NCBI GenBank assembly: GCA_022071945.1
Contig: JAJVIN010000014.1
Coordinates: 1-64,000, forward strand
DNA: 64,000 nucleotides
From: Thermoanaerobaculia bacterium
GTDB lineage: Bacteria > Acidobacteriota > Thermoanaerobaculia > UBA5066
Direction of reading: 5' to 3'
A model generated the notes under the pieces. The model did not search any database and was not told where the DNA came from. It saw only the letters and a list, made by a program, of their open reading frames with translations. Shown here piece after piece: positions 1 to 64,000 of this stretch. Each line of letters begins with the position of its first letter. The stretch's first letter is position 1. Both the position numbers and the translations under genes were made by a program.

Positions 1-2
1 CC

Positions 3-659
3 GCGATCGCGCCCTCGCGCTTCGGCTTCGTTCAGAGCGTCTGGCTGCTCGACGTCGAGAGCGCTCCTGGCTGCTTCGGTCTCTTCGGTCTGGAAACGCG
101 CCGATGCGAAAGAACCTATGCCAGGAATAACCCGCTCAAGTATGTGGATCCGGATGGGAGAGCGGCGGCGCTGGCTCCGGCTGCTGGGGTCGTCGGCTAC
201 GTCGGAGGGGCCATCGCAACTTACTTCATCCTGGACCATGCATTCAGGGTCTTCACGGGTCGCGGTATCGATTCATGTGTCAGTCCGACCGGCTACGCAT
301 TCGAAGCGGCGTTTGCGGCCCGGCCAGTATTGATTGCAGCGGAGGTAGAAGACCCAGCGGAGGAGGAAGAAGGAACCGAAGAGACTCGAGAAAAGGCGCG
401 GGATCGCCGAGCCAGAGAGCAGGCCGTGAGCGCGGAGAAAAAACATGGAGACGCTGAATGGAGCGAGCCCGGCTCCGAGAGGTATGCCCAGTGGAAGAAA
501 CACGAGAGGGTGAAGGCCGAAGGGAAGGCCGGCGGAAGAAGAGGGCACGACGAGAAGAAGCCGGGGGAGCCCGATCGGAGCAAGAAACAGCTGGAGGATG
601 ACTACAGAGTATGGCCCCCAAAGAAGCGACCGCCATCGGATTCCGGAGAGAGACGCTGA
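3..659 (+). CDS. Rhs/YD-repeat protein, C-terminal end with variable tip (5' end outside window)
   Basis: The frame is open from the window edge. It carries the hallmark that closes an Rhs core, YARNNPLKYVDPDGR, at about 108-161, followed by a tip of roughly 165 residues. The tip starts with a short hydrophobic stretch (AAGVVGYVGGAIATYFILDH) and ends in a very charged, Lys/Arg/Glu-rich tail with a KKPGEPDRSKKQ segment. In Rhs polymorphic toxins the sequence after DPDGR is the variable effector domain, so this tip is a candidate toxin. I do not recognise its fold or catalytic residues. The sequence just before YARNN is a poor match to the usual Rhs core, so the gene may already be decaying. 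A small TPR gene follows at 825, where an immunity gene would sit. Confidence 0.6.
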   Translation, partial: AIAPSRFGFVQSVWLLDVESAPGCFGLFGLETRRCERTYARNNPLKYVDPDGRAAALAPAAGVVGYVGGAIATYFILDHAFRVFTGRGIDSCVSPTGYAFEAAFAARPVLIAAEVEDPAEEEEGTEETREKARDRRAREQAVSAEKKHGDAEWSEPGSERYAQWKKHERVKAEGKAGGRRGHDEKKPGEPDRSKKQLEDDYRVWPPKKRPPSDSGERR

Positions 660-824
660 ACGAGCCGCGACATAGAACTAGATCTCCCAGCAAAGTGTCT
701 ATTCCAGCTGGGACGGAGGTCACGGAACCATTTGTACCTGCGGGATCTGGGAAGTCCTCCCGCGGTCATTCAACGGGGGAATGGCATGCACAGGAAGTTG
801 CACTGAAGGAGTGGGAGGCGATTC

Positions 825-1337
825 TTGAACCATGACCCGCGGGAGCCGTACACAGCCAATCCAATGCTGGACTTGCCGGACGAGGCGAAGAGAATCCTCG
901 GAGCTGCGCGTGAAGAAGAAGCACTCGGAAGCTACGACCGGGCGATTCAGCTTCTTACGGAGGCCCTGGCTCTCTCACCCGCGAATCCATACCTCCTGGC
1001 GAAGCGCGGGTGTTCGAAGCTCGCGCTTGAACGTTTCGAGGAGGCCCTCGCGGACTTTGATGCCTCTCTCGCGCTCAATCCGGCGGCACCTGTAACTCTG
1101 CTCTTCCGAGCTGAAGCGAAGGAGGGAATAGAAGACCTCGAAGGCGCGCTCGATGATTACAGGGTCAGCGCCGAGTTAGACCCCGGGAACTCCCTGCCTC
1201 ATTCGGCATCGGGAATGATCTTCCTCTTCCGGAAGCAGTACGGCCTGGCAAGGGAAGCCTTCTTGAGCGCGCTCGATCGGGACCCTGATGACAGCCTAGC
1301 TCTGCAGGGTCTAGATGATCTGAGCGTGTTCAAGTGA
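825..1337 (+). CDS. TPR-repeat protein downstream of Rhs tip, possible immunity protein
   Basis: This 170-residue cytosolic protein has no signal peptide. It is built from about four tetratricopeptide repeats: residues about 20-120 show the TPR rhythm (YDRAIQLLTEALALSPANP, FEEALADFDASLALNPAAP, LEGALDDYRVSAELDPGNS). The TTG start is chosen because GGGAGG at 813-818 lies about 7 bases upstream; an in-frame ATG at 864 is the alternative. The gene directly follows the Rhs tip gene in the same direction, which is the normal place for an immunity partner. Helical-repeat proteins occur as immunity proteins, but this role is inferred from position only. The region looks less GC-rich than the rest of the window, which fits accessory DNA. 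Confidence 0.7.
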   Translation: MNHDPREPYTANPMLDLPDEAKRILGAAREEEALGSYDRAIQLLTEALALSPANPYLLAKRGCSKLALERFEEALADFDASLALNPAAPVTLLFRAEAKEGIEDLEGALDDYRVSAELDPGNSLPHSASGMIFLFRKQYGLAREAFLSALDRDPDDSLALQGLDDLSVFK

Positions 1338-1377
1338 GCTCAGGCGCTTCAAGAGCCAAGCATGCGACGGGGGCCGG

Positions 1378-1970
1378 ATGCTCAGGCAGGGGGGAGCGGG
1401 GGGGAACGGGCAGACGATTCTCGGGGGTTCTCGGGAGTGGCGGCTCGTTTCGGGCGCCTTCGAGGCCGTTCGCAAGTACGACCTCGACGGGAGCGGGAAC
1501 GATCTGAAGATGGGCGAGTGGCGGCAGACGAGTTCGAGCACGGGGCCTGTCTACTCGCGCCGTCTGGAACTCCGCTCGGTTCTCGGCGTCCCCCTCGCGG
1601 TCATGGAGGACAAGAATCTCGTCGCTCCCCTGGACGCGAGCCTGACGGGAGCCATCTCGTTCCTTTACTGGAACGTCCTCGGAAAGCTCTCCCGGTCCCA
1701 GGATGACGGGAGGGCGGAAGACGGCCCGGCACCGTCGATGGTCCTCCCTTCAACGCCCGAGTCGGTTCCGGCCCAGGCCCGCGCGTGGACCTGGGACGGG
1801 TCGGGACTTCTCCTGGCGGAGTCGCACCCGGAGATCTCCGGAGCCATCACGAACACCGCGTTCGATGGACTCGGCAACGTGACGAGCCAAAACGAGGCCG
1901 GAACGCTGCACACCTTCGTCTACGACCGGGCGGGGCGCCTGACCTCCCACACGGGCTCGGACGGCACGTA
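1378..1970 (+). pseudogene. Internal fragment of an Rhs/YD-repeat gene
   Basis: The translation is Rhs-like near its end: AFDGLGNVTSQNEAG and FVYDRAGRLTSHTGSDGTY match the YD-repeat pattern (YDxxGRLTS). The upstream part (EWRLVSGAFEAVRKYDLDG) is plausible Rhs sequence but weaker. There is no signal peptide, no complete Rhs shell and no DPDGR end. Around 1970 the Rhs similarity stops abruptly and kinase sequence begins in another frame. This is best read as an orphan or decayed Rhs segment, a common product of recombination at rhs loci. The 5' limit is uncertain; 1378 is only the first start-like codon in frame. Confidence 0.55.
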
Positions 1971-2330
1971 CGTCTCACCGGGATGGTGGTCGGAACCCCG
2001 TGGTACCTCTCTCCCGAGCAGGTTCGGGGCGAACCCGCGACACAGAAGAGCGATCTCTACTCTCTCGCGATCACCCTGTGGGAAGCGCTCGCGGGGATCC
2101 GGGCGGTGAAGAGCGAGGTCCTCAGCGAGATCTATATGGAGATCATCGGCGGGGCGATTCCGGCGCTGAGCCTTTTGAGGGAGGGGATCGGTCCCGAGAT
2201 CGACGAGTGGTTCCGGGGCGCCCTGGCGAAGGATGCGCAAGAGAGGCCGGGAGATGCCGAGCTCTGGGCGTCCACCCTCGCGGAGCACTTGGAAGGGGTG
2301 AGCGACACGGAGCTCGGCTGGCCGATCTGA
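1970..2330 (+). pseudogene. Ser/Thr protein kinase C-lobe fragment
   Basis: From about 1979 the frame reads TGMVVGTPWYLSPEQVRGEP and then SDLYSLAITLWEALAG. This is the activation-segment P+1 loop (GTxxYLSPEQ) and the alphaF helix (SDLYSL) of a bacterial Hanks-type kinase. The remaining 80 or so residues fit the C-lobe end. The ATP-binding N-lobe, the HRD catalytic loop and the DFG motif are absent, so the product cannot be an active kinase. It is joined in a different frame to the Rhs fragment upstream, which marks a recombination scar. An intact kinase of the same superfamily lies at 21711. Confidence 0.6.
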
Positions 2331-2390
2331 CCTGAGGGGGCCCTCGTACGGCGATTCCGAGTTGGCGTGTCCCTCGTCCTCGCGCGAGTT

Positions 2391-2410
2391 CCCGCCCCCG
2401 CGGGGGCGGG
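2391..2410. repeat. Perfect 20-bp GC palindrome between convergent ends
   Basis: CCCGCCCCCGCGGGGGCGGG is a perfect palindrome with no spacer. It lies between the kinase fragment ending at 2330 and the convergent protease gene ending at 2466. It could fold as a hairpin in RNA from either strand, but there is no T-run on either side, so it is not a classical intrinsic terminator. The rest of 2331-2465 shows no other signal. Confidence 0.4.
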
Positions 2411-2465
2411 GGAGGGGAGGGTGGGGGCGCCCCCTCCCTGGCTAGCCCTGCCTATCCTCTCGCTG

Positions 2466-5400
2466 TCAGGGCACCCTTTTCGGCAGCCTCGGTCCGTAGT
2501 CCGGGTACTTCGGCCTCTTCAGCCTCACAGGCGGATTCTTCGAGAGCGCCTCCAGCGCGAGCTGGACAGCGCGCTCGAGCTGCGGGTCCTTCCCCTGGCG
2601 GATGAGAGCCGGGTCCTCCTCCACCTCGACGTCCGGAGCGATGCCGGCGTTCTCCACCTCCCACTCACCCTCCGTCCCGTAGAGGCCCCAGCGGGGCGCG
2701 GTGACCGAACCCCCGTCGATCAGCGCCGGGTAGCCTCCGATACCGACAAGGCCGCCCCAGGTCCTCTTGCCGACGATCGGACCGAGCTTCGCCTTGCGGA
2801 AGAGCCACGGCAGGGCGTCGCCCCCCGAACCGGACATCTGGTTGATCAGCATCACCTTTGGCCCGAAGACGGCCTGCGCCGGAGAGACGACGTCCTCTCC
2901 CTCCCGCGAGGCGTTCGCCATCGTCGGTTTCCGCGCGAGGAGGTCGACGATGTAGTCGGCGATGCTGCCACCGTGGTTGAAGCGCTCGTCGACGACGAGG
3001 GCCTCCTTGCCGATCTCGGTGAAGTAGTAGCGGTTGAAGTTGGTGAAGCCTTCCGCGTAGGTGTCGGGGATGAAGACGTAGCCGACCTTTCCGCCCGAAA
3101 GGGCCGCCACCTTCTTCCGGTTCTCCTCCATCCAGGTCCTGAGGCGCAGTCCTCCTTCCGACGCAGCGGGGACGACCGTCACCTGGCGCGAACCGGTCCC
3201 GTCCGCCTTCGGCCCCACGGTGAGGACGGTCTGCTTTCCTGCCGTCCCGAGGAAGAGGCGGTGGATGTCGTCTTCTCCCTTCAGCTCCTGACCATTCACG
3301 GCCAGGAGGAAGTCGCCTTCCTTCACGTCCACTCCGGGCTGCGTCAGCGGCGCCTTCAGCTTCGGGTTCCAGTTTTCCCCCGGGAGAATCCGGGAGATGC
3401 GGTAGCGCCCTTCCGTCACGGTGTACTCGGCGCCGAGGAGCCCGACGGAGACCTTCTCCTGTTTCGGGATCGCTCCCCCTCCGACGTAGACGTGCCCGAG
3501 GACGAGGTGTCCGAGCATCTCCACGAAGAGGCGATTGAGGTCCTCGCGCCCACCGATGCCGTCGACGAACGGCTCGTAGAGCTTCTCGGCCGCGACGAGG
3601 TCGAGGCCGTGCGCTCCCGGGTCGTAGAGGAAGTCACGCTGGATCCGCCACGCCTCGCGGTACATCTGTCGCCACTCCGCGCGCGGATCGACCCAGACCT
3701 CGAGGCCTTCCACCTTGAGGGCTCCGTCCCCCGCTTTCGGCGCCTTCTCGGCCGGGACGAGGAACCAGCTCTTCTTCTGCCTGTAGAGGGTCTTCGTTCC
3801 GTCGAACGAGACGAGGAAGGGAAGCTGACCGCCGTAGACGCCGCTCCCGCCGTCGATCTTCTGTGCGAACTTCTCCGCCTTCCGCGCCTTCAGATCGAAG
3901 CGGTGAACGTCGACCGGAGGCGGGTTGTCGTCATCGAACTCGAGGTAGTCCTCCGCCGCGAGGGCTGTCGGCGCCTGCAGGAGGAAGACGATCCCCTCCG
4001 CTCCGGCCTCGAGCGCGACCCAGTTCGCCCTCTCGACCGGGAGCGCCACGATCCGCTGGTCGAGGCCGTCAAAGTCGATCTTCACCGGTTCCGGCGGCTT
4101 CTTCGCGTCCTTCTCCGCGGCTCCTTTTCCGGCGGCGTCCCTGCTGACTTCGCTCTTCTTCGACTCGCCCTTGCCCGGCTCGCCCGTCGACCCGGGCTTG
4201 GCCGCCTCGGAGCCCTTTCCATCCTTGCCGTCCGCGGCCCCCTCCTCGTCGCTCTCCGGGGCCACAGGGGAAGGGATGCCTTTCCGGAGAACGGCGGCGT
4301 AGAGGCTGCTCGTCACCGGCCGGCTCATGCTCGTCATGTCGAGCCACCCCTGGGCCAGGCCGACGTCCGTGCTGGCGAGAAAGTAGAGGTACTTCCCGTT
4401 CCGGTCGAATCGCGGCGACACCGCATCGCTCCGGCCGTCCGTCACCTGTCGGGACTTCTTCTCCTCGAGGGAGTGGACGAAGACCGCGCGAAGGTGGTTC
4501 GGGAGCTGCTTGACGTACGCAATCCAGCGCGAGTCAGCGGACCATGCCGGGTCGAGGTTCGAGAGCGGCGTGTCGAAGAGGTCGGAGTCGACCTTCGCCT
4601 TGGTTCCTTTCTCGACATCGACGACCCAGAGGATCATTCGCTTATCGGTGAGTGCGATCTTCTTCGAGTCGGGTGAGAAGCGCGGCGCGTAGAAAAACGA
4701 TGGAGGAAGGCCCAGACCGACCTTCCTCACCGGCCCCATCCCGTCGGGAGCGCGCAGGTGGAGCGCGTACTCACCCGACTCGTCGGAGAGCCACGCGACC
4801 CACTTCCCGTCGGGGGAGAACGACGGGTCGCGGTCGGCGACGCCGGGGCTCCTCGTGAGGTTCCGCGCGTCTCCCTTCTCGGCGGGAACGGAGAGGATCT
4901 CGCCCCGGGCCTCGAAGAGGACGCGCTTGCCCGCAGGTGAGACGGCTGCGTGAAGCACCTGCTCGGGCTCGACCTTGCGGAAGCCGGAGCGCACCTGCGG
5001 GAGGTCGGCCGAGATCGTGACCGGGACCGTGCGGGTCGTTCCCGACGCGAGGTCGAGGAGCTTCAGTTCTCCGAACTGGTCGAAGACGATGGCCCCCGGT
5101 CCGGCCGTGGCCGACTGGATGTCGAACCCATCCGCGTTCTTCACGACCTCGCGGACGCCGCCCGTCTTCAGGTCGAAGGCGAAAAGCGTCACCGGGCCGT
5201 TTCGATCGGAGAGGAAGTAGACCGTGTCGCCGACCCAGATCGGCCGCCGGTCGTTCGAGTTCTCTCGCGGGACCTTCACCACCCTGGAGTCGGCCAGGTC
5301 GGCGATCCAGACGGGCGTCGTCTGCCCGCCTCGGTACTTCTTCCACGCGGGCTGCCACTGCGCAAAGGGCACGTAGGCGAGCCGCTTGCCGTCAGGCGAG

Positions 5401-5879
5401 AAGGATGCGTCCGCTCCGGACGGGAGCGGGAGTTCCTCTGGGGGTCCGCCCGCGACCGGCACGGTGAAGAGCTTCGGAAGGTCGCGAACCGTCCTCCTCA
5501 CCGAGGCGAAGATGACCTTCTTCCCATCGGGCGTGAAACCGAGTGCGATGTCCGGTCCCGGGTGGTGCGTCAGCCTCCGCGGTTCGCCGCCTCCGGACGC
5601 CACGACGTAGACGTCCGCGTTTTCGTCGTAGATCCCGGTGAAGGCGATCGTCGCGCCGTCAGGCGAGAAGACCGGCCGCCGGTTGCGGAGCTGGCCGCTC
5701 ACGAGGCGGCTCGCCTCTCCCCCTTCGCGGGGAACCGTCCAGATCTCCCCGGCGAAGGCGAACGCGATCCGCGTCGCGGAAAGGGAGGGGTCCTGGAGAA
5801 GCCGCGGCGGAGGGGCGGCGCTTGCCTGTAGGGTCGCGCAGAAGGCGAGAAGGGCGGCGACGGTCGACACCTGGCGCAT
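2466..5879 (-). CDS. Tricorn-like S41 family protease (TolB-propeller, PDZ, peptidase)
   Basis: This 1137-residue exported protein is predicted to degrade peptides in the periplasm. The start at 5879 gives a clean signal peptide (MRQVSTVAALLAFCATLQASA) and an AGAGGT ribosome site; an upstream in-frame start would add 30 unlikely residues. Residues about 25-400 contain repeated FSPDGK blades of a TolB/tricorn beta-propeller. A second propeller with a charged linker (about 540-610) follows, then a PDZ-like segment (GVDVKEGDFLLAVNGQEL). The C-terminal S41 core contains NQMSGSGGDALPW near 1015, holding the nucleophile Ser. The tricorn Ser-His pair appears as LGH in LVLGHVYVGGG, so the Ser before the catalytic His is Gly here. 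The length matches tricorn (about 1070) plus a secretion signal. Confidence 0.9.
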   Translation of the reverse strand: MRQVSTVAALLAFCATLQASAAPPPRLLQDPSLSATRIAFAFAGEIWTVPREGGEASRLVSGQLRNRRPVFSPDGATIAFTGIYDENADVYVVASGGGEPRRLTHHPGPDIALGFTPDGKKVIFASVRRTVRDLPKLFTVPVAGGPPEELPLPSGADASFSPDGKRLAYVPFAQWQPAWKKYRGGQTTPVWIADLADSRVVKVPRENSNDRRPIWVGDTVYFLSDRNGPVTLFAFDLKTGGVREVVKNADGFDIQSATAGPGAIVFDQFGELKLLDLASGTTRTVPVTISADLPQVRSGFRKVEPEQVLHAAVSPAGKRVLFEARGEILSVPAEKGDARNLTRSPGVADRDPSFSPDGKWVAWLSDESGEYALHLRAPDGMGPVRKVGLGLPPSFFYAPRFSPDSKKIALTDKRMILWVVDVEKGTKAKVDSDLFDTPLSNLDPAWSADSRWIAYVKQLPNHLRAVFVHSLEEKKSRQVTDGRSDAVSPRFDRNGKYLYFLASTDVGLAQGWLDMTSMSRPVTSSLYAAVLRKGIPSPVAPESDEEGAADGKDGKGSEAAKPGSTGEPGKGESKKSEVSRDAAGKGAAEKDAKKPPEPVKIDFDGLDQRIVALPVERANWVALEAGAEGIVFLLQAPTALAAEDYLEFDDDNPPPVDVHRFDLKARKAEKFAQKIDGGSGVYGGQLPFLVSFDGTKTLYRQKKSWFLVPAEKAPKAGDGALKVEGLEVWVDPRAEWRQMYREAWRIQRDFLYDPGAHGLDLVAAEKLYEPFVDGIGGREDLNRLFVEMLGHLVLGHVYVGGGAIPKQEKVSVGLLGAEYTVTEGRYRISRILPGENWNPKLKAPLTQPGVDVKEGDFLLAVNGQELKGEDDIHRLFLGTAGKQTVLTVGPKADGTGSRQVTVVPAASEGGLRLRTWMEENRKKVAALSGGKVGYVFIPDTYAEGFTNFNRYYFTEIGKEALVVDERFNHGGSIADYIVDLLARKPTMANASREGEDVVSPAQAVFGPKVMLINQMSGSGGDALPWLFRKAKLGPIVGKRTWGGLVGIGGYPALIDGGSVTAPRWGLYGTEGEWEVENAGIAPDVEVEEDPALIRQGKDPQLERAVQLALEALSKNPPVRLKRPKYPDYGPRLPKRVP

Positions 5880-6003
5880 CGGAGATACCTCTGGTGGAGA
5901 TTCTAGTGAGGCGCGCCGCCGGCTCTCGAAGGGAACGCGTCCACCGGGAGCCTTCGGAGTCGGCCTCACGTTCCCTCGCGGCCCACCGCGACAGACCGGC
6001 GCG

Positions 6004-6810
6004 CTAGCCGGCGATCACCCGAAGCCCGCTCGACTGGCGCAAGCGACCGGGGGTGATGCCGAACTCGGCGCGGAACCGGTTGCCAAGGTGCCCCTGGTTT
6101 GCAAAGCCGGCGGCAACCGCGAGTTCGGCGAGTGGAATCCGCGTCTCGATGAGAAGGGCGAGGGCGTGTCTCAAGCGGAGCGCCCGCTGGTAGGCGTGAA
6201 TCGTCGTACCGCGGACCCGGCGGAAAACCCGGCACGCCTCGAAGAGCGAGACGCCAGCGGCTGCCGCGAGTTCGGCAAGCGGCAGCGGCTCATCAAAGCG
6301 GAGTTCGACCTCGTGCGCGATCGCCGCGGCGCGCTCGCCGTCCCGCGCCGTCGTCTCGCTCGGCGGGTCTGGGAGAGGTGAGAGCGCGAGGCAGAACTCC
6401 TCCTCGACGGCCAGCCGGGCGAGTTCGCTCTTGCTCTCGGCGGAGGCCAGCTCCGCCAGGGCCCTTTGGATCCCCACATAACCCCTGGTCGAAAGTGGGC
6501 GGGCCTCCGGGCCGGAGTCGGCGATTCGCGCGGCGAGCGTGCCGCCGATGGCCAGGGTGACGTCTCCCTCGCCGTGCGGGTGCGCAATCTCGTAGTTCAC
6601 GCCGTCCGGCAGCAAGAGAGCCACGGCCGGACTCGCGACCGCGCGCACGTGTTTCCCCCGGAAGACGTACCTCCCGGTGAGTGTCACGAGGACGCGCGCG
6701 CCGTCGAGCCGCTCCTCCACCGGGCGCCGCGCGTCGGTACCGTCGCAGGCCACGCGGGTGAGGGTCATCCCGGGCCCCGAGAGCAAGGTACGCGAATTCA
6801 GGCGCGGCAC
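6004..6810 (-). CDS. AraC-family transcriptional regulator
   Basis: This 268-residue protein has a variable N-terminal sensor half (cupin-like beta-rich, about 1-150) and a C-terminal AraC DNA-binding half. The latter holds two helix-turn-helix motifs: PLPLAELAAAAGVSLFEACR with FRRVRGTTIHAYQRALRLR, and IPLAELAVAAGFANQGHLGN with FRAEFGITPGRLRQ. The second matches the classic AraC signature (GFxxxxxxxxxFRxxFGxTPxxxR). It is divergent from the secreted-protein gene at 6983, with a 172-base shared control region, so that gene is its most likely target besides itself. The effector is unknown. Confidence 0.9.
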   Translation of the reverse strand: MPRLNSRTLLSGPGMTLTRVACDGTDARRPVEERLDGARVLVTLTGRYVFRGKHVRAVASPAVALLLPDGVNYEIAHPHGEGDVTLAIGGTLAARIADSGPEARPLSTRGYVGIQRALAELASAESKSELARLAVEEEFCLALSPLPDPPSETTARDGERAAAIAHEVELRFDEPLPLAELAAAAGVSLFEACRVFRRVRGTTIHAYQRALRLRHALALLIETRIPLAELAVAAGFANQGHLGNRFRAEFGITPGRLRQSSGLRVIAG

Positions 6811-6888
6811 GGCGACACCATATCCGCGACGCCGGTGAAGGGCAATCGCCGCGAAGTCTCAGGCCACGACCGCAAGAGCGTGTAAGAC

Positions 6889-6918
6889 CGTGAAGAGTGC
6901 CTGACTCTACTTTTCACG
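6889..6918. promoter_or_regulatory. Interrupted inverted repeat in the AraC / DUF1579-like divergent promoter
   Basis: CGTGAA (6889-6894) and TTCACG (6913-6918) are inverted, and inside them GAGT (6895-6898) faces ACTC (6904-6907). The element sits in the only noncoding space between two divergent genes, about 65 bases before the TTG at 6983. An operator for the AraC-type regulator is a reasonable guess. AraC sites are more often direct repeats, so this is weak. Confidence 0.25.
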
Positions 6919-6982
6919 CCACGGACGACCCCACGTCGCCGATTTTCTCGGCCCGGCAGCTCGACCGTACAGGAGGCCCGAC

Positions 6983-7579
6983 TTGATCTCGACAGCGGCT
7001 CTCGCCACCCTTCTCTTCGCAACCGCTGCCGCCGTCCGCCCGGCGGCGCCACCGCCCCCATGGGGCCTCATCGCGCGCGGTCCCGCACCCGGTCTGGAGG
7101 GCAAGCTCGCGCTCTTCGGCCAGTTTGTTGGCGACTGGGAGTTCGACGTCGTCTGGTACCCCGAGGAGGGCGATCCGAGGCGCGGCACCGGCGAGTGGAG
7201 CTTTCACTGGGCGCTCGATGGCACGGCGATCCAGGACGTCTGGCGGATGCCGACGCGCGCCGCGAGCGCCTCGGCCGGCGGGCCAGGCCGTCCGGCTGCC
7301 CCCGTCGGCTTCGGAACCGGGATCAAGTACTACGACGCCGCACACGACCGGTGGTGGATGACCTGGACCGGCCTCACCCGCCAGCAGGCGATCGAGTTCA
7401 TTGGCCGCCAGGTTGGCAGCGAGATCGTGCTCGAGGCGCAGCGGGTTCCGACGCCGACGCGCTGGATCTACTCGGAGATCTCTCGCGACTCGTTCCGCTG
7501 GCGGGCTGAATCGTCCTCGGACGGCGGCAAGACCTGGCGGCTGGACCAAGAAATGCGCGTCCGCCGGAGGCTGGAGTGA
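6983..7579 (+). CDS. Secreted DUF1579-like protein
   Basis: This 198-residue protein begins with a TTG codon six bases after a perfect AGGAGG at 6971-6976, which decides the start. Residues 1-22 form a signal peptide (ISTAALATLLFATAAAVRPA). The mature part has the DUF1579/lipocalin-like pattern: FVGDWEFDVVWYPEEG, GEWSFHWALDGTAIQDVW, YYDAAHDRWWMTWTG and SRDSFRWRAESSSDGGKTW. In this family a GxW core folds as a small beta barrel, often described as a lipid or haem carrier, but no ligand residues can be named here. Its stop overlaps the next start (GTGA), so translation is probably coupled to the genes at 7576 and 7854. It is likely controlled by the divergent AraC regulator. Confidence 0.75.
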   Translation: MISTAALATLLFATAAAVRPAAPPPPWGLIARGPAPGLEGKLALFGQFVGDWEFDVVWYPEEGDPRRGTGEWSFHWALDGTAIQDVWRMPTRAASASAGGPGRPAAPVGFGTGIKYYDAAHDRWWMTWTGLTRQQAIEFIGRQVGSEIVLEAQRVPTPTRWIYSEISRDSFRWRAESSSDGGKTWRLDQEMRVRRRLE

Positions 7580-7854
7580 CCACCGCGTTCACCTCCGACT
7601 CGCTTGCCCTCGGACGCATCCTGGTCGTCGCCAACGCCTCCGGCGCGCCCAGACCGCGGCTGTTTGGCATCAACATCCCGGTCGCGACCGAAAAGAAGCG
7701 CGGCGATCCGGCCTTCTCCGTGGCCAGGGTCTCGGCCGTGCGGGCCTGGGTCCAGGGAGGTCGATCGCGGCGTCTCACGGCGCCGGCTCGTTGCCCACGC
7801 GCGGCTCACTGCGCGGCGCACCGCCGCCTGCCGGAGAAGAAAGGAGTGGTTTGA
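7576..7854 (+). CDS. Small unknown protein wedged between coupled genes
   Basis: This 92-codon frame starts with a GTG that overlaps the previous stop (GTGA) and ends in a TGA that overlaps the next ATG (TGATG). The N-terminal half (SLALGRILVVANASG, RLFGINIPVATEKKRGD) looks protein-like. The C-terminal half is Arg/Ala-rich and resembles translated GC-rich noncoding DNA. I recognise no family. It may be a small coupled gene or the remains of a larger one. The overlap geometry is the main argument for it. Confidence 0.35.
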   Translation: MTTAFTSDSLALGRILVVANASGAPRPRLFGINIPVATEKKRGDPAFSVARVSAVRAWVQGGRSRRLTAPARCPRAAHCAAHRRLPEKKGVV

Positions 7855-9194
7855 TGAGGACCAACCGATTCCCAGCTTCCGGCGCCGCCATGTTGTGGCT
7901 GGTCGCCTTGCTCTTGTCCCCTCGCTCGGGCGGGGAGCCGACCCGGCCGGCGACGGGAGCCGAGCCGCTCCGTCGACGAGCCGAGGTTGGTTTCGCCTCT
8001 GGGGCGTTCACGCCCGGCGAGGGACTGCGGATCACGGGGGTCACGCCCGGCTCCGCAGCCGCGCGAGCGGGGCTCGAGGCCGGGGACCGCCTCCTCGGAA
8101 TCGGCGGCCGGGCCTTCGCCACCTCCCTCGATGCCGATGCCTTTCTCGCCGCGCTGCGTGAGGGAGACCGGGTTGCGTTCCGCCTCCGGCGCGGGGCGGC
8201 TCTCCTCGATCTCGAGGTGGCCTTCGACCCGATGCCCCTGGACGAGGCCGAAGGCGTCGAGTTTTCCTACGAGGAGATCCGCAACCCTTTCTCGGGCCTT
8301 CGCCAGCGCGTCATCATCTCGCGGCCGCGCCAGGCCGCGGCGCGCCTGCCGGCCATCCTCTTCATTCCCTGGCTCAGCTGTGACTCGGTCGAGACGCCCC
8401 CCGGCGCCCGCGGTGGGATCGAGACCCTTCTCTACCGGATCGCCTCGGCGCCGGGGCTCGTCCTGATGAGGGTGGAGAAGCCGGGGGTCGGCGATAGCGA
8501 GGGCGTCTGCAGCGCGACCGACCTTGCGACCGAACTCGCGGGAAACCGGGCGGCACTGGATGCGCTGAGGCGGCACCCCTGGGTCGACCCGGGTCGGATC
8601 GTGGCGATGGGGCACAGCTACTCCGGCGGACTGCTCCCCCTGGTCGCCCCGAGCGCGGAGACGCGCGGGTACGTGTTCCTCAACAGCTGGGTCCGGACCT
8701 GGCTCGAGCGGCTCCTCGAGTTCGAGCGGCGGAGGCTGGAGGCCGGCGGTCTATCGGCTGGCGAGGTATCCACCCGGATGCGCCGGCTCTCCGAACTGTA
8801 CGGCCTTTTGCTGGAAGGGGGCCTCACTCCCGGAGAGGCCATCCGCCGCAAGCCGGAGTTCGCCTCGGTCTGGGAGGAGCCCCCGGCCCACCAGTACGGG
8901 CGCCCGATCCGTTTCCTCCAGCAGCTACAGGCGACGAACGTCGCCGCGGCCTGGGAGAACGTGGATCGCCCGACCCTGGCGATCTATGGCGAGGCCGATC
9001 TCGTGATGAGCCGCACGGACCACGAGCGAGTAGTGGCGCTGGTCAACCGTAACCGGCCCGGCGCCGCGCGGCTCCTGTCAGTCCCCGGGATGGGCCACGA
9101 CCTCTCCGCTCCGCTTCCCGGAGGCGGGAAGGGGCTCCCCGAATCCGTCGCCCGAGCCGTGTTCGCGTGGATCGCGGAGGTGGTCGGTCCTTGA
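7854..9194 (+). CDS. PDZ-domain alpha/beta hydrolase
   Basis: This 446-residue exported protein starts at ATG 7854, with AAGGAG about 9 bases upstream. The N-terminus has a signal segment (AAMLWLVALLLSP). A PDZ module spans about 50-125 (GLRITGVTPGSAAARAGLEA, GDRLLGIGGRAF). The hydrolase fold follows: LPAILFIPWLS for the first strand and oxyanion region, nucleophile elbow GHSYSGG, acid in AIYGEADLV, and histidine in GMGHDLS. All three catalytic residues are present. The PDZ probably positions a peptide or partner. The substrate is unknown; acyl-peptidase or esterase activity are both possible. It is translationally coupled to the upstream frame. Confidence 0.85.
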   Translation: MRTNRFPASGAAMLWLVALLLSPRSGGEPTRPATGAEPLRRRAEVGFASGAFTPGEGLRITGVTPGSAAARAGLEAGDRLLGIGGRAFATSLDADAFLAALREGDRVAFRLRRGAALLDLEVAFDPMPLDEAEGVEFSYEEIRNPFSGLRQRVIISRPRQAAARLPAILFIPWLSCDSVETPPGARGGIETLLYRIASAPGLVLMRVEKPGVGDSEGVCSATDLATELAGNRAALDALRRHPWVDPGRIVAMGHSYSGGLLPLVAPSAETRGYVFLNSWVRTWLERLLEFERRRLEAGGLSAGEVSTRMRRLSELYGLLLEGGLTPGEAIRRKPEFASVWEEPPAHQYGRPIRFLQQLQATNVAAAWENVDRPTLAIYGEADLVMSRTDHERVVALVNRNRPGAARLLSVPGMGHDLSAPLPGGGKGLPESVARAVFAWIAEVVGP

Positions 9195-9304
9195 AAGGAT
9201 GGATGGTGAGCAGGGAAGGGCGGGCCCCGATCACAGGGCGGCTGATCCCGTGTCCGTCGTCGAGTCGGTTCCGTCGGGCAGAGCCGATCTGAGCCGATGG
9301 GAAG

Positions 9305-10627
9305 TCAGTCGATCTCGTCGCGCCCGTCAAACAGCGAGATCTCGTCGGACTTGGCGTCGTACTCGAACAGCTCGGCCCACCGGCCCCAGTTGACGATCGT
9401 GTCGAAGAGGGTCGCCGAGGGCTCTCCCGGGAGCCGCTGCGAGAGGAATCCGCGGATCTCCTCGCCGCTCCGGCCTTCGTCGGGCGTTTGCGCGAGCTCC
9501 TGGACGAGCGTAGCGAACGTGGCGATTCCGAGGAGTTGCTGCTTGAAGATGAGCCGGCGCTGCGAGGTGGTTGCGTCCAGCGACTTTTTCCCGAGTGGCG
9601 TCATCAGGACGCGGTTCTTCGGCGTGTCGACGAAGTCGAGGAGCTCGGCCGCCTTCACGACGGCGATCGTGTGGCCGAAGTCCCACTCGGTCATCTTGTC
9701 GATCTCGAAGAGATCCATCTCGCCGCCGGCCGAGTCGAGGATCTCGAGAAGTCCCACCAGCTGGCCCACGGTGACCGGAGGAAGCGGAATGAAGGGGCTC
9801 CGGGGCCGGAACGGCAGGGGCAGAGGTTCTTCCTCGGGCATGTGAACGCCCGAGAGGATCTCGCGGATCCGCTCCACGAACCGGACGAACTCCGGCTGCC
9901 GGTACTCGCGCGGGTGCGGCAGGGGATTCTTCACCTCGTGGCGGATGGTGCCGGGATTGGCTCCGAGGATCACGATCCTGTCGCTGAGAAAGACCGCTTC
10001 CTCGATGATGTGCGTGATCAGGAGGACCGAGGAGAGCCGCTGGTCCCGGCCCTGCAGGAACTGGTAGACCTCGCTCCTGAGAGCCTCCGCCGTCAGCACG
10101 TCGAGGGCGGAAAAAGGTTCGTCCAGACACAAGAGCTCGGGTTCGGCGATCAGCGCCCGCGCGATTCCCACCCGCTGCTTCATCCCGCCCGAGAGCTCCT
10201 TGGGCATGGCGCGCTCATGTCCGTCGAGCCCCACCCGCTCGAGCACCATCTTGACTCGAGTGGCAATCTGCATCTCGGAGAGCGGCTGGCCGTTGAGCCC
10301 CAGCTTCACGTTTTCCGCAACCGTCAGCCAGGGAAAGAGCGCGAAGTTCTGGAAGACGAGCGAGGCCTTGGGATGGATTCCCTCGAGCGGCTTGCCGTGC
10401 TGTTCCACCCGTCCACGTGTCGGGGCGAGAAGACCGATCAGGATTCTCAACAGGGTCGACTTGCCCGATCCCGAGGGGCCCAGGATCGCGACGACCTCGC
10501 CGGACCGGATGGAGAGGTCGATCCCCGCCAGAACCAGGCGTTCCCGCCCGGAGTCATCCCGGAAGGACTTGTCGACGCCCAGAAGGGAGGCGATCGGAGG
10601 CTGGGACTCGGTGGAAACGGAAGCCAT
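9305..10627 (-). CDS. NitT/TauT-type ABC transporter ATP-binding protein with C-terminal AAA-associated domain
   Basis: This 440-residue ATPase drives uptake through the fused permease at 10631, three bases upstream. It has Walker [10 protein letters not shown] (from residue 50), Q-loop region [18 protein letters not shown], signature LSGGMKQR, Walker [13 protein letters not shown] and the switch H in [10 protein letters not shown]. This is the pattern of nitrate/sulfonate/taurine importers (SsuB/TauB/NrtD-like). It is about 180 residues longer than SsuB. The extra C-terminal part (about 290-440) resembles the AAA-associated C-terminal domain found on some nitrate/bicarbonate-type ATPases, probably regulatory. 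No substrate-binding protein is encoded next to it, so the ligand cannot be named. Confidence 0.88.
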
Positions 10628-10630
10628 CGG

Positions 10631-12367
10631 TCACCTGTTGAGGGCGAAGCGGCTCTGGGCGAGCCCGTAGAGCCGCCGCCAGAGGACCCGGTTGATGAAG
10701 ACGAGAGCGAAAGACATGGTCAGGACGCCTCCGGCCAAAAGCGGGAAGTTTCCCTCGTGCGTGGCCCGTGTGATCAGCGAGCCGAGCCCGAAGCTCGTGT
10801 ACTCGCGGCCACCGTGGACCAGAGCCTCCGAGACGATCGAGGCATTCCAGGCGCCCCCGGCGGCCGTCACGAGACCCGTCACGAGCTGGGGGAAGACCGC
10901 CGGGAGGTAGTAGTGCCGCCACAGACTCCAGCCCGACAGCCTGCAGATGCCCGCTGCTTCCGTCAGGTCGTGCGGGAAGGCCGACGCGCCGGCGAGGACG
11001 TTGAAGAGGACGTACCACTGTGCGCCGGTCAGCATCAGGACCCCCGCGATGACGGGAAACGGCACCCTCGCGGAGAGGAGCAGACCCGTGATGAGCGGGT
11101 AGAGCATCGGCGCGGGGAACGAGGCGGCGACTTGCACGACCGGCTGCAGACGCCTCCGGAGCGTCACCGACCTGCCGATCAGTATCCCGGCCGGTACGGC
11201 CCAAAGGGCCGAGACGAGAAGCACCATGCTGGTCCTCACGCCCGTGGCTCCCAGAGCCAGAAGGAGCTCCCACCACTCATGGGCCGGGAGCCGGAGAAGG
11301 AGGAGAAGGAGTTTGACGCCCCCCGCGCCCACCGCCAGGCCCGCAAGGACGAGAAGAGCGGCGCGGACGGTTCCCAGGAGCGCCCTTCTGCCGCCCCGTT
11401 CACGCTTCGCCCGGGCCTCGGGAGCCTGTTCCTCGAGCTGCAGCGAGTCCCTGTAGCGCCTGAAGGCCCGTCTCAATCGCCTGAAGAGCCGCGAATGGGA
11501 CACGAAGGTCGCCACGAAGGAGCGAGGGGCGGCTTCGGGGGAGACCTCGTCGAGCCGGAAGCGGTGGACCGCGACGGCGAGGGGCTTCCAGATCAGGTTG
11601 TCGACCGCCACGATCATCGCGACCATCGCGGCGATGGCCCACAGGATGGCCCGGCGGTCGCCCTTTTCGATCGCCACCGCCATGTAAGACCCGATCCCCG
11701 GGAGGCGGAAGTCGCGCCCCCCGAGAGTGAAGGCCTCGTTGATCGTCAGGAAGAACCAGCCGCCCGCCATCGACATCATGGAATTCCAGACGAGACCGGT
11801 CGCCGCGGAGGGGAGCTCGAGCTTCGTGAAGGTCTGGAGAGGGGTGAACCGCTGCAGCCGGGCCGCCTCGCGGAGTTCCGCGGGGATTCCTCGCACGGCG
11901 CCGTAGTAGGCAAACGCCATGTTCCAGACCTGCCCCGTGAAGATCATGACGACGCAGGCGAGCTCGAGGCCGGTATTCGTGCGCGGGAACAGGGCGACGA
12001 GACCGAAGACGAGCCCGGGGAGGAATCCGAGCACGGGGATTCCCTGCCCGATGTCCAGAAGGGGCAGCACGATCTTCTCGGCCCGGGGCGAGCGCGCGGC
12101 CAGAGATCCGGTGACCAGGGTGAAGACGAGGGAGAGGAAGTAGGCCGCGAACCCGCGCGACAGCGAGAGCAGGGCGTAGCCAGGAAGGGCCAGGGGGGAC
12201 AGGTCGATCTCGACAGCGGTGCGGATCGGGGCGTGCCACCGCTCCGCCAGAGCCACCACGGCGGCCACCGAGGCGCCAAAGACGATGAGGATGACTGCAT
12301 CGGTCGCGAACCGCCTGGCCCGCGAGGGGAGCGAGCGTGTCGGGCCTGTTCGGGATCCCCGGCGCAC
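10631..12367 (-). CDS. ABC transporter permease with two fused BPD domains (NitT/TauT type)
   Basis: This 578-residue inner-membrane protein carries two permease units in one chain. Each unit has its own cytoplasmic EAA coupling loop: EAARLQRFTPLQTFTKLELP in the first half and EAAGICRLSGWSLWRHYYLP in the second. Normal NitT permeases are about 260 residues and work as dimers, so this chain probably forms the whole pore alone. The hydrophilic linker (about 285-330) contains a basic EARAKRERGGRR segment. It is followed three bases later by its ATPase. The phosphodiesterase gene ends 51 bases upstream in the same direction, so the three may be one transcript. Confidence 0.9.
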   Translation of the reverse strand: MRRGSRTGPTRSLPSRARRFATDAVILIVFGASVAAVVALAERWHAPIRTAVEIDLSPLALPGYALLSLSRGFAAYFLSLVFTLVTGSLAARSPRAEKIVLPLLDIGQGIPVLGFLPGLVFGLVALFPRTNTGLELACVVMIFTGQVWNMAFAYYGAVRGIPAELREAARLQRFTPLQTFTKLELPSAATGLVWNSMMSMAGGWFFLTINEAFTLGGRDFRLPGIGSYMAVAIEKGDRRAILWAIAAMVAMIVAVDNLIWKPLAVAVHRFRLDEVSPEAAPRSFVATFVSHSRLFRRLRRAFRRYRDSLQLEEQAPEARAKRERGGRRALLGTVRAALLVLAGLAVGAGGVKLLLLLLRLPAHEWWELLLALGATGVRTSMVLLVSALWAVPAGILIGRSVTLRRRLQPVVQVAASFPAPMLYPLITGLLLSARVPFPVIAGVLMLTGAQWYVLFNVLAGASAFPHDLTEAAGICRLSGWSLWRHYYLPAVFPQLVTGLVTAAGGAWNASIVSEALVHGGREYTSFGLGSLITRATHEGNFPLLAGGVLTMSFALVFINRVLWRRLYGLAQSRFALNR

Positions 12368-12418
12368 CCGGGCAGACTACTCCTTTGCCCGAGAGAAAAC
12401 CTCGGGGAGTCCGCGCTT

Positions 12419-13180
12419 CTAGTACTCGAGCTCGTCGTCGTCAGCCAGAAGCCGGAGCCGCTTCTCGCCGAGCTGCGCGATCTGGGACTTGAGCGCCGGG
12501 AGGGTCGGCGGCTTCATGTGGTAGATGTTCACCGGCACGCCGGCCGGGAACTTCTCCATCTCGAGCTTCAGGGTCGAGGGGGTCAAGTGGCGCGAGACGT
12601 CCGCGACCTGCTGCAGCTCGTTGGGAAACGAGCACTCGACGAAGATCGCCCGGAGGTTCTTGACCTTGTGTGCTTCTTCCCAGATGGCGGACGTCGGGCC
12701 CGTGTCACTCGAGAAGATCACCGAGCTCGTTCCGTCGGAGACGATGTAGCCGCAGGTCGGGACGACGTGCGTCACGGGAATCGCGGTGACCGTCAGTCCG
12801 TCGACCTTGGAGGGCACGAAGGGCTCGACGGGCCGGAACGTCACCGTCGGCAGGAGGTGATTCGGGATCCGTGTGAAATCTGGCCAGAGGTCGTTGTTGA
12901 AGAGGTGCCGCTGCAGCGAGTTGACGACCTCGGGGGGGGCCACGACCTCGATCGGCAAGGACGTCCGGCCGAACACGTTCTCCACCAGGAACGGCAGGGA
13001 CGCCACGTGGTCCATGTGCGAGTGCGTGACGACGATCGCCCGGATTTCGGCCTGGTGCTCGAGTGTCAGTGATTCGGTCAGGGCTCCAGCGTCGAGAGCG
13101 ACCGTCTCGTTGATCAGGAAGGACGTCTGACGATGCCTCGGCGTCGATCCGCCGTAGGCACCCAACACTCGAATCCGCAC
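12419..13180 (-). CDS. Class II 3',5'-cyclic-nucleotide phosphodiesterase (metallo-beta-lactamase fold)
   Basis: This 253-residue protein has the MBL metal motif THSHMDH near residue 52. Further metal ligands are likely in IPVTHVVPTCGY and the Asp of VIFSSDTGPTSA. The end is NIYHMKPPTL, where class II phosphodiesterases (yeast PDE1, Vibrio CpdP) carry a conserved His. Such enzymes hydrolyse cAMP or cGMP to the 5'-monophosphate. The start is GTG; an in-frame TAA lies four codons before it (TAA TCA CGA AGC GTG), so it cannot begin further upstream. No strong Shine-Dalgarno is visible. A TGTGA-N6-TCACA palindrome lies about 70 bases upstream of the start codon, which would fit feedback control by a cAMP receptor protein. 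Confidence 0.85.
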   Translation of the reverse strand: MRIRVLGAYGGSTPRHRQTSFLINETVALDAGALTESLTLEHQAEIRAIVVTHSHMDHVASLPFLVENVFGRTSLPIEVVAPPEVVNSLQRHLFNNDLWPDFTRIPNHLLPTVTFRPVEPFVPSKVDGLTVTAIPVTHVVPTCGYIVSDGTSSVIFSSDTGPTSAIWEEAHKVKNLRAIFVECSFPNELQQVADVSRHLTPSTLKLEMEKFPAGVPVNIYHMKPPTLPALKSQIAQLGEKRLRLLADDDELEY

Positions 13181-13191
13181 GCTTCGTGATT

Positions 13192-13235
13192 ATGCCGCGT
13201 TCCGCCCGGTCTGACTCCCGGCGGCAACGCGGCAT
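13192..13235 (-). other. Strong hairpin in the leader of the phosphodiesterase gene
   Basis: ATGCCGCGTTCCGCC (13192-13206) pairs with GGCGG-C-AACGCGGCAT (13220-13235), leaving one unpaired C and a 13-base loop. This makes a 15-bp stem. It begins 11 bases before the GTG start at 13180 and lies after the stop of the upstream barrel gene. There is no T-run, so it may protect the 3' end of the upstream mRNA, attenuate, or mask the phosphodiesterase start. Confidence 0.55.
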
Positions 13236-13245
13236 CGCCAATGTC

Positions 13246-13261
13246 TGTGATTCGGGTCACA
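13246..13261. promoter_or_regulatory. Perfect CRP-consensus palindrome (TGTGA-N6-TCACA)
   Basis: TGTGATTCGGGTCACA has both perfect half-sites of the cAMP receptor protein consensus. It extends by one base on each side (CTGTGA/TCACAG). It lies in the 102-base gap between the barrel-protein stop at 13283 and the phosphodiesterase start at 13180, centred about 73 bases before the start codon. The neighbour is a predicted cAMP-degrading enzyme, which makes the match more meaningful than chance. No CRP gene is in the window. Confidence 0.5.
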
Positions 13262-13282
13262 GAAGAGCTCGTTTCGGGGAGC

Positions 13283-16162
13283 TCAAAACGTCGTGCCCAC
13301 GTAGAACTGCCCGCGCCAGCCCGTGAGGTTCTTCTGGAAATCCCACTGGCGGGCGAAGTCGACGTTCCACGGCATGCCGAGGAAGTAGACCGAGAAGCCG
13401 GCGCCGTAGGACGCCCTGGCGTCATCGAGACGCCGTTCCTCCGAGTCCCAGAAGTGGAAGGGCTCGTTCTTCAACCATGCGCCCCCGATGTCGAAGAAGA
13501 TCCGGCCGCGGATGCCCTGGAAGGCAAGGATGGGGGTCGCGATGACGTCGATCAGCGGGAAGCGGAACTCGGAGTTGACGTAGAAGATGCTGTTGCCGAT
13601 CAGCGTGCGGAAGTCGTATCCACGCAGGGTGTCGAGGCCGCCGAAGTAGAAGACCGTCGGGACGTTACCCGAGGAATGGCCGGCGAAGCCCCTGAAGGCG
13701 AAGAGGTTCCGTCTCGAGATCGGAACGTAGAGGCGGGCCTCGCCGATGATGTCGGAGGTCAGCGTTCCGCCATCCGAGAAGTCGGGCGTGTACTGGTAGC
13801 TGAGGTCGACCCGCCTCCCGCCGTTGGGGCCCCAGGAGGCGTAGCGCGCGGCATCGTAGGAGAACGAGACTCCGCCCGTCGGGACGTTGTCGCTCCTGGT
13901 GTCGTAGATGTAGAACTGCGTTCCGTCCGCATTCGAGACGTAGGTCGGGTAGTCGAGCGTCCGGCTGATGAAGCCGATGTTCCCCTCGAACCGGGTGTAC
14001 CGGGAGAGCGGATAGGCGCCCACGGCCCTGATTCCGGTCTCCTTGAAGATCCGCTGCTGATCCGCCACCGTCCCGAACTGATCGACCGAGACGTAGTACG
14101 TCCTGATGTCGTAGAGCTGGACTCCCCACTGGTACCGGTTCTTGAGGTTGTAGTAGGCGAGGTGGAAGTTCGAAAAGGTCGAGACCGTGTCGAGGATGAA
14201 GACCGCTCGCTTGTCGCCCAGGTAGTCGGAGAAGTCGAACCGGATCTGCGAGAGGAAGGTCTGGTCCGAGGTGATGCCGGCCTGGACGCCGGCATCCTCG
14301 AGGAAGAGCTTGAACCTCGGCACCTTCTTCGTCTTGGCCGGATCGATGGCCACCTCGATCGACGGGACGAACCCGGCGACGTCCTCCTTGAGGAGGGCGC
14401 GAGCCTCTTTGGCCTTGTCATCGAGGCGCTTGATGGGCTTCTTCGCTTCGGTCATGTAAAGCTGGAACCGCTGCGCCTGAAAGCCGGAGAAGACGATGCG
14501 TTCCTGCCCGTCCGCCCCCATCAGGGCGGCGGGTCCGATGGCGGCCCCGATGACGTCCGTGTACTGCCAGACCTCGCCCGTTGTCAGGTCCTGGGAGTAG
14601 ATGTTGTGGATTCCGCCTCCGCGCGTGGAGGCGAAGAGGAGCTTCTTCCCATCCAGGCTGAAGCTCGGGTCCTCGTCGTCTCCCTCCCCGAACGTGACCT
14701 GCTCGACCTTGGAGGGGTCCTGGATCGGGAACCTGACGATCTTCGACTGTTCCCCGACCAGCTTGGAGTGGTAGACGTACTTGCCATCGCGGGACATAAC
14801 GGGAGCCGTGTCGTAGGCGGCGTCGTTCGTCAGGTTCCGGATCTCTTTCGAGGCGAGGTCGATCGCGAAGATGTCCCGTGAGTTCTTGTCGATTCCCGAG
14901 AAGAAGACCGTTCGTCCATCCTGGGAGAAAGCTGGCGAAAGCGGCATGTCGGCCCGGACGGGGTAGCGGTTCAGGATCTTCCCCGAGCGGGCGGAGAGGA
15001 TGAAGAGCTCGCGGCCCCTCTCGCGGCGGCCGAAGACCGCGATCCGGTCCCCGTCAGGAGCGAAGCTGAGGTCCTGACCGCTCTCCGGGGCCGTCGTCAA
15101 GAACTGCGCGGAGAGGTACTCGTACTTCGTCGTCCGTCCGATGGTCAGGTTCTTCCAGAGCTTGCGAGTCTTGGAGGAGAGCAGGGCGACGTCGACGTCG
15201 TTTTTCGTCGTCGTGATCGTGGCGACGAACTCGCCGGAGGGTGAGGGGGCCGCGCAGACCTCGTACGAGGGCCGCTGCGGGTCGCCAACCCGGAAGCGCT
15301 GACCGTATTCCGAAGCCTCGCCCTTGGACGCGAGGAGCGGCAGGTACTTGCGCCGCAGGTACCTGCGGAACCGGCTGTCGAACTCGTCCGGGTCGAGCTC
15401 GAAGGTCCGCCGGATGGCGGTCGAGACGTCCCGGCCCAGAAACGACCGGAACTCGAAGATGAACTCACGGACCGAGTCGCGCCCCCATTCGTCCTCGATG
15501 AACTGGAAAAACGCGTGGCCGTAGCGGTAGGCCGAGTATCCCGTGATGTTGACCCTCGTGATCTCCGGGATGAGGTCCGAGTTGACGGCGTCCCTGAGGA
15601 ACATCCGGTCCTTTGCGTCCTCGTCGTTGGCGAAGTACGACGCCATCCCTTCCATGAACCAGGTCGGGGCTCCGGCGGTCAGCACGCGGCTGAGGCGTCC
15701 GCCGAAGATGATCTCGTACTGAAAGATGTGGGTGAGCTCGTGCTGGATGAGGGCCTGCAGCTTCTCGTCCGGCATGTCGATCGGCAGGACCATCCGGTTG
15801 CGGGCGGCTTCCGCGAAGGCTCCGACGCCTTCGGGGATGAAGTTCGTGATGACGTTGTTCTGCTCGAACTCCGCGTGCGACGTGTAGAAGATGAGGGGAA
15901 TCGGCTTGGGGATCTGATAGTTCAGCCGCCGGGAGAGCTCGTCGTAGGCCGACTCCGCCATCGAGGCGACCTTGGGGAGCGCGTCCTTGCCCCGGTCGTA
16001 GTGGAAGATCTCGAAGTGCGTCGACCGGTAGATGAACCACTCGAACTGGTCGTAGACGATCTTGTTCTGCCCCTCGGCGAGCGCCATCGAGGGAAAGACG
16101 AGACTCGAGAAGAAGAGGGCGAGCGCGAGGGCCGCGCCGCGGCGAGCCCTAGTCGAAGACAT
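13283..16162 (-). CDS. Metalloprotease-like / TolB-propeller / outer-membrane beta-barrel fusion protein
   Basis: This 959-residue exported protein starts at ATG 16162, overlapping the previous gene by 14 bases. It has a signal peptide (ALALALFFSSLVFPSMALA). A gluzincin-type zinc site, HELTH at 141-145 with Glu171 in WFMEGMASYF, lies in a peptidase-MA-like region. FAPDG/FSQDG/FSLDGK blades of a TolB propeller span about 300-590. The C-terminal third is a Tyr/Phe-rich barrel resembling surface antigen/BamA (GGLDTLRGYDFRTLIGNS, VNSEFRFPLIDVIA, ending in YVGTTF with terminal Phe). The barrel would sit in the outer membrane with the other domains in the periplasm. The substrate is unknown; envelope biogenesis or quality control is plausible. 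Confidence 0.85.
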   Translation of the reverse strand: MSSTRARRGAALALALFFSSLVFPSMALAEGQNKIVYDQFEWFIYRSTHFEIFHYDRGKDALPKVASMAESAYDELSRRLNYQIPKPIPLIFYTSHAEFEQNNVITNFIPEGVGAFAEAARNRMVLPIDMPDEKLQALIQHELTHIFQYEIIFGGRLSRVLTAGAPTWFMEGMASYFANDEDAKDRMFLRDAVNSDLIPEITRVNITGYSAYRYGHAFFQFIEDEWGRDSVREFIFEFRSFLGRDVSTAIRRTFELDPDEFDSRFRRYLRRKYLPLLASKGEASEYGQRFRVGDPQRPSYEVCAAPSPSGEFVATITTTKNDVDVALLSSKTRKLWKNLTIGRTTKYEYLSAQFLTTAPESGQDLSFAPDGDRIAVFGRRERGRELFILSARSGKILNRYPVRADMPLSPAFSQDGRTVFFSGIDKNSRDIFAIDLASKEIRNLTNDAAYDTAPVMSRDGKYVYHSKLVGEQSKIVRFPIQDPSKVEQVTFGEGDDEDPSFSLDGKKLLFASTRGGGIHNIYSQDLTTGEVWQYTDVIGAAIGPAALMGADGQERIVFSGFQAQRFQLYMTEAKKPIKRLDDKAKEARALLKEDVAGFVPSIEVAIDPAKTKKVPRFKLFLEDAGVQAGITSDQTFLSQIRFDFSDYLGDKRAVFILDTVSTFSNFHLAYYNLKNRYQWGVQLYDIRTYYVSVDQFGTVADQQRIFKETGIRAVGAYPLSRYTRFEGNIGFISRTLDYPTYVSNADGTQFYIYDTRSDNVPTGGVSFSYDAARYASWGPNGGRRVDLSYQYTPDFSDGGTLTSDIIGEARLYVPISRRNLFAFRGFAGHSSGNVPTVFYFGGLDTLRGYDFRTLIGNSIFYVNSEFRFPLIDVIATPILAFQGIRGRIFFDIGGAWLKNEPFHFWDSEERRLDDARASYGAGFSVYFLGMPWNVDFARQWDFQKNLTGWRGQFYVGTTF

Positions 16163-16862
16163 AGCGATTGGCCTCCCGTTCCCTGACGACGAAGAGTCCG
16201 AGGAGCTGGTTTTCGAGAGAAAAGAGGTTCTCGAAGAGCCCGGCCATCTCATCGGCGGCGCGCCGCGGCTTCTCCTTCGTGTCCTTGAACGTCTCCTGGA
16301 ACAGCTTCGCGCCGGTCTTGCCGTCGAAGGCCGTTATGGTGACCTCGAAGATGAAGCCCGTCGCCTCGACCAGAACTTGGCGGAAGTAGGTCCGCCCGTC
16401 GATGCGGCTGACGTACTCCTCGGACTTGTAGCCCGAGCGGTCCTCGACCCGGAAGTCGACGATGCCCGACAGCAGGATGTCGCTGTTCGTGCGCGCGCCC
16501 AGCCCGCGCCAGAACTCTCCGCTTTCGCCGAGCTCCTTCAGATTCGTGGTGGGGAGCTTCACGTCGCCCGGCATCGTCACGACGCTCATCTTCGTCCGGC
16601 GAGCGAGCTGCTTGCCGAGAAAGCGCCGGAACTCCATGTCAAGGTCCAAGTCGCGGAAGCGGCTCGCGTCCTTTCGCTCCGAGAGCTGGGAGGCGACGAT
16701 GAACGGGGCGAGGCTGATTCTCTCTCGCCCGCTGACCGCGAGCTTCGGCCGGAGCGGGAGCTTCAGCTGAACCTCCGTGACCCCGGCCGAGAGCGGCGCG
16801 GCAGAGACGAGAGGCAGGAGGAGGACAACAGACGCGGTCAGAAGGAACGGGGGACGTCTCAT
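16149..16862 (-). CDS. Secreted protein of unknown function, envelope operon
   Basis: This 237-residue protein starts at ATG 16862, which overlaps the upstream TGA by one base (TGATG). It has a clear signal peptide (FLLTASVVLLLPLVSAAPLSAG). The mature part includes FRRFLGKQLARRTKMSVV, ARTNSDILLSGIVDFRVEDR and VLVEATGFIFEVTITAFDGK. This alternating pattern, with LSGIVDF and a statement of degree (FDGKTGAKLFQETF), recalls the CsgG/TolB-N-like periplasmic fold, but I cannot name a family. It is flanked by the TPR lipoprotein and the protease-barrel fusion, so the three probably act together at the outer membrane. Confidence 0.75.
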   Translation of the reverse strand: MRRPPFLLTASVVLLLPLVSAAPLSAGVTEVQLKLPLRPKLAVSGRERISLAPFIVASQLSERKDASRFRDLDLDMEFRRFLGKQLARRTKMSVVTMPGDVKLPTTNLKELGESGEFWRGLGARTNSDILLSGIVDFRVEDRSGYKSEEYVSRIDGRTYFRQVLVEATGFIFEVTITAFDGKTGAKLFQETFKDTKEKPRRAADEMAGLFENLFSLENQLLGLFVVREREANRYVFD

Positions 16863-17251
16863 CACTTCACCGCCCCGGGCCCCGAGGGCCCGCGCTGCAC
16901 GCCGGTGTAGTACTCGGCAAAGCGCGCGTAGTTCCTCTTGATCTGCGGGTCCTCCGGAGAAAGCTCCAGGGCCTTGCGGTAGGCGACGAGCGCCTTGGCC
17001 GTCTCCCCGACGGCCTCGTAGGCCACGGCCAGGTTGTTCTGGAGCTGGGCGTCGTTCGGCTTGAGCGCCGCGGCCTTCTCGAAACGGAAGAGGGCTTCTC
17101 TCCAGAAACCCTTCTTCGCCATCGTGACGCCGTACGACTTCTGGTCCTGGATGTCCGCGTCGTTTCGGGAAGAGGAGCAGCCGGAAACGACCGCGGAGAC
17201 CAAAGCGGTCATCGCGAAAAGCCTGAGAACGAGAGCGGGTCTTTTCCTCAC
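16862..17251 (-). CDS. TPR lipoprotein
   Basis: This 129-residue protein starts at GTG 17251, giving a basic n-region (RKRPALVLRLF), a hydrophobic core and a lipobox VVSGC with Cys about residue 25. An internal ATG at 17212 would leave a much shorter signal. Two to three TPR units follow: FWREALFRFEKAAALKPNDA, LQNNLAVAYEAVGETAKAL and VAYRKALELSPEDPQ. Small TPR lipoproteins usually scaffold outer-membrane complexes (for example BamD or PilF type), which fits the barrel protein two genes on. It is the first gene of the operon and divergent from dprA with 61 bases between them. Confidence 0.75.
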   Translation of the reverse strand: MRKRPALVLRLFAMTALVSAVVSGCSSSRNDADIQDQKSYGVTMAKKGFWREALFRFEKAAALKPNDAQLQNNLAVAYEAVGETAKALVAYRKALELSPEDPQIKRNYARFAEYYTGVQRGPSGPGAVK

Positions 17252-17312
17252 GGTTAGGGCACGGATTATAGTCGGGCACCTCTTCACGCCCTCGCAAGAA
17301 CCGAACCAGCCG

Positions 17313-18431
17313 ATGCAGATCCCGATCGATCTCGAAAGAGGACTCCACTGGGCGCGAACGGCCACCGGCCGCTCCGCGGCCGCCCTGCGCCGCCTGTTTC
17401 TCGAGGCGGGTTCCTTGACGGCCGTCCTCTCGATGGGACCCGGGGAGGCCGCCCGGGCCACGGGGCTTGCCGAGTCCATCTTCGCCGTGCTCCTGGGGCC
17501 CTCCGACGGCCCGCGGATCGCAGAGGACCGCCGCCGCCTCGAGGCCGTGGAGGGCCGGGTGATCACCTGGTTCGATGACGAGTACCCGCCGCTCCTGCGG
17601 GAAGTCCCCGATCCTCCGGCCGTCCTGTTCGCCAGGGGGAAGCCCCTTTCCGGACGACCAGCCGTGGCCGTCGTCGGCTCCCGGGCCGCCTCGCGGCCGG
17701 GACTCGAGGTGGCCCGCAGGCTCGGCTCCGGACTCGGGCGCGCGGGCGTGGCCGTGATCTCGGGATTCGCCAGAGGCATCGACTCGGCCGCTCACGAGGG
17801 AGCGATCGAGGCCTCAGCGGAGACGGTCGCCGTCCTGGGATGCGGCCTCGATGTCTCCTATCCCAGGGAGAACGAGAAGCTGCTCCCGCGCCTCCTGCAC
17901 GTCGGGACCGCCGTGTCCGAGTTCCCGCCCGGAACCCCGCCACGGCCGTACAACTTCCCCGTGCGCAACCGGATCCTGGCCGGGATGAGCTTGATGACGG
18001 TGGTCGTGGAGGCGCGCGAGAAGAGCGGGTCGCTCATCACGGCCAGGCTGGCCCTCGAGTACGGCCGCGACGTCGGGGCCGTGCCGGGCTCGGTTCTCAA
18101 CCCGGCCTCATCGGGTTCCAACGCCCTCCTGAAGGACGGCGCCATCCTCGTCCGGGACGAGAAAGACGTCCTGTCCGAGATCGGGGCGCCGGGCGCGGCG
18201 AGGGCCGGGGAACCCGCGCGAACGGACCAGATTCCCCCCGGTCTCGATGAGGATGCCGTCCTCTTGTACCGGTGCCTCGATCCTCTCGAGCAGAAGGATG
18301 CGGACGCGCTCGTGATAGAAACACGCCTTCCGGCCGCCCGCCTCGCCGCGGCCCTGGTCTCCCTGGAGCTCGAAGGACTCGTCCAAGCGCTGCCAGGGGC
18401 GGTCTTCGTGAGGCGGCAGGAAAAATCTTGA
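17313..18431 (+). CDS. dprA: DNA-processing protein DprA
   Basis: This 372-residue protein loads RecA onto incoming single-stranded DNA during natural transformation. The Rossmann core is evident: VAVVGSRAASRPG, VISGFARGIDSAAHEGAI, VAVLGCGLDVSYPREN, NFPVRNRILAGMS and VVEAREKSGSLITA. An N-terminal helical (SAM/HhH-like) region precedes it. The C-terminal winged helix (about 310-370, ending VQALPGAVFVRR) is present. The ATG at 17313 gives the usual family length; the frame is open further upstream but overlaps the lipoprotein gene. topA follows 10 bases later, the common dprA-topA pairing. Confidence 0.95.
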   Translation: MQIPIDLERGLHWARTATGRSAAALRRLFLEAGSLTAVLSMGPGEAARATGLAESIFAVLLGPSDGPRIAEDRRRLEAVEGRVITWFDDEYPPLLREVPDPPAVLFARGKPLSGRPAVAVVGSRAASRPGLEVARRLGSGLGRAGVAVISGFARGIDSAAHEGAIEASAETVAVLGCGLDVSYPRENEKLLPRLLHVGTAVSEFPPGTPPRPYNFPVRNRILAGMSLMTVVVEAREKSGSLITARLALEYGRDVGAVPGSVLNPASSGSNALLKDGAILVRDEKDVLSEIGAPGAARAGEPARTDQIPPGLDEDAVLLYRCLDPLEQKDADALVIETRLPAARLAAALVSLELEGLVQALPGAVFVRRQEKS

Positions 18432-18441
18432 CATTCATGGC

Positions 18442-21093
18442 ATGGTGTCGCGTCCAATGGTGAAGTCACTCGTCATCGTCGAATCACCCGCCAAGGCCTC
18501 GACCCTGGGCAAGTTCCTCGGGCGCGATTTCCACGTCGCGGCCTGCTACGGCCACGTGCGGGACCTTCCCAAGAAGGGCCTTTCGGTCGACCGGAAGAAC
18601 GGCTACGAACCCCAGTACGAGGTTCTGGACGGCAAGGAGCGGACCGTCAGCGAGCTCCGCAAGCTGGCCAAGCAGGCGGAGAGGATCTACCTGGCGGCTG
18701 ACCCCGACCGCGAGGGCGAGGCGATCTGCTGGCACCTGGAAGAGCTGCTGCGGCCCGCCAATCCCACTGCCGACTTCCACCGTGCCGAGTTCCACGAGAT
18801 CACCCGGACCGCCGTCACGAGGGCCATCGAGCACCCGGGCGTCATCGACAGGAACCGCGTCAACGCCCAGCAGGCCCGCCGCATCATCGACCGGCTCGTC
18901 GGCTACGAGGTCTCGGACCTTCTGTGGAAAAAGGTCTGGCGGGGCCTCTCCGCCGGCCGCGTCCAGACAGTCGCTCTCCGGATCATCGTCGAGCGCGAGG
19001 CCGAACGGACCCGATTCGTTCCCGTCCCGTACCACTCCGTCCCCGTGACCCTCACGCGGGAGGGCACGTCCTTTCCCGCCAAGCTCGCCGTCTGGAAAGG
19101 CGACCGGCTCAAGTTCGACGGGACCGATCCGCGGCTCGCCACCCTCGGGGATGCCGAGGAGGCCGTCGCGCACCTTCGCGCATCCAGCCTGAAGGTGGTT
19201 TCCGTCGAGTCCAAGGAACGCCGCGCCAACCCGGTGCCCCCGTTCACGACCTCCAAGCTCCAGCAGGCCGCCGCCCGAAGCCTCGGCTTCAGCGTCCGCC
19301 GGACGATGCAAGTCGCCCAGCGGCTCTACGAGGGCAAGGCGATCGGGGAGCGCGGGATGATCGGCCTCATCACCTACATGAGGACCGACTCGACGCGGAC
19401 GGCTGACGAGGCCCTCACGGCGGTCAGGCAGTACATCGGCAAGGTCTACGGACCCTCGGCCCTTCCGGCCGAACCCCGAAGGTTCCGCCAGAAGAAGGAT
19501 GCCCAGGACGCCCACGAGGCCATCCGGCCCACCTCCATGGACCTCCCGCCCGAGGCCATCGTGAGCTACCTGCAGCCCGACGAGCTCAAGCTCTACCGCC
19601 TCATCTGGAACCGGTTCGTCGCCTCCCAGATGACGCCCGCCGTCAGTGACGTGACGACCGTCGACATCGAGGCCTCACGCCCCGGGAGCGATCTGGCGGC
19701 CAGCCTGCGGGCCTCCGGCTCGGTTCTGAAGGATCCCGGTTTCCTCCGTGTCTACGGGCAGGAGGCCGAGACCGGCGAAGGGAACGGAGACGGCGGCGAG
19801 GAGAACGGCGACGACATGAAGGTGAGGCTTCCCCAGCTTCGCGCCGATGACCGGGTCGAGCTCGAAAAAGCCACCGCCGACAGCCACGAGACCCAGCCCC
19901 CGCCCCGGTTCAACGAAGCCTCGCTCGTCAAGTTCCTCGAGGAAAATGGCATCGGACGCCCGTCGACCTACGCCGAGATCCTCCGCAAGATCGAGGACCG
20001 TCAGTACGTCAGAAAGAAGGACCGTCGCTTCGTTCCCACCCTCCTGGGCTGGATCATCGTCGGCCTCATGAAGGACGGCTTCGACGACTTCTTCCAGACC
20101 GAGTACACGGCCCGGATGGAAGAGGAGCTCGACCAGGTCGAGGAAGGCCAGATGGACTGGCGCAAGGCCCTCTTGGAATTCGACGGGAAGTTCACCGCCG
20201 ATCGAGATCAAGCAGAGACCAAGATGGTCTCCGTCAAGGCCGGCCTGCTCCTCTCCGAGGTGAGGCATCACTTCCCTGGCTTTCCCCTGCCGCAAGGACT
20301 CCCGCCCGAGGACCAGTGCCCGAAGACGGGGCACCCCCTCAAGCTCCGGATGGGAAAGGCCGGCCTCTTCATCGGCTGCTCGGGCTACAAGGAAGCCGAT
20401 TGCGACTTCACCATCAACCTCCCCGAACCGGAGGAAGACGCCCTGGACGCGACGGAGCTCGAAGGGCAGACCTGTGACGAATGCGGCCGGCCGATGAAGC
20501 TCAGGAGCGGCCGGGACGGCGGCAGCTTTCTCGGCTGCACGGGCTACCCTCAGTGCAAGAACACCGTCCCCGTGAAGGTGGCCGACGGCAAGGCGGAGGC
20601 CCGCCGGGACGAACCGACGGGCGAGACCTGCCCGGCATGCGGGAGCAACCTCGTCAAGAAACACGGCCGGTTCGGCGACTACGTGGCCTGCGCGAATTAC
20701 CCGGCGTGCCGCTATCGGCCCCCCAAGGCCGTGACGACCACGGGCGTCAGCTGCCCGGACTGCAAGACCGGCGAAATCCTCGTTCGCAAGGGCCGCTTCG
20801 GTCCGTTCTACGGCTGCTCGAACTACCCCTCCTGTAGCCGGAACTTCCGGGCACGACCCGTGCCGAAGCCGTGCCCGTCGTGCGGGGCTCCGTATCTCCT
20901 CGTGAGAGACCGCAAGGCCGGGGCCTTCTATGTCTGCGATCGCGAGGAGTGCGGGTTCGACGCGAAGGCGGAGGACATCGACATCTACACGCCCCAGACC
21001 CTGATCTCCGAGGCCGCGATGGCGGCGGCGCTCGCCGATGCCTCGAAGGCCAAGAAGGCGGAGCCGGCCGCGCGTAAACGCAAGGCGACCTGA
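18442..21093 (+). CDS. topA: DNA topoisomerase I (type IA)
   Basis: This 883-residue enzyme relaxes negatively supercoiled DNA. The TOPRIM domain opens with SLVIVESPAKAS and carries the acidic AADPDREGEAI motif. The catalytic Tyr is about residue 312 in MIGLITYMRTDSTR. The FNEASLVKFLEENGIGRPST segment of the DNA gate is intact. The C-terminus has five C4 zinc-finger modules (from about 640: CPKTGHPLKLR, CDECGRPMKLR, CPACGSNLVKK, CPDCKTGEILV, CPSCGAPYLLV), more than the three of Escherichia coli, and ends in an Ala/Lys tail. A second in-frame ATG at 18457 gives the commoner MVKSLVIVES start. It is probably co-transcribed with dprA. Confidence 0.96.
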   Translation: MVSRPMVKSLVIVESPAKASTLGKFLGRDFHVAACYGHVRDLPKKGLSVDRKNGYEPQYEVLDGKERTVSELRKLAKQAERIYLAADPDREGEAICWHLEELLRPANPTADFHRAEFHEITRTAVTRAIEHPGVIDRNRVNAQQARRIIDRLVGYEVSDLLWKKVWRGLSAGRVQTVALRIIVEREAERTRFVPVPYHSVPVTLTREGTSFPAKLAVWKGDRLKFDGTDPRLATLGDAEEAVAHLRASSLKVVSVESKERRANPVPPFTTSKLQQAAARSLGFSVRRTMQVAQRLYEGKAIGERGMIGLITYMRTDSTRTADEALTAVRQYIGKVYGPSALPAEPRRFRQKKDAQDAHEAIRPTSMDLPPEAIVSYLQPDELKLYRLIWNRFVASQMTPAVSDVTTVDIEASRPGSDLAASLRASGSVLKDPGFLRVYGQEAETGEGNGDGGEENGDDMKVRLPQLRADDRVELEKATADSHETQPPPRFNEASLVKFLEENGIGRPSTYAEILRKIEDRQYVRKKDRRFVPTLLGWIIVGLMKDGFDDFFQTEYTARMEEELDQVEEGQMDWRKALLEFDGKFTADRDQAETKMVSVKAGLLLSEVRHHFPGFPLPQGLPPEDQCPKTGHPLKLRMGKAGLFIGCSGYKEADCDFTINLPEPEEDALDATELEGQTCDECGRPMKLRSGRDGGSFLGCTGYPQCKNTVPVKVADGKAEARRDEPTGETCPACGSNLVKKHGRFGDYVACANYPACRYRPPKAVTTTGVSCPDCKTGEILVRKGRFGPFYGCSNYPSCSRNFRARPVPKPCPSCGAPYLLVRDRKAGAFYVCDREECGFDAKAEDIDIYTPQTLISEAAMAAALADASKAKKAEPAARKRKAT

Positions 21094-21176
21094 GGGGGCA
21101 GCCCCTGGACACCGGGAGCCCCGGGCCGCTTGCGTCCTCCGCGCCTCCTCAGGAAGGCGTCCTGTGCGAATTCACC

Positions 21177-21662
21177 GTGACCCGGAGACTCCTGAAGAGG
21201 GGGCTCTTCCGGTACGTGACCGGAGTGAGGAGGGCCCAGATCGGGATCGCCGGAGTGTGTCTCCTCGTCTTCGCGGTCCTGGCTCTCAGTCCTTCCGTCC
21301 GTCCTCTCCTGAAGGGCGTCATGCTCGCCATGGCCGCGATGTCGAGCCTCGCCTTCGCGGGGCGCGTGGCCGGGACCCTGAGGCGAAGCGGGGCCCTTCT
21401 CGACAAGCTCGGGGGTGAGGTCCGGACCTCTTTTCGGGTGGATGGCGAGGGCATTCGGCTCGAAAACCCACTCGGGGTTTCCAGCGTTTCATGGAGGATG
21501 ATCGAGGACGTCTGGGTCTTCGACGACGTCTGGCTGCTCTTCATCGGGAAGGTGGACTACATGACGATCCCGGTGGAGGCCCTGGGCGTGCCGGGCGCTT
21601 CCGAGTTGCTTCGCCTGGCCCGACTCAACGGCAGACGGATTTGCGGCCGGATGCGCGGATAG
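21177..21662 (+). CDS. YcxB-like membrane protein
   Basis: This 161-residue protein has two hydrophobic helices near the N-terminus (QIGIAGVCLLVFAVLALSP and GVMLAMAAMSSLAFAG). A C-terminal YcxB-type domain follows (SFRVDGEGIRLENPLG, SVSWRMIEDVWVFDDVWLLF, YMTIPVEALG). In that family the domain is cytoplasmic and uncharacterised. The start is GTG 21177; AGGAAGG at 21150 is too far to decide it, so the true start is uncertain. It lies 83 bases after topA and before the kinase at 21711 in the same direction. Confidence 0.65.
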   Translation: MTRRLLKRGLFRYVTGVRRAQIGIAGVCLLVFAVLALSPSVRPLLKGVMLAMAAMSSLAFAGRVAGTLRRSGALLDKLGGEVRTSFRVDGEGIRLENPLGVSSVSWRMIEDVWVFDDVWLLFIGKVDYMTIPVEALGVPGASELLRLARLNGRRICGRMRG

Positions 21663-21710
21663 AATCAAAGCGAGGCCCCCCGGGCCTGTCCCGCGCGAGG
21701 AGATTTCTAG

Positions 21711-23615
21711 ATGTCCTCCCCATCCACCATCGGGCGATACGAGATCCGGCGGCTCCTCGGCCAGGGCGGCATGGGAACGGTCTATCTCGCGTGGGATCCG
21801 CAGATGGACCGCGAGGTTGCGCTGAAGACGATCCGGACGGACGGTCCGGTGGCCGGGGACACGACGGGCGCCCGGGCCCGGTTCCTCAAAGAGGCCCGGC
21901 TCGCGGGACGCCTCCTGCACCCTCACATCGCGACCGTCTTCGACGTCGGCGAGGCTGATGGGGTCCTCTTTCTCGCGATGGAGTACGTCGACGGCGGGAA
22001 CCTCGCGGAAAGACTCGCCAGGGCGAAGGGACCCCTTCCGGTCCGCGAGACGCTCGTCATCGCCGCTCAGGTGGCCGAGGCCCTCTCCCACGCCCATTCC
22101 CGCGGCGTCATTCACCGTGACATCAAGCCCGCCAACATCCTCTTTTCCAGAGAGGACACGGCGAAGGTCACGGACTTCGGCATCGGCAAGCTGATCGGCG
22201 CGGACGTCACGACCATGACCGCGACCGGGCAGATGGTCGGATCGCCCTCGTACATGTCGCCCGAGCAGATCCGGAGCGAACCCCTGGACGGCCGGAGCGA
22301 TCTCTTCTCCCTCGGCCTCGTCCTCTACGAGTGCCTGACCGCGAGAAAGCCGTTCTCGGGGGACTCGCTCACCGGCCTCATCTACCAGATCCTGACCACC
22401 GAGCCGCCGGATCTTTCCGCCCTGCGGCCCGGCATCCCTGCCGAGGTCGCCGCTCTCGTCAAGCGATCGATCGCGAAAAACGCCGCTGACCGGTTCACGA
22501 ATGCCTCCGAGATGGCAGCGGCCCTTCGGGCACTTGCCTCGGCGATCCCCGATGCGGCGGGCGGAGCGATTTCTGGGGTCAACACCGAGGAGACCGTACG
22601 GCTCGAGCCGACGTCTCCCACGTCTCCCGTTTCGTACACACCACCGACGATGCCGGCGCGGACCCCGAGACCCCTGGCTTCGATCGAGGTGAAGAAGCGG
22701 CCGCCCGTCGTCCCGCTCGTGGCCGGCGGCGCCGCCCTTCTCATCATCGTGGCGGGAGGGCTGTTTTACCTCCTGCGGAGCCGGCCCGAGAAGATCGAGC
22801 CCCCGCCGGCCCCGCTTCCACAGCCGGCCGTCCCTTCGCCAGCGCCGTCTCCCCTCGCCGTGATCCCGCCGTCGCCACCCGTCACCGAGACTCCGGGCGC
22901 CATCCGGATCGTCGAGCTGACACCCGCTGTTCCGTCCCCCGCCATCGCGGCGGTGACGCCGAAAGCGGCCGCGTCGCCTTCCGCCGAGATGACGCCCGCG
23001 CCCGTCCGGCAGGTCTCGTCACCCACGCCCCCGGCACAGGCTCCGTCAACGGAGGCCCCGGGCCTTCGCGTCGTGACACGAAGGAGCGTGAAGGTGGGCG
23101 TGTCCCCCGAGGAAGCGAGCGTCTTTCTCGACGGCCGCTGGGTCGGAATCGCGGACGACTGGGACGACGGGCGCGGCGGAGGGCTCCTGACTTTCACGTC
23201 GCCCGGGCGACACACCCTGCGCTTCGCGTATCCGGGAAAGGACGACCTCGTCGTCGAGGTCGTGGTCTCTCCGAGCGGCGAGGACGACGAGGTCGAGATC
23301 GAGGAGAAGCTCGTTCCGGGCTCTCCGAGGGGTCCGCTCGGTCCCTCCGGCAAGTTCAAGTCGCCGTCGTACAAGACCCGAGGCGAGCTCCTGTTCAAGG
23401 TCGAGCCCCCGACGGCCCGGGTGCTGGTCGACGGGCGGCCAGCGGGAACGGCCGGGGACTTCGTCTCCACCCCTCTGAAGCTCGACGCGATGAAGGCTTA
23501 CGAGATCTCACTTGCCGCGGACGGGTACGAGACGAAGACCCTGCGGGTCGTCTCGACTCCCTCGGCGGGTGACGATCGGGTGGTCGTCAAGGAAAAGCTG
23601 AAACCGGGGCGCTGA
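21711..23615 (+). CDS. Transmembrane Ser/Thr protein kinase with PEGA-like C-terminus
   Basis: This 634-residue Hanks-type kinase has every catalytic landmark. The Gly loop is GQGGMGTVYLAWD, Lys lies in VALKTI, the catalytic loop is HRDIKPANILFS, metal-binding is DFGIGKLIG, and the P+1 loop is GSPSYMSPEQI. One membrane helix (about 333-355, PLVAGGAALLIIVAGGLFYLL) is followed by a long Pro/Ala linker. The C-terminal part has two repeats resembling PEGA (KVGVSPEEASVFLDGRWVG and FKVEPPTARVLVDGRPAG). The kinase is cytoplasmic and the repeats are exported, so it probably senses something in the envelope. A good GAGGAG ribosome site precedes ATG 21711. Confidence 0.93.
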   Translation: MSSPSTIGRYEIRRLLGQGGMGTVYLAWDPQMDREVALKTIRTDGPVAGDTTGARARFLKEARLAGRLLHPHIATVFDVGEADGVLFLAMEYVDGGNLAERLARAKGPLPVRETLVIAAQVAEALSHAHSRGVIHRDIKPANILFSREDTAKVTDFGIGKLIGADVTTMTATGQMVGSPSYMSPEQIRSEPLDGRSDLFSLGLVLYECLTARKPFSGDSLTGLIYQILTTEPPDLSALRPGIPAEVAALVKRSIAKNAADRFTNASEMAAALRALASAIPDAAGGAISGVNTEETVRLEPTSPTSPVSYTPPTMPARTPRPLASIEVKKRPPVVPLVAGGAALLIIVAGGLFYLLRSRPEKIEPPPAPLPQPAVPSPAPSPLAVIPPSPPVTETPGAIRIVELTPAVPSPAIAAVTPKAAASPSAEMTPAPVRQVSSPTPPAQAPSTEAPGLRVVTRRSVKVGVSPEEASVFLDGRWVGIADDWDDGRGGGLLTFTSPGRHTLRFAYPGKDDLVVEVVVSPSGEDDEVEIEEKLVPGSPRGPLGPSGKFKSPSYKTRGELLFKVEPPTARVLVDGRPAGTAGDFVSTPLKLDAMKAYEISLAADGYETKTLRVVSTPSAGDDRVVVKEKLKPGR

Positions 23616-23624
23616 GAGGGACGC

Positions 23625-24464
23625 TCACGCGGGACCCGGTTTTCTTCCCGTCGTCACCGTGAACGTTTGCAGGAAGTGGAAGTCCGGGCGCGTCAGAGCC
23701 CACGCGGGCGACTGGCTGTCCATCAGGGCTTCCAGCTCGGCGTCATCCTCGGGCGAAAGGTACGGCGACAGCCTGCCCCGGAACGTCCCGTCGAAGAGGC
23801 ACTCCTGGATGTAGGCGGAGGCGTCCTCGTCGAGGGGCGAGATCCGCTCGATCGCGATGGTCCGCGCGGTGACGGCGGAAAACCCGGCCTGCCGGAGCCG
23901 GCCCGTCCAGGCGCGGATGCCGGCAAGCTCGGTCTCCGAGCGCCCGTACCGGTCCCGGTAGTAAGCCCGGACGGCTTCGTTCGTCAGCCTCTCGAGGCGG
24001 GAATCCCACGCGAAGAGCATGTCGGGAAGGTAGGAGCCGTGGCCGATGGCGACGAGGCCCCCGGGGCGCAGAGCCGAGCGAATCTCCTTCAGCGACTCGA
24101 CGGGATCAGGGAGGTGGTGGAGCGTGTTTGCCGACCAGATCAGATCGAACGACTCCGGCGAGAGGGGCAGGGCCCGAAGGTCGGCCTGCAGGGTCCGGCA
24201 GAGACGCCGGCGAGCGCTCACGAGGTGGGGCCAGGCGAGATCGAGGGCAAAGACCCGGCTCGTTTGAGGCAAGAGGTCCTGGATGAGGCGTGAGACGTGG
24301 CCCGTTCCACACCCCGCGTCGAGGACGAGCCGGGACGTGGGGGGAACGAGCGTGGTCAGGAGTGCGCGGAGTTCGGGCCCCGCGAAGGCGTTCCAGAGAT
24401 CGAGCTTCCGCCCGTAGTCGCGCCACTGCGTATCGCCGAGCCAGCCGGGAGAGCCTCGAGTCAT
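23625..24464 (-). CDS. Class I SAM-dependent methyltransferase
   Basis: This 279-residue protein has SAM motif I VLDAGCGTGHVSRLIQ, an acidic end of strand 2 (VFALDLAWPH), motif II/III FDLIWSANTLHHLPDP and LRPGGLVAIGHGS. This is the UbiE/Methyltransf_11 pattern. The acceptor is not evident. ATG 24464 is chosen because residues encoded upstream look noncoding. That leaves only 22 bases before the divergent glycerophosphodiesterase, so the promoters must overlap or one start is misplaced. It is convergent with the kinase gene, nine bases away. Confidence 0.85.
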   Translation of the reverse strand: MTRGSPGWLGDTQWRDYGRKLDLWNAFAGPELRALLTTLVPPTSRLVLDAGCGTGHVSRLIQDLLPQTSRVFALDLAWPHLVSARRRLCRTLQADLRALPLSPESFDLIWSANTLHHLPDPVESLKEIRSALRPGGLVAIGHGSYLPDMLFAWDSRLERLTNEAVRAYYRDRYGRSETELAGIRAWTGRLRQAGFSAVTARTIAIERISPLDEDASAYIQECLFDGTFRGRLSPYLSPEDDAELEALMDSQSPAWALTRPDFHFLQTFTVTTGRKPGPA

Positions 24465-24486
24465 CGACGCGAGGATAATCGGACTG

Positions 24487-25251
24487 ATGAGTGAAGAGCC
24501 GCTTCCCGCCGTTCGGATCGTTGGACACCGGGGGTCCCCGCAAAAGGCCCTCGAGAACACGATCGAGAGCTTCGATACCGCCGAGGCCGAGGGCGCGGAC
24601 GCCATCGAGCTGGATATCCGCCTCACGTTCGACGGGGAGGCGGTCGTTCACCACGACGCGGAGTTCGAGGCGTCAGGGAGAGCTCACGCCATCGCGAATA
24701 CGTGCCTCGCGGAGCTCTCTGAAGTGACGATCACGAAAGGAGGCCTCGAGGGCAGGATCGAGACGCTGAGAGACGTGCTCCTGCGGTACGCGGGCGGCTT
24801 CCAGTACATGATCGAGCTGAAGCCGGGGCCGTCTCCGCGCCACGGACTGCTGGAGTTCCGCGTCGTGAATCTCATCCAGCAGTTCGGACTTCAGAAGAAA
24901 TGCTGGGTGCTCTCGTTCTCTCCCGAGATTCTCAGGCGCGTGAACGACCTGGATCCCGCGATCCGGACTCTCCTCGATTTCGACGAGACCTCCTACCGGC
25001 CAGAGGGCGCGTACTGGCCGAATCTCCCGAAGGGGTGCCTCAACATAGGGCCCCGGTTCACGCTCGCCTCTCCCGCCCTTTTCGAGGCCGCCCGGGCGGC
25101 CGGAATCTCGGTTCATGTCTGGACGGTCAATGACGTCGAGAAGGCCCGAGAGCTCGCCTCCCTCGGGGCCGAGAGCCTGATCACGGACGTTCCGGGCGAG
25201 CTCGTCGCGGCTCTCCGCGCGCCGCACCCGCTCCTGACGAGGACCGAGTAG
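24487..25251 (+). CDS. Glycerophosphodiester phosphodiesterase
   Basis: This 254-residue cytosolic enzyme hydrolyses glycerophosphodiesters to glycerol-3-phosphate and an alcohol. The GDPD signature is intact: VGHRGSPQKALENTIESFDT, then EGADAIELDIRLTFDGEAVV and HHD, and MIELKPG further on. The C-terminal AGISVHVWTVNDVEKARELA is also typical. There is no signal peptide, matching the UgpQ-like cytoplasmic group. It stands alone on the plus strand between two minus-strand genes; the downstream gene ends three bases after its stop. Confidence 0.92.
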   Translation: MSEEPLPAVRIVGHRGSPQKALENTIESFDTAEAEGADAIELDIRLTFDGEAVVHHDAEFEASGRAHAIANTCLAELSEVTITKGGLEGRIETLRDVLLRYAGGFQYMIELKPGPSPRHGLLEFRVVNLIQQFGLQKKCWVLSFSPEILRRVNDLDPAIRTLLDFDETSYRPEGAYWPNLPKGCLNIGPRFTLASPALFEAARAAGISVHVWTVNDVEKARELASLGAESLITDVPGELVAALRAPHPLLTRTE

Positions 25252-25254
25252 GGG

Positions 25255-26328
25255 TCAGCCGGGGGCCCTCTCCGCCCTCCTCGAAGAGAACCACGCCGAG
25301 GTCTGCGCGAGAGCGGCGCCGAACACGAAGACGAAGATCCCGAAGAAGATCGACAGGAGCGTGTTGCTGTAGGTGTAGGCCCAGGAGATCTGGCCGGGCG
25401 CCGCCCGTTCGAGCCGGGAATGATCGAACTGGATCGAGCCGATCACGAGAAGAGCGAGAAGGAAGCCCGCCAGGAGCGCCCAGGGGACGAACCGGACGAG
25501 ACGCGTGCCCGTCTTGCGCTGCCGCATCCCGAGACGGGAAGAGACGAGGATCAGGATGACGGGACCGAGAAGAAGGGCCAGCCACTGGGACTCCAGGAGA
25601 TCCGGCGGAGGAGCCTGCGCCGTCAGCGCGATCACGTCGGCCGGAAGGTACTTCCAGGTGTCGGACAGAACGTCGCCCTTCTTCTTCAGCTCGGGCTCCG
25701 CCACGGCCTTCCATCCCGGGGGCAAGAGAACGCGGATGTCGATGTTTCCGAACCCGGCCCATTCCTTTGCCGGTGAGAGGACATAGCCGAACTGCCACAT
25801 CACCGTCGGGCTGTTCGTGGCGTAGCGCCCGGGTTCGGCGGCGTAGGCGACCCGGAGCTCGTGGGTCCCCGTCGAGAGGTCCACAGAAAAGCGAAGGTGG
25901 TCCCCGAGGCTCCGCGTCCGGTACGGGATCGGCATCGACATCAGGAGAGGCGGTGTCGCCGTCGGGGGCCGCCAGGCGACGGGTAGGTCGGAATCCGGGA
26001 TCGACACCCGCTCGAAAGGGACGGAGTCGCCGTCGAGCGTGACCGAGGCGGCACCCGGCGCGGAGCCGGCAACGAAGAAGAGCTCGACCTTGCGGGCTTC
26101 CTTGTCGTTGCGCACGCGGTAGACCGCCTCGACCTGGATGTCCCGGCGCCCATCTCTGGCGCCCAGGGGTCTCAGGTCGAATGTGAGCCGCTCCTTTTCG
26201 ATGAAGAGGTCCCGGACCCCGCCGCCGAGCTCTCGCATCGTGTCCCCCGTGATCGCCGGGGACGCCATGTTGGCGAGGGCCGGAACCGCCAGGCTCAAAA
26301 GGAGGATCGGCGCCACTCGGGACAGCAC
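25255..26328 (-). CDS. Exported membrane protein of unknown function
   Basis: From GTG 26328 the 357-residue product has a good signal peptide (LSRVAPILLLSLAVPALA). A beta-rich periplasmic region follows (about 20-230; YRVRNDKEARKVELFFVAGS, STGTHELRVAYAAEPGRY). Three C-terminal membrane helices end the chain (WLALLLGPVILILVSS, VPWALLAGFLLALLVIG, LLSIFFGIFVFVFGAAL). I recognise no family. The frame is open back to an ATG at 26526 that overlaps the upstream stop as ATGA, and a GTG at 26406 is also possible. The extra 66 residues look like translated spacer, so I prefer 26328, without a clear ribosome site. The 26329-26522 stretch would then be noncoding. Confidence 0.65.
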   Translation of the reverse strand: MLSRVAPILLLSLAVPALANMASPAITGDTMRELGGGVRDLFIEKERLTFDLRPLGARDGRRDIQVEAVYRVRNDKEARKVELFFVAGSAPGAASVTLDGDSVPFERVSIPDSDLPVAWRPPTATPPLLMSMPIPYRTRSLGDHLRFSVDLSTGTHELRVAYAAEPGRYATNSPTVMWQFGYVLSPAKEWAGFGNIDIRVLLPPGWKAVAEPELKKKGDVLSDTWKYLPADVIALTAQAPPPDLLESQWLALLLGPVILILVSSRLGMRQRKTGTRLVRFVPWALLAGFLLALLVIGSIQFDHSRLERAAPGQISWAYTYSNTLLSIFFGIFVFVFGAALAQTSAWFSSRRAERAPG

Positions 26329-26522
26329 GACGCGGGTGAGGCAGGGAAGGCGCTCACGGAAAGCACCGAGGAAGGGAATCCCCGTGTATCGGCGAGCTCT
26401 CTTCACCCGCGGCTTCTGCTCGACACATGCATCTTCCTGTGGGTTGTCAGTGGGAGCCTGGACCTTTCGGATGCTGATCGCGCAGTCCTTGGGTCGAACC
26501 CGAGTCGAAAGCGACGGCCTTC

Positions 26523-27260
26523 TCATGACGTTTCGCCCTGCTCACCGGTCACGGCGATGCGGAACCCGAGCCGGGAGCTCACCGTGTCGCGGAAATCGAA
26601 GCTGCGGTACGAGGCTCGCAGCCGAAATCGGTCCATGTCCCACGATCCGCCCCGGACGCACCGGCGATGCTGCCGTTCGGCGCCAGCTGTCCACGCGGAG
26701 CCGTCGGTGGGAGCACCCTCAAAGTCGGGGTGCCAGACATCCGAGCACCACTCCCAGACGTTCCCCGCCATGTCGTGGAGTCCCCAGGGGTTTGCCAGTT
26801 TCCTGCCGACGCAGTGCGTCTGCCCCCCGGAGTTGTCCTCGAACCATGCGTACTGGGTGAGTTGGTTCGCGTCCTCGCCGAAGAAGTAGCTCGATCGTGT
26901 TCCCGCCCGGTAGGCGTATTCCCACTCGGCCTCGTTGGGGAGCCGCACCTCGCGGCCCGAGAGCCGTGACAGCCGCTCGCAGAAGGCGACGGCCTCATCC
27001 CATGTCACCGATTCCACGGGCAGCTGAGGGTCACCTTGAAAGCTGGCAGGGTTGACGCCCGTGATGGCGGCATACGAGCCCTGTGTCACCTGGACGCGAG
27101 CCATCCAGAGAGCCCGTGCGAAGTGGACCGTGTGGATGGGCCCCTCGGGTGCGAAGGGGAGCCCGTCGGCTGACCCCATCTCGAAGGTCCCGGGTGGGAG
27201 CCGTACGAGTTCGATCGCACACCGCGCGCCAGTGTTGCCGTCGACCTCGAGCCAGTTCAT
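26523..27260 (-). CDS. Formylglycine-generating-enzyme (SUMF1) domain protein
   Basis: This 245-residue protein is a single FGE-sulfatase domain: VRLPPGTFEMGSADG, PVESVTWDEAVAFCERLSR, RLPNEAEWEYAYRAGT, WGLHDMAGNVWEWCSDVW, RCVRGGSWDMDRFRLR and RLGFRIAV. The family includes true formylglycine synthases but more often related factors. A Cys lies in WEWCSDVW and others in CAIELV and HCVGRK, but a copper-binding pair cannot be assigned by eye. No signal peptide is seen with ATG 27260. It follows the ATP-grasp gene by 64 bases, and both look less GC-rich than neighbours. A pair of modifying enzymes acquired together is possible. Confidence 0.85.
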   Translation of the reverse strand: MNWLEVDGNTGARCAIELVRLPPGTFEMGSADGLPFAPEGPIHTVHFARALWMARVQVTQGSYAAITGVNPASFQGDPQLPVESVTWDEAVAFCERLSRLSGREVRLPNEAEWEYAYRAGTRSSYFFGEDANQLTQYAWFEDNSGGQTHCVGRKLANPWGLHDMAGNVWEWCSDVWHPDFEGAPTDGSAWTAGAERQHRRCVRGGSWDMDRFRLRASYRSFDFRDTVSSRLGFRIAVTGEQGETS

Positions 27261-27324
27261 CCGGCTAGACTCCGCGCCAGACGAGGATGCACCCCACCAC
27301 CGCTCCTCTTGGTGTGAGCCGCCC

Positions 27325-28152
27325 TCAAGACTCTCGGGACATCGCGAATCCAAAGCTCGCCCATGTCGCCTCCTCGCGAGTCATTCGATACCTGCTGACC
27401 GTCGAGCGCAAGAGCACCGGCAAGAGCCTGTCGAGCCGCGCCCCGTAGGTACCGGAGCTGGGGGGCGGATTGGTCTCGACGATGGCCCAACCTCGGCCAT
27501 CCAGGAGCCCCACGTCCAGGGTCACGGCTGGTGGCAGCGAGACCCTGCTGTCTTGGAGCACGTTACTCGCCAGCGCGAGAGCCTGGTTCACCTCCTCGTC
27601 GTTTGCTCGAAACCCTGTCTGGCTCGTCATGAAAGCTCCGTCCCGGCAGTAGGGAGAACCGGCTCGCACGTGACGGTCGAGGACGAAGAGCCTGAACTCG
27701 ATGCGCCAGCGGACGGGCTCCGCGGCCAGGATCAGAGAGTCTGCGCTCACACCGCGATCGGCGGCCGCCACGGTTGCTTCCAGGTCCTTGCCAGAGAGGT
27801 AGACGCGTGCGGGGAAGTCCTTGCTGTCAGAGGGCTTGAAGAACGTCCTCTCGGTGATCCCGAACGCATCACGGAGCCTCAGAAGCCGGACATCGCGCTT
27901 GCGGTATTCGGCTGGCAAGTCGGCCAGGAAATCGCGCGAGGTGACGAGAGGGACACGGTCGAGGACATGGCAGAGGGTTGTGACATCACGCCAGTCGCCG
28001 TAGATCGCCACGTCGGCGCGGGACCGCAGACCGGCGTTCACGCCCGAGGCCCGGAGCCTCAAGACCTCCCAGTGGCTCGATAGCGCTTCCCTTGCCAGTC
28101 CACCGCTGGAGGCCATTTCGGGAAGCGTCAGAATCAGAGTCGGCACCACCAC
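27325..28152 (-). CDS. ATP-grasp domain protein (DUF4343-like)
   Basis: This 275-residue protein shows ATP-grasp features: FFKPSDSKDFPARVYLSGKD (lysine and phosphate region), VRWRIEFRLFVLDRHVRAGS, and the metal-binding end VTLDVGLLDGRGWAIVETNP with Asp, Glu and Asn. This resembles the DUF4343/ATP-grasp group of uncharacterised ligases often found in accessory loci. Three consecutive GTG codons at the 5' end leave the exact start open. It precedes the FGE-type gene in the same direction and follows the PspA/ABC operon after an 82-base gap. The substrate is unknown. Confidence 0.75.
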   Translation of the reverse strand: MVVPTLILTLPEMASSGGLAREALSSHWEVLRLRASGVNAGLRSRADVAIYGDWRDVTTLCHVLDRVPLVTSRDFLADLPAEYRKRDVRLLRLRDAFGITERTFFKPSDSKDFPARVYLSGKDLEATVAAADRGVSADSLILAAEPVRWRIEFRLFVLDRHVRAGSPYCRDGAFMTSQTGFRANDEEVNQALALASNVLQDSRVSLPPAVTLDVGLLDGRGWAIVETNPPPSSGTYGARLDRLLPVLLRSTVSRYRMTREEATWASFGFAMSRES

Positions 28153-28234
28153 CTCCGGCCCTGGGCTCGAGAGCTCGCCCCGAACGAACTCGCACGCCGT
28201 TCAGACCTGCGAGAGTGGTCCGTTACCCGAACTC

Positions 28235-29227
28235 CTACCGTCCCGCGCCCGCCGCCAGCCCGCTGAGCATCTGATCCATGCTCGGGGCCAGCGCCTTGAC
28301 GTAGCGCTCGGTCTGCTCGACCTTCTCGACGATCCCTTCCATGGTGGAGGAGATCTCCGACTGGTCGATCTGCGAGGCGCTCATCTGGCCCATGATGACG
28401 TTGAAGGCGTCGGGAAAGGCCATGAGCTGTGCCGAGACCGACTGGTCCCGCTCGCCGCAGGCGACGAGGAGATCCCGCTGCTTTTTCAGGATGTCCATGT
28501 GCCACTGGCGGGCCTGGGCCGAGGCCGGTTCCCTTTCCGCCGCCTCCTGGAGCTCCCGGATCCGCTCGTCGATGTCTTCCAGGAGTTCCTCGAGGCGCGG
28601 CATGGGGGGGCCGAAGCCCTGGCCGGGGAGCGGCGGCGGGATGACGAACCCGCCCTTCTTGCCCTTCTTGCCGGCTCCCGGGTCGCGAACGGGCACGGTC
28701 TGCCGTTGGCTCCCCATCTGGTGGAGGATCCGGAGATAAGTGATCCGCGCCTTCACGAATTGGAGGTAGGCCGTCAACATGTAATCGATCCGCTTGCCGA
28801 TCCCCAGCTCGGTCGTGGCCTCGATCTCGTCACGGCTGTGAGCGAACTGCGTGATCCGGTGCCGCATGTCGAGGAGGCGCCGGTACTCGAAGGCGTAGTC
28901 GGGCATCAGGCCGCCCTTGATCCAGGACGAAAACGGGCCCTGGGCCAGGGTCGCCGAGATCTCCGAGGCGAGGCCTTCCCGCTCCATCTCGACCTTCCGC
29001 AACTCCCGCTCCCTGCTTTCCTCGATCGTCTTGTCGAGCTGCTTTTTCGAGGTCGTGGCGAACAGGACCCACGAGGCGGAGCCGAGCCCCCACAAGATCA
29101 GCGGGAGCGGGTTCCACAGCGCTGCCGAGGCGGCAACGGCCACCGCTCCGCTCACGACGTTCGCCGGGGAGGCCGCGGCGCGCTTGGCTGTCTGCTTCCA
29201 CAGGGTGGCCGGGTCGGGCAGCTTCAT
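28235..29227 (-). CDS. Membrane coiled-coil protein, last gene of the PspA-ABC operon
   Basis: This 330-residue protein has one long or two short N-terminal membrane segments (about 24-58, NVVSGAVAVAASAALW, LPLILWGLGSASWVLFA). An extended helical cytoplasmic part follows. Charged heptad-like stretches (KKQLDKTIEESRERELRKVE, RLEELLEDIDERIRELQEAA, EGIVEKVEQTERYVK) surround a Pro/Gly/Lys-rich linker. I recognise no family. It begins 10 bases after the ABC ATPase stop and is the only member of the block with long cytoplasmic helices attached to the membrane. It could dock PspA filaments or link the AAA ATPase to the transporter; that is inference from architecture. Confidence 0.8.
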   Translation of the reverse strand: MKLPDPATLWKQTAKRAAASPANVVSGAVAVAASAALWNPLPLILWGLGSASWVLFATTSKKQLDKTIEESRERELRKVEMEREGLASEISATLAQGPFSSWIKGGLMPDYAFEYRRLLDMRHRITQFAHSRDEIEATTELGIGKRIDYMLTAYLQFVKARITYLRILHQMGSQRQTVPVRDPGAGKKGKKGGFVIPPPLPGQGFGPPMPRLEELLEDIDERIRELQEAAEREPASAQARQWHMDILKKQRDLLVACGERDQSVSAQLMAFPDAFNVIMGQMSASQIDQSEISSTMEGIVEKVEQTERYVKALAPSMDQMLSGLAAGAGR

Positions 29228-29237
29228 CCCATATGCC

Positions 29238-30062
29238 TCACAGGAGCGGGAACCGCTCGCGAATCTCCTGCCTCACCTTCTGGAACTCGGGCGTGGAAAC
29301 GATGTCCTTTCTCCAGGCCAGGCCCCGCTCGATGAGGTCGTAGGTCGCAACGATCCGGGCTCCGGGGACGATTCTCCCATCCTTGTCCCGGTCCCGGCCC
29401 ATCAGCCAGATGGTGTCGGCCACTTCGATGGCCGCGGTGATGTCGTGGGTGACGACGATGATGGTGTTGAAGTCGGAGATGTCGGCCATCTCTCCGATCA
29501 GCTCGATCACATTCTCGACCTGCACGACGTCGAGTCCGGAAAACGGCTCGTCCATCAACAAGAAGTGCTCGCTGCAGAGGAACTGCTGGGCGATGGCGAC
29601 CCGCTGCCGCTGCCCTCCCGAGAGCTGCGCGGGGAACTTGTGGGCCGCGTCCTCGAGCTTGAAGCGCGTGAGGAACTCCATCGACTTCGCCACGGCCTGT
29701 CCCTTCGAGAGTCCGTTCCGCACGGCCGCGACGACCAGGTTCCCGAGGACGCGCCGGTGAGCGAAGAGCGGGTAGTTCTGGGCGACGACTCCGACCATTC
29801 CCCTTTCGACGGGCTTTGCCTTCTCCCCGATGAGCACCTTGCCGGAATCCGGCCTGTTCAATCCGGCCAGGATGCGGAAGAGCTGGGTCTTCCCCATCCC
29901 GGAAGGAGCCAGGAGGCTGACGACCTGGCCCGTGACCTTTCCGGGCCGCACGATGTCCTTGATCTCGAGATTGACGTCCCGGAGGATCTGCTTGCCCCCG
30001 AGTGCCAGGGAGACCCCCTCGACCTTCAGCAGCGTGGCTCCGAGCGAGTATCCGTCCGGCAT
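29238..30062 (-). CDS. ABC transporter ATP-binding protein (NitT/TauT-like) of the PspA-linked operon
   Basis: This 274-residue ATPase has Walker A APSGMGKT (Ala in place of the first Gly, Met at the fifth position), Q-loop VVAQNYPLFAH, signature LSGGQRQR, Walker B FLLMDEPFSGLD and switch His in IIVVTHDIT. This is the importer-type layout. It lies three bases after the permease and ten before the membrane coiled-coil gene. Together with 30066 and 30879 it forms a complete binding-protein-dependent system. The neighbouring PspA and AAA ATPase suggest a mechanical or signalling role as well as, or instead of, nutrient uptake. Confidence 0.9.
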   Translation of the reverse strand: MPDGYSLGATLLKVEGVSLALGGKQILRDVNLEIKDIVRPGKVTGQVVSLLAPSGMGKTQLFRILAGLNRPDSGKVLIGEKAKPVERGMVGVVAQNYPLFAHRRVLGNLVVAAVRNGLSKGQAVAKSMEFLTRFKLEDAAHKFPAQLSGGQRQRVAIAQQFLCSEHFLLMDEPFSGLDVVQVENVIELIGEMADISDFNTIIVVTHDITAAIEVADTIWLMGRDRDKDGRIVPGARIVATYDLIERGLAWRKDIVSTPEFQKVRQEIRERFPLL

Positions 30063-30065
30063 CGG

Positions 30066-30875
30066 TTACCTCCTCTCCGCCGTCAGGCTCGCGTGCGGAC
30101 AGATGACCTGCTTGAGCCATCCGATCGCGTAGTCCTGAATGAGGCCGACGAAAAGGATCAGGAACTGGATGGCAAACACCTCCGGCAGCTTGAAGTGCTT
30201 GTTCTGGTTCAGGAGCATCGCCCCGACCCCGCCCTCGGAGCGGGAGATCCCCTCGACCATCGTCAGCATCATCCAGCCGATGGCGGCGTTCTGCCGGAGG
30301 ACCTCGATCGCCTGATCGAACGTCCCGAGGACGACGACTTCCCAGACCACCCGCCACTCGCTCATCCGCAGGGTCCGGGCATGGTCGAACTTCTCCTTCG
30401 GGATCTCGGCCACGACAGCCGCCATCGACGTCACGAAGAAGACCGTCATGCCGAAGACGAGAAGCGACAGCTTCAGCGGCCGGCCGCCTCCCACCATCAG
30501 GGTGAAAACGAAGGTCAACCCGATGAGGCCGAGGAACCGTCCCTTCGAGACCGCCAGGGCGATGGGCCGGATCGCGGGGAGGACCGTCAGGTACGAGAGG
30601 ACGAGCGAGATGAGAAGCGTCCAGAACAGGGCTTCGAGGTTCATCCAGAAGCTCGTGATGAGCTCGCGGCCCAGACCTTCGTCGAACCAGAGCCTCCGGA
30701 ACGCTCCGAGGACCTCCACCGGTCTCGGGAGAGCGGCAAATGGCGAGTTGATCCAGATGAGGAGGAAGAGGGCGGCCTGTATCCCGATCACGATGCGAAA
30801 GGCCGCCCTCGAGAGAACACGGTTGGGCGAGAACGCCGCCTTGAGGTCCTCCATCACTCCTTGCGGCAGCCCCAC
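30066..30875 (-). CDS. ABC transporter permease (NitT/TauT-like) of the PspA-linked operon
   Basis: This 269-residue inner-membrane protein has about six hydrophobic segments (IVIGIQAALFLLIWI, LEALFWTLLISLVLSYL, LIGLTFVFTLMVGGG, LSLLVFGMTVFFVTS, NAAIGWMMLTMVEG, IQFLILFVGLIQDYAIGWL). The coupling-loop region is DHARTLRMSEWRVVWEVVV, where the conserved EAA Gly is poorly kept. It is sandwiched with three-base gaps between the OmpA-fused binding protein and the ATPase, so the stoichiometry is probably fixed by coupled translation. It would form a homodimer. Confidence 0.88.
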   Translation of the reverse strand: MGLPQGVMEDLKAAFSPNRVLSRAAFRIVIGIQAALFLLIWINSPFAALPRPVEVLGAFRRLWFDEGLGRELITSFWMNLEALFWTLLISLVLSYLTVLPAIRPIALAVSKGRFLGLIGLTFVFTLMVGGGRPLKLSLLVFGMTVFFVTSMAAVVAEIPKEKFDHARTLRMSEWRVVWEVVVLGTFDQAIEVLRQNAAIGWMMLTMVEGISRSEGGVGAMLLNQNKHFKLPEVFAIQFLILFVGLIQDYAIGWLKQVICPHASLTAERR

Positions 30876-30878
30876 GGA

Positions 30879-32687
30879 TCAGCCCCCGGTCGTTCCGATC
30901 ACGATCTCGACGCGGCGGTTCTGGGCGCGGCCGGTCTCGGTGGAGTTCGGGGCGACGGGGTTCGTCTGACCGTGCGCGAAGACGCGGATACGGCCGGACG
31001 GGAAGTTCACGGGCGCCTTCTGTTCGAGCCACTGCTTGACCGCGAAGGCACGCTCCTCGGAGAGCTGCATGTTCTTGTCCGGATTGCCCTGGCTGTCGGT
31101 GTGGCCGTGGACCTCGACCACCGTCGCGCTCGCGACGAGGAGGTCGTTGAGAAGCTGGTCGAGGTTGCGGTAGGCGTCCGGGGAGAACGCGGCCTTTCCG
31201 CTCTCGAAGTTGATCTGCCACGAGCGGCGGCTGACGACGTTCGTCACCTTCGCGGCCTGCTCGAACTTCGGAACCTCGGCCTGCGTCGTGGGTGCCTGCC
31301 TGGCGGCAAGGGCTTGGATGTATGACGTGTCGAGGACCTCCGTGACCGGCGGGTAGTTCGGGACGAGCTCGGGGTACTGCTGCACGACGATGTCGCCGAA
31401 GACCCTGTACGTGGCGGCAAAGAGGTTCTGCGAGCCCTGCGTCAAGCCGAAGAGAAGCAGGTTGTCGGCCAGGTTGTTCACCGAGGACCCTCCGAGCTCG
31501 ACCATCAGCCCCTGTTTGTCTCGCTCGGTGACGCCCTTGAAGTACTTCTCCCAGTAGGCGGCGTCCTGCTCCTTGTAAACGACGGCGCTGATCTCGGCCG
31601 CTTTCCTGAGAGCCTGCGGGTTCGACTTGATCTGATCGCCCGCCTGGAAGATCGCCGAGAGCATTCCCTCGACGACGGGACGGTTGGCCTTCATCCACTT
31701 GTCGATGCCGATGATGGTGTTCGGCATCTGCGAGCTGTACTCCTTGGTGGAAACAATGGAAACGAGGCCGCCCTTCTTCATCGCGACGTTGACGTCGCCC
31801 GGCGTCCATGTGACGACGCCGTTCACGCAGACCTTCTTCGTCGCGCCGGTTTTCTTCCCCTTCTCGACGACGGGGCGGTCCTCGCAGTAGCCGGCGATGT
31901 ACTTCTCTCCGGCGTCGATGTAGTCGTTGGCGGCCACCCAGTTGAGGCAGTTGGGGTCCCAGGTCTTCTCGTCTGGGTTGTTGCAGATTCCGTTGTCGCC
32001 CAGCCACTTCAGCGCGATGTTCCAGTCACCGTCCCGGAGGTACCCGGCCACCAGTCCTCCCCGTGCCGCCTGAGGGTTCTGCTTCCAGGCCGGCAGACCC
32101 ATGAACTTGTCCTCGCCTCTCGAGTAACCCATCGAGCCGACGACCTTCGCCTGATAGTCCTTGCCGATCTTCTTCAGCGTGTCGTTGACGCCCTTGAGGA
32201 ATGTGGCGGAGCCGTCGCCCATGATGGCGACGAAGTGAACGCCGTTCTTGGGCTGCGCGTTCCCCTTCGAGAGCTCGGTGGCGAAGGCGACGAGCCCCTC
32301 CTGCATCTTGTCCACCATGTCCTCGCGGATGAATTTGAGGTTCACCCCATTGGCGCACATGAGACTCCCCTGGGCGGCCTGGGGACCGCCGTTGGCGAGC
32401 ATGCCCCCCATCTGGGAGTTCCAGGCCCAGACATAGAAACGGACCTCGGTCTTGTCGGTGCAGCCGGGCTCCGAACCGGGGAGCGAAACCGGCGCAGAGG
32501 GAGTCCCGGCCTGGGACCCATCCGGGGCGGCCGGCAGATCGGCCTTCGGCGGAACCTGGGACTCCTTGGTCTTGGCGGCGGGAACGATCTTCTCCAAAAG
32601 ACCAGGAGCGAACCGCTTGATGCTGAAGAACGCCGTCGCGAGGATCGCGATGGCGATGATGGCTTTGGCGAGAGGTGTCAGTTTCAT
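30879..32687 (-). CDS. Membrane-anchored substrate-binding protein fused to OmpA peptidoglycan-binding domain
   Basis: This 602-residue protein has an uncleaved-looking N-terminal helix (AIIAIAILATAFFSIKRF, about 8-26) and a Pro/Ala linker. A periplasmic-binding-protein region (about 80-450; EVRFYVWAWNSQMGG, HFVAIMGDGSATFLKGVN, WTPGDVNVAMKKGG) resembles NMT1/phosphate-type binding proteins. From residue 492 an OmpA C-terminal domain follows. It shows EVHGHTDSQGNPDKNMQLSE, then RAFAVKQWL and GRAQNRRVEIVI, including the Asp and Arg that hold diaminopimelate in OmpA-like domains. Six cysteines in the binding region suggest disulfides. It would be tied to the inner membrane at one end and to the wall at the other. 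A GGAGGAGGG ribosome site precedes the start. Confidence 0.9.
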   Translation of the reverse strand: MKLTPLAKAIIAIAILATAFFSIKRFAPGLLEKIVPAAKTKESQVPPKADLPAAPDGSQAGTPSAPVSLPGSEPGCTDKTEVRFYVWAWNSQMGGMLANGGPQAAQGSLMCANGVNLKFIREDMVDKMQEGLVAFATELSKGNAQPKNGVHFVAIMGDGSATFLKGVNDTLKKIGKDYQAKVVGSMGYSRGEDKFMGLPAWKQNPQAARGGLVAGYLRDGDWNIALKWLGDNGICNNPDEKTWDPNCLNWVAANDYIDAGEKYIAGYCEDRPVVEKGKKTGATKKVCVNGVVTWTPGDVNVAMKKGGLVSIVSTKEYSSQMPNTIIGIDKWMKANRPVVEGMLSAIFQAGDQIKSNPQALRKAAEISAVVYKEQDAAYWEKYFKGVTERDKQGLMVELGGSSVNNLADNLLLFGLTQGSQNLFAATYRVFGDIVVQQYPELVPNYPPVTEVLDTSYIQALAARQAPTTQAEVPKFEQAAKVTNVVSRRSWQINFESGKAAFSPDAYRNLDQLLNDLLVASATVVEVHGHTDSQGNPDKNMQLSEERAFAVKQWLEQKAPVNFPSGRIRVFAHGQTNPVAPNSTETGRAQNRRVEIVIGTTGG

Positions 32688-32722
32688 CTCTTCCCTCCTC
32701 CGGGAGCCAAAAAGTTCGGATC

Positions 32723-32740
32723 CCCGCGGTATCCCGCGGG
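32723..32740 (-). terminator. Hairpin between the AAA ATPase and the OmpA-fused binding protein genes
   Basis: CCCGCGG and CCGCGGG form a perfect 7-bp stem with a 4-base loop. On the minus strand a TTTTT run (32713-32709) follows nine bases later. The U-run is too distant for a strong terminator. An attenuator or processing site lowering or raising the distal ABC genes relative to pspA and the AAA gene is plausible. It occupies most of the 58-base gap, the longest in the operon. Confidence 0.35.
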
Positions 32741-32745
32741 CGACC

Positions 32746-34596
32746 CTATCGGCGCGACCCGACGGTCGCTCGCAACAACCGGAGCCGTGTGTCGAGCTCT
32801 TCGGGGCTCATCCCGGCGTACTTGGGCGGGAGGAGCCGCCGGCTCGAGGCCTCGAACACGGCGAGCAGTTCCATGTATTCCAGGAGTTCTACGTCGCGGC
32901 TCGGGAAATAGTCGTGGGCGGCCTTCACGAAATGCTCCGGAAGAACGGGAGCCTCGCCGCCGGTTTCTCTCGCGGCGTCGTCGTTGGCCATCAGGATGAC
33001 GGCCTCGACATCCGCGTTGCTGTAGCCGATGAGACGCGTGGAGAAACCCTCGCGGATGGCCGTGAAGTCGACGTCGGTCTTGATCCTGTTCTTCTTCACG
33101 AGCGCCCGGGCCACGCCCTCGACCTCCTCCGCCGTCTGGGAGTAGAGGAACGGGATCTTCCTGTCGAGGCGTCCCGCCCGCTTCAGGTCCACGTCGAGCT
33201 TGTCGGGACGGTTGGTCATCGCGACGAAGAGGATCCGGCCCCGGTTGGAGGTGTCGGACATGAACTCCTTGATGCGCGCGATGACGCGCGAGGAGGTGCC
33301 TCCGTCGCCCTCGCCGTCGGTGTTGCCGAAGGCCCGGTCGCCCTCGTCGATGATGACGATGACCTGGCCGATCGCCTTGATGACCGAGAGGATCTTCTCG
33401 AGGTTTCCCTCGGTGGCGCCCACCCACTTCGACCGGAAGTTCTTGAGCTTGATCGTCGGGAGCCCGCACTCCTTGGCGAAGGCCTCCGCCACGAACGTCT
33501 TGCCGGTTCCCATGGGTCCGGTGAAGAGGATCCCCATCGGTACCCGGCTGCGGCGGGCTTCCCGGATGTTCTCCGCCACGACGAGGAGGTCCTTCTTGAT
33601 CTCCTCCATGCCGCCGACCACGTCGAATCCGTGTTCCGGCGTGATGAACTCGACGAGGCCGAAGCACTCGCGCTCGAGGATCTCGCGCTTTCTCTTCGAA
33701 ATGAGGATGTCGGCCTCGCGGCGTGCCCGGTCTGCAGGCGTCTCGGCCGGGGCGGGCGCGAGCTCCTTGACGGTCGGGGCGATGAGGTTCTTGATCTCTT
33801 CGCGCGAGAGGTTCGCCGTGAGGATGGCGAGCTTGTGGGCCCGGGCGGCGGCGTCTTCCGACCCGCCGAGGAGCCCCGTGATGAACGCCTCGCGGTCGAA
33901 CGAGTCGGCCTCGCTCTGCGGAGGCGGAGAGAGGATCGAGCTGATCTGGCTCACCTTCAGCCCGGCCGTCACCTCGGCAAAGCGCTCCGCGTCCTTGGCG
34001 GTCAGCGTCGGGTCGCTCAGCTGCGTCGCGCGCCGTCTCGTCTCGCGGTCGGGCATCGGGATGTCCACGACCGCGACCTTCGGGTTGCTGACGATCTTCG
34101 GTGAGAGCTCCGAGAGGTTCTCGGCGATCAGCAGGACGACGTTGTCGCCCTTCTCGATCCCTGGCAAGAAAGACCACCGGTGGAGCGTGATGATCGAGGC
34201 CCGGTCGGCGTCGGCCTGGAAGGACGGGTCCCCGCCCGGAGCGATCGCCTCGGCGTACTCGATGATGACCGCCACCTTCTTGCCGGTGGTCAGGATCCGC
34301 TCGAGGGCGGCGAGCTGCTTGTCACGCCCCGGAGGATTGAGGATTTCCTCGAGTCCCGAGACGGGGTCTTTCGGTCTCTTCGTGTACCGGATGCCCGTCG
34401 CCAGGTTGAAGATGGCGACGGTGTCCTTCGACTCGGCGAGAAAGGCCGTGAGGAAGTCGGCGAGGGGAACCATCCGGTCCTTCTCGACGACGTCGTCGAA
34501 GACGTTCCCGTGGAGGACGAAGATCGAGGACTCCCCGCGGAGGTATCTCCGGCGAAGCTCCTCGGCCCACGCCGGGATTTGTTTCGAGTCCGCCAC
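32746..34596 (-). CDS. AAA+ ATPase with N-terminal degenerate module, partner of PspA
   Basis: This 616-residue cytosolic ATPase starts at GTG, with AAGGGGCAAGG just upstream. The C-terminal module (about 310-560) is a complete classical [17 protein letters not shown], Walker A GPMGTGKT (360-367), Walker B VIIIDE (413-418), sensor-1 AMTNRPD and arginine fingers RAGRLDR. The N-terminal part (1-280) keeps a similar layout ([39 protein letters not shown]) but has no P-loop, like the inactive module of Ycf46-type proteins. The C-terminal 60 residues are helical. It follows pspA by nine bases. AAA ATPases of the Vps4 type remodel ESCRT-III polymers, so PspA is its likely substrate (inference). Confidence 0.93.
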
Positions 34597-34605
34597 CCTT
34601 GCCCC

Positions 34606-35319
34606 TTACATCGTCTTCTGCGGCTGTGCCTGGGCGGCCGCCGCGCGCTTGGCCTTCAGCTCCGCCAGCTGCTGCTTGGCCTGGACGTCTCCGGCCGTCG
34701 TCTTCAGGGCGGCCAGGCGGGAGTCGAGCGAGGTCTCGGCCAGCTCCTTGCCCAGGTTGGCGGCGGCGACGGTCGTCTTGATGTGCTCGCGGACGTTGTC
34801 GAGGGCTTTCACCTCGGCGTCGACCGAGAGGCCATCCAGCTGCTCCTGGATCTTGATCCGGGCCTGGGCGGACTGCATCCGGGCGAGCATGACGTCGCGC
34901 TCGGCCTTCAGCTTCTTGATCTCGCCCTGGACGGACATCAGCGATGTCTTCGCGGATTCCGCGTCCTTGGAGGCGGAGTCCATGTCGGCCGTCAGTTCCT
35001 TGACCTCGGCCTCGAGCTGGTTCTTTTTCTGGAGCAGGATGACCGCGAGGTCGTCCTGGTTCGTCTCGACCGCCGCATTCAGCTCGTGGTCAGTCTGTGC
35101 CAGCTCCTTGTTGGCCCGCTTCAACCGCTCGTCGATGTCCTCGCGGCGGCGGATGATCGCGGCGGTGGCGTTCTTGAGCTTGGTGTATTTCTCGACCATC
35201 GAGTTGATGGCGTTCTCGTAAGCGATTTCAGGGTGCTCCTTCTCGATGTCGGAGATGAACAGGGAGAGGAAACCCTTGAAGAGATTCTTGACGCGGCTGA
35301 AGAAGTTGACGTCGCCCAT
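34606..35319 (-). CDS. pspA: PspA/IM30 family protein (ESCRT-III superfamily)
   Basis: This 237-residue protein is almost wholly helical coiled coil, as expected for PspA/Vipp1. Hallmarks include [20 protein letters not shown] at the N-terminus (amphipathic membrane-binding helix plus), [38 protein letters not shown] and [17 protein letters not shown]. It ends in an Ala/Gln-rich tail. PspA proteins polymerise on damaged inner membrane and belong to the ESCRT-III superfamily. The usual partners PspB/PspC are absent. Instead it lies nine bases before an AAA ATPase gene and at the head of an ABC operon. AAGGAAAGG provides the ribosome site. Whether it is a stress protein or a dedicated part of the transporter complex is open. 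Confidence 0.92.
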
Positions 35320-35358
35320 CGGCCAAACCTTTCCTTCTCGAGTTGGGTTCCTGGGGTG

Positions 35359-36063
35359 TTATTTCGTTTCCGTTCCCGCCGGCGGCGTGGACGGATCAAT
35401 GAGTTTCGGTGATTCCCTGACGACCCTCTGGACCGCCTCCAGGCCGAAGAACTCGAGGATCCCCTGGACCTCGAGCTTCTTGGCGTTGCAGGTGGCGACG
35501 ACGGTCGCCTGTTCGATGGCGGATTCGTCGATGATCCCCCGGATCTTCCGGATTTCGTCCTCCAGGGCGGCGATTCGCTCGTCGGCCTGAGCCTTCAGGG
35601 CGGCGGCTTCCTGCCCCTTTCCCTTCTGGTACGAGTCGAGAGCCTGGATTTGCTCGACACCGCTCTCGATGATCTTGTCGATCGGGATGCCGAAGGCCTT
35701 GAGGGAGACCTCGACGATCTGCTTCTTGACGGCCGCGTCGGCCTGGGCCGGGAGCCCCCGGACGAGGTCCGAGGCGCGCTGCCAGAGCTCCCGCTCCTGC
35801 TGGTCGACCCCGAAGGCCTCGAAGACCTTGACGAAATCGACGCCCCCCACCGCCGAAGGCAGGTCCTTGATCGGGACAACCGCGGGCGCCGCTGGCGCCG
35901 CGGGGGCGGGGTCGGAAACGCTCGGAGCCGCGGGGGACGGATCGGACTTGGCGCTCCGGATCTCCGCCAGGACGTCCTCGTCGATGCCCGGCGCGGCCGC
36001 GGTCTCTTCCTTGACGACGAACCAGCCCAGAACCGACTGGCCCCAGTTCTTCTTATCGCTCAT
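35359..36063 (-). CDS. Unknown protein heading the PspA-AAA-ABC operon
   Basis: This 234-residue protein has no signal peptide. It starts with a short aromatic segment (WGQSVLGWFVVKEE). An Ala/Pro-rich linker (about 43-65) and a helical domain follow (VDFVKVFEAFGVDQQERELW, VKKQIVEVSLKAFGIPIDKI). A coiled coil (EAAALKAQADERIAALEDEI) leads to FFGLEAVQRVVRESP. I recognise no family. AAGGTG precedes ATG 36063. It is 39 bases upstream of pspA, so it probably binds PspA or the AAA ATPase as an adaptor. The helical make-up supports a protein-binding role, but nothing shows one directly. Confidence 0.78.
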   Translation of the reverse strand: MSDKKNWGQSVLGWFVVKEETAAAPGIDEDVLAEIRSAKSDPSPAAPSVSDPAPAAPAAPAVVPIKDLPSAVGGVDFVKVFEAFGVDQQERELWQRASDLVRGLPAQADAAVKKQIVEVSLKAFGIPIDKIIESGVEQIQALDSYQKGKGQEAAALKAQADERIAALEDEIRKIRGIIDESAIEQATVVATCNAKKLEVQGILEFFGLEAVQRVVRESPKLIDPSTPPAGTETK

Positions 36064-36090
36064 GGCGCACCTTATCGGGGTCGAAGTCTA

Positions 36091-37431
36091 TCAACTCGGT
36101 GCTCCGATTCGGCCGTCAGATAGGTCCGAGAGGATGGTTTCCGCTGCTTGACGCCCCATCTTGACCGCATAGTTCTGGCCGCGGTCCTCCGGGTAGATCT
36201 GGGCCATCGACGCCGAGTAGAGGCCCGAAAGCTCCGTCCGCACCTCGGGGAGCGTCTCCGAGTAGCGGGCCGGGATGATGGGCTGGGCGTACTCGGCCCG
36301 GAAGAGATGCTTTTCGAGGACCTTCGCCTGAGCGAGCGCGGGCATCATCTTTTCCAGCGCGGGGAGGTAGATCTGCCACAGGTCGGAATCCCGCATCGTC
36401 CACTTCGGGTCGTCCGGCAGGACATAGTTCGAGATGTAGATGACGTGGTGCCCGCCGTACCGCTCCCTCGGGATGTAGTTCGTGTGCTCGATGACGCCGC
36501 CAAACGGCATCTGGGTATCTCCGACGTTCGTCCAGTAGTACTTGGAGAGAGACCGGTCGAGGATCAGGACGGGACACAGGGCGTGCGTATAGCGCACCTT
36601 CCTCCAGCGGTCCCGGAGCGCATCCGGAAGGTCGGGTACCAGGTTGAGGAACTCGGGGATCGCCACGGTCGACAAGACGAGATCGAACGTCTCGCTGCCC
36701 CCCTTGGCCGTCACCTCGTAGCCCCCCGCGGCCCTTCTCACGAGCTTGACCGGCCGGGTGGGCCGAAACTCGCCGCCCCGCTCGCCGAGGCGCTTCAAGA
36801 GGGCGTCGACGGCCCGGCCAAACGATCCCTTCATGTAACCGAGGCGCTCGCCCAGGCCCGTCTCGTCCCTCGAGCGGGTCCTCAGAGCGATCTTGCCCCA
36901 GAGCCAGACGAGCCCGATTTCTTCCCAGTGGCGTCCGTACTTCTGCCGCAGAAGAGGTCCCCAGACCTCTGCCAGGGCCCGGCCATACCCGTTCTTCCGG
37001 AACCAGTCGACGGCGGTCTCCGCCTCGAGCGGCTGCCACCTGGGGTTGTGGCGGAGGGCCAGGGTCGAGAGGACGAACTCCAGACGGCCCCTCACTCCGA
37101 GCGGGTGGAACTTCAGGAGAGAGAACGGTGTCCCGAAGTCCCACAGGCGGCCGTGCGAATAGAAACCCATCTTCGACGGGAGCCACTCCAAGGCGTCGCC
37201 AAGGCCGAGATCCCGGGCGAGGGAGACGTAGTCCCGGTCGGAAGTGAAGAGGTGGTGGTAGAAGCACTCGAGGGGTTCGCCGCCAACCTTGAAGGTCCCG
37301 ACGAGGCCGCCCGCCTCGGGATAGCGCTCGTAGACGACGGCCTTCTGACCGGCGGCCGCCAGCCGGTCGGCGGCGACGAGCCCAGTCAATCCGCCCCCGA
37401 TGATGGCAATGCGTCGGGCGTTGTCTGGCAT
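36091..37431 (-). CDS. FAD-dependent amine-oxidase-type oxidoreductase
   Basis: This 446-residue protein opens with the dinucleotide-binding motif RIAIIGGGLTGLVAADRLAA and AVVYERYPEAGGLVGTF, typical of protoporphyrinogen-oxidase/phytoene-desaturase-like flavoproteins. The C-terminus has the second FAD contact (GLYSASMAQIYPEDRGQNYA). In many polysaccharide or lipid loci such proteins are annotated only as NAD(P)/FAD-dependent oxidoreductases; the substrate is not clear. ATG 37431 is chosen over an upstream start that would add nine residues. It ends 27 bases before the 234-aa gene of the PspA block in the same direction and is divergent from a desaturase. Confidence 0.88.
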   Translation of the reverse strand: MPDNARRIAIIGGGLTGLVAADRLAAAGQKAVVYERYPEAGGLVGTFKVGGEPLECFYHHLFTSDRDYVSLARDLGLGDALEWLPSKMGFYSHGRLWDFGTPFSLLKFHPLGVRGRLEFVLSTLALRHNPRWQPLEAETAVDWFRKNGYGRALAEVWGPLLRQKYGRHWEEIGLVWLWGKIALRTRSRDETGLGERLGYMKGSFGRAVDALLKRLGERGGEFRPTRPVKLVRRAAGGYEVTAKGGSETFDLVLSTVAIPEFLNLVPDLPDALRDRWRKVRYTHALCPVLILDRSLSKYYWTNVGDTQMPFGGVIEHTNYIPRERYGGHHVIYISNYVLPDDPKWTMRDSDLWQIYLPALEKMMPALAQAKVLEKHLFRAEYAQPIIPARYSETLPEVRTELSGLYSASMAQIYPEDRGQNYAVKMGRQAAETILSDLSDGRIGAPS

Positions 37432-37490
37432 GGACGTTGACCCCTCGAAGGATCGCACGGCCCGGGCGTGCCGGGACGTTCTATAAGATC

Positions 37491-37519
37491 AGATCCGGCG
37501 ATCCGGCTCGTTCGGATCT
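37491..37519. promoter_or_regulatory. Inverted repeat AGATCCG/CGGATCT before the desaturase
   Basis: AGATCCG (37491-37497) and CGGATCT (37513-37519) are exact inverted copies 15 bases apart, directly before ATG 37521. GATCCGG is repeated again in between. In the 89-base divergent region it could be an operator, or a leader hairpin hiding the desaturase start. No ribosome site is evident for 37521. Confidence 0.25.
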
Positions 37520-37520
37520 T

Positions 37521-38522
37521 ATGGGAATGAAGCAGGGTTTCTACACGAAGTCGATCGGCGACCTGAAGCGGAGGCTTTCTTCCGCCATTCCGCGCGAGGA
37601 GCTGAAGTCGCTCCACAGGAGGGTCGCTTTCCGGCACTTCGCCGTGACGGCGCGGCAGGCTGCCCTTTTCTCGCTGGCCTTCTGGGCGGGCTGGAGGTAC
37701 CCCGAGCTCTGGGTCCGGATTCCCGTGGCGCTCGTCTTGGGATTCATCGTGTTCGACTTCACGGTGCTCCTCCACGAGGTCGTTCACCGCGCGGTCTTCG
37801 CGAAGGACAGGCCCGCGCTCACCCGCCTTCTGGGGCTCGCCTACGCGCTTCCTTCCGGAATCTCGGCCACCCAGTTCACCCGCTGGCACCTCGATCACCA
37901 CGCCGAGCTCGGGTCGTTCACGGATGACCCGAAGCGGGCGCACCTCTCGCCGAAGAGGAATGCCCGCTGGTTCAAGCTCCTGTATGCGACACCCGCCCTC
38001 TTCCCGATCTACTTCCGGGCCGCCCGCAAGGAGACGGCAACCTACCCCGCGGATATCCAGAAGGTCATCGCCAGGGAGCGTCTGGCGGCGATCGCCTTTC
38101 ATCTCGCCATCGCTTCCTCGATCGGCTTTCTCGGCGGCCTCGAACGGCTGCTCTGGCTCTACGTCATCCCTGTCTTTCTCGTCTTTCCCCCGGCGTTCAC
38201 GCTGAACCGCCTCGGGCAGCACTACGACGTGGTTTCGGAAGAGCCGGCGAAGTGGTCGACGCGCCTCGTGCCGTCCCGGCTGTGGGGTTTCATCTACCTC
38301 AACTCGAACTATCACCTCGAGCACCACTACTTCCCGGGCGTTCCGTTCTACCGCCTTCCGGCTCTGGCCCGGGCCTTGGCCGGGTTCTACGAGAAGGAGG
38401 GGATTTCTCCCCGCACGTACCGCGGGCTCCTCTTCGACTGGTTCGTGAGGAACCGGAAGCCCCACACCGATTGGAGGCTGGCCCCGGCCGGGGCTCCGCC
38501 GCCCGCCCGGAAAACTGGCTAG
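37521..38522 (+). CDS. Membrane fatty acid desaturase
   Basis: This 333-residue integral membrane di-iron enzyme has the three His boxes: LLHEVVHRAVF, RWHLDHHAELG and YHLEHHYFPGVP (HxxxH, HxxHH and HxxHH). Membrane segments are clear in QAALFSLAFWAGW, IPVALVLGFIVFDFT and LWLYVIPVFLVFPPAF. It would introduce double bonds in acyl chains or carry out a related hydroxylation. ATG 37521 is chosen; an in-frame ATG at 37527 is equally possible. It is divergent from the FAD oxidoreductase, and the regulator gene follows 14 bases later. Confidence 0.92.
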   Translation: MGMKQGFYTKSIGDLKRRLSSAIPREELKSLHRRVAFRHFAVTARQAALFSLAFWAGWRYPELWVRIPVALVLGFIVFDFTVLLHEVVHRAVFAKDRPALTRLLGLAYALPSGISATQFTRWHLDHHAELGSFTDDPKRAHLSPKRNARWFKLLYATPALFPIYFRAARKETATYPADIQKVIARERLAAIAFHLAIASSIGFLGGLERLLWLYVIPVFLVFPPAFTLNRLGQHYDVVSEEPAKWSTRLVPSRLWGFIYLNSNYHLEHHYFPGVPFYRLPALARALAGFYEKEGISPRTYRGLLFDWFVRNRKPHTDWRLAPAGAPPPARKTG

Positions 38523-38536
38523 AATGGCGCCAACAA

Positions 38537-39991
<1,455 letters not shown>

Positions 39992-40067
39992 ACGATCTGC
40001 TACCCTAGGCGCCCCAAAGGGCTCAGGGCGAGGCACCCTCCCCGCGTAAATCTCTGGAGACATCGAC

Positions 40068-42197
40068 ATGACCACGGAAACTGCGGTCGCGGCTCCCGTC
40101 TCTCACCATGGCCTCGGCCATGACGATCTCGTCCGGGCGTACCGGATCATGTACCTCTCCCGCCGGATCGACGACAAGGAGATCCAGCTCAAGAGGCAGA
40201 ACAAGATCTACTTCCAGATCAGCGGCGCCGGGCACGAGGCCGCCCAGACGGCCCTCGGATTCAACTTGAAGTCCGGGACGGACTGGCTCTATCTCTACTA
40301 CAGGGATCGCGCCCTATGCCTGAGCGTGGGTATGACGGCCCAGGACATGCTCCTCGATGCCGTCGGCGCGAGCGCCGGTCCCTCTTCCTCTGGCCGGCAA
40401 ATGCCGTCCCACTGGGGTTCCCGGAAGCTGAACATCTTCACGACCTCGTCGACCACGGGCTCGCAGTGTCTGCCGGGCGCCGGAGGGGCGGAGGCTGGCC
40501 GGTTTCTGGCACGGCCTCAGTCCAGGGGGCTCCTCGAGAAGACGTCCCGCTTCACCCACGACGAGGTCAGCGTCGTCACCATCGGCGACGGCGCAACCTC
40601 GGAGGGCGAGTTCTGGGAGGCCCTCAACTACGCCGCTACGGCAAAGCTCCCGGTCCTCTTCCTCGTCGAGGACAACGGCTACGCGATCTCGGTTCCTGTC
40701 GAAATCAACACACCGGGAGGCTCGATCTCGAAGCTGGTCCGGGCGTATCCCGGCCTCTTTTCTCTCGAGATCGATGGATGCGACTTCCTGGCGTCCTACG
40801 ACGCCTTCCGCTACGCGGTGAGGTACTGCCGCGAAAGGAAGGGTCCGGCGCTCGTTCACGCGCACGTCGTGAGGCCCTACTCGCACTCCCTTTCGGACGA
40901 CGAGAAGCTGTACAAGCCCGAGACCGAGCGAAGGCGCGAGCTCGAGCGGGACCCGGTCCAAACGTTCGCCGCGTACCTCGTCGCCAACGGCATCCTCTCG
41001 TCCGAACAGCTCGACGCTCTCAAGGCCGAGGTCGATGCCGAGGTGGCCGAGGCGGCCGAGATCGCCCTGAAGGCCCGTCAGCCGGTCGATGTCGACGCTC
41101 ACGTCTTCTCGCCAGACGTCGATCCCCTCTCGGCGGAATTCGATACCGAAGCCTTTCCCGAGTATCAGGGCAACCCGACGACGATGGTCGACCTCATCAA
41201 CGCGGCCCTGAAAGACGAGATGGAAAGAGACGGCCGGATCGCCGTCTGGGGCGAGGACGTCGCCGACGCCTCGCGGGAGCAGGTCCTTGCGGAGTGCAAG
41301 GGCAAGGGCGGCGTCTTCAAGGTGACGGCCGGCCTGCAGAAGGCCTATGGGTCGGACCGCGTCTTCAACTCGCCGCTCGCCGAGGCCGGGATCATCGGCC
41401 GGGCCATCGGCTGGGCCGCGCGCGGACTCAAGCCCGTCGTGGAGATCCAGTTCTTCGACTACATCTGGCCGGCGATGCAGCAGCTGCGCGACGAGCTCGC
41501 CACGACGCGCTGGCGCTCGGGCGGGACCTTCAAGTCGCCCGTCGTCGTCAGGGTCGCGACCGGGGGCTACCTCACCGGCGGGGGGCCGTACCACTCGCAG
41601 TCGGGAGAGGTGACGTTCACCCACATCCCGGGGCTCAGGGTTGTGATGCCCGCGACCGCCGAGGATGCAAACGGGCTCCTCCGGACGGCCATCCGCTGCG
41701 ATGACCCCGTCCTCTTTCTCGAGCACAAGCACCTCTACCGCCAGACCCACAACAAGGGGCGCTACCCGGGCAAGAACTTCATGATCCCGTTCGGGAAGGC
41801 AAAGGTCGTCAGGCCGGGTACCGACGCCACGGTGGTCACTTACGGCGCCACCGTCTTCAGAAGCCTCGTGGCCGCCCGCACGATCTCCGAGACGCTGGAG
41901 AAGGAAGTCGAGGTCATCGACCTGCGCTCGCTCGCCCCCTACGACTGGGCCGCCATCGAGAAGAGCGTCTCGAGGACGAACCGGCTGATCGTCGTCCACG
42001 AGGACTGGATCACCCACGGGTTCGGCGCGGAAATCGCGGCGCGGGCCGCCGAGGAGCTCTTCGAGTTCCTGGACGCTCCGGTGAAGCGCGTCGGCGCCCG
42101 TGACGTCTTCTGCGGCTACGCCCCCACTCTCGAGGACCTCACCCTGCCGCAGAGTGACGACATCGCCAAGGCGATCTCGCAGGTTCTGAAGTACTGA
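40068..42197 (+). CDS. 2-oxoacid (branched-chain) dehydrogenase E1, fused alpha and beta subunits
   Basis: This 709-residue thiamine-diphosphate enzyme carries both E1 subunits in one chain. The alpha half (about 15-360) has [20 protein letters not shown] and the ThDP motif [20 protein letters not shown]. The beta half (about 372-709) begins [19 protein letters not shown] and includes [20 protein letters not shown] and [16 protein letters not shown]. It most resembles branched-chain 2-oxoisovalerate E1, feeding branched-chain acyl-CoA synthesis. Fused forms are known in several phyla. The E2 and E3 partners are not in the window. ATG 40068 lies 76 bases after the regulator stop. Confidence 0.93.
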
Positions 42198-42253
42198 CGG
42201 CAGGGCTGCGATCGAACGGCAGCCCCGGTCTCTCCTCCCGGGAGAGCCGGCCT

Positions 42254-42381
42254 CCCTCGCCCCGCCGCAGCGGGGAGAGGGTGGGCCGGGGGCCCGGGTG
42301 AGGGGTCTCCCTAAAAGCCGTGGAAGGAGAGCTGGTTCGTTCCGTCCAGGCCTGAATGTGCCTTCTCCCTGGCGGAGAAGG
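42254..42381. repeat. REP-like palindromic elements after the E1 gene
   Basis: CCCTCGCCCC (42254-42263) and GGGGAGAGGG (42272-42281) form a 10-bp stem with one mismatch around GCCGCAG. They are followed by GGGCCGGGGGCCCGGGTGAGGGG. A second perfect 8-bp stem, CCTTCTCC/GGAGAAGG, lies at 42361-42381. This wording (CCCTC...CCGC..CGG..GAGGG, GGGTGAGGGG) is that of interspersed repeats common in GC-rich genomes. They fill most of the 246-base gap between the E1 stop and the next gene and may act as transcript ends. No T-run follows. Confidence 0.45.
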
Positions 42382-42443
42382 ACAACAGAGGCGGCCCCGC
42401 ACGACTCGCCCTCTTCCAGCTCGATCGGCCTCACAATCTCCCC

Positions 42444-43388
42444 ATGGACGCGAAGAAGCGCGCCGCCCTCGCCACGGCCTCTCTCGCCGTGGCCGGGGCG
42501 TTTTCCCTGATCCTCGGCCTGTTCGTTGCCGATCCCTTCGCCACGATCGAGACGGTCCAGGCTCTCCGCCTCCGAAGGCTGGGCGCTCGCCAGGAGTTCT
42601 TCCGCGCTCCAGACGGGACCCAACTCCGAACTTGGGCCGTGGGCTCCTCCTCCTCCCGCGTTCCCGTGGTCCTGCTCCATGGTCTCGGCGCCGCGGGCGA
42701 CTACTGGACCGGCCTCGTTCCGGATCTGAACCGGTCCGGGCGGAGTGCCTTTCTCCCTGATGCCCCTGGCTCGGGGGGAAGCGAAAGGCCCCGGGATCCC
42801 TCCGGGTACGGGGTGGCCAACCGGGTTGCCGCCGTCTCGGCCCTCGTCGAGGCGATGGGGTTTGAAGAGATCGACCTCGTCGGCCACTCCCTCGGAGGCT
42901 GGACGGCCGCCCGCTTCGCCATCGAGAACCCCCGACGCGTCCGGAAGCTCGTTCTCGTCGATGCCGGGGGAATGAACCCGCCGCCGGCGCCGTCAGCCGA
43001 GGCGTTGGAGCGCGCGAAGCTCTCGCCGGACACCCGGGCAGGCGGGCGCGCCCTCATCGACCTCCTCTTCTTTCGAAAGCCTTTCCCGGTGAACGGCTTT
43101 CTCGCCGATGCCTTCGCCCGGCACTACCGCTCCGAGAACGTGACGGGGACTCTCGACGCTCTGCGGCCAGAGGATTGGCTTCTGGCGGACCTCCCGAAGC
43201 TCCCCAGCGGCACGGTCGTCATCTGGGGAGAAAAGGAGACCCTCTTTCCGATCGACGAGGTCCGGCCCGTCGTCTCACGGATCCCTGGGGTCCGGTTCCT
43301 CGTGATCACGGGGGTCGGCCACGATGGTCCGCTCGAGGCAACGAAGGTGTTCAACGCCGCGCTCCTCGACGTGCTTGGCGGCTCGTAG
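42444..43388 (+). CDS. Membrane-anchored alpha/beta hydrolase
   Basis: This 314-residue protein has an N-terminal signal anchor (LATASLAVAGAFSLILGLFV) and then a standard hydrolase fold. The oxyanion strand is VPVVLLHGLGAAGDYW, the nucleophile elbow is LVGHSLGGWTAARF, the acid candidate lies in the VVIWGEKETLFPIDE segment, and the His is in VITGVGHDGPLE. The acid reads GEKETLFP where GExDxxxP is usual, so Glu may replace Asp. Substrate unknown; esterase, haloalkane-dehalogenase-like or C-C hydrolase activity are all possible. Confidence 0.87.
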   Translation: MDAKKRAALATASLAVAGAFSLILGLFVADPFATIETVQALRLRRLGARQEFFRAPDGTQLRTWAVGSSSSRVPVVLLHGLGAAGDYWTGLVPDLNRSGRSAFLPDAPGSGGSERPRDPSGYGVANRVAAVSALVEAMGFEEIDLVGHSLGGWTAARFAIENPRRVRKLVLVDAGGMNPPPAPSAEALERAKLSPDTRAGGRALIDLLFFRKPFPVNGFLADAFARHYRSENVTGTLDALRPEDWLLADLPKLPSGTVVIWGEKETLFPIDEVRPVVSRIPGVRFLVITGVGHDGPLEATKVFNAALLDVLGGS

Positions 43389-43430
43389 AACCTCGCCCGG
43401 CACTCTCGTCAGCCCCCTATACTTCAGTCC

Positions 43431-44504
43431 GTGGCGACACCCGCCTCCTCGGCCCCTCCTTCTCACACACCTCGTTTCTGGCACCGCACGTCCACCCGCA
43501 TCCTCGGCGTTGCCATCGCGTGGCTCGCGGTCATTGCGGGACTCCACTACTGGCGCAGTGTCGAGAGCCATTCCGGGAGGCTCGTGAAGATGGGACACAT
43601 GCCCGTCATCACGAATCTCGCCTGTCCGCTGCTGGACGCCGCGAGCGAGAAGGACAGGATCAGGTTTTCGGCGATCAAGTTCGGTTCGTTTGCCGAGATG
43701 GCCGAATCGCTGAAGAACGGCTCGATCGACGCGGCGTTCATCATCGCCCCTCTTCCGCTCGTCCTCAGAAGCCAGGGAGTGCCGGTCAAGATCGTTTACA
43801 TCGGCAATCGTCACGAGAGCACGCTCGTCGCCCGCAAGGACCTCGGGGTCGGGAAGGGGCAGATCGGCCTGCTCGCGGGCAAGAAAGTGGCCGTGCCGAT
43901 TCGGTTCAGCGGGCATCATCTGGCGCTCCGGCGCCTGCTGAAGATGAGTGGAATGACGCCAGACTCCATCAACATCGTCGAGATGCAGCCTCCGGACATG
44001 GCGGCGGCCCTGCAAAACGGCAACCTCGATGCCTACTTCGTCGGAGAGCCGTTCGCCGCCCGTTCGATCCAGGCCGGGAACGCAACCGTCGTCTCGTACG
44101 TGGAAGAGGTGTGGCCCCGGTTCATGTGCAACCTCACGATCGTGCGAGAGGAACTCATCCGCGACGAGCCACAGGTCGTCGCCCGTCTCGTCGAGGGCGC
44201 CATCCGGAGCGGTGAGTGGGTGAGGACGCACGAGCGGCAAGCTGCCGCGATCGCATCGCGCTACTGGGGGCATTCCCCCGAGCTGATCCTCTACGCGATG
44301 AACACTCCGCCCAGCCGGGTGAAGTTCGAGCTTGGCGTTCCCGTGAAAGACGAAGTCAGGGAGATGTTCGACGCCATGGTCGAGGCGAAGCTCCTCGATG
44401 CCTCCCACGCGAGAGTGGTTGACGAGATCGTGGACGATCACTTCGCGCGCGGAGCCCGCACGGGCAATCTGACAGGGGACGTTCGGAGCATTCTCGTCCG
44501 GTAG
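43431..44504 (+). CDS. NitT/TauT-type ABC substrate-binding protein
   Basis: This 357-residue binding protein is tethered by an N-terminal helix (ILGVAIAWLAVIAGLHYW). It then shows the NMT1/SsuA-like fold: VKMGHMPVITNLACPLLDAA, LKNGSIDAAFIIAPLPLVLR, GKKVAVPIRFSGHHLALRRL and LQNGNLDAYFVGEPFAARS. Relatives bind nitrate, sulfonates or thiamine precursors; the ligand is not evident. It is monocistronic on the plus strand. A permease and ATPase of the same transporter class lie 3.4 kb away at 47891-49568 on the other strand and could be its partners. The start is GTG 43431. Confidence 0.88.
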   Translation: MATPASSAPPSHTPRFWHRTSTRILGVAIAWLAVIAGLHYWRSVESHSGRLVKMGHMPVITNLACPLLDAASEKDRIRFSAIKFGSFAEMAESLKNGSIDAAFIIAPLPLVLRSQGVPVKIVYIGNRHESTLVARKDLGVGKGQIGLLAGKKVAVPIRFSGHHLALRRLLKMSGMTPDSINIVEMQPPDMAAALQNGNLDAYFVGEPFAARSIQAGNATVVSYVEEVWPRFMCNLTIVREELIRDEPQVVARLVEGAIRSGEWVRTHERQAAAIASRYWGHSPELILYAMNTPPSRVKFELGVPVKDEVREMFDAMVEAKLLDASHARVVDEIVDDHFARGARTGNLTGDVRSILVR

Positions 44505-44548
44505 GAACTCGCTCGGGATCGCCGGCTCGTGGGCCCCGAGGCCCGCCG

Positions 44549-45997
44549 CTACAGGAGCGGAGAGAGGAGCCGAGCCAGGCTCACTTTCAGCCGCCAGGTC
44601 TTCGGACGCTCGTACCAGTCCCGCAGGGTGATCTCCTGGCTGGATTCGAGATCCGAGAGAAACACCGATTCCATCTCGCGAGCGAATCCGTCGTCGTGAA
44701 TCAACGCTCCCGCCTCGAAGTTGTACGCGAAGCTCCGGATGTCGAGATTCGCCGATCCGACCAGGCCCCAGCTCCCGTCCACGACCATCGTCTTGGCGTG
44801 CAGGACCGAAGCGCCGTACGTGTAGATCTTGACTCCGGCCGACAGGAGCGGAGGGAAGAACGACCAGGCCGCGGCGGAGGCGAGAGCCACGTCGGATTGG
44901 CTCGGCACGAGGAGCCTCACGTCCACGCCGCGCAGGGCGCTGGTTTCCAGCGCGCGGACCGTCGCCTCGTCCGGGATGAAGTAGGGGCTCGTGAGAAAAA
45001 CGCGCTCTCTCGCGCTGGAGATCCCCGCGAAATAGGCATAGGAGCTGGCATTTCTCTTCTGATCGGGTCCGCTTGGAAGGATCGAGACGAGGGGACCGGC
45101 CGCGCAGCCCTCGTCGGCGGGACGGACCGGATCGGGCAAGAGGCGCTCTCCGGTCGCGAATGTCCAGTCTTCCGCAAAGATGCAGGCGAGGTCGTGGGCC
45201 GCGCTTCCCGCCAGGGAAAGGTGCGTGTCCCGCCACGGGCGCGAGCGTTTCTTCCTTCGGAAAAAGCCGGAGTACTCGTTGCCGACGTTCATACCTCCCG
45301 TGAACGCCTTCTCTCCGTCGATGACGAGGATCTTCCGGTGGTTCCTCAGGTGGACGGACCAGCGCCTCCTGAGCGGGTTGACCGGCAGGAACGCCTCGGA
45401 GCGCCCCCCAGCTTGCTGCAGAGCCTGCAGCCTCTTCTTGTTGATCGAGCCGGAGCCCACGGCGTCGTAGAGCAGCCGGACGTCCTTCCCGCTCCTCGCC
45501 AGCTCCGTCAGGTCCTCCAGAAAGCGCCTGCCGGTCTCGTCGTCCTCGATGATGTAGTACTCCGCCCAGACCGACTTCTTCGCGGAGAGAAGGGCCGCGT
45601 GCTTGGTTGCGAACGCCACGGTGTTGCTGGTCAGGAGCTTCACATCGTTGCAGAGCGAAGGAGGTGAATTCGTCATCCGGCTCACGAGCTCGATCACCGA
45701 GCCATTCGGCAGTGCCGGCGCTCCGTGCCGCGCGATCAGAGCCTGGAGTGTCCGGCGAACCCGGGTGGAGGAGAGCCTCTTCTTGCGGCTGGTCCGCCTG
45801 ATCGACGGATTCGCCAGGAGGAGATAGGCCATGGACCCGAGAAACGGAAACGCGAGGATCGCGAAGATCCAGGCGAGCGTCCCCGCCACGCCGCGCCGCC
45901 GCGTGACGGCCAGAAGAAGACAGAGCGTCACGAGGAGAATGTCGGCGGCTACGAGGAACCACCTCAGGTTGGGCACGGACTCGAAAAGGGCGCTCAC
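44549..45997 (-). CDS. cls: Cardiolipin synthase
   Basis: From GTG 45997 the product is 482 residues, the normal cardiolipin synthase length. Two N-terminal membrane helices (FLVAADILLVTLCLLLAV and LAWIFAILAFPFLGSMAYLL) precede two phospholipase D motifs: HLRNHRKILVIDGEKAFTGG and LHAKTMVVDGSWGLVGSANL (both HxK, with Asp). These catalyse phosphatidyl transfer between phosphatidylglycerol molecules at the inner membrane. The frame remains open upstream but that part looks noncoding. It is convergent with the binding-protein gene and divergent from the DUF547 gene. Confidence 0.93.
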   Translation of the reverse strand: MSALFESVPNLRWFLVAADILLVTLCLLLAVTRRRGVAGTLAWIFAILAFPFLGSMAYLLLANPSIRRTSRKKRLSSTRVRRTLQALIARHGAPALPNGSVIELVSRMTNSPPSLCNDVKLLTSNTVAFATKHAALLSAKKSVWAEYYIIEDDETGRRFLEDLTELARSGKDVRLLYDAVGSGSINKKRLQALQQAGGRSEAFLPVNPLRRRWSVHLRNHRKILVIDGEKAFTGGMNVGNEYSGFFRRKKRSRPWRDTHLSLAGSAAHDLACIFAEDWTFATGERLLPDPVRPADEGCAAGPLVSILPSGPDQKRNASSYAYFAGISSARERVFLTSPYFIPDEATVRALETSALRGVDVRLLVPSQSDVALASAAAWSFFPPLLSAGVKIYTYGASVLHAKTMVVDGSWGLVGSANLDIRSFAYNFEAGALIHDDGFAREMESVFLSDLESSQEITLRDWYERPKTWRLKVSLARLLSPLL

Positions 45998-46089
45998 GGT
46001 CAAGGGCTCGAGGGGCGAGAAGAGTCTAGTGGAGGCGACCTGGCGTAACCAATTCGCGCCCGAGGCATAGGTAGGGCGGGACAGCCGGC

Positions 46090-46953
<864 letters not shown>

Positions 46954-46971
46954 GGCGGGCGGCTCTCCTTC

Positions 46972-46993
46972 AGGCACCCTTTCTCTGGTGCTT
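46972..46993. terminator. Stem-loop between the convergent DUF547 and Sel1 genes
   Basis: AGGCACC and GGTGCTT form a 7-bp stem (one G-U pair) around an 8-base loop rich in pyrimidine. It sits between the stops at 46953 and 47009, so it could end transcripts from both sides. No long T-run is present. Confidence 0.35.
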
Positions 46994-47008
46994 GCCGGAA
47001 ACGGCGCC

Positions 47009-47779
47009 TCAGTGGTTCTCGAAGCTCGAGTACTTTCGCGTGTGGTCGAACTTTCCCAGCGCTCGCGCCAGCCGGGCCGCCGTCGTCTCCGAACGCTCGA
47101 TCTCCGCGGGCGTCATCCCCTTGGAAATGGAGTCCCGGTAGCGAACGAAGCGTTCCTTCTGCTCGCCCTCGACACTCTGCGCCGCGGCGAGCTCGTAGCG
47201 CGCGCGGGCCTCCACGGCGTCTCTCGGGACTCCTCTTCCGTACTCGTACATGACTCCCAGCATCCCTATGGCCTGCGGGCTTCCCTGATCGGCCGCCGCG
47301 CAGTACCAGTGGAGAGCCTTTTCGAGATCCTGCGTCACGCCGATCCCTTCGTCGTAAAGGTGGCCCAGGAGGAACTGGGCGGACTCCAATCCCCTGGCTG
47401 CGGCCTTCTCGAGCCAGAGAACCGCGTCGGGCAGGCTTTTTTCCACACCGCGTCCCGACAGGAAGCACTCGGCCAGTTTCATCATCGAGTCCACGTCCTC
47501 TTGCCGGGCGGCCTTCAAGAACCAGGCACAGCTCTCCGTGTCGTTCTTCTCGACTCCCAGCCCGGCTTCGAGGAGGACCCCGAGGCTGAACTGCGCGCGA
47601 GGGAATCCCTGCCCAGCGGCGAGACGGTACCAGCGAGCGGCTTCGGCGAAGTCCCGGGGTCCCCCGACCGCCGTCGCGAGCATGTACCCCATCATGAACT
47701 GCGCCTCGACCACGCCTGTCTCCGCAAGACGCCGCACGGCTTCCCGGTCCGTCCAGCTCTCTCTCGTTTCGTCCTCCAC
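47009..47779 (-). CDS. Sel1-like repeat protein
   Basis: This 256-residue protein consists of about five Sel1 repeats with the AxxWYRxAAxxGxxxAQxxLGxxYxxGxGV pattern (EAARWYRLAAGQGFPRAQFS, LGVLLEAGLGVEKN, LEKALHWYCAAADQGSPQAI, LGVMYEYGRGVPRD). It has no signal peptide, so it is a cytosolic scaffold. It lies 111 bases after the ABC ATPase gene and is the last gene of the chemosensory transcript direction. Sel1/TPR proteins often act as adaptors in signalling or secretion. The 47780-47890 gap shows no clear signal. Confidence 0.88.
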   Translation of the reverse strand: MEDETRESWTDREAVRRLAETGVVEAQFMMGYMLATAVGGPRDFAEAARWYRLAAGQGFPRAQFSLGVLLEAGLGVEKNDTESCAWFLKAARQEDVDSMMKLAECFLSGRGVEKSLPDAVLWLEKAAARGLESAQFLLGHLYDEGIGVTQDLEKALHWYCAAADQGSPQAIGMLGVMYEYGRGVPRDAVEARARYELAAAQSVEGEQKERFVRYRDSISKGMTPAEIERSETTAARLARALGKFDHTRKYSSFENH

Positions 47780-47890
47780 GTTCCCTCCTGCCTGCCCGGG
47801 GGTCCCTGCCCGGCGGTTCGCGAGCGGGGCTCCCCGCCGCCTCGACCTCCGCCCGGAGTGTCTCGAGTGGCGGGCGGGGCTCCCTCTCCA

Positions 47891-48748
47891 TCAGATGATC
47901 GGGTTGACTCCCATCTCGAGATAAGCCTGCTTGCGGATGCGGCCGATGTCGCCGGCCGTGATATCGCGCGGGTGCGGAAACGGCAACTCGAAGATCCTCT
48001 GGATGCGGGCAGGCCGGTCGCTGAGGATGACGATCCGGTCCGCGAGCTGGACCGCCTCGTCGAGATCGTGCGTGATGAAGAGGATCGTCTTTCTCATGAG
48101 GGCCATCAGGTTCAGCATCTCTTCCCGCATCAGACAGCGCGTCATGAAGTCGAGGGCGGCGAACGGCTCGTCCATGAAGAGAACATCCGGGTTCATCGCG
48201 AGAGTCCGGGCGAGCTCGGCCAGGCGTCCCATCCCGCCGCTGATCTGGTGAGGATAGTAGTCGCCGAACTTCTCCAGACCCACGAGCTGAAGGTACTCCT
48301 CGGCCGGTTTCCGGTCCTCTGGGGCGGCGGCCTCGATCCCCATCTCGATGTTCTCGGCCACCGTCAGCCAGGGGAAGAGCGCGTTCTCCTGGAAGAGGAA
48401 CATCCGCTTCGGGCTCGGGCTGGCAACAGGGACACCATCGATGAGGACCCGGCCAGAGGATGGCCTCTCGAATCCCGCGATGCAGTTGAGAAGCGTGGAC
48501 TTCCCGCAGCCCGAGTGGCCGACGAGCATGATGAACTCGCCTTCCTTGATGTCGAGGTCGATCGCGTCGAGGATCTTCACCTCCTGGCCCGGCCCCGGAT
48601 CTTCCGCCCGCCTGGGCCTTTTCCGCCGCTCGATGAAGGACTTGCCGAGCCTCTCGACGCGGATCTTCGTGACTCCTCCCGTCTGCGCGGGCGCCTCGTT
48701 CACGGCGTTCCCGGCGGCCGTCACCAGCGTGGCGCTACTGCTTTCCAA
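47891..48748 (-). CDS. NitT/TauT-type ABC transporter ATP-binding protein
   Basis: This 285-residue ATPase has Walker A GHSGCGKST, Q-loop [20 protein letters not shown], a signature region ISGGMGRLAEL, Walker B VLFMDEPFAALD and switch His LFITHDLDEA. The signature is degenerate: LSGGMxQR has become ISGGMGRLA, lacking the Gln/Arg. The start overlaps the permease gene by 14 bases. The substrate is unknown; the class imports nitrate, sulfonates or related anions. Confidence 0.9.
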   Translation of the reverse strand: MESSSATLVTAAGNAVNEAPAQTGGVTKIRVERLGKSFIERRKRPRRAEDPGPGQEVKILDAIDLDIKEGEFIMLVGHSGCGKSTLLNCIAGFERPSSGRVLIDGVPVASPSPKRMFLFQENALFPWLTVAENIEMGIEAAAPEDRKPAEEYLQLVGLEKFGDYYPHQISGGMGRLAELARTLAMNPDVLFMDEPFAALDFMTRCLMREEMLNLMALMRKTILFITHDLDEAVQLADRIVILSDRPARIQRIFELPFPHPRDITAGDIGRIRKQAYLEMGVNPII

Positions 48749-49568
48749 TGGCCCACCTCATGTTCGGGAGCGTTTCGAGCCGGCGGATCCCCTTGTCGAG
48801 CACGATTCCGATGGCCCCGATCGCCACCATTCCCACGATGACGAGGTCCATCCGCAGGGCGTTCCGCGAGTCGATGATGAGGAATCCGAGCCCGGACTTG
48901 ACCGCGATCATCTCGGCCGCCACGACGACGAGCCAGGCGATGCCCGCCGAGATCCTCAGGCTGACGATGATCGACGGGAGCGTTGCCGGAAGAACGACCC
49001 GCACGATCAGCCGGAACCCCTTCAACCCGATATTGGTCGCCGCCCGCAGGTAGAGCTTCTTGATGTTCGTAACGGCGCTCGCGGTCGCGACGGCCAGGGG
49101 AAAGAAGGAGGCGAGGAAGATCAGGAAGATGGCGGGCCTGTCGCCGATGCCGAACCAGAGCATCGCGACCGGGATCCAGGCGAGGGGAGAGATCGGCCGG
49201 AGAAACTGCAGGAACGGGTTCAGCGCGTCGTGCAAGACCGGGTGCCACCCGAGGAGGAGACCGAGGGGAATCGCCACGAGGACCGCGAGGTACCAGCCGA
49301 CGGTCACGCGGAAGAGGCTCGCGATCGAGTAGTCGACGAGACGCCCGTCCAGGATGACTTCCCTCATCCCCGACACGCACGCGAGAGGCGACGGGAACGA
49401 CTGAGTCGAAAAAAGCCCCAGCCACGCCGCTCCCTGCCAGACGGCCAGCACGATGGCGAACGCCCCGATGGGACGCACGGATCGCGGCGCGGACAGGAGC
49501 AGATGCTGCAGAGACTGCCAGAGAGAGACCGGGCTCACGGGTTGAGGGATCGCATCGGCGCGGTTCAT
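48735..49568 (-). CDS. NitT/TauT-type ABC transporter permease
   Basis: This 277-residue inner-membrane protein has about six helices and a typical NitT layout: IGAFAIVLAVWQGAAWLGLF, RVTVGWYLAVLVAIPLGLLL, FLRPISPLAWIPVAMLWFGI and the EAA-like loop LYLRAATNIGLKGFRLIVRV followed by VLPATLPSIIVSLRISAGIA. Its start codon overlaps the cheB stop (ATGA), so it is translated from the chemosensory message. No binding protein is adjacent on this strand; the orphan at 43431 is the nearest candidate. Confidence 0.92.
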   Translation of the reverse strand: MNRADAIPQPVSPVSLWQSLQHLLLSAPRSVRPIGAFAIVLAVWQGAAWLGLFSTQSFPSPLACVSGMREVILDGRLVDYSIASLFRVTVGWYLAVLVAIPLGLLLGWHPVLHDALNPFLQFLRPISPLAWIPVAMLWFGIGDRPAIFLIFLASFFPLAVATASAVTNIKKLYLRAATNIGLKGFRLIVRVVLPATLPSIIVSLRISAGIAWLVVVAAEMIAVKSGLGFLIIDSRNALRMDLVIVGMVAIGAIGIVLDKGIRRLETLPNMRWAIGKQ

Positions 49569-50719
49569 CGGCCTCTCCCTGTCACCGGCTGTTCGTAAAG
49601 AACCCCTGAGGAAGAGGCGATGACGGCCGCGATCTTCTCGAGGGGAACCATCTCGTCAACGGCCCCTCTCTCGAGGGCGCGCCTCGCCATCCCGAAAACG
49701 ACCGAGGTCGCCTCGTCCTGGGCAACTGTTCTCCCTCCCATGCGGTGAATGGCCAGGAGGCCCCCCGCACCGTCCTCCCCCATGCCCGAAAGCAGAACGC
49801 CGACCGCGCGGTGTTTCTCGGCAGCGGCCAGGGAGTAGAAGAGGATGTCGATCGAGGGCCTGTAGCCCCCCTCTGCCGGCCACTTCTGCGCAAGCCGCAA
49901 GAGAGGTGCCTGGCCGTCCAGCTGAATGCGCATGTGCAAGGACGCGGGCGCCAGGTAGACCGTCCCCGAGACGATCGCCTCTCCCTCCCTCGCGACCTTC
50001 ACGCGGTAGGACCCGACCGAGTCGAGGTAACGGGCGAAGCTGTCGGTGAACCCGGATGGGAGGTGCTGGACGGCGAGGATCGAGAGAGGCAGCCCGGCGG
50101 GAAGCCCCCGCAGAACCGTCTCGAGTGCCGACGCTCCACCCGTCGATCCGCCGACGCCGATGAGGCGGACGGGGACTCCGGGCAGCACCATGGGAACGTT
50201 CGCGGCGCCCCTCGAGACGGACGACGGAGGTCCTGGCGCCTTTGCAGGAGCCGGCGTGGAGGCGGGGAGCTCGGTCAAGGCCGTTGACCGGCGGCAGATC
50301 TTCTCGGCCGGGATCGCTGCCGCCAGCCGGACCTTTTGCCTCAGCTCGCGTCCGAGCTCCTCGACGGTCGAAAGGTAGGTGTCTTCGCCGGGCTTGGTCA
50401 CGAAGTCGACGGCTCCGAGGGCGAGAGCCTTGAATGTGGGAAAGGAGTTGTCTCGAGCCAGGGTCGAGAGCATCACGACGCGCTGCCTGAAGCGGCGGAC
50501 GAGCTCGCAGAGACATGCGAGTCCGTCCATGACGGGCATGGAGATGTCGAGCGTGACGACGTCCGGACGGAGCGCCTCGACCTTCTCGATGGCTTCCCTG
50601 CCATCGGCCGCCGTCGCGATGACCGAAAAGGCGGGGTCTTCTTCCAGCAGCCGCGCGACGCTCCGGCGGACGAGCGCGGAATCGTCGACGATCAAGACGC
50701 GGATCTTTGATGCCGTCAT
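49565..50719 (-). CDS. cheB: CheB, receiver plus intact methylesterase
   Basis: This 384-residue protein removes methyl groups from, and deamidates, chemoreceptors. The receiver (about 6-125) has RVLIVDDSALVRR, phosphoacceptor Asp in VVTLDISMPVMDG and Lys in FVTKPGE. The C-terminal CheB esterase (about 195-375) keeps the full catalytic triad: Ser in VGGSTGG, His in VQHLPSGF and Asp in LSGMGEDGAGG. It is the only one of four CheB-like proteins here with all three. It precedes the transporter permease, overlapping it as ATGA, and follows the degenerate paralogue by 13 bases. No cheR is seen. Confidence 0.94.
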   Translation of the reverse strand: MTASKIRVLIVDDSALVRRSVARLLEEDPAFSVIATAADGREAIEKVEALRPDVVTLDISMPVMDGLACLCELVRRFRQRVVMLSTLARDNSFPTFKALALGAVDFVTKPGEDTYLSTVEELGRELRQKVRLAAAIPAEKICRRSTALTELPASTPAPAKAPGPPSSVSRGAANVPMVLPGVPVRLIGVGGSTGGASALETVLRGLPAGLPLSILAVQHLPSGFTDSFARYLDSVGSYRVKVAREGEAIVSGTVYLAPASLHMRIQLDGQAPLLRLAQKWPAEGGYRPSIDILFYSLAAAEKHRAVGVLLSGMGEDGAGGLLAIHRMGGRTVAQDEATSVVFGMARRALERGAVDEMVPLEKIAAVIASSSGVLYEQPVTGRGR

Positions 50720-50732
50720 CTTTCTCTTCCTC

Positions 50733-51779
50733 TCAGGCGACCTGCAGGACGGATGTCACCGCGGAGTCGAAGAGAGCCTCGGGGTCTGCAGTGCGATCCG
50801 CCAGCCCCCGGTCGAGGACACGCTGGAGCACGGCCGGTTCGAGAGCGCTCTCTGGAGACTGACACAGGACCTTTCCCTTCCGAGACGCGATCTTCTCCAC
50901 GCCATAGGCCGCTCCGGCCGAGGCCCCTGAGAAGAGGACCCCGATCGTCCGCTCCCGGAAGAGCTCGGCACAGGAAGTGAAAAGCATCTCGACGAATCGT
51001 TCACGGGACGAACGCGCGGGGGGAGGAAAGCGCTGCAGCCAGATCTCCCCGCGGTCCTCGATGAGGAGAGACGGAGACAGCGACGAGACCAGATAGACGC
51101 TGCCGGCCTCGACCTTGACGCTCCCTTCCGGGGCGACGAGCTTGAGGGCCGAGAATTTCTCGAGATACTTCGCCAGGGACTCGATCGCCCCGCCCCGAAG
51201 GTCGAAGGCGAAGATCATGGCCGCACCGAGACCGTAAGGGAACCCGTTGAGGAAGCGAAGCACCGGAGAGAGGCCGGCCCGCCCGGCGCTCGCCGCGATC
51301 AGGCAGGCGGGCTGCGACCGCTCGCGGCGGCTCCCGTGGAGCGGCGGGCGCCTGAGCGCGCAGAACCGGATTCGCCTCTGTTCGACCGCTGCCGCCCGGC
51401 GGAATCTCTCGACGATGAGCTGCCTCTGCTCGGAGAGGGAGCCGGGGCGGTCACCGCCGGGCTTTTCGACGAAGTCGACCGCTCCCAGCCTGAGGCTCTC
51501 GAACGTGAGGGGGCTGTCCTCCGCCGTGAGAGCCGAGACCATGACGACCGGAACCGGTACCCGCGTCATCACGTGCCGGAGGGTCTGCAGACCGTTCATC
51601 ACCGGCATCTGGACATCGAGGCTCACGAGGTCGGGACGCCGCGCCGAGAAGAGTTCGAGGGCCGCCACGCCGTGCGCGGCCCTCCCCGCGATCTCGAACC
51701 CGCCCGCATCTTTCAGGATGCGGGCGAGCTCGTCGAGGATGAAGGGAGAGTCGTCGACGAGTAGAACCCTGGTCGGCAT
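50733..51779 (-). CDS. CheB-like response regulator with eroded esterase (paralogue 1)
   Basis: This 348-residue protein starts at ATG 51779. It has a normal receiver (RVLLVDDSPFILDELAR, Asp in LVSLDVQMPVMNG, Lys in FVEKPGG) and a CheB-fold C-terminus. In the latter the nucleophile region reads CLIAASAGRAGL, the His region reads IFAFDLRGGAI (His gone), and the Asp region reads LFSGASAGAAYG (Asp gone). It should bind phosphate but is unlikely to demethylate. It may act as a phosphate sink, a docking protein or a competitor of cheB. It lies seven bases after cheA and 13 before cheB. Confidence 0.85.
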   Translation of the reverse strand: MPTRVLLVDDSPFILDELARILKDAGGFEIAGRAAHGVAALELFSARRPDLVSLDVQMPVMNGLQTLRHVMTRVPVPVVMVSALTAEDSPLTFESLRLGAVDFVEKPGGDRPGSLSEQRQLIVERFRRAAAVEQRRIRFCALRRPPLHGSRRERSQPACLIAASAGRAGLSPVLRFLNGFPYGLGAAMIFAFDLRGGAIESLAKYLEKFSALKLVAPEGSVKVEAGSVYLVSSLSPSLLIEDRGEIWLQRFPPPARSSRERFVEMLFTSCAELFRERTIGVLFSGASAGAAYGVEKIASRKGKVLCQSPESALEPAVLQRVLDRGLADRTADPEALFDSAVTSVLQVA

Positions 51780-51786
51780 CTCATCC

Positions 51787-54700
51787 TCAGTGGACGGTGA
51801 CCAGCTCGGCCGTGCGGTTTTCGCGGACGTACCGCTCGAAGATCCGCATCGTGTCCGAGAGCTTCTTCTCCTCGTAGTGTTCCTTGTCGATGGCCATCTT
51901 CTGGATCTCGGCGACGTCGAGAATGAGGGTGACGGTGCCGTCCCCCAGAATCGCGGCCCCGGCCACACCCTCGGCATCCACGAGCTCGTCGTCGAGACTC
52001 TTGATGACGAGATCCTGGCCGCCGATCAGAGAGTCGGCCACGACGCCGATCTCGCGTCCTTCACCTTGCAGGATGACGACGTAGGCGGCCTGGGTCGCCG
52101 CCGTCCCGTTGTCGACGATCGCCTGGCGCGTGACCAGGTGGTAGTTGTAATCGAAGACGTCGCGCAGCCTCACGAGCGGAATGACACGGTTGCGGACCGT
52201 GATGACCTCCTGCCCCTCCACGGTTGAGATCTCCGCCGGCGTGACCTTGACGATCTGGATGATGGCGGAGACCGGGATCGAGTAGATCTCGTCGTGGACC
52301 TTGACGAGAAGCGCCTGCAAGATCGCCATCGTGAGCGGGATGCGGATCGAGAACCGACAGCCCTTGCCCTGCTCGGAGGAGACGTCGATCTGCCCGCCGA
52401 GACTCTCGATGTTCCGCTTGACGACGTCGAGGCCGACGCCGCGCCCGGAAACGTCCGAGACCTTCTCGGATGTGGAGAAACCCGGGAGGAAAAGCGCTGC
52501 CAGGAGTTCCCTCTGCGAGAGCCTCTGGACTTCGGCCATGGAGCTGACACCGCGGCCGGCGAGAGTCCGGCGCACCGCCTCCAGATCGATCCCCCTCCCG
52601 TCGTCCAGAACATCGATGATGACCATGTTGCCCTGGTGCTGGGCGGAGATCTTCAGGAGCCCCTCGGCCGGCTTTCCCGACATCAGACGGTCGGACGGCG
52701 GCTCGATTCCGTGGCTGATGGCGTTCCTGATCAGGTGGACGAGCGGATCGGAAAGCTGCTCGATGACGGTCTTGTCGAGCTCGGTCTCCTCTCCGGTGAA
52801 GGTGACCTTCACGGAGCGGCCCTCTCGAAGGGCGAGATCACGGACGAGCCTCGGAACGCGCGAGAAGAGAGTCTTGACGGGCATCATGCGGATTCTCATG
52901 ACGCCCTCTTGCAGCTGGTTGCTCACCCGGCCGAGGTCCGTCGTGGCCTCGTCGTAGCGGTTCAGCGCCCCGCGCAGATCACGGGCGTCCACGGTTCCGA
53001 GATTGCCCGACTCGAGGAGCCTCAGGATGATGTCTCTGAGGTTCGTCGAGAGCGCCATGAACGACGAGCGGTTCACGACGAGCTCGGCGACCATGTTCAT
53101 CAGATCGTCGATCTTGTTGGTGTCGACGCGGACTGTGGCCTGAGCCTCGACCAGGCTGCGGCCGGTTTCGACCGGCTCCTCGGCGGCCGGGGCGGCCAGC
53201 GGTTCCGTCTGGGCGGCAGCGGCGGATGCGGGAGCCGGGGCGGGCGCTGGCAGTGCGGCGGCCGGGGCCTCGCGGACGGTTTCCCGCGGGCGGGCGGCTG
53301 CGGTCTCGAAGACCGATGGGCCGGAAGAGGCGGGCTCCGAGAAGAGCTCGTCGAGTGTCGAGGGTACCGTTGAAATCTCCGGGAACGGAGCTTCGGCCTC
53401 GGGCGGTGCGGCGGCCTCCTTGACACTGGGCGGCGTCAGCCCGCAGGTGGCGTACAGCCGCCTCGTCGAGTCGACGAGGCGTTCCAGGGAGCGTGCCGAG
53501 ATCTTCTGCGCTCCCGTGGTCTCCGCCTCTATGGCCGCCTGAAGGTCCTCGACCTCCTCCGAGATCTCGGAACGGCCAATGTTGGTGGCCGCGGAGTGGA
53601 GGCAGCTGAGGTGATGCTGGATGGAGGCGAGCCGGTCGGGATCGGCACCCGAGGGCAAGGCGAGGATGTTGCCGTAGAGATCTCCCAGATGGGTCCGCGC
53701 GGACTCGAGGAAGATCCGGTTGAGCTCCTCGGTCTCGCTCTCGGAAGGCCTCGGGGGTGCGGCATCCGGTTCCGCCGGACGAAGCTGGAGGTCCCAGCGG
53801 TTCAGAGCCGTGGAGAGTCTGCCGAGGATCTGGCGGATGCCGTCCGTGTCGAGAACGGACCCGTCGAGAAGAGCCAGGGCCGCCTCGAACTGACGCGAGA
53901 CCGGTTCGTAGCCCATGTAGCCCGAGGCCGCCGTCAGGTCGCGGAGGAGGATCCGGGCCTCGGGGATCCGGCCGGCGTCGAGGTGCTGCTCGAGGGCATC
54001 GAGCCTCTCTCTCGTCGTCTCGAGGTAGATCCGGACGAGTTCGGAATCGAAGTCGTCGGCGAGGATTCGCGAGTCGAGTCCCGAAAGACCCGTCGTGTCG
54101 ATAGCGGCCGGTATCCCGGCGGCCGGTATCCCGGCGGCCGGTAGCCCGGTGGCCGATATGCCGGTGGCCGGGCCACCGGAGGCCGGGCTACCGGCTTCTG
54201 CTGCCGATGCCGGAGGGGCCGCCGCCTCGAGGAAGGGAACCATCTCGGGCTCGGACTGCGGCTGGGGTGTCTCCAGGAGGTCCTCGCGGGAAGGCAAGAG
54301 ACTCCGGATCCGGCGGGCCGACTCGCGACGCATCTCAGGGGCAAGCGAGGTGAACTGACGCTTCAGCTCGCCCGCGGCGATGGCCGCCTCGTCGTAACCC
54401 TGCAAGAGAGCGGACTCCTCGATGGAATCCAGCGCCTCGGCCGCGAGGATCTCGTCGTCTTGTTCGATGGCCTGCGCAAGCAGCGCGAGGCCGTGGGCGA
54501 GCGGGTCGTCTTCCGCCGGGACGGGAGCCGCCGGCGGTGGAGCGTTCCACGACGCCAGCTTTTCCTCGCGATCGCGAAGGTCCGTCAGGGTCCGGCACTG
54601 GTCGTCCACGTTCGAAGGAGCGGGGATTCCGGCCTGGAAGCTCTCGAAGATCCCGTCGAGGAGGTCCAGCGATACCGACGATGCCCGCCGGATGTCGAGC

Positions 54701-55833
54701 GGCATCTCCGTCCGGTGCCGGAAGGCCGAGGCGAGCAGGAGATCGAGAGCGTTGGCGAGACGCTCCATCGCGGAGAGCCCGACGAAGCCAGCGATCCCCT
54801 TGATCGAGTGCAGGCTCCGGGCGATGAGAGCCTTCTTCTCCTCGTCGGCCGCGGCCGCCTCCAGATCCTGCGCGTGAGCTCTGAGGGCGTCCATGTTCTG
54901 GCGGTACTCGGAAGCAAAGAGCTCGAGGTCGCCCAGCTCCTCGGCCGGAACCTGTTGCGCTTGCGGTGCAGGTGCTTCGGGAACGAGGGAAACGGGGCGT
55001 GCCGCGGGGCGATCTGGCGCCGGTGCCTGTGCGGGCGCTGGTGCTGGCGGAGAGGGAAGGGCGCCGCTCTCTCCCCTCACGGCGCGCTCGATCATCTCGA
55101 CGAGCGATGCGGCGTTCAGCGGCACCGGCTTCATCTTCTCGGCGCCGCGGATCAGTGTCGCCAGGCCGTCGACGGCCTTGAGCAAGACACTCATCACCGG
55201 GGGGGTGACGGTCCTCTCGCCCTTCCGGAACTGATCGAGGAGGGTCTCCATCCGGTGGGCCAGGGTGGCGGTCGCGGAGAGGCCGATGTACTGGGCTCCG
55301 CCCTTGATCGAGTGGATGGCCCGGAAGATCTCGGCGACGAGCTTGGGATCCTGGAGCTTCTCGAGGAGAACGAGGTGGGACTCCGCCGTCTGGATGTGCT
55401 CGGCCGCCTCGGCGCAGAACATCTTCAGGTCTTCGGGGTCAATGCCCTCGAAGCTGTCTTCGAGCGCTCCCTGGGACGCCGTGGCGGCGAGAACCATGGG
55501 GCGCAGCGGGGTCAGGGCGGCCAAGAGCGGCGCGTCTCCCTCCCGCGGCAGGGCGACCAGCGCCTCCACGAGCTCGAAGACGGCGTTTCCGAGCTGCGGC
55601 GACACCGCCTCGGATCCGATCTTCTCCGAGAGCTTCTCGAGGATCGCCGCCAGGTCAGGGAACTCCGACGGCACGAGCTCGCGGGCCAGCCTCGAGAGTC
55701 CCGCGGCGACGAGGGCCGCCAGCTCGCGGTTCGACGTCTCCACGGAGAGCTGCAGAACGGCGTTCTGGAGCTGCCAGAGTTCGTTCTTGAACCGCTCCAG
55801 GATCGAGATGAGCTGTTTGGTGTTGTCGGTCAT
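51787..55833 (-). CDS. cheA: CheA histidine kinase with multiple HPt modules
   Basis: This 1348-residue hub kinase has several HPt-like modules before the core. HPt1 has His174 in RAIHSIKGGAQYIG and HPt2 has His342 in SLHSIKGIAGFVG. A third (about 595-680) keeps the fold (LTAASGYMGYEPV) but has no His, and a fourth has His746 in HLSCLHSAATNIG. Ala/Pro linkers separate them. P3 dimerisation is about 905-990, and the ATPase has N box HLIRNAISHGIEPP, G1 DVLDDGRGID and G2 GRGVGLDVVKRNI. A CheW-like domain (about 1170-1315) ends it. The layout resembles ChpA of the Pil-Chp system, without a C-terminal receiver. Its start overlaps the HAMP gene as ATGA. Confidence 0.94.
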   Translation of the reverse strand: MTDNTKQLISILERFKNELWQLQNAVLQLSVETSNRELAALVAAGLSRLARELVPSEFPDLAAILEKLSEKIGSEAVSPQLGNAVFELVEALVALPREGDAPLLAALTPLRPMVLAATASQGALEDSFEGIDPEDLKMFCAEAAEHIQTAESHLVLLEKLQDPKLVAEIFRAIHSIKGGAQYIGLSATATLAHRMETLLDQFRKGERTVTPPVMSVLLKAVDGLATLIRGAEKMKPVPLNAASLVEMIERAVRGESGALPSPPAPAPAQAPAPDRPAARPVSLVPEAPAPQAQQVPAEELGDLELFASEYRQNMDALRAHAQDLEAAAADEEKKALIARSLHSIKGIAGFVGLSAMERLANALDLLLASAFRHRTEMPLDIRRASSVSLDLLDGIFESFQAGIPAPSNVDDQCRTLTDLRDREEKLASWNAPPPAAPVPAEDDPLAHGLALLAQAIEQDDEILAAEALDSIEESALLQGYDEAAIAAGELKRQFTSLAPEMRRESARRIRSLLPSREDLLETPQPQSEPEMVPFLEAAAPPASAAEAGSPASGGPATGISATGLPAAGIPAAGIPAAIDTTGLSGLDSRILADDFDSELVRIYLETTRERLDALEQHLDAGRIPEARILLRDLTAASGYMGYEPVSRQFEAALALLDGSVLDTDGIRQILGRLSTALNRWDLQLRPAEPDAAPPRPSESETEELNRIFLESARTHLGDLYGNILALPSGADPDRLASIQHHLSCLHSAATNIGRSEISEEVEDLQAAIEAETTGAQKISARSLERLVDSTRRLYATCGLTPPSVKEAAAPPEAEAPFPEISTVPSTLDELFSEPASSGPSVFETAAARPRETVREAPAAALPAPAPAPASAAAAQTEPLAAPAAEEPVETGRSLVEAQATVRVDTNKIDDLMNMVAELVVNRSSFMALSTNLRDIILRLLESGNLGTVDARDLRGALNRYDEATTDLGRVSNQLQEGVMRIRMMPVKTLFSRVPRLVRDLALREGRSVKVTFTGEETELDKTVIEQLSDPLVHLIRNAISHGIEPPSDRLMSGKPAEGLLKISAQHQGNMVIIDVLDDGRGIDLEAVRRTLAGRGVSSMAEVQRLSQRELLAALFLPGFSTSEKVSDVSGRGVGLDVVKRNIESLGGQIDVSSEQGKGCRFSIRIPLTMAILQALLVKVHDEIYSIPVSAIIQIVKVTPAEISTVEGQEVITVRNRVIPLVRLRDVFDYNYHLVTRQAIVDNGTAATQAAYVVILQGEGREIGVVADSLIGGQDLVIKSLDDELVDAEGVAGAAILGDGTVTLILDVAEIQKMAIDKEHYEEKKLSDTMRIFERYVRENRTAELVTVH
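54104..54194. repeat. 15-bp tandem repeats inside cheA
   Basis: About five to six imperfect copies of a 15-bp unit close to GGCGGCCGGTATCCC run in phase with the reading frame. They encode a pentapeptide series (ATGIS-ATGLP-AAGIP-AAGIP) at residues about 556-577, in the linker between HPt2 and the His-less third module. The first copies are nearly identical and later ones diverge. Loss or gain of units keeps the frame, so this linker can change length. Confidence 0.7.
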
Positions 55834-56456
55834 GCGCGCTCTCCTTTGACCGGAAGTGCCGCGGCAGCGACGGAGGACGGTTCCGCCTTCGGTTCGGGAG
55901 CGGATCCGTGGCGGGATTCATGGAGCCCGAGGTCCCGGATGGCGTCTTCCTCGACCGAGACCCGGAAGTACTTGAAGTCGCGGATCACCCGCTTCATCTC
56001 GTGAATGTCGGTCACGAGCTCGTTCATGCGTGCCGCGTCCGAGCTCGGCACCCCGATCGTGCCGGCGTGCCGCGTGAGGAGGTGCGCCGAAGCTTCGGCG
56101 GAGCGGACGAGGTGCGCGAAGAGCAGGAGGACTTCCTGGAAGTCCGCGGCCAGGGCGTTGAAGGCCGTGGCGACCCTTGCGATCGGCCTCGGCCCCTTCT
56201 CGGGAACGGTCAGCGAGAGATCTCCGCTCTCGATGTGCCGGCACGCCAGAGCGACCCTGGAGAGGGGAAGGACGACGACGAGGAGAAAGACGATGGCCGT
56301 CAGGGAGACTCCCGTGACGAATCCCCACGCCGCGGGCCAGAGCTTGATCTCGATGGTGAGTCCCCAGACTCCGAGGATCAAGAACACCGCGGCAATCGCG
56401 AGAGCGATGCGGGGAGCCGTCAGTTCGCTCCCGTTCGAGGGTTCGGCCGTCCTCAT
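55830..56456 (-). CDS. Two-helix membrane protein with HAMP domain
   Basis: This 208-residue protein has two membrane helices (APRIALAIAAVFLILGVWGL and AWGFVTGVSLTAIVFLLVVV). The HAMP domain (about 65-120; LPLSRVALACRHIESGDLSL, ARVATAFNALAADFQEV) follows immediately. After that only about 85 helical residues remain, with no MCP signalling tip, kinase or cyclase domain. It lies between the CheY pair and cheA, overlapping both as ATGA. It may be a cut-down receptor that signals through HAMP contacts or inserts beside the main receptor. Confidence 0.82.
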   Translation of the reverse strand: MRTAEPSNGSELTAPRIALAIAAVFLILGVWGLTIEIKLWPAAWGFVTGVSLTAIVFLLVVVLPLSRVALACRHIESGDLSLTVPEKGPRPIARVATAFNALAADFQEVLLLFAHLVRSAEASAHLLTRHAGTIGVPSSDAARMNELVTDIHEMKRVIRDFKYFRVSVEEDAIRDLGLHESRHGSAPEPKAEPSSVAAAALPVKGERA

Positions 56457-56821
56457 GCGACGACCTTCTCCCGGGCGCTCCGGAGGAAGGTCCGGAGGGA
56501 TTCCGGGTCACTCTTGTTGATGACGGCCAGGGCACCCGCCTTTCGGGCGAGAAAGTGGATGTCGGGGTCCGAGAGAACGGTCAGGATGACGATCTGCGCG
56601 AGAGGATCTCGTTCCTTCAGGAGTCGAGAGACCTCGATCCCTTCCTTGCCCCTCATCACCTGGTCGAGAAGGATCAGGTCGGGGTGGTGAGCCTCGAAGC
56701 GATGAAGGGCCTCGTCGCCGTCCGCGGCCTCGACGACACTCGTGAAACCCTCTTCTTCCAGGAGCTTGCGGATTCGAGTCCGGAAGTAGCCGGAGTCGTC
56801 GACGACGAGAACGGTTCTCAT
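56453..56821 (-). CDS. cheY: CheY-like single-domain response regulator (second of pair)
   Basis: This 122-residue receiver has the acidic pair in TVLVVDDSGYFRTRI, phosphoacceptor Asp in LILLDQVMRGKEG, the switch Thr/Ser in VILTVLSDPD and Lys in AVINKSDPESL. It has no output domain. The start overlaps the upstream cheY stop, and the stop overlaps the HAMP gene. Paired single-domain receivers are typical of Pil-Chp clusters (PilG/PilH), where they act on the pilus extension and retraction motors. Confidence 0.9.
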   Translation of the reverse strand: MRTVLVVDDSGYFRTRIRKLLEEEGFTSVVEAADGDEALHRFEAHHPDLILLDQVMRGKEGIEVSRLLKERDPLAQIVILTVLSDPDIHFLARKAGALAVINKSDPESLRTFLRSAREKVVA

Positions 56822-57189
56822 GCCGCCACCCCGGCGAGGGCCTTGAGCTTCTCGATCAGGTCCGAGGGCCGGCTCTTGTGGACGTAGGCCTTGATGCCGG
56901 CGGCGAGAGCCTGCCTCACCATCTCGGGGTCATCGACGATGGAGAAGAGGACCACCCGGGCATCCGGGTCGATGGCCAGGATGCCCCGGGTGGCGGTGAG
57001 TCCGTCGTCCCCGCGCATGGTGAGGTCCATCGTGACGAGGTCGGGTCGCAGAGACCGGTACATCTCCACGCCCTCCTGGCCGCTTCGGGCCTCTCCCGCG
57101 ACTTCCATCCCCGCGGACGTGATCTCGCGGTGGATGCGGGAACGCATGAAGGCGGAGTCGTCGACGACGAGAACGCGGGGAGCGGACAT
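56818..57189 (-). CDS. cheY: CheY-like single-domain response regulator (first of pair)
   Basis: This 123-residue receiver has VLVVDDSAFMRSRI, phosphoacceptor Asp in LVTMDLTMRGDDG, switch Ser in VVLFSIVDDPEM and Lys in AYVHKSRPSDL. It is 15 bases after the MCP gene stop and overlaps the second cheY as ATGA. Sequence divergence between the two suggests they are not simple duplicates with one function. One may be the output and the other a phosphate sink. Confidence 0.92.
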   Translation of the reverse strand: MSAPRVLVVDDSAFMRSRIHREITSAGMEVAGEARSGQEGVEMYRSLRPDLVTMDLTMRGDDGLTATRGILAIDPDARVVLFSIVDDPEMVRQALAAGIKAYVHKSRPSDLIEKLKALAGVAA

Positions 57190-57204
57190 GGCGGTACCTC
57201 GAGA

Positions 57205-59286
57205 TCAGTGCGCGACCTGGCGGCCGATCTCTGCGGTCTTGAACTGGGCGACCAGCTCGTTGAGGGAAGTGGAGAGGTTCTGCAGCTGCTCGGTGACGCC
57301 GACGACGACGCCCGCGCCCTCCACGGTCTTCTTCGAGGCCTCGGCGGACGTCTGAGTGCTCTCGACGAGGTTCTTGGAGCGAACGGCCTGCTGACCGGTG
57401 AGGGCGAACACGTCGTCCGACCTCTTCAGAACGGTGTTCATGTCCTTGGAAATGCCTTCCGCGATCTTCTGCAGCTCCTCCGAGGAAGCCGCGATGGAGG
57501 CGGACTGCTGGATCAGGTTGCGGAGAGCCTCGACGGCGACCCGGCGGCGTTCACCCTGCTGACCGGCCTGTCCGGTGATCTGGCCCGCGAGCGCATTGAG
57601 CTCTTCCATCATCCGGAGCACGTTTCTCGTGCCGGCGGCCAGCTGGCCAGATGCCGTGGCGATCTCGTTGATGGCCGCGACGTTGCTCTTTCCGGCCTCG
57701 GTGATCTTCTGAAGGGCGAGCTTGGACTGGTCGGTGAGGCGGGCGCCTTCAGCGACGCGGGAGCCTGAGTCCTTGATGAGCTTGGTGATTTCCTTGGCGG
57801 CCTCGGCGGAGCGCTGGGCGAGCTTGCCGACTTCGTCCGCGACCACCGCGAAGCCCTTGCCGTGCTCGCCGGCGCGAGCGGCCTCGATCGAGGCGTTGAG
57901 CGCCAGGAGGTTCGTCTGGTCGGCGATGGCGGTGATGACCGAGATGATCTCGGAGATCTGCTCGGAGGACTCGGAGATGGCGCGCATGCCGTCGACGGTG
58001 GCCGCGACGGCCGTACCCCCTTCTTCTGCTGCCTTCAGGGTGCCCTTGCCGTGCTCGGTGGCGCGGGCGGCGACCATCGTCATCTCTTCCACGGCCTTGG
58101 CCATCTGGTTGACGGCGGTGGAGGCCTCGGCGACGGAGAGGGCCTGCTTCTGGGCGATCGCGACGACCTGGGCGCCGGTCTCGCCCATCGCATCGACGCG
58201 CTCGGAGACGAGTTGCACGTTCTTCGTCTGCGCGGTGGTGAGGTCGGCGACCTCCTTCAGCGAGCGGAGGAAGTTCTCGACGGCCTGCGTGGCGGACTTG
58301 GCGAGCTCGGCCTGAGCCTGGGAGGCGGCGTTGACCTCTCCGGCGGTCTTACCCATCTGTCCGACGATCTCGAGGGCCTTGCCCGCGCGCTCGAACTCTT
58401 CCTGCGCGCGTGCCTTGTTGCCCGAGGCCCTCTTGTTGACGTCGACGGCGTTCGTCTGCACGTTCTTGGCGGCGTCGATGACGGCTCGGAGCGTCTTGTT
58501 GAACCGCTCGAGAAGATCGTTGAGGGCCGCGGCCATGGTGCCGATCTCGTCTTCTCTGTCGACCGGGATCTGAACGGTCAGGTCGTGCTCGGTCGCGATC
58601 TTGGAGATCGCCTTTGTCAGATCACCGACCGGCACCGTGATGCCCCTGGCCAGGACGGCGCCCGAGACGAGGCCGAGGAGGATGGCGAAAACGGCCAGGA
58701 CGACGATCGCCGTCTCGGTCCTGGCGGCGACCGCCTCGGAGGCCTTGATCTTCTTGTCGAGGTCTTCCCGGGTGGCCTTGGAGAAGTCGTAGACCTCGGT
58801 GAGGAGGGAGTGGGTCCCGGCCTTGAACGGAGTGATCGCTTCGTTGGCGGCGAAGGGGTCCGGGTACTTGCCTGCCTGGACCTCGGCGACGACCCGGGTG
58901 AAGCCGTCCCTGTAGTCCTCCGCCCACTTCCGCCACTGCTTGAACTGCTCGAGCCGCTTCTGGTCCTTCTCGATTCCGGAGAGGGTGTCGATGCGCTCGA
59001 AGACGCGTCGCATCTGCTCCTTCCAGTCGTCGAGGTAGGTCTTCAGCTTCTCCGGGTCCTTCATGTTGAGAAAGATGTCTTTCTCGTACCGCCGGGTCTC
59101 CAGGACGTTGGCGCGGAGACGCTGGGAGTGTTCCACCATCGCCGAGTCGTTCTTGGCGACCTGGAGGGCCAGGTCATAACCGCCGGCGGTACCCAGGTAG
59201 CCGCCGATGGCGACGGCGACGAGGAGCACCATGAGGAGTCCGAGACCGAGGCCGAGACGCTTGCCGATCGAGAGGTTCTTGAACAT
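57205..59286 (-). CDS. Methyl-accepting chemotaxis protein
   Basis: This 693-residue receptor has a first membrane helix ([19 protein letters not shown]) and a helical periplasmic sensor of about 155 residues. A second helix ([20 protein letters not shown]), HAMP ([20 protein letters not shown]) and a long cytoplasmic coiled coil follow. The hairpin tip is recognisable ([36 protein letters not shown]). It ends RQVAH, without a CheR-docking pentapeptide. It is the only complete receptor in the window and lies between cheW and the cheY pair, as pilJ does in Pil-Chp clusters. The ligand is unknown. Confidence 0.94.
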
Positions 59287-59322
59287 GTACGTCCTCCTTT
59301 TCCTTTCCTTCTTCCTTTGAGT

Positions 59323-59850
59323 TCAGAATTCCCTGGCGCCTGCCGCGCGGGCCGCGGTGACGGCGGGTCGAGCCGCGGCGGCGGCGCTGGCTGAGCGGAG
59401 ATTCAGGATCTCAGCGATGTCGAGCAGAAGGACGATCGAGCTCTCGCGGTGCACGACGCCCTTGACGTAGTGGCTGGAGACCCGCGCCAGGACGACGTCT
59501 GGCGGAGGCTGGATGCGGGTCTCCTCGAACTCGAAGACCCCGCCCACCGAGTCGACCGAGAAGCCCACCCGGCGGTCCCCGAGACCGACGATCAGGAGCC
59601 GGTGCCGGGGACCGAGCGTGCGAACGCCGAGGCCGAGCCTGTTCTTCAGGTCCACGATGGGGACGACCACCCCGCGGAGGTTGATGACCCCCTCGACGTG
59701 CACGCTCACGTTCGGGACCTTCGTGATCGGAACGTCCCGAATGATCTGCCTGACGTCGGTGATGGGGATCGCGCACTCTTCCTTGCCGAGGAAGAAGGTG
59801 ACGGTCGCGAGGGTCTTTACCTGTACGGTGACGCGCTTTCTTCTGGGCAT
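59323..59850 (-). CDS. cheW: CheW-like coupling protein (second)
   Basis: This 175-residue CheW domain begins TLATVTFFLGKEECAIPITD and contains VEGVINLRGVVVPIVDLKNR and VGFSVDSVGGVFEF, ending in an Ala-rich tail. The N-terminal PRRKRVTVQ extension is basic. ATG 59850 has a GAGGAGATGG ribosome site and overlaps the upstream gene by 34 bases, an unusually long overlap. It would bridge the MCP to CheA. Confidence 0.9.
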   Translation of the reverse strand: MPRRKRVTVQVKTLATVTFFLGKEECAIPITDVRQIIRDVPITKVPNVSVHVEGVINLRGVVVPIVDLKNRLGLGVRTLGPRHRLLIVGLGDRRVGFSVDSVGGVFEFEETRIQPPPDVVLARVSSHYVKGVVHRESSIVLLLDIAEILNLRSASAAAAARPAVTAARAAGAREF

Positions 59851-61475
59851 GTTTTCACCATCTCCTCGAGATTCGGGGTCTCCGGTGTGCCTTTCATCAG
59901 GCGGCTCATCAGGAGCTGGGAGAGGCTCCCGGAAATGTGGTTCGGCAGGACGGTGCGGTCGACGAGTCCGCTCTCGATGGCGAGCTCGGGCTGTTCGGGA
60001 TCGACGCAGGAGGCGGGCAGCTGGGCGAGCGTGACGCCCCCGGCCGCGCGGATGGCGGCGAGGCCGTCGATGACGTCGTCCCCGCTGCCCGAGAGGACGA
60101 GCCCGACCGAGCGGTGACCGAAGATCCTCGCCGCGCCGGCCATCAGGGTCGACACGGAAAGGAAGGTCGTCTTCGGGACGACCGTGAGACAGGGCCCGGC
60201 CTCGGAGGGGACGATTCTCACGGTCTGCTCGGAGCCGACGAGGTAGCAGACGCCGCTCTCGAGCGGCTTGCCATCCTCGGCGGCCTCCACGCTGAAGGTC
60301 GCGCTCTTGCCGAGGTAGGCGACGAACGCCCGCAGGAAATCGTCGGGGAACGGGAGCGAACCGATCACCGCGAACGGCAGATCGGCGGGAAGGCTCGTCA
60401 GAACCTGCATGTACGACAGGCAGGCGCCTGTCCCCGCGGCCGCGATGACGGCGCCCTGGCACCGGCCGCGGCTGGCCCGCGTCCCCGGGACGGAAGGCGG
60501 CGGCTGCACCATCCGGAGACCGCGCAGATTGACCTTCGCCGCCTTCCTCAGCCGGGTCAGGATCGACCGGGTCTGCCCCTCGATGTCCCCGCGGGACTTC
60601 GACGGCTTCGTGATGAAGTCGATCGCGCCGAATCTCAGGATCGACTCGAACGTCAGGTCGAGAGATTCCGGGTTGGCGGAAGTGACCACGACCGTCGGGG
60701 TCGGCTGGCTCAGCATGATGTGCTTGAGCGTCGCGACGCCGTCCATCACCGGCATGTAGAGGTCGAGCGAGACGATGTCGGGCTTGAGCCTCGCGAGAGC
60801 CTCCAGGCCCTCCTGGCCATTGGAGGCGGTCCCGATGACGGTGATGCCCGGGTCGGTCTCGTACAGGCGCGTGAGCGCCTTCTGCATCAGGTTCGAATCG
60901 TCGACGATCAGGATGCGAAGCCGGTCGTCCGCGGCCACCGGCAGCGTTTCGGCGCCCGGCTCGACCCTCTTGGCCAGGCCTTCGGCCTCGAGGTGCTCGA
61001 AGTGGTAATAGACCTCGAGGCGCGAGAGCCCCGTTGCGTCCGCGATCTGCGAGAGCGACATGGCCCGGGAGGACACGGCCGAAAGGACGCGGCGGCCCGG
61101 GCCCGCGGGCATCGACTCCCGGCCCTTGCGGGTTGCCGTGAAGACGGGATTCGTTCTGAGGCTCTCGTCGAGGAGCCGCATCGCCTCGAGAAGCAGGCTC
61201 TGGTTGCTTCTCGAGATCTCGGCCGGCCGGCCGCTCGACACGCCCTTGAGGAAACTGAAGTTGCCCTCCGGCCAGCTCAGGATCGCCATCGCCGCGAGCT
61301 CGCCGCGCAGCTCTCCCGTCTCGGCCGTCGTCAGGTTCCCATCGTGAAAGTGCAGGATCCCCCGGTCATTCGGCGTGAGCACCCTCAGACACCCCGACAT
61401 CCGCGCGTACTCGAGAATCGAGACGATCTGCGGGAGGTCGAAGTCGGGGATCTGCCCCGCCAGGACCGGGATCAT
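59817..61475 (-). CDS. DUF4388/PATAN-receiver-CheB-like protein with eroded esterase (paralogue 3)
   Basis: This 552-residue protein has three parts. An N-terminal DUF4388 (PATAN) module (GQIPDFDLPQIVSILEYARM, GILHFHDGNLTTAETGELRG) is followed by a winged-helix-like stretch (LSQIADATGLSRLEVYYHFE). A receiver (RILIVDDSNLMQKALTR, Asp in IVSLDLYMPVMDG, Lys in FITKPSK) and a CheB-fold C-terminus complete it. In the last, the Ser region reads VIAAAGTGACLS (Ser lost) and the His region reads VIGSLPFPDDFL (His lost); the Asp region LSGSGDDVIDGL keeps Asp. It is unlikely to be a methylesterase. PATAN domains occur in two-component regulators that bind other signalling proteins. It overlaps its neighbours at both ends. 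Confidence 0.85.
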   Translation of the reverse strand: MIPVLAGQIPDFDLPQIVSILEYARMSGCLRVLTPNDRGILHFHDGNLTTAETGELRGELAAMAILSWPEGNFSFLKGVSSGRPAEISRSNQSLLLEAMRLLDESLRTNPVFTATRKGRESMPAGPGRRVLSAVSSRAMSLSQIADATGLSRLEVYYHFEHLEAEGLAKRVEPGAETLPVAADDRLRILIVDDSNLMQKALTRLYETDPGITVIGTASNGQEGLEALARLKPDIVSLDLYMPVMDGVATLKHIMLSQPTPTVVVTSANPESLDLTFESILRFGAIDFITKPSKSRGDIEGQTRSILTRLRKAAKVNLRGLRMVQPPPSVPGTRASRGRCQGAVIAAAGTGACLSYMQVLTSLPADLPFAVIGSLPFPDDFLRAFVAYLGKSATFSVEAAEDGKPLESGVCYLVGSEQTVRIVPSEAGPCLTVVPKTTFLSVSTLMAGAARIFGHRSVGLVLSGSGDDVIDGLAAIRAAGGVTLAQLPASCVDPEQPELAIESGLVDRTVLPNHISGSLSQLLMSRLMKGTPETPNLEEMVKTCPEESASPYR

Positions 61476-62509
61476 CAGGCCACCTTCACCACCGGCGGGG
61501 TGCCGAGAAGCGAGGATGAGAGATCCTCGAGGATGTGGTCGAGGTCGAAGAGTTCGGCCGAGCCCTCGAGGTTCGGCGACCACGTGGAGTAGAGGGCCGT
61601 CCCCTCGTCCTGCACGAGACACGAGGCGCCCATGCTGGCGGCGTGCCGCAGGCCCGCCATGCCATCGGCGCGGTCCCCCGCGAGGAGGATCAGCGAGGCG
61701 TTGGAGACGAACTTCTCTCCGCAGGAGGCGAAGAGGACGTCGAGGCTGTCGGTGGCGCTGCTCTTCTCGGCGAGGAGGGTCCCGTCCGGCCGCCAGAGAA
61801 CCCGGCTGGCCGGAGGCACGAGCAGGGCCGTGCCGGAATGGAGGAAAGCGGGCGCCGCAAGGCTTTCCACGTGCCACCCGAGGTAGTTCTTCAGCGAGTC
61901 GACGAAGGAGGCCAGGATGGCGGGATGGACCGGGACCTGGCAGATGACCGAGAACCCCCTCTCGGTGACGGGAGGCAGGAGGGAGAGGATGCGGATGAAA
62001 CCGCAGACCGACCCGGTCGTGCCGCCGATCACGACGAGGTGGCGGCACGGCGACTTCAACCGGACTTTCGGCGAAGGCGGGGTGAGGGGGACGCGGCGGA
62101 GCCGCTCGCTGCGGATGTTGTGCGCGTTGCGAACCAGGTAGATCAGGTGGCGCGCCTGTTCCTGCAGGTCGCCGGCCTGCGTCGACGGCTTCGGGAAGAA
62201 GTCGATGACCCCGAGTCTGAGGGTCTCGAAGGGGACGTTCTCGCGTCCCGTCAGGCTCGAGACGATGATGACCGGAGTGGGCCGGCGCGTCATGATGTAC
62301 TTGAGCGCCGTCAGGCCGTCCATCGAGGGCATGTCGAGATCGAGACAGATGACGCTCGGCCTGACGACCTCGAACTGCTCGATCGCCTCGCGGCCGTTGG
62401 ACGCTTCGCCCGCGATCTCGATCGTGGGGTCGGAGCTGAGGAGCTTGATGAGCGAGCGGCGCATGAAGGCGGCGTCGTCGACGACGAGGACCCTGACGAT
62501 CTTGTTCAT
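61475..62509 (-). CDS. CheB-like response regulator with eroded esterase (paralogue 2)
   Basis: This 344-residue protein starts at ATG 62509. Its receiver is intact (RVLVVDDAAFMRRSLI, Asp in VICLDLDMPSMDG, Lys in FFPKPST). The CheB-fold part has VVIGGTTGSVCG at the nucleophile (Ser to Thr), VICQVPVHPAIL at the His position (His lost) and LLAGDRADGMAGL with Asp kept. A second regulator without a working esterase is thus encoded directly before paralogue 3, overlapping it by one base. The start overlaps the parA stop as ATGA. Confidence 0.85.
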   Translation of the reverse strand: MNKIVRVLVVDDAAFMRRSLIKLLSSDPTIEIAGEASNGREAIEQFEVVRPSVICLDLDMPSMDGLTALKYIMTRRPTPVIIVSSLTGRENVPFETLRLGVIDFFPKPSTQAGDLQEQARHLIYLVRNAHNIRSERLRRVPLTPPSPKVRLKSPCRHLVVIGGTTGSVCGFIRILSLLPPVTERGFSVICQVPVHPAILASFVDSLKNYLGWHVESLAAPAFLHSGTALLVPPASRVLWRPDGTLLAEKSSATDSLDVLFASCGEKFVSNASLILLAGDRADGMAGLRHAASMGASCLVQDEGTALYSTWSPNLEGSAELFDLDHILEDLSSSLLGTPPVVKVA

Positions 62510-63297
62510 GCCACGAGCCTCCTTCCTTCGGCCCGGCGGGAGAGAAGCTCGCTCGCCAGGCGGAGGTAGCACTGGGCCCCGCGGCTGACGGCGGAGGTGA
62601 AGACGAGCGGCTCTCCACGAGCGGCGACCCGCGAGAGGTCGTCGTGACGCTCGATCATTGTGGAGAGGAGGTACTTGCCGAAGTTCTTCCTCATGATCTG
62701 GATGCTCTCGGCCGACAGGGAGGTCCGCCGGTCGGTCATCGTCAGGAGGATCCCGTCGAGCTCGAGGCGGGGGTTTCTCGTCGCCTTGATCTCCCGCGCG
62801 GTTCGGAGGAGCTTGCCGATCGTCATCACCGACATTTCCTCGCACTGGGCGGGGATGAGCATGGAGTCCGCGGCGCCCATCGAGGCGGCGGCGACGGTTC
62901 CGATCGTCGGAGGGTTGTCGATGAGGATGTAGTCGTAGTGCGCGCGGAACGGTTCGATCGCCCGGCGGAGGATCTCGGGGCGGATGGCGAAGAGGTAGGC
63001 CTCTTCCTCAGCCGCTCCGGAGACGTTGGCGGGAACGATGTGGACGGGGACCCTGCCGGCGGCCAGGACGAACTTCGACATCGGCTCGCCCTTGACGAAG
63101 ACGTCGTGGGTGCCGCCCCTCACATCCGTGCGTTTCAGACCGAAGCAGAGGGCGACCCCCCCCTGCGGGTCGAGATCGATCAGGAGCACTCGCTGCTCGA
63201 GGACGACGAGGCTCGCGGCGAGATTGACGGCCGTGGTCGTCTTCCCGACGCCCCCCTTCTGGTTGACGATGGCGATCGAACGCGCGCCCTGGCCCAC
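62506..63297 (-). CDS. parA: ParA-family ATPase of the chemosensory cluster
   Basis: This 263-residue Walker-type ATPase has the deviant Walker A KGGVGKTT (in IVNQKGGVGKTTTAVNLAA), then VLLIDLDPQGG and YILIDNPPTIG. ParA homologues in chemosensory operons (ParC, PpfA) position arrays or segregate them at division; a partition role for the chromosome is less likely because no parB is adjacent. It lies eight bases after cheW and overlaps the CheB-like paralogue 2. Confidence 0.92.
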   Translation of the reverse strand: MGQGARSIAIVNQKGGVGKTTTAVNLAASLVVLEQRVLLIDLDPQGGVALCFGLKRTDVRGGTHDVFVKGEPMSKFVLAAGRVPVHIVPANVSGAAEEEAYLFAIRPEILRRAIEPFRAHYDYILIDNPPTIGTVAAASMGAADSMLIPAQCEEMSVMTIGKLLRTAREIKATRNPRLELDGILLTMTDRRTSLSAESIQIMRKNFGKYLLSTMIERHDDLSRVAARGEPLVFTSAVSRGAQCYLRLASELLSRRAEGRRLVA

Positions 63298-63305
63298 GTT
63301 TCGCC

Positions 63306-63839
63306 TCAGACGAGAACGGCGGCGCGGCGCTCCGCGTCCGCCATGGAGGACTGCAGCTGTCTCGTCTCGTGCTCGAAGAGGATCTCGAACGGATTGAGGA
63401 GGATGGTCATCGCGCCGTCCCCGCGGACGACGCCCTTGACGAAGCGGCTCCCCTCGGTGAGGGCGAGCGGCGGCGCCGGCTCGATCTGCCCCTTCGTGAC
63501 CCGGCGAACGGACTGGACGGAGTCGACGATGAAGCCGACCGTCTCCTCTCCGATCTCCACCACCACGACGCGCTGCCGGGTGGACCGCTCCGCCTCGGAC
63601 AAACCGAATCGCGTCCTGAGCTTCACCAGCGCGACGATCTCGTCACGGATCCGCATGACGCCCTCGACGAACTTCGGCATCTTGGGCAGCTGGAGCACGT
63701 TGTCCAGGCGCTCGATGCTGACGATCTCGAGGATGTCGAAGGCGAAATCCTCATCTCCGAGCTTGAATCCGACGATCTGGAGGCCTTCGTCGCGCACGGC
63801 CGCCTCCATGCCAGCTGGCTGCGCGTGGTTCTCAGCCAT
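63306..63839 (-). CDS. cheW: CheW-like coupling protein (first)
   Basis: This 177-residue CheW domain shows LQIVGFKLGDEDFAFDILEI, FVEGVMRIRDEIVALVKLRT and ETVGFIVDSVQSVRRV, with the conserved Arg of the receptor contact region (MRIRDE). It has a short N-terminal leader and a C-terminal tail beyond the domain. It is the first complete gene of the cluster in this window. A frame from the window edge ends just inside its start, so the operon probably begins upstream. Confidence 0.93.
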   Translation of the reverse strand: MAENHAQPAGMEAAVRDEGLQIVGFKLGDEDFAFDILEIVSIERLDNVLQLPKMPKFVEGVMRIRDEIVALVKLRTRFGLSEAERSTRQRVVVVEIGEETVGFIVDSVQSVRRVTKGQIEPAPPLALTEGSRFVKGVVRGDGAMTILLNPFEILFEHETRQLQSSMADAERRAAVLV

Positions 63840-64000
63840 GCTTCCTCCCGCTCCTGTCTTCGAACGATGGTTCGGAACTCATGTGGGTTCGTGCCTGTGG
63901 ACGAGAGATGAAACCGGCTGGATTCGCCAGGTCCTCCCACTTGAGAGCGGCTCCGGAGAGCCGGCCCTTCATCAAGACGACTCCGGCTTCCAAGAGAGTG
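63832..64000 (-). CDS. C-terminal end of an unknown upstream gene (partial)
   Basis: A minus-strand frame open from the window edge ends with TGA at 63832, overlapping the cheW start by eight bases. It encodes about 55 residues (LLEAGVVLMKGRLSGAALKW, EDLANPAGFISRPQ) and then a charged tail. This overlap is usual in this cluster, which is the main reason to accept it. The family cannot be judged from the end alone. Confidence 0.35.
   Translation of the reverse strand, partial: TLLEAGVVLMKGRLSGAALKWEDLANPAGFISRPQARTHMSSEPSFEDRSGRKHG

Follow-up and report, generated by a model that had tools for sequence, protein, structure and literature searches.

A conserved PspA, AAA ATPase and ABC transporter gene cluster in a Thermoanaerobaculia bacterium as a candidate counterpart of ESCRT-III/Vps4

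The seven-gene cluster

The window analysed here, a stretch of 64,000 nucleotides from a Thermoanaerobaculia bacterium (contig JAJVIN010000014.1), carries on its minus strand seven genes between positions 28235 and 36063, in the order A-pspA-aaa-D-E-F-G. The initial annotation had placed seven genes on one strand with very short spacers, and this description was matched exactly, each open reading frame having the coordinates given below and the gaps from A to G being 39, 9, 58, 3, 3 and 10 bases.

35359..36063, minus strand: gene A, 234 aa, without known family
34606..35319, minus strand: gene B, PspA/IM30 family protein, 237 aa
32746..34596, minus strand: gene C, AAA protein, 616 aa
30879..32687, minus strand: gene D, membrane-anchored periplasmic binding protein with an OmpA-like C-terminal domain, 602 aa
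30066..30875, minus strand: gene E, ABC permease, BPD_transp_1-like, 269 aa
29238..30062, minus strand: gene F, ABC ATPase of the importer type, 274 aa
28235..29227, minus strand: gene G, predicted membrane hairpin and coiled coil, 330 aa

A sigma-70 promoter scan returned 0 promoter-like sites, and a terminator scan found 15 terminator-like sites where shuffled sequence gave a mean of 7.5. An extension of the cassette on the downstream side (R2K ATP-grasp 27325-28152, FGE-sulfatase 26523-27353, and 25255-26526) was considered and discarded, with hardly any or no conservation of these genes beside the cassette. The FAD amine oxidase gene on the upstream side (36091-37458, gap of 27 bases) is present in 8 loci; because the closest of these carry the neighbouring desaturase and NtrC genes as well, it is regarded as local synteny and not as a member of the cassette.

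Conservation of the linkage

Neighbourhoods were compared for 44 relatives of the AAA gene, each flanked by 7 kb or more of sequence on the upstream side. The pspA gene lies on the same strand and at most 9 kb away in 33 of these 44 loci, and none was detected near the AAA gene in the 11 other well-flanked loci. The combination of pspA, permease and ABC ATPase is found in 28 of the 44, and all seven families in 24. This complete linkage spans several phyla with a shuffled gene order, the commonest layout being A-pspA-D-E-F-G-aaa, and in most loci the ABC genes separate pspA from aaa. The initial annotation had made its proposal depend on recurrence beyond this single genome; the linkage does recur across phyla, and this conservation means that the arrangement is not due to chance. 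Relatives of the AAA protein encoded on plasmids of Paenibacillaceae were set aside, no pspA or ABC genes being annotated in their vicinity.

The same association can be observed at the scale of whole genomes. Within the phylum, PspA is encoded by 19 of 20 AAA-positive genomes as opposed to 27 of 129 AAA-negative ones (Fisher 1.4e-10). Among the nearest relatives, 21 genomes possess both AAA and PspA, 4 the AAA only, 2 PspA only and 34 neither; two AAA-carrying genomes (G020 and G045) gave no PspA match anywhere in the genome. Finally, two loci (L194 and L198) are reduced to pspA-G-aaa. This minimal core stands alone, and the ABC part is therefore optional.

PspA and its conserved C-terminal tail

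The genome yielded a single PspA gene, B, whose product matches PspA_IM30 (PF04012) above the cut-off and nearly over its full length (1.5e-19, Pfam), and carries the domain of the PspA/Vipp1 branch of the ESCRT-III superfamily. Its score against the canonical PspA model TIGR02977 is 46.9 bits, under the equivalog cut-off of 242.95.

The C-terminus of this protein, PQKTM-COOH, belongs to a conserved tail. In AAA-associated PspA proteins, the motif [KR][TSDEQ][MLI] is located at the very C-terminus or is followed by GP. This motif, the definition of which was made partly while viewing the data, is carried by 60 of 62 AAA-associated PspA proteins and by none of 25 other PspA proteins. The entropy of the last three residues (0.16, 0.28 and 0.53 bits) contrasts with that of the preceding linker (1.1-2.5 bits). 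The canonical PspA paralogues encoded by two AAA-positive genomes (G026 and G041) do not carry the motif, and in loci added afterwards (L199-L204) the tail is present on all linked PspA proteins except for a single readthrough copy, in L203. The genomes that carry the AAA together with a tailed PspA include G158 and G179. No more than three changes are required by the tree, and common descent therefore accounts for part of the association between tail motif and AAA. This short peptide, seen only in the presence of the motor, is a candidate for the way in which the AAA would grip PspA.

The AAA protein

The initial annotation had described protein C as an ATPase with two AAA modules, which holds for the C-terminal one. 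Pfam assigns an AAA domain (PF00004, 5.8e-27) to residues 356-483, and this module is a classical and intact AAA, with the motifs GPMGTGKT (360), IIDEGD, RAGRLDR and the pore loop KWVG (390-393), which is invariant in the family, including its W. The N-terminal module (about residues 1-240) has no Walker A motif, as in all 12 aligned members, and profile comparison did not reveal an AAA module in this region; hhalign gave a probability of 1% for a duplicate of the C-terminal module. The AAA module scored best with CDC48 (83.8 bits), and FtsH was also above archaeal CdvC (53.6), all of them under their cut-offs. A MIT domain gave no Pfam match at E values up to 0.1, and a PspF-like sigma-54 activator domain was not matched in Pfam either.

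Proteins A and G

Neither of these two proteins has a family match in Pfam, and both belong to conserved families. Protein A, usually encoded directly upstream of pspA, starts with a conserved 'KxWGxTVLGWFVV' segment, followed by a disordered Pro/Ala-rich stretch and by helices, including a long one (128-206). A kinship with PspA was considered and dropped, with no relation by profile and weak structure matches. Protein G, the third member of the minimal core, is predicted to form a membrane hairpin of two helices (21-37, 41-59), after which come long coiled-coil helices. An ESCRT-III paralogue was considered for G too, and found no support in Pfam, profile comparison or Foldseek, a second structure list containing no ESCRT-III entry. 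The Pfam matches listed for 47 members of the G family include no Snf7, profile comparison gave no relation to PspA, and the structure matches of G are no more specific than for any bundle of helices.

The ABC module and its exchange

The ABC ATPase, the permease and the OmpA-domain binding protein are found both in the window and in the loci of relatives. Protein F is an ABC ATPase (ABC_tran, 4.9e-23) with Walker A, LSGGQRQR and LLMDEP all present; the permease E, with about 5 hydrophobic helices, has a weak BPD_transp_1 match (2.7e-4) under the cut-off of this family. In agreement with the membrane-anchored binding protein announced by the initial annotation, D has a single N-terminal hydrophobic helix (residues 5-23) and an OmpA-like peptidoglycan-binding domain (PF00691, 2.6e-18) at residues 494-591. 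Aligned to solved OmpA domains, this domain displays conserved HTD...LSxxRA motifs, in which, across 24 relatives, R546 does not vary and D531 hardly does; in OmpA-like domains these residues bind diaminopimelate.

The window has the rarer of two ABC module types. The substrate-binding part of its 602-aa D protein (type 1) has no Pfam family match, and its own profile found no PDB match. The binding domains of type-2 relatives match NMT1 (1e-11 and 4.7e-11), and a mixed profile of binding domains matches the taurine-binding protein 6ssy (1.4e-9). These NMT1-like domains of the relatives belong to the nitrate/taurine/sulfonate class. The ABC part has been exchanged between lineages on a fixed PspA/AAA core, the tree showing three changes or more. 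The swapped-in units retain an OmpA-fused binding protein. The link between the ABC unit and the core is genomic in nature.

Comparison with known systems

The initial annotation had presented this machine as undescribed. The operon type was in fact already reported by Ravi et al. (2024, mSystems, PMC11237479), whose operons share with the window PspA, an AAA protein, an ABC ATPase, a permease, a solute- and peptidoglycan-binding protein (PBPB/OmpA) and the proposed function, an ATP-dependent remodelling of the membrane in connection with solute transport. Their AAA protein has two modules with an inactive N-terminal copy; in C the N-terminal region lacks Walker A and was not recognised as AAA by profile comparison. 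The same paper mentions TM-bearing Snf7 homologues in some operons, and G could be one of them. The operon description in PMC11237479 names neither A nor G, nor does it mention the PspA tail or a pair of ABC modules that replace each other. New here are the conservation of both unnamed families, the KWVG pore loop of the AAA, the AAA-linked PspA tail, and the exchangeable and facultative nature of the ABC module.

The core shares with the ESCRT-III/Vps4 system (Cdv in archaea) an ESCRT-III-superfamily protein whose gene accompanies that of a classical AAA, which has Walker A and B motifs and an aromatic pore loop 1 as expected of the Vps4 type. In both systems the ESCRT-III-type protein also bears a conserved C-terminal peptide, preceded by a flexible linker. 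Unlike Vps4, C gave no match to a MIT domain and has instead a second, putative and apparently inactive module, and its AAA scores are closer to CDC48 than to CdvC. The PspA tail is limited to three residues (or xxxGP), in contrast with the MIM helix of ESCRT-III. With no MIT match and best scores for CDC48 and FtsH, recognition by C would therefore differ from that of Vps4. The canonical Psp response (PspF-PspABC) has the PspA_IM30 domain in common with this cluster, which contains no pspB, pspC or pspF. NitT/TauT importers (TauABC, SsuABC) share an importer-type permease and ATPase, and the NMT1 binding domains of the relatives, but D is membrane-anchored and fused to OmpA. In archaea, Meth_adaptin ESCRT loci likewise link ESCRT-III/Vps4 genes to an ABC-type, ProX-like substrate-binding protein (PMC11188069); these involve archaeal Vps4 and ESCRT-III, with no PspA or OmpA domain reported, and the association is probably a parallel one.

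A proposed mechanism and its alternatives

These observations are best explained by a bacterial counterpart of the ESCRT-III/Vps4 pair, with an AAA protein that would extract PspA by its tail, in connection with a peptidoglycan-tethered ABC importer; this sequence-based reading is given about even chances. PspA, a membrane-bending protein, would polymerise on the inner membrane, where C would be recruited by G, with its membrane hairpin and coiled coils, and perhaps by A as well. The AAA protein would then engage the short tail (KTM-COOH in the window), and its KWVG pore loops would thread PspA, leading to the remodelling or recycling of the polymer. The D-E-F unit, its binding protein fixed to both the inner membrane and the peptidoglycan, would import or sense a small solute and may couple the condition of the wall to the PspA/AAA core. 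The initial annotation had proposed that a PspA polymer, its ATPase and a peptidoglycan-linked ABC complex work together, with damage repair, sensing or lipid movement as putative roles; this combination fits the evidence and its linkage recurs, but the ABC complex is not an obligate part, as seen from the minimal loci and the swapped modules.

The cluster may instead serve the transporter. The usual position of the ABC genes, flanked by pspA and aaa, and the very small gaps joining D-E-F-G in the window, would suit a pair of proteins that assembles the importer or controls its quality, the AAA unfolding or extracting damaged subunits and PspA stabilising the surrounding membrane, so that the transporter would be the purpose and not the sensor. 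This view is unlikely given the cores devoid of ABC genes in L194 and L198, the use of the same core with two unlike ABC modules, and the presence of the conserved tail on PspA. An exchangeable and facultative ABC unit would also suit a solute importer of the NitT/TauT kind, its binding protein tethered to the wall, that has only its operon and an inducing stress in common with an envelope-stress response to which it is not physically coupled. The repeated maintenance of the combination across phyla despite its shuffled order, and the retention of the OmpA-fused binding protein by the swapped-in units, argue against such co-induction, which appears rather doubtful.

A different role for PspA itself would be that of a membrane-recruiting adaptor, and not a substrate, for an AAA unfoldase with many clients. 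PspA binds and regulates the unrelated AAA protein PspF, according to literature cited in PMC8281802, and the AAA module of C is nearest to CDC48. However, C gave no match to the sigma-54 activator domain of PspF, and a C-terminal tail that is conserved, free and preceded by a flexible linker would be expected of a threaded substrate or of a docking peptide; the adaptor role is accordingly judged very improbable.

A bolder form of the ESCRT-III/Vps4 counterpart, put forward tentatively and with chances below even, would be a true bacterial equivalent of Vps4: a dedicated AAA motor reading a three-residue C-terminal PspA tag (or its xGP form), having arisen apart from the archaeal and eukaryotic MIT/MIM pairing, kept at the membrane through G and connected to interchangeable ABC sensors that are tethered to the wall. 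According to Liu et al., it is an open question whether bacterial ESCRT-III proteins have a motor doing the job of Vps4. A three-residue tail that is there with the motor and absent elsewhere offers a simple binding and disassembly experiment to address this question, and through the exchangeable ABC module the remodelling of bacterial membranes would be connected with the sensing of the wall or of solutes.

Architecture and conservation of the operon

The draft genome from which the window derives has 6.17 Mb, and its closest relatives are Acidobacteriota. The seven open reading frames described in the initial annotation were recovered at the coordinates claimed for them (36063-28235, minus strand), with gaps of exactly 39, 9, 58, 3, 3 and 10 bases and in the transcription order A-B-C-D-E-F-G.

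Genes of the cassette, in order of transcription
A, minus strand, 234 aa, no assigned family
B, minus strand, PspA_IM30
C, minus strand, AAA
D, minus strand, membrane helix, binding domain and OmpA domain
E, minus strand, permease
F, minus strand, ABC ATPase
G, minus strand, 330 aa, no assigned family

No second PspA was matched elsewhere in this genome. A gene for an FAD-dependent amine oxidase (36091-37458, minus strand) stops 27 bases ahead of gene A and is kept in this upstream position by only a few close relatives; the transcript may therefore begin there, yet the gene lies outside the module. The cassette is followed on the same strand (25255-28152) by genes for an R2K ATP-grasp protein, a protein with an FGE-sulfatase domain and a 423-aa product that matches no Pfam family, none of which is kept beside the cassette in other loci.

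Profiles of the seven families, made from relatives, were searched in 80 named loci recovered with the AAA alignment and in loci from class relatives. Nearly all AAA loci are metagenome-assembled and belong to Acidobacteriota, Myxococcota, Krumholzibacteriota, Eisenbacteria and Planctomycetota. In 44 loci the AAA gene is flanked by 7 kb or more of upstream and 1 kb or more of downstream sequence. Among these, pspA is present in 33, the binding/OmpA protein in 30, G in 28, and E and F together in 28; all seven families, whose joint conservation had been put forward as a check, occur on the same strand in 24. The commonest order is A-pspA-D-E-F-G-aaa, and aaa immediately follows pspA in the window and in locus L064. 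Smaller loci consist of A-pspA-aaa without the remaining partners (L084), pspA-aaa at the start of a contig (L098), A-pspA-G-aaa (L066) or pspA-G-aaa (L194 and L198). On this basis the core of the system appears to consist of pspA, G and aaa, with A and the ABC unit (D-E-F) being frequent additions.

Several loci depart from these arrangements. L078 carries a second AAA-family match upstream of the operon, and G inside it on the opposite strand (752-1777 and 4598-5380). In L096, L101, L104, L107, L108, L116, L119, L120, L124 and L125, from Myxococcota, Planctomycetota, Eremiobacterota and others, an AAA gene of the same family has at most one partner gene detected within 9 kb. Large plasmids of Aneurinibacillus and Paenibacillus (L050, L051) encode distant AAA relatives (26-33% identity) amid hypothetical genes, with neither pspA nor ABC genes annotated nearby.

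Association of the PspA tail with the AAA protein

The two proteins are also associated genome-wide. The nearest 61 genomes comprise 21 with AAA and PspA, 4 with AAA alone, 2 with PspA alone and 34 with neither (Fisher 2.1e-10), and in a phylum sample of 149 good genomes PspA is found in 19/20 AAA-positive versus 27/129 AAA-negative ones (Fisher 1.4e-10), both tests ignoring phylogeny. In 14 of these 20 AAA-positive genomes, pspA and aaa share a contig and are no more than about 7 kb apart. Genomes G020 and G045 are AAA-positive and have no PspA match at all; the G020 locus (L046) retains E, F, G and AAA in that order, and another ESCRT-III-like protein may stand in for PspA there.

In the clade of the window, PspA ends in KTM. 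The last three positions of 42 linked PspA proteins have entropies of 0.16, 0.28 and 0.53 bits, against 1.1-2.5 bits for the linker ahead of them. In a more distant clade the tail reads [KR][TSDEQ][MLI]GP (KDMGP, KEIGP, KTLGP), followed by a few residues. Both clades together, the motif [KR][TSDEQ][MLI], with or without GP, is present in 54 of 56 linked PspA; L117 and the first copy of L123 do not have it, apparently owing to artefacts of reading frame or duplication. Tandem pspA genes flank an AAA-gene fragment in L123 (8998-12717) and L203 (6613-10332), and in both the first copy has lost the motif. Among phylum controls, the motif occurs in 6/6 PspA of AAA-positive genomes, four of them with non-adjacent pspA and aaa, in 0/23 PspA of AAA-negative genomes and in 0/2 canonical PspA paralogues within AAA-positive genomes. 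Overall, 60/62 AAA-associated PspA carry it versus 0/25 others, the form of the motif having been settled partly while viewing the data. Loci L199-L204, retrieved after this count, agree with the rule save for the first copy of L203. An exception is L146 (genome G070), where the PspA of a linked A-PspA-G-AAA fragment is without the motif; this locus comes from an incomplete survey and was left out of the 60/62. Since the PspA tree requires only three changes of the tail label, the independent events are few and shared descent accounts for part of the association.

The C-terminal module of the AAA protein aligns best with CDC48/VCP-type modules and possesses Walker A (GPMGTGKT), Walker B (IIDEGD), TNRP and RAGRLDR motifs. 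Its KWVG pore loop is invariant in 12/12 members, even at about 35% identity. The N-terminal 240 residues have no Walker A and no PDB match by sequence; Ravi et al. 2024 read this region as a degenerate AAA module (PMC11237479), for which this analysis gave no confirmation.

Exchange of the ABC module

Compared with most genomes of the same family, the window shows about 42-85% identity in A, PspA and AAA but only about 22-37% in D, E and F. The window's type of D/E/F is common to L077, L078, L064 and L089, and the five ABC ATPases form a single clade (support 100/99), whereas well-supported branches of the AAA tree force at least three changes of ABC type. The same core has therefore acquired differing ABC units on more than one occasion. 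Both types have an OmpA-fused binding protein. The binding domain of the type found in most relatives is NMT1-like (1e-11), and that of the window has no Pfam or PDB match on its own. Ten binding-domain positions, including an SxGxD motif and W294/P296, are invariant in the two types (identity to the window's D 18-59%) and may point to a common ligand class.

Models of A and G

AlphaFold2 was run on family alignments. In the G model (mean pLDDT 85.7, pTM 0.73) a short helix is accompanied by two hydrophobic helices (21-37, 41-59) that form a hairpin, and by long helices; A is modelled with its N-terminal third disordered and with a single long helix (mean pLDDT 85.6, pTM 0.57). Foldseek returned no match for either at E 0.001, and the best VIA-align Z scores (11.2 for G, 6.5 for A) are no higher than any helical bundle would be expected to give.

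Proposed mechanism and significance

PspA is a membrane-remodelling polymer of the ESCRT-III superfamily, and Vps4 pulls subunits out of ESCRT-III; the MIM sits behind helix 5 in archaea and eukaryotes, and the existence of an equivalent motor in bacteria is an open question in the literature (PMC8281802; PMC11746142). By analogy, the AAA protein would grip the PspA tail and recycle the polymer, A and G would be adaptors on the membrane side, and D-E-F would couple this complex with either the wall or a solute. This scheme as a whole is given an even chance; the pairing of PspA with AAA carries most of that confidence, the part assigned to the ABC unit less.

The system had been presented as a candidate undescribed machine, which does not hold: Ravi et al. 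2024 already report the operon architecture and the idea by comparative genomics, proposing ATP-dependent membrane remodelling tied to solute transport (PMC11237479). No experimental work on it was found in the literature searched. The PspA-AAA-ABC system is real and conserved, with its outline reported before, and the window is a variant with the rarer ABC module and a rearranged gene order. As far as the literature searched shows, the tail/AAA association and the exchange of ABC modules are new, and both are easy to test.
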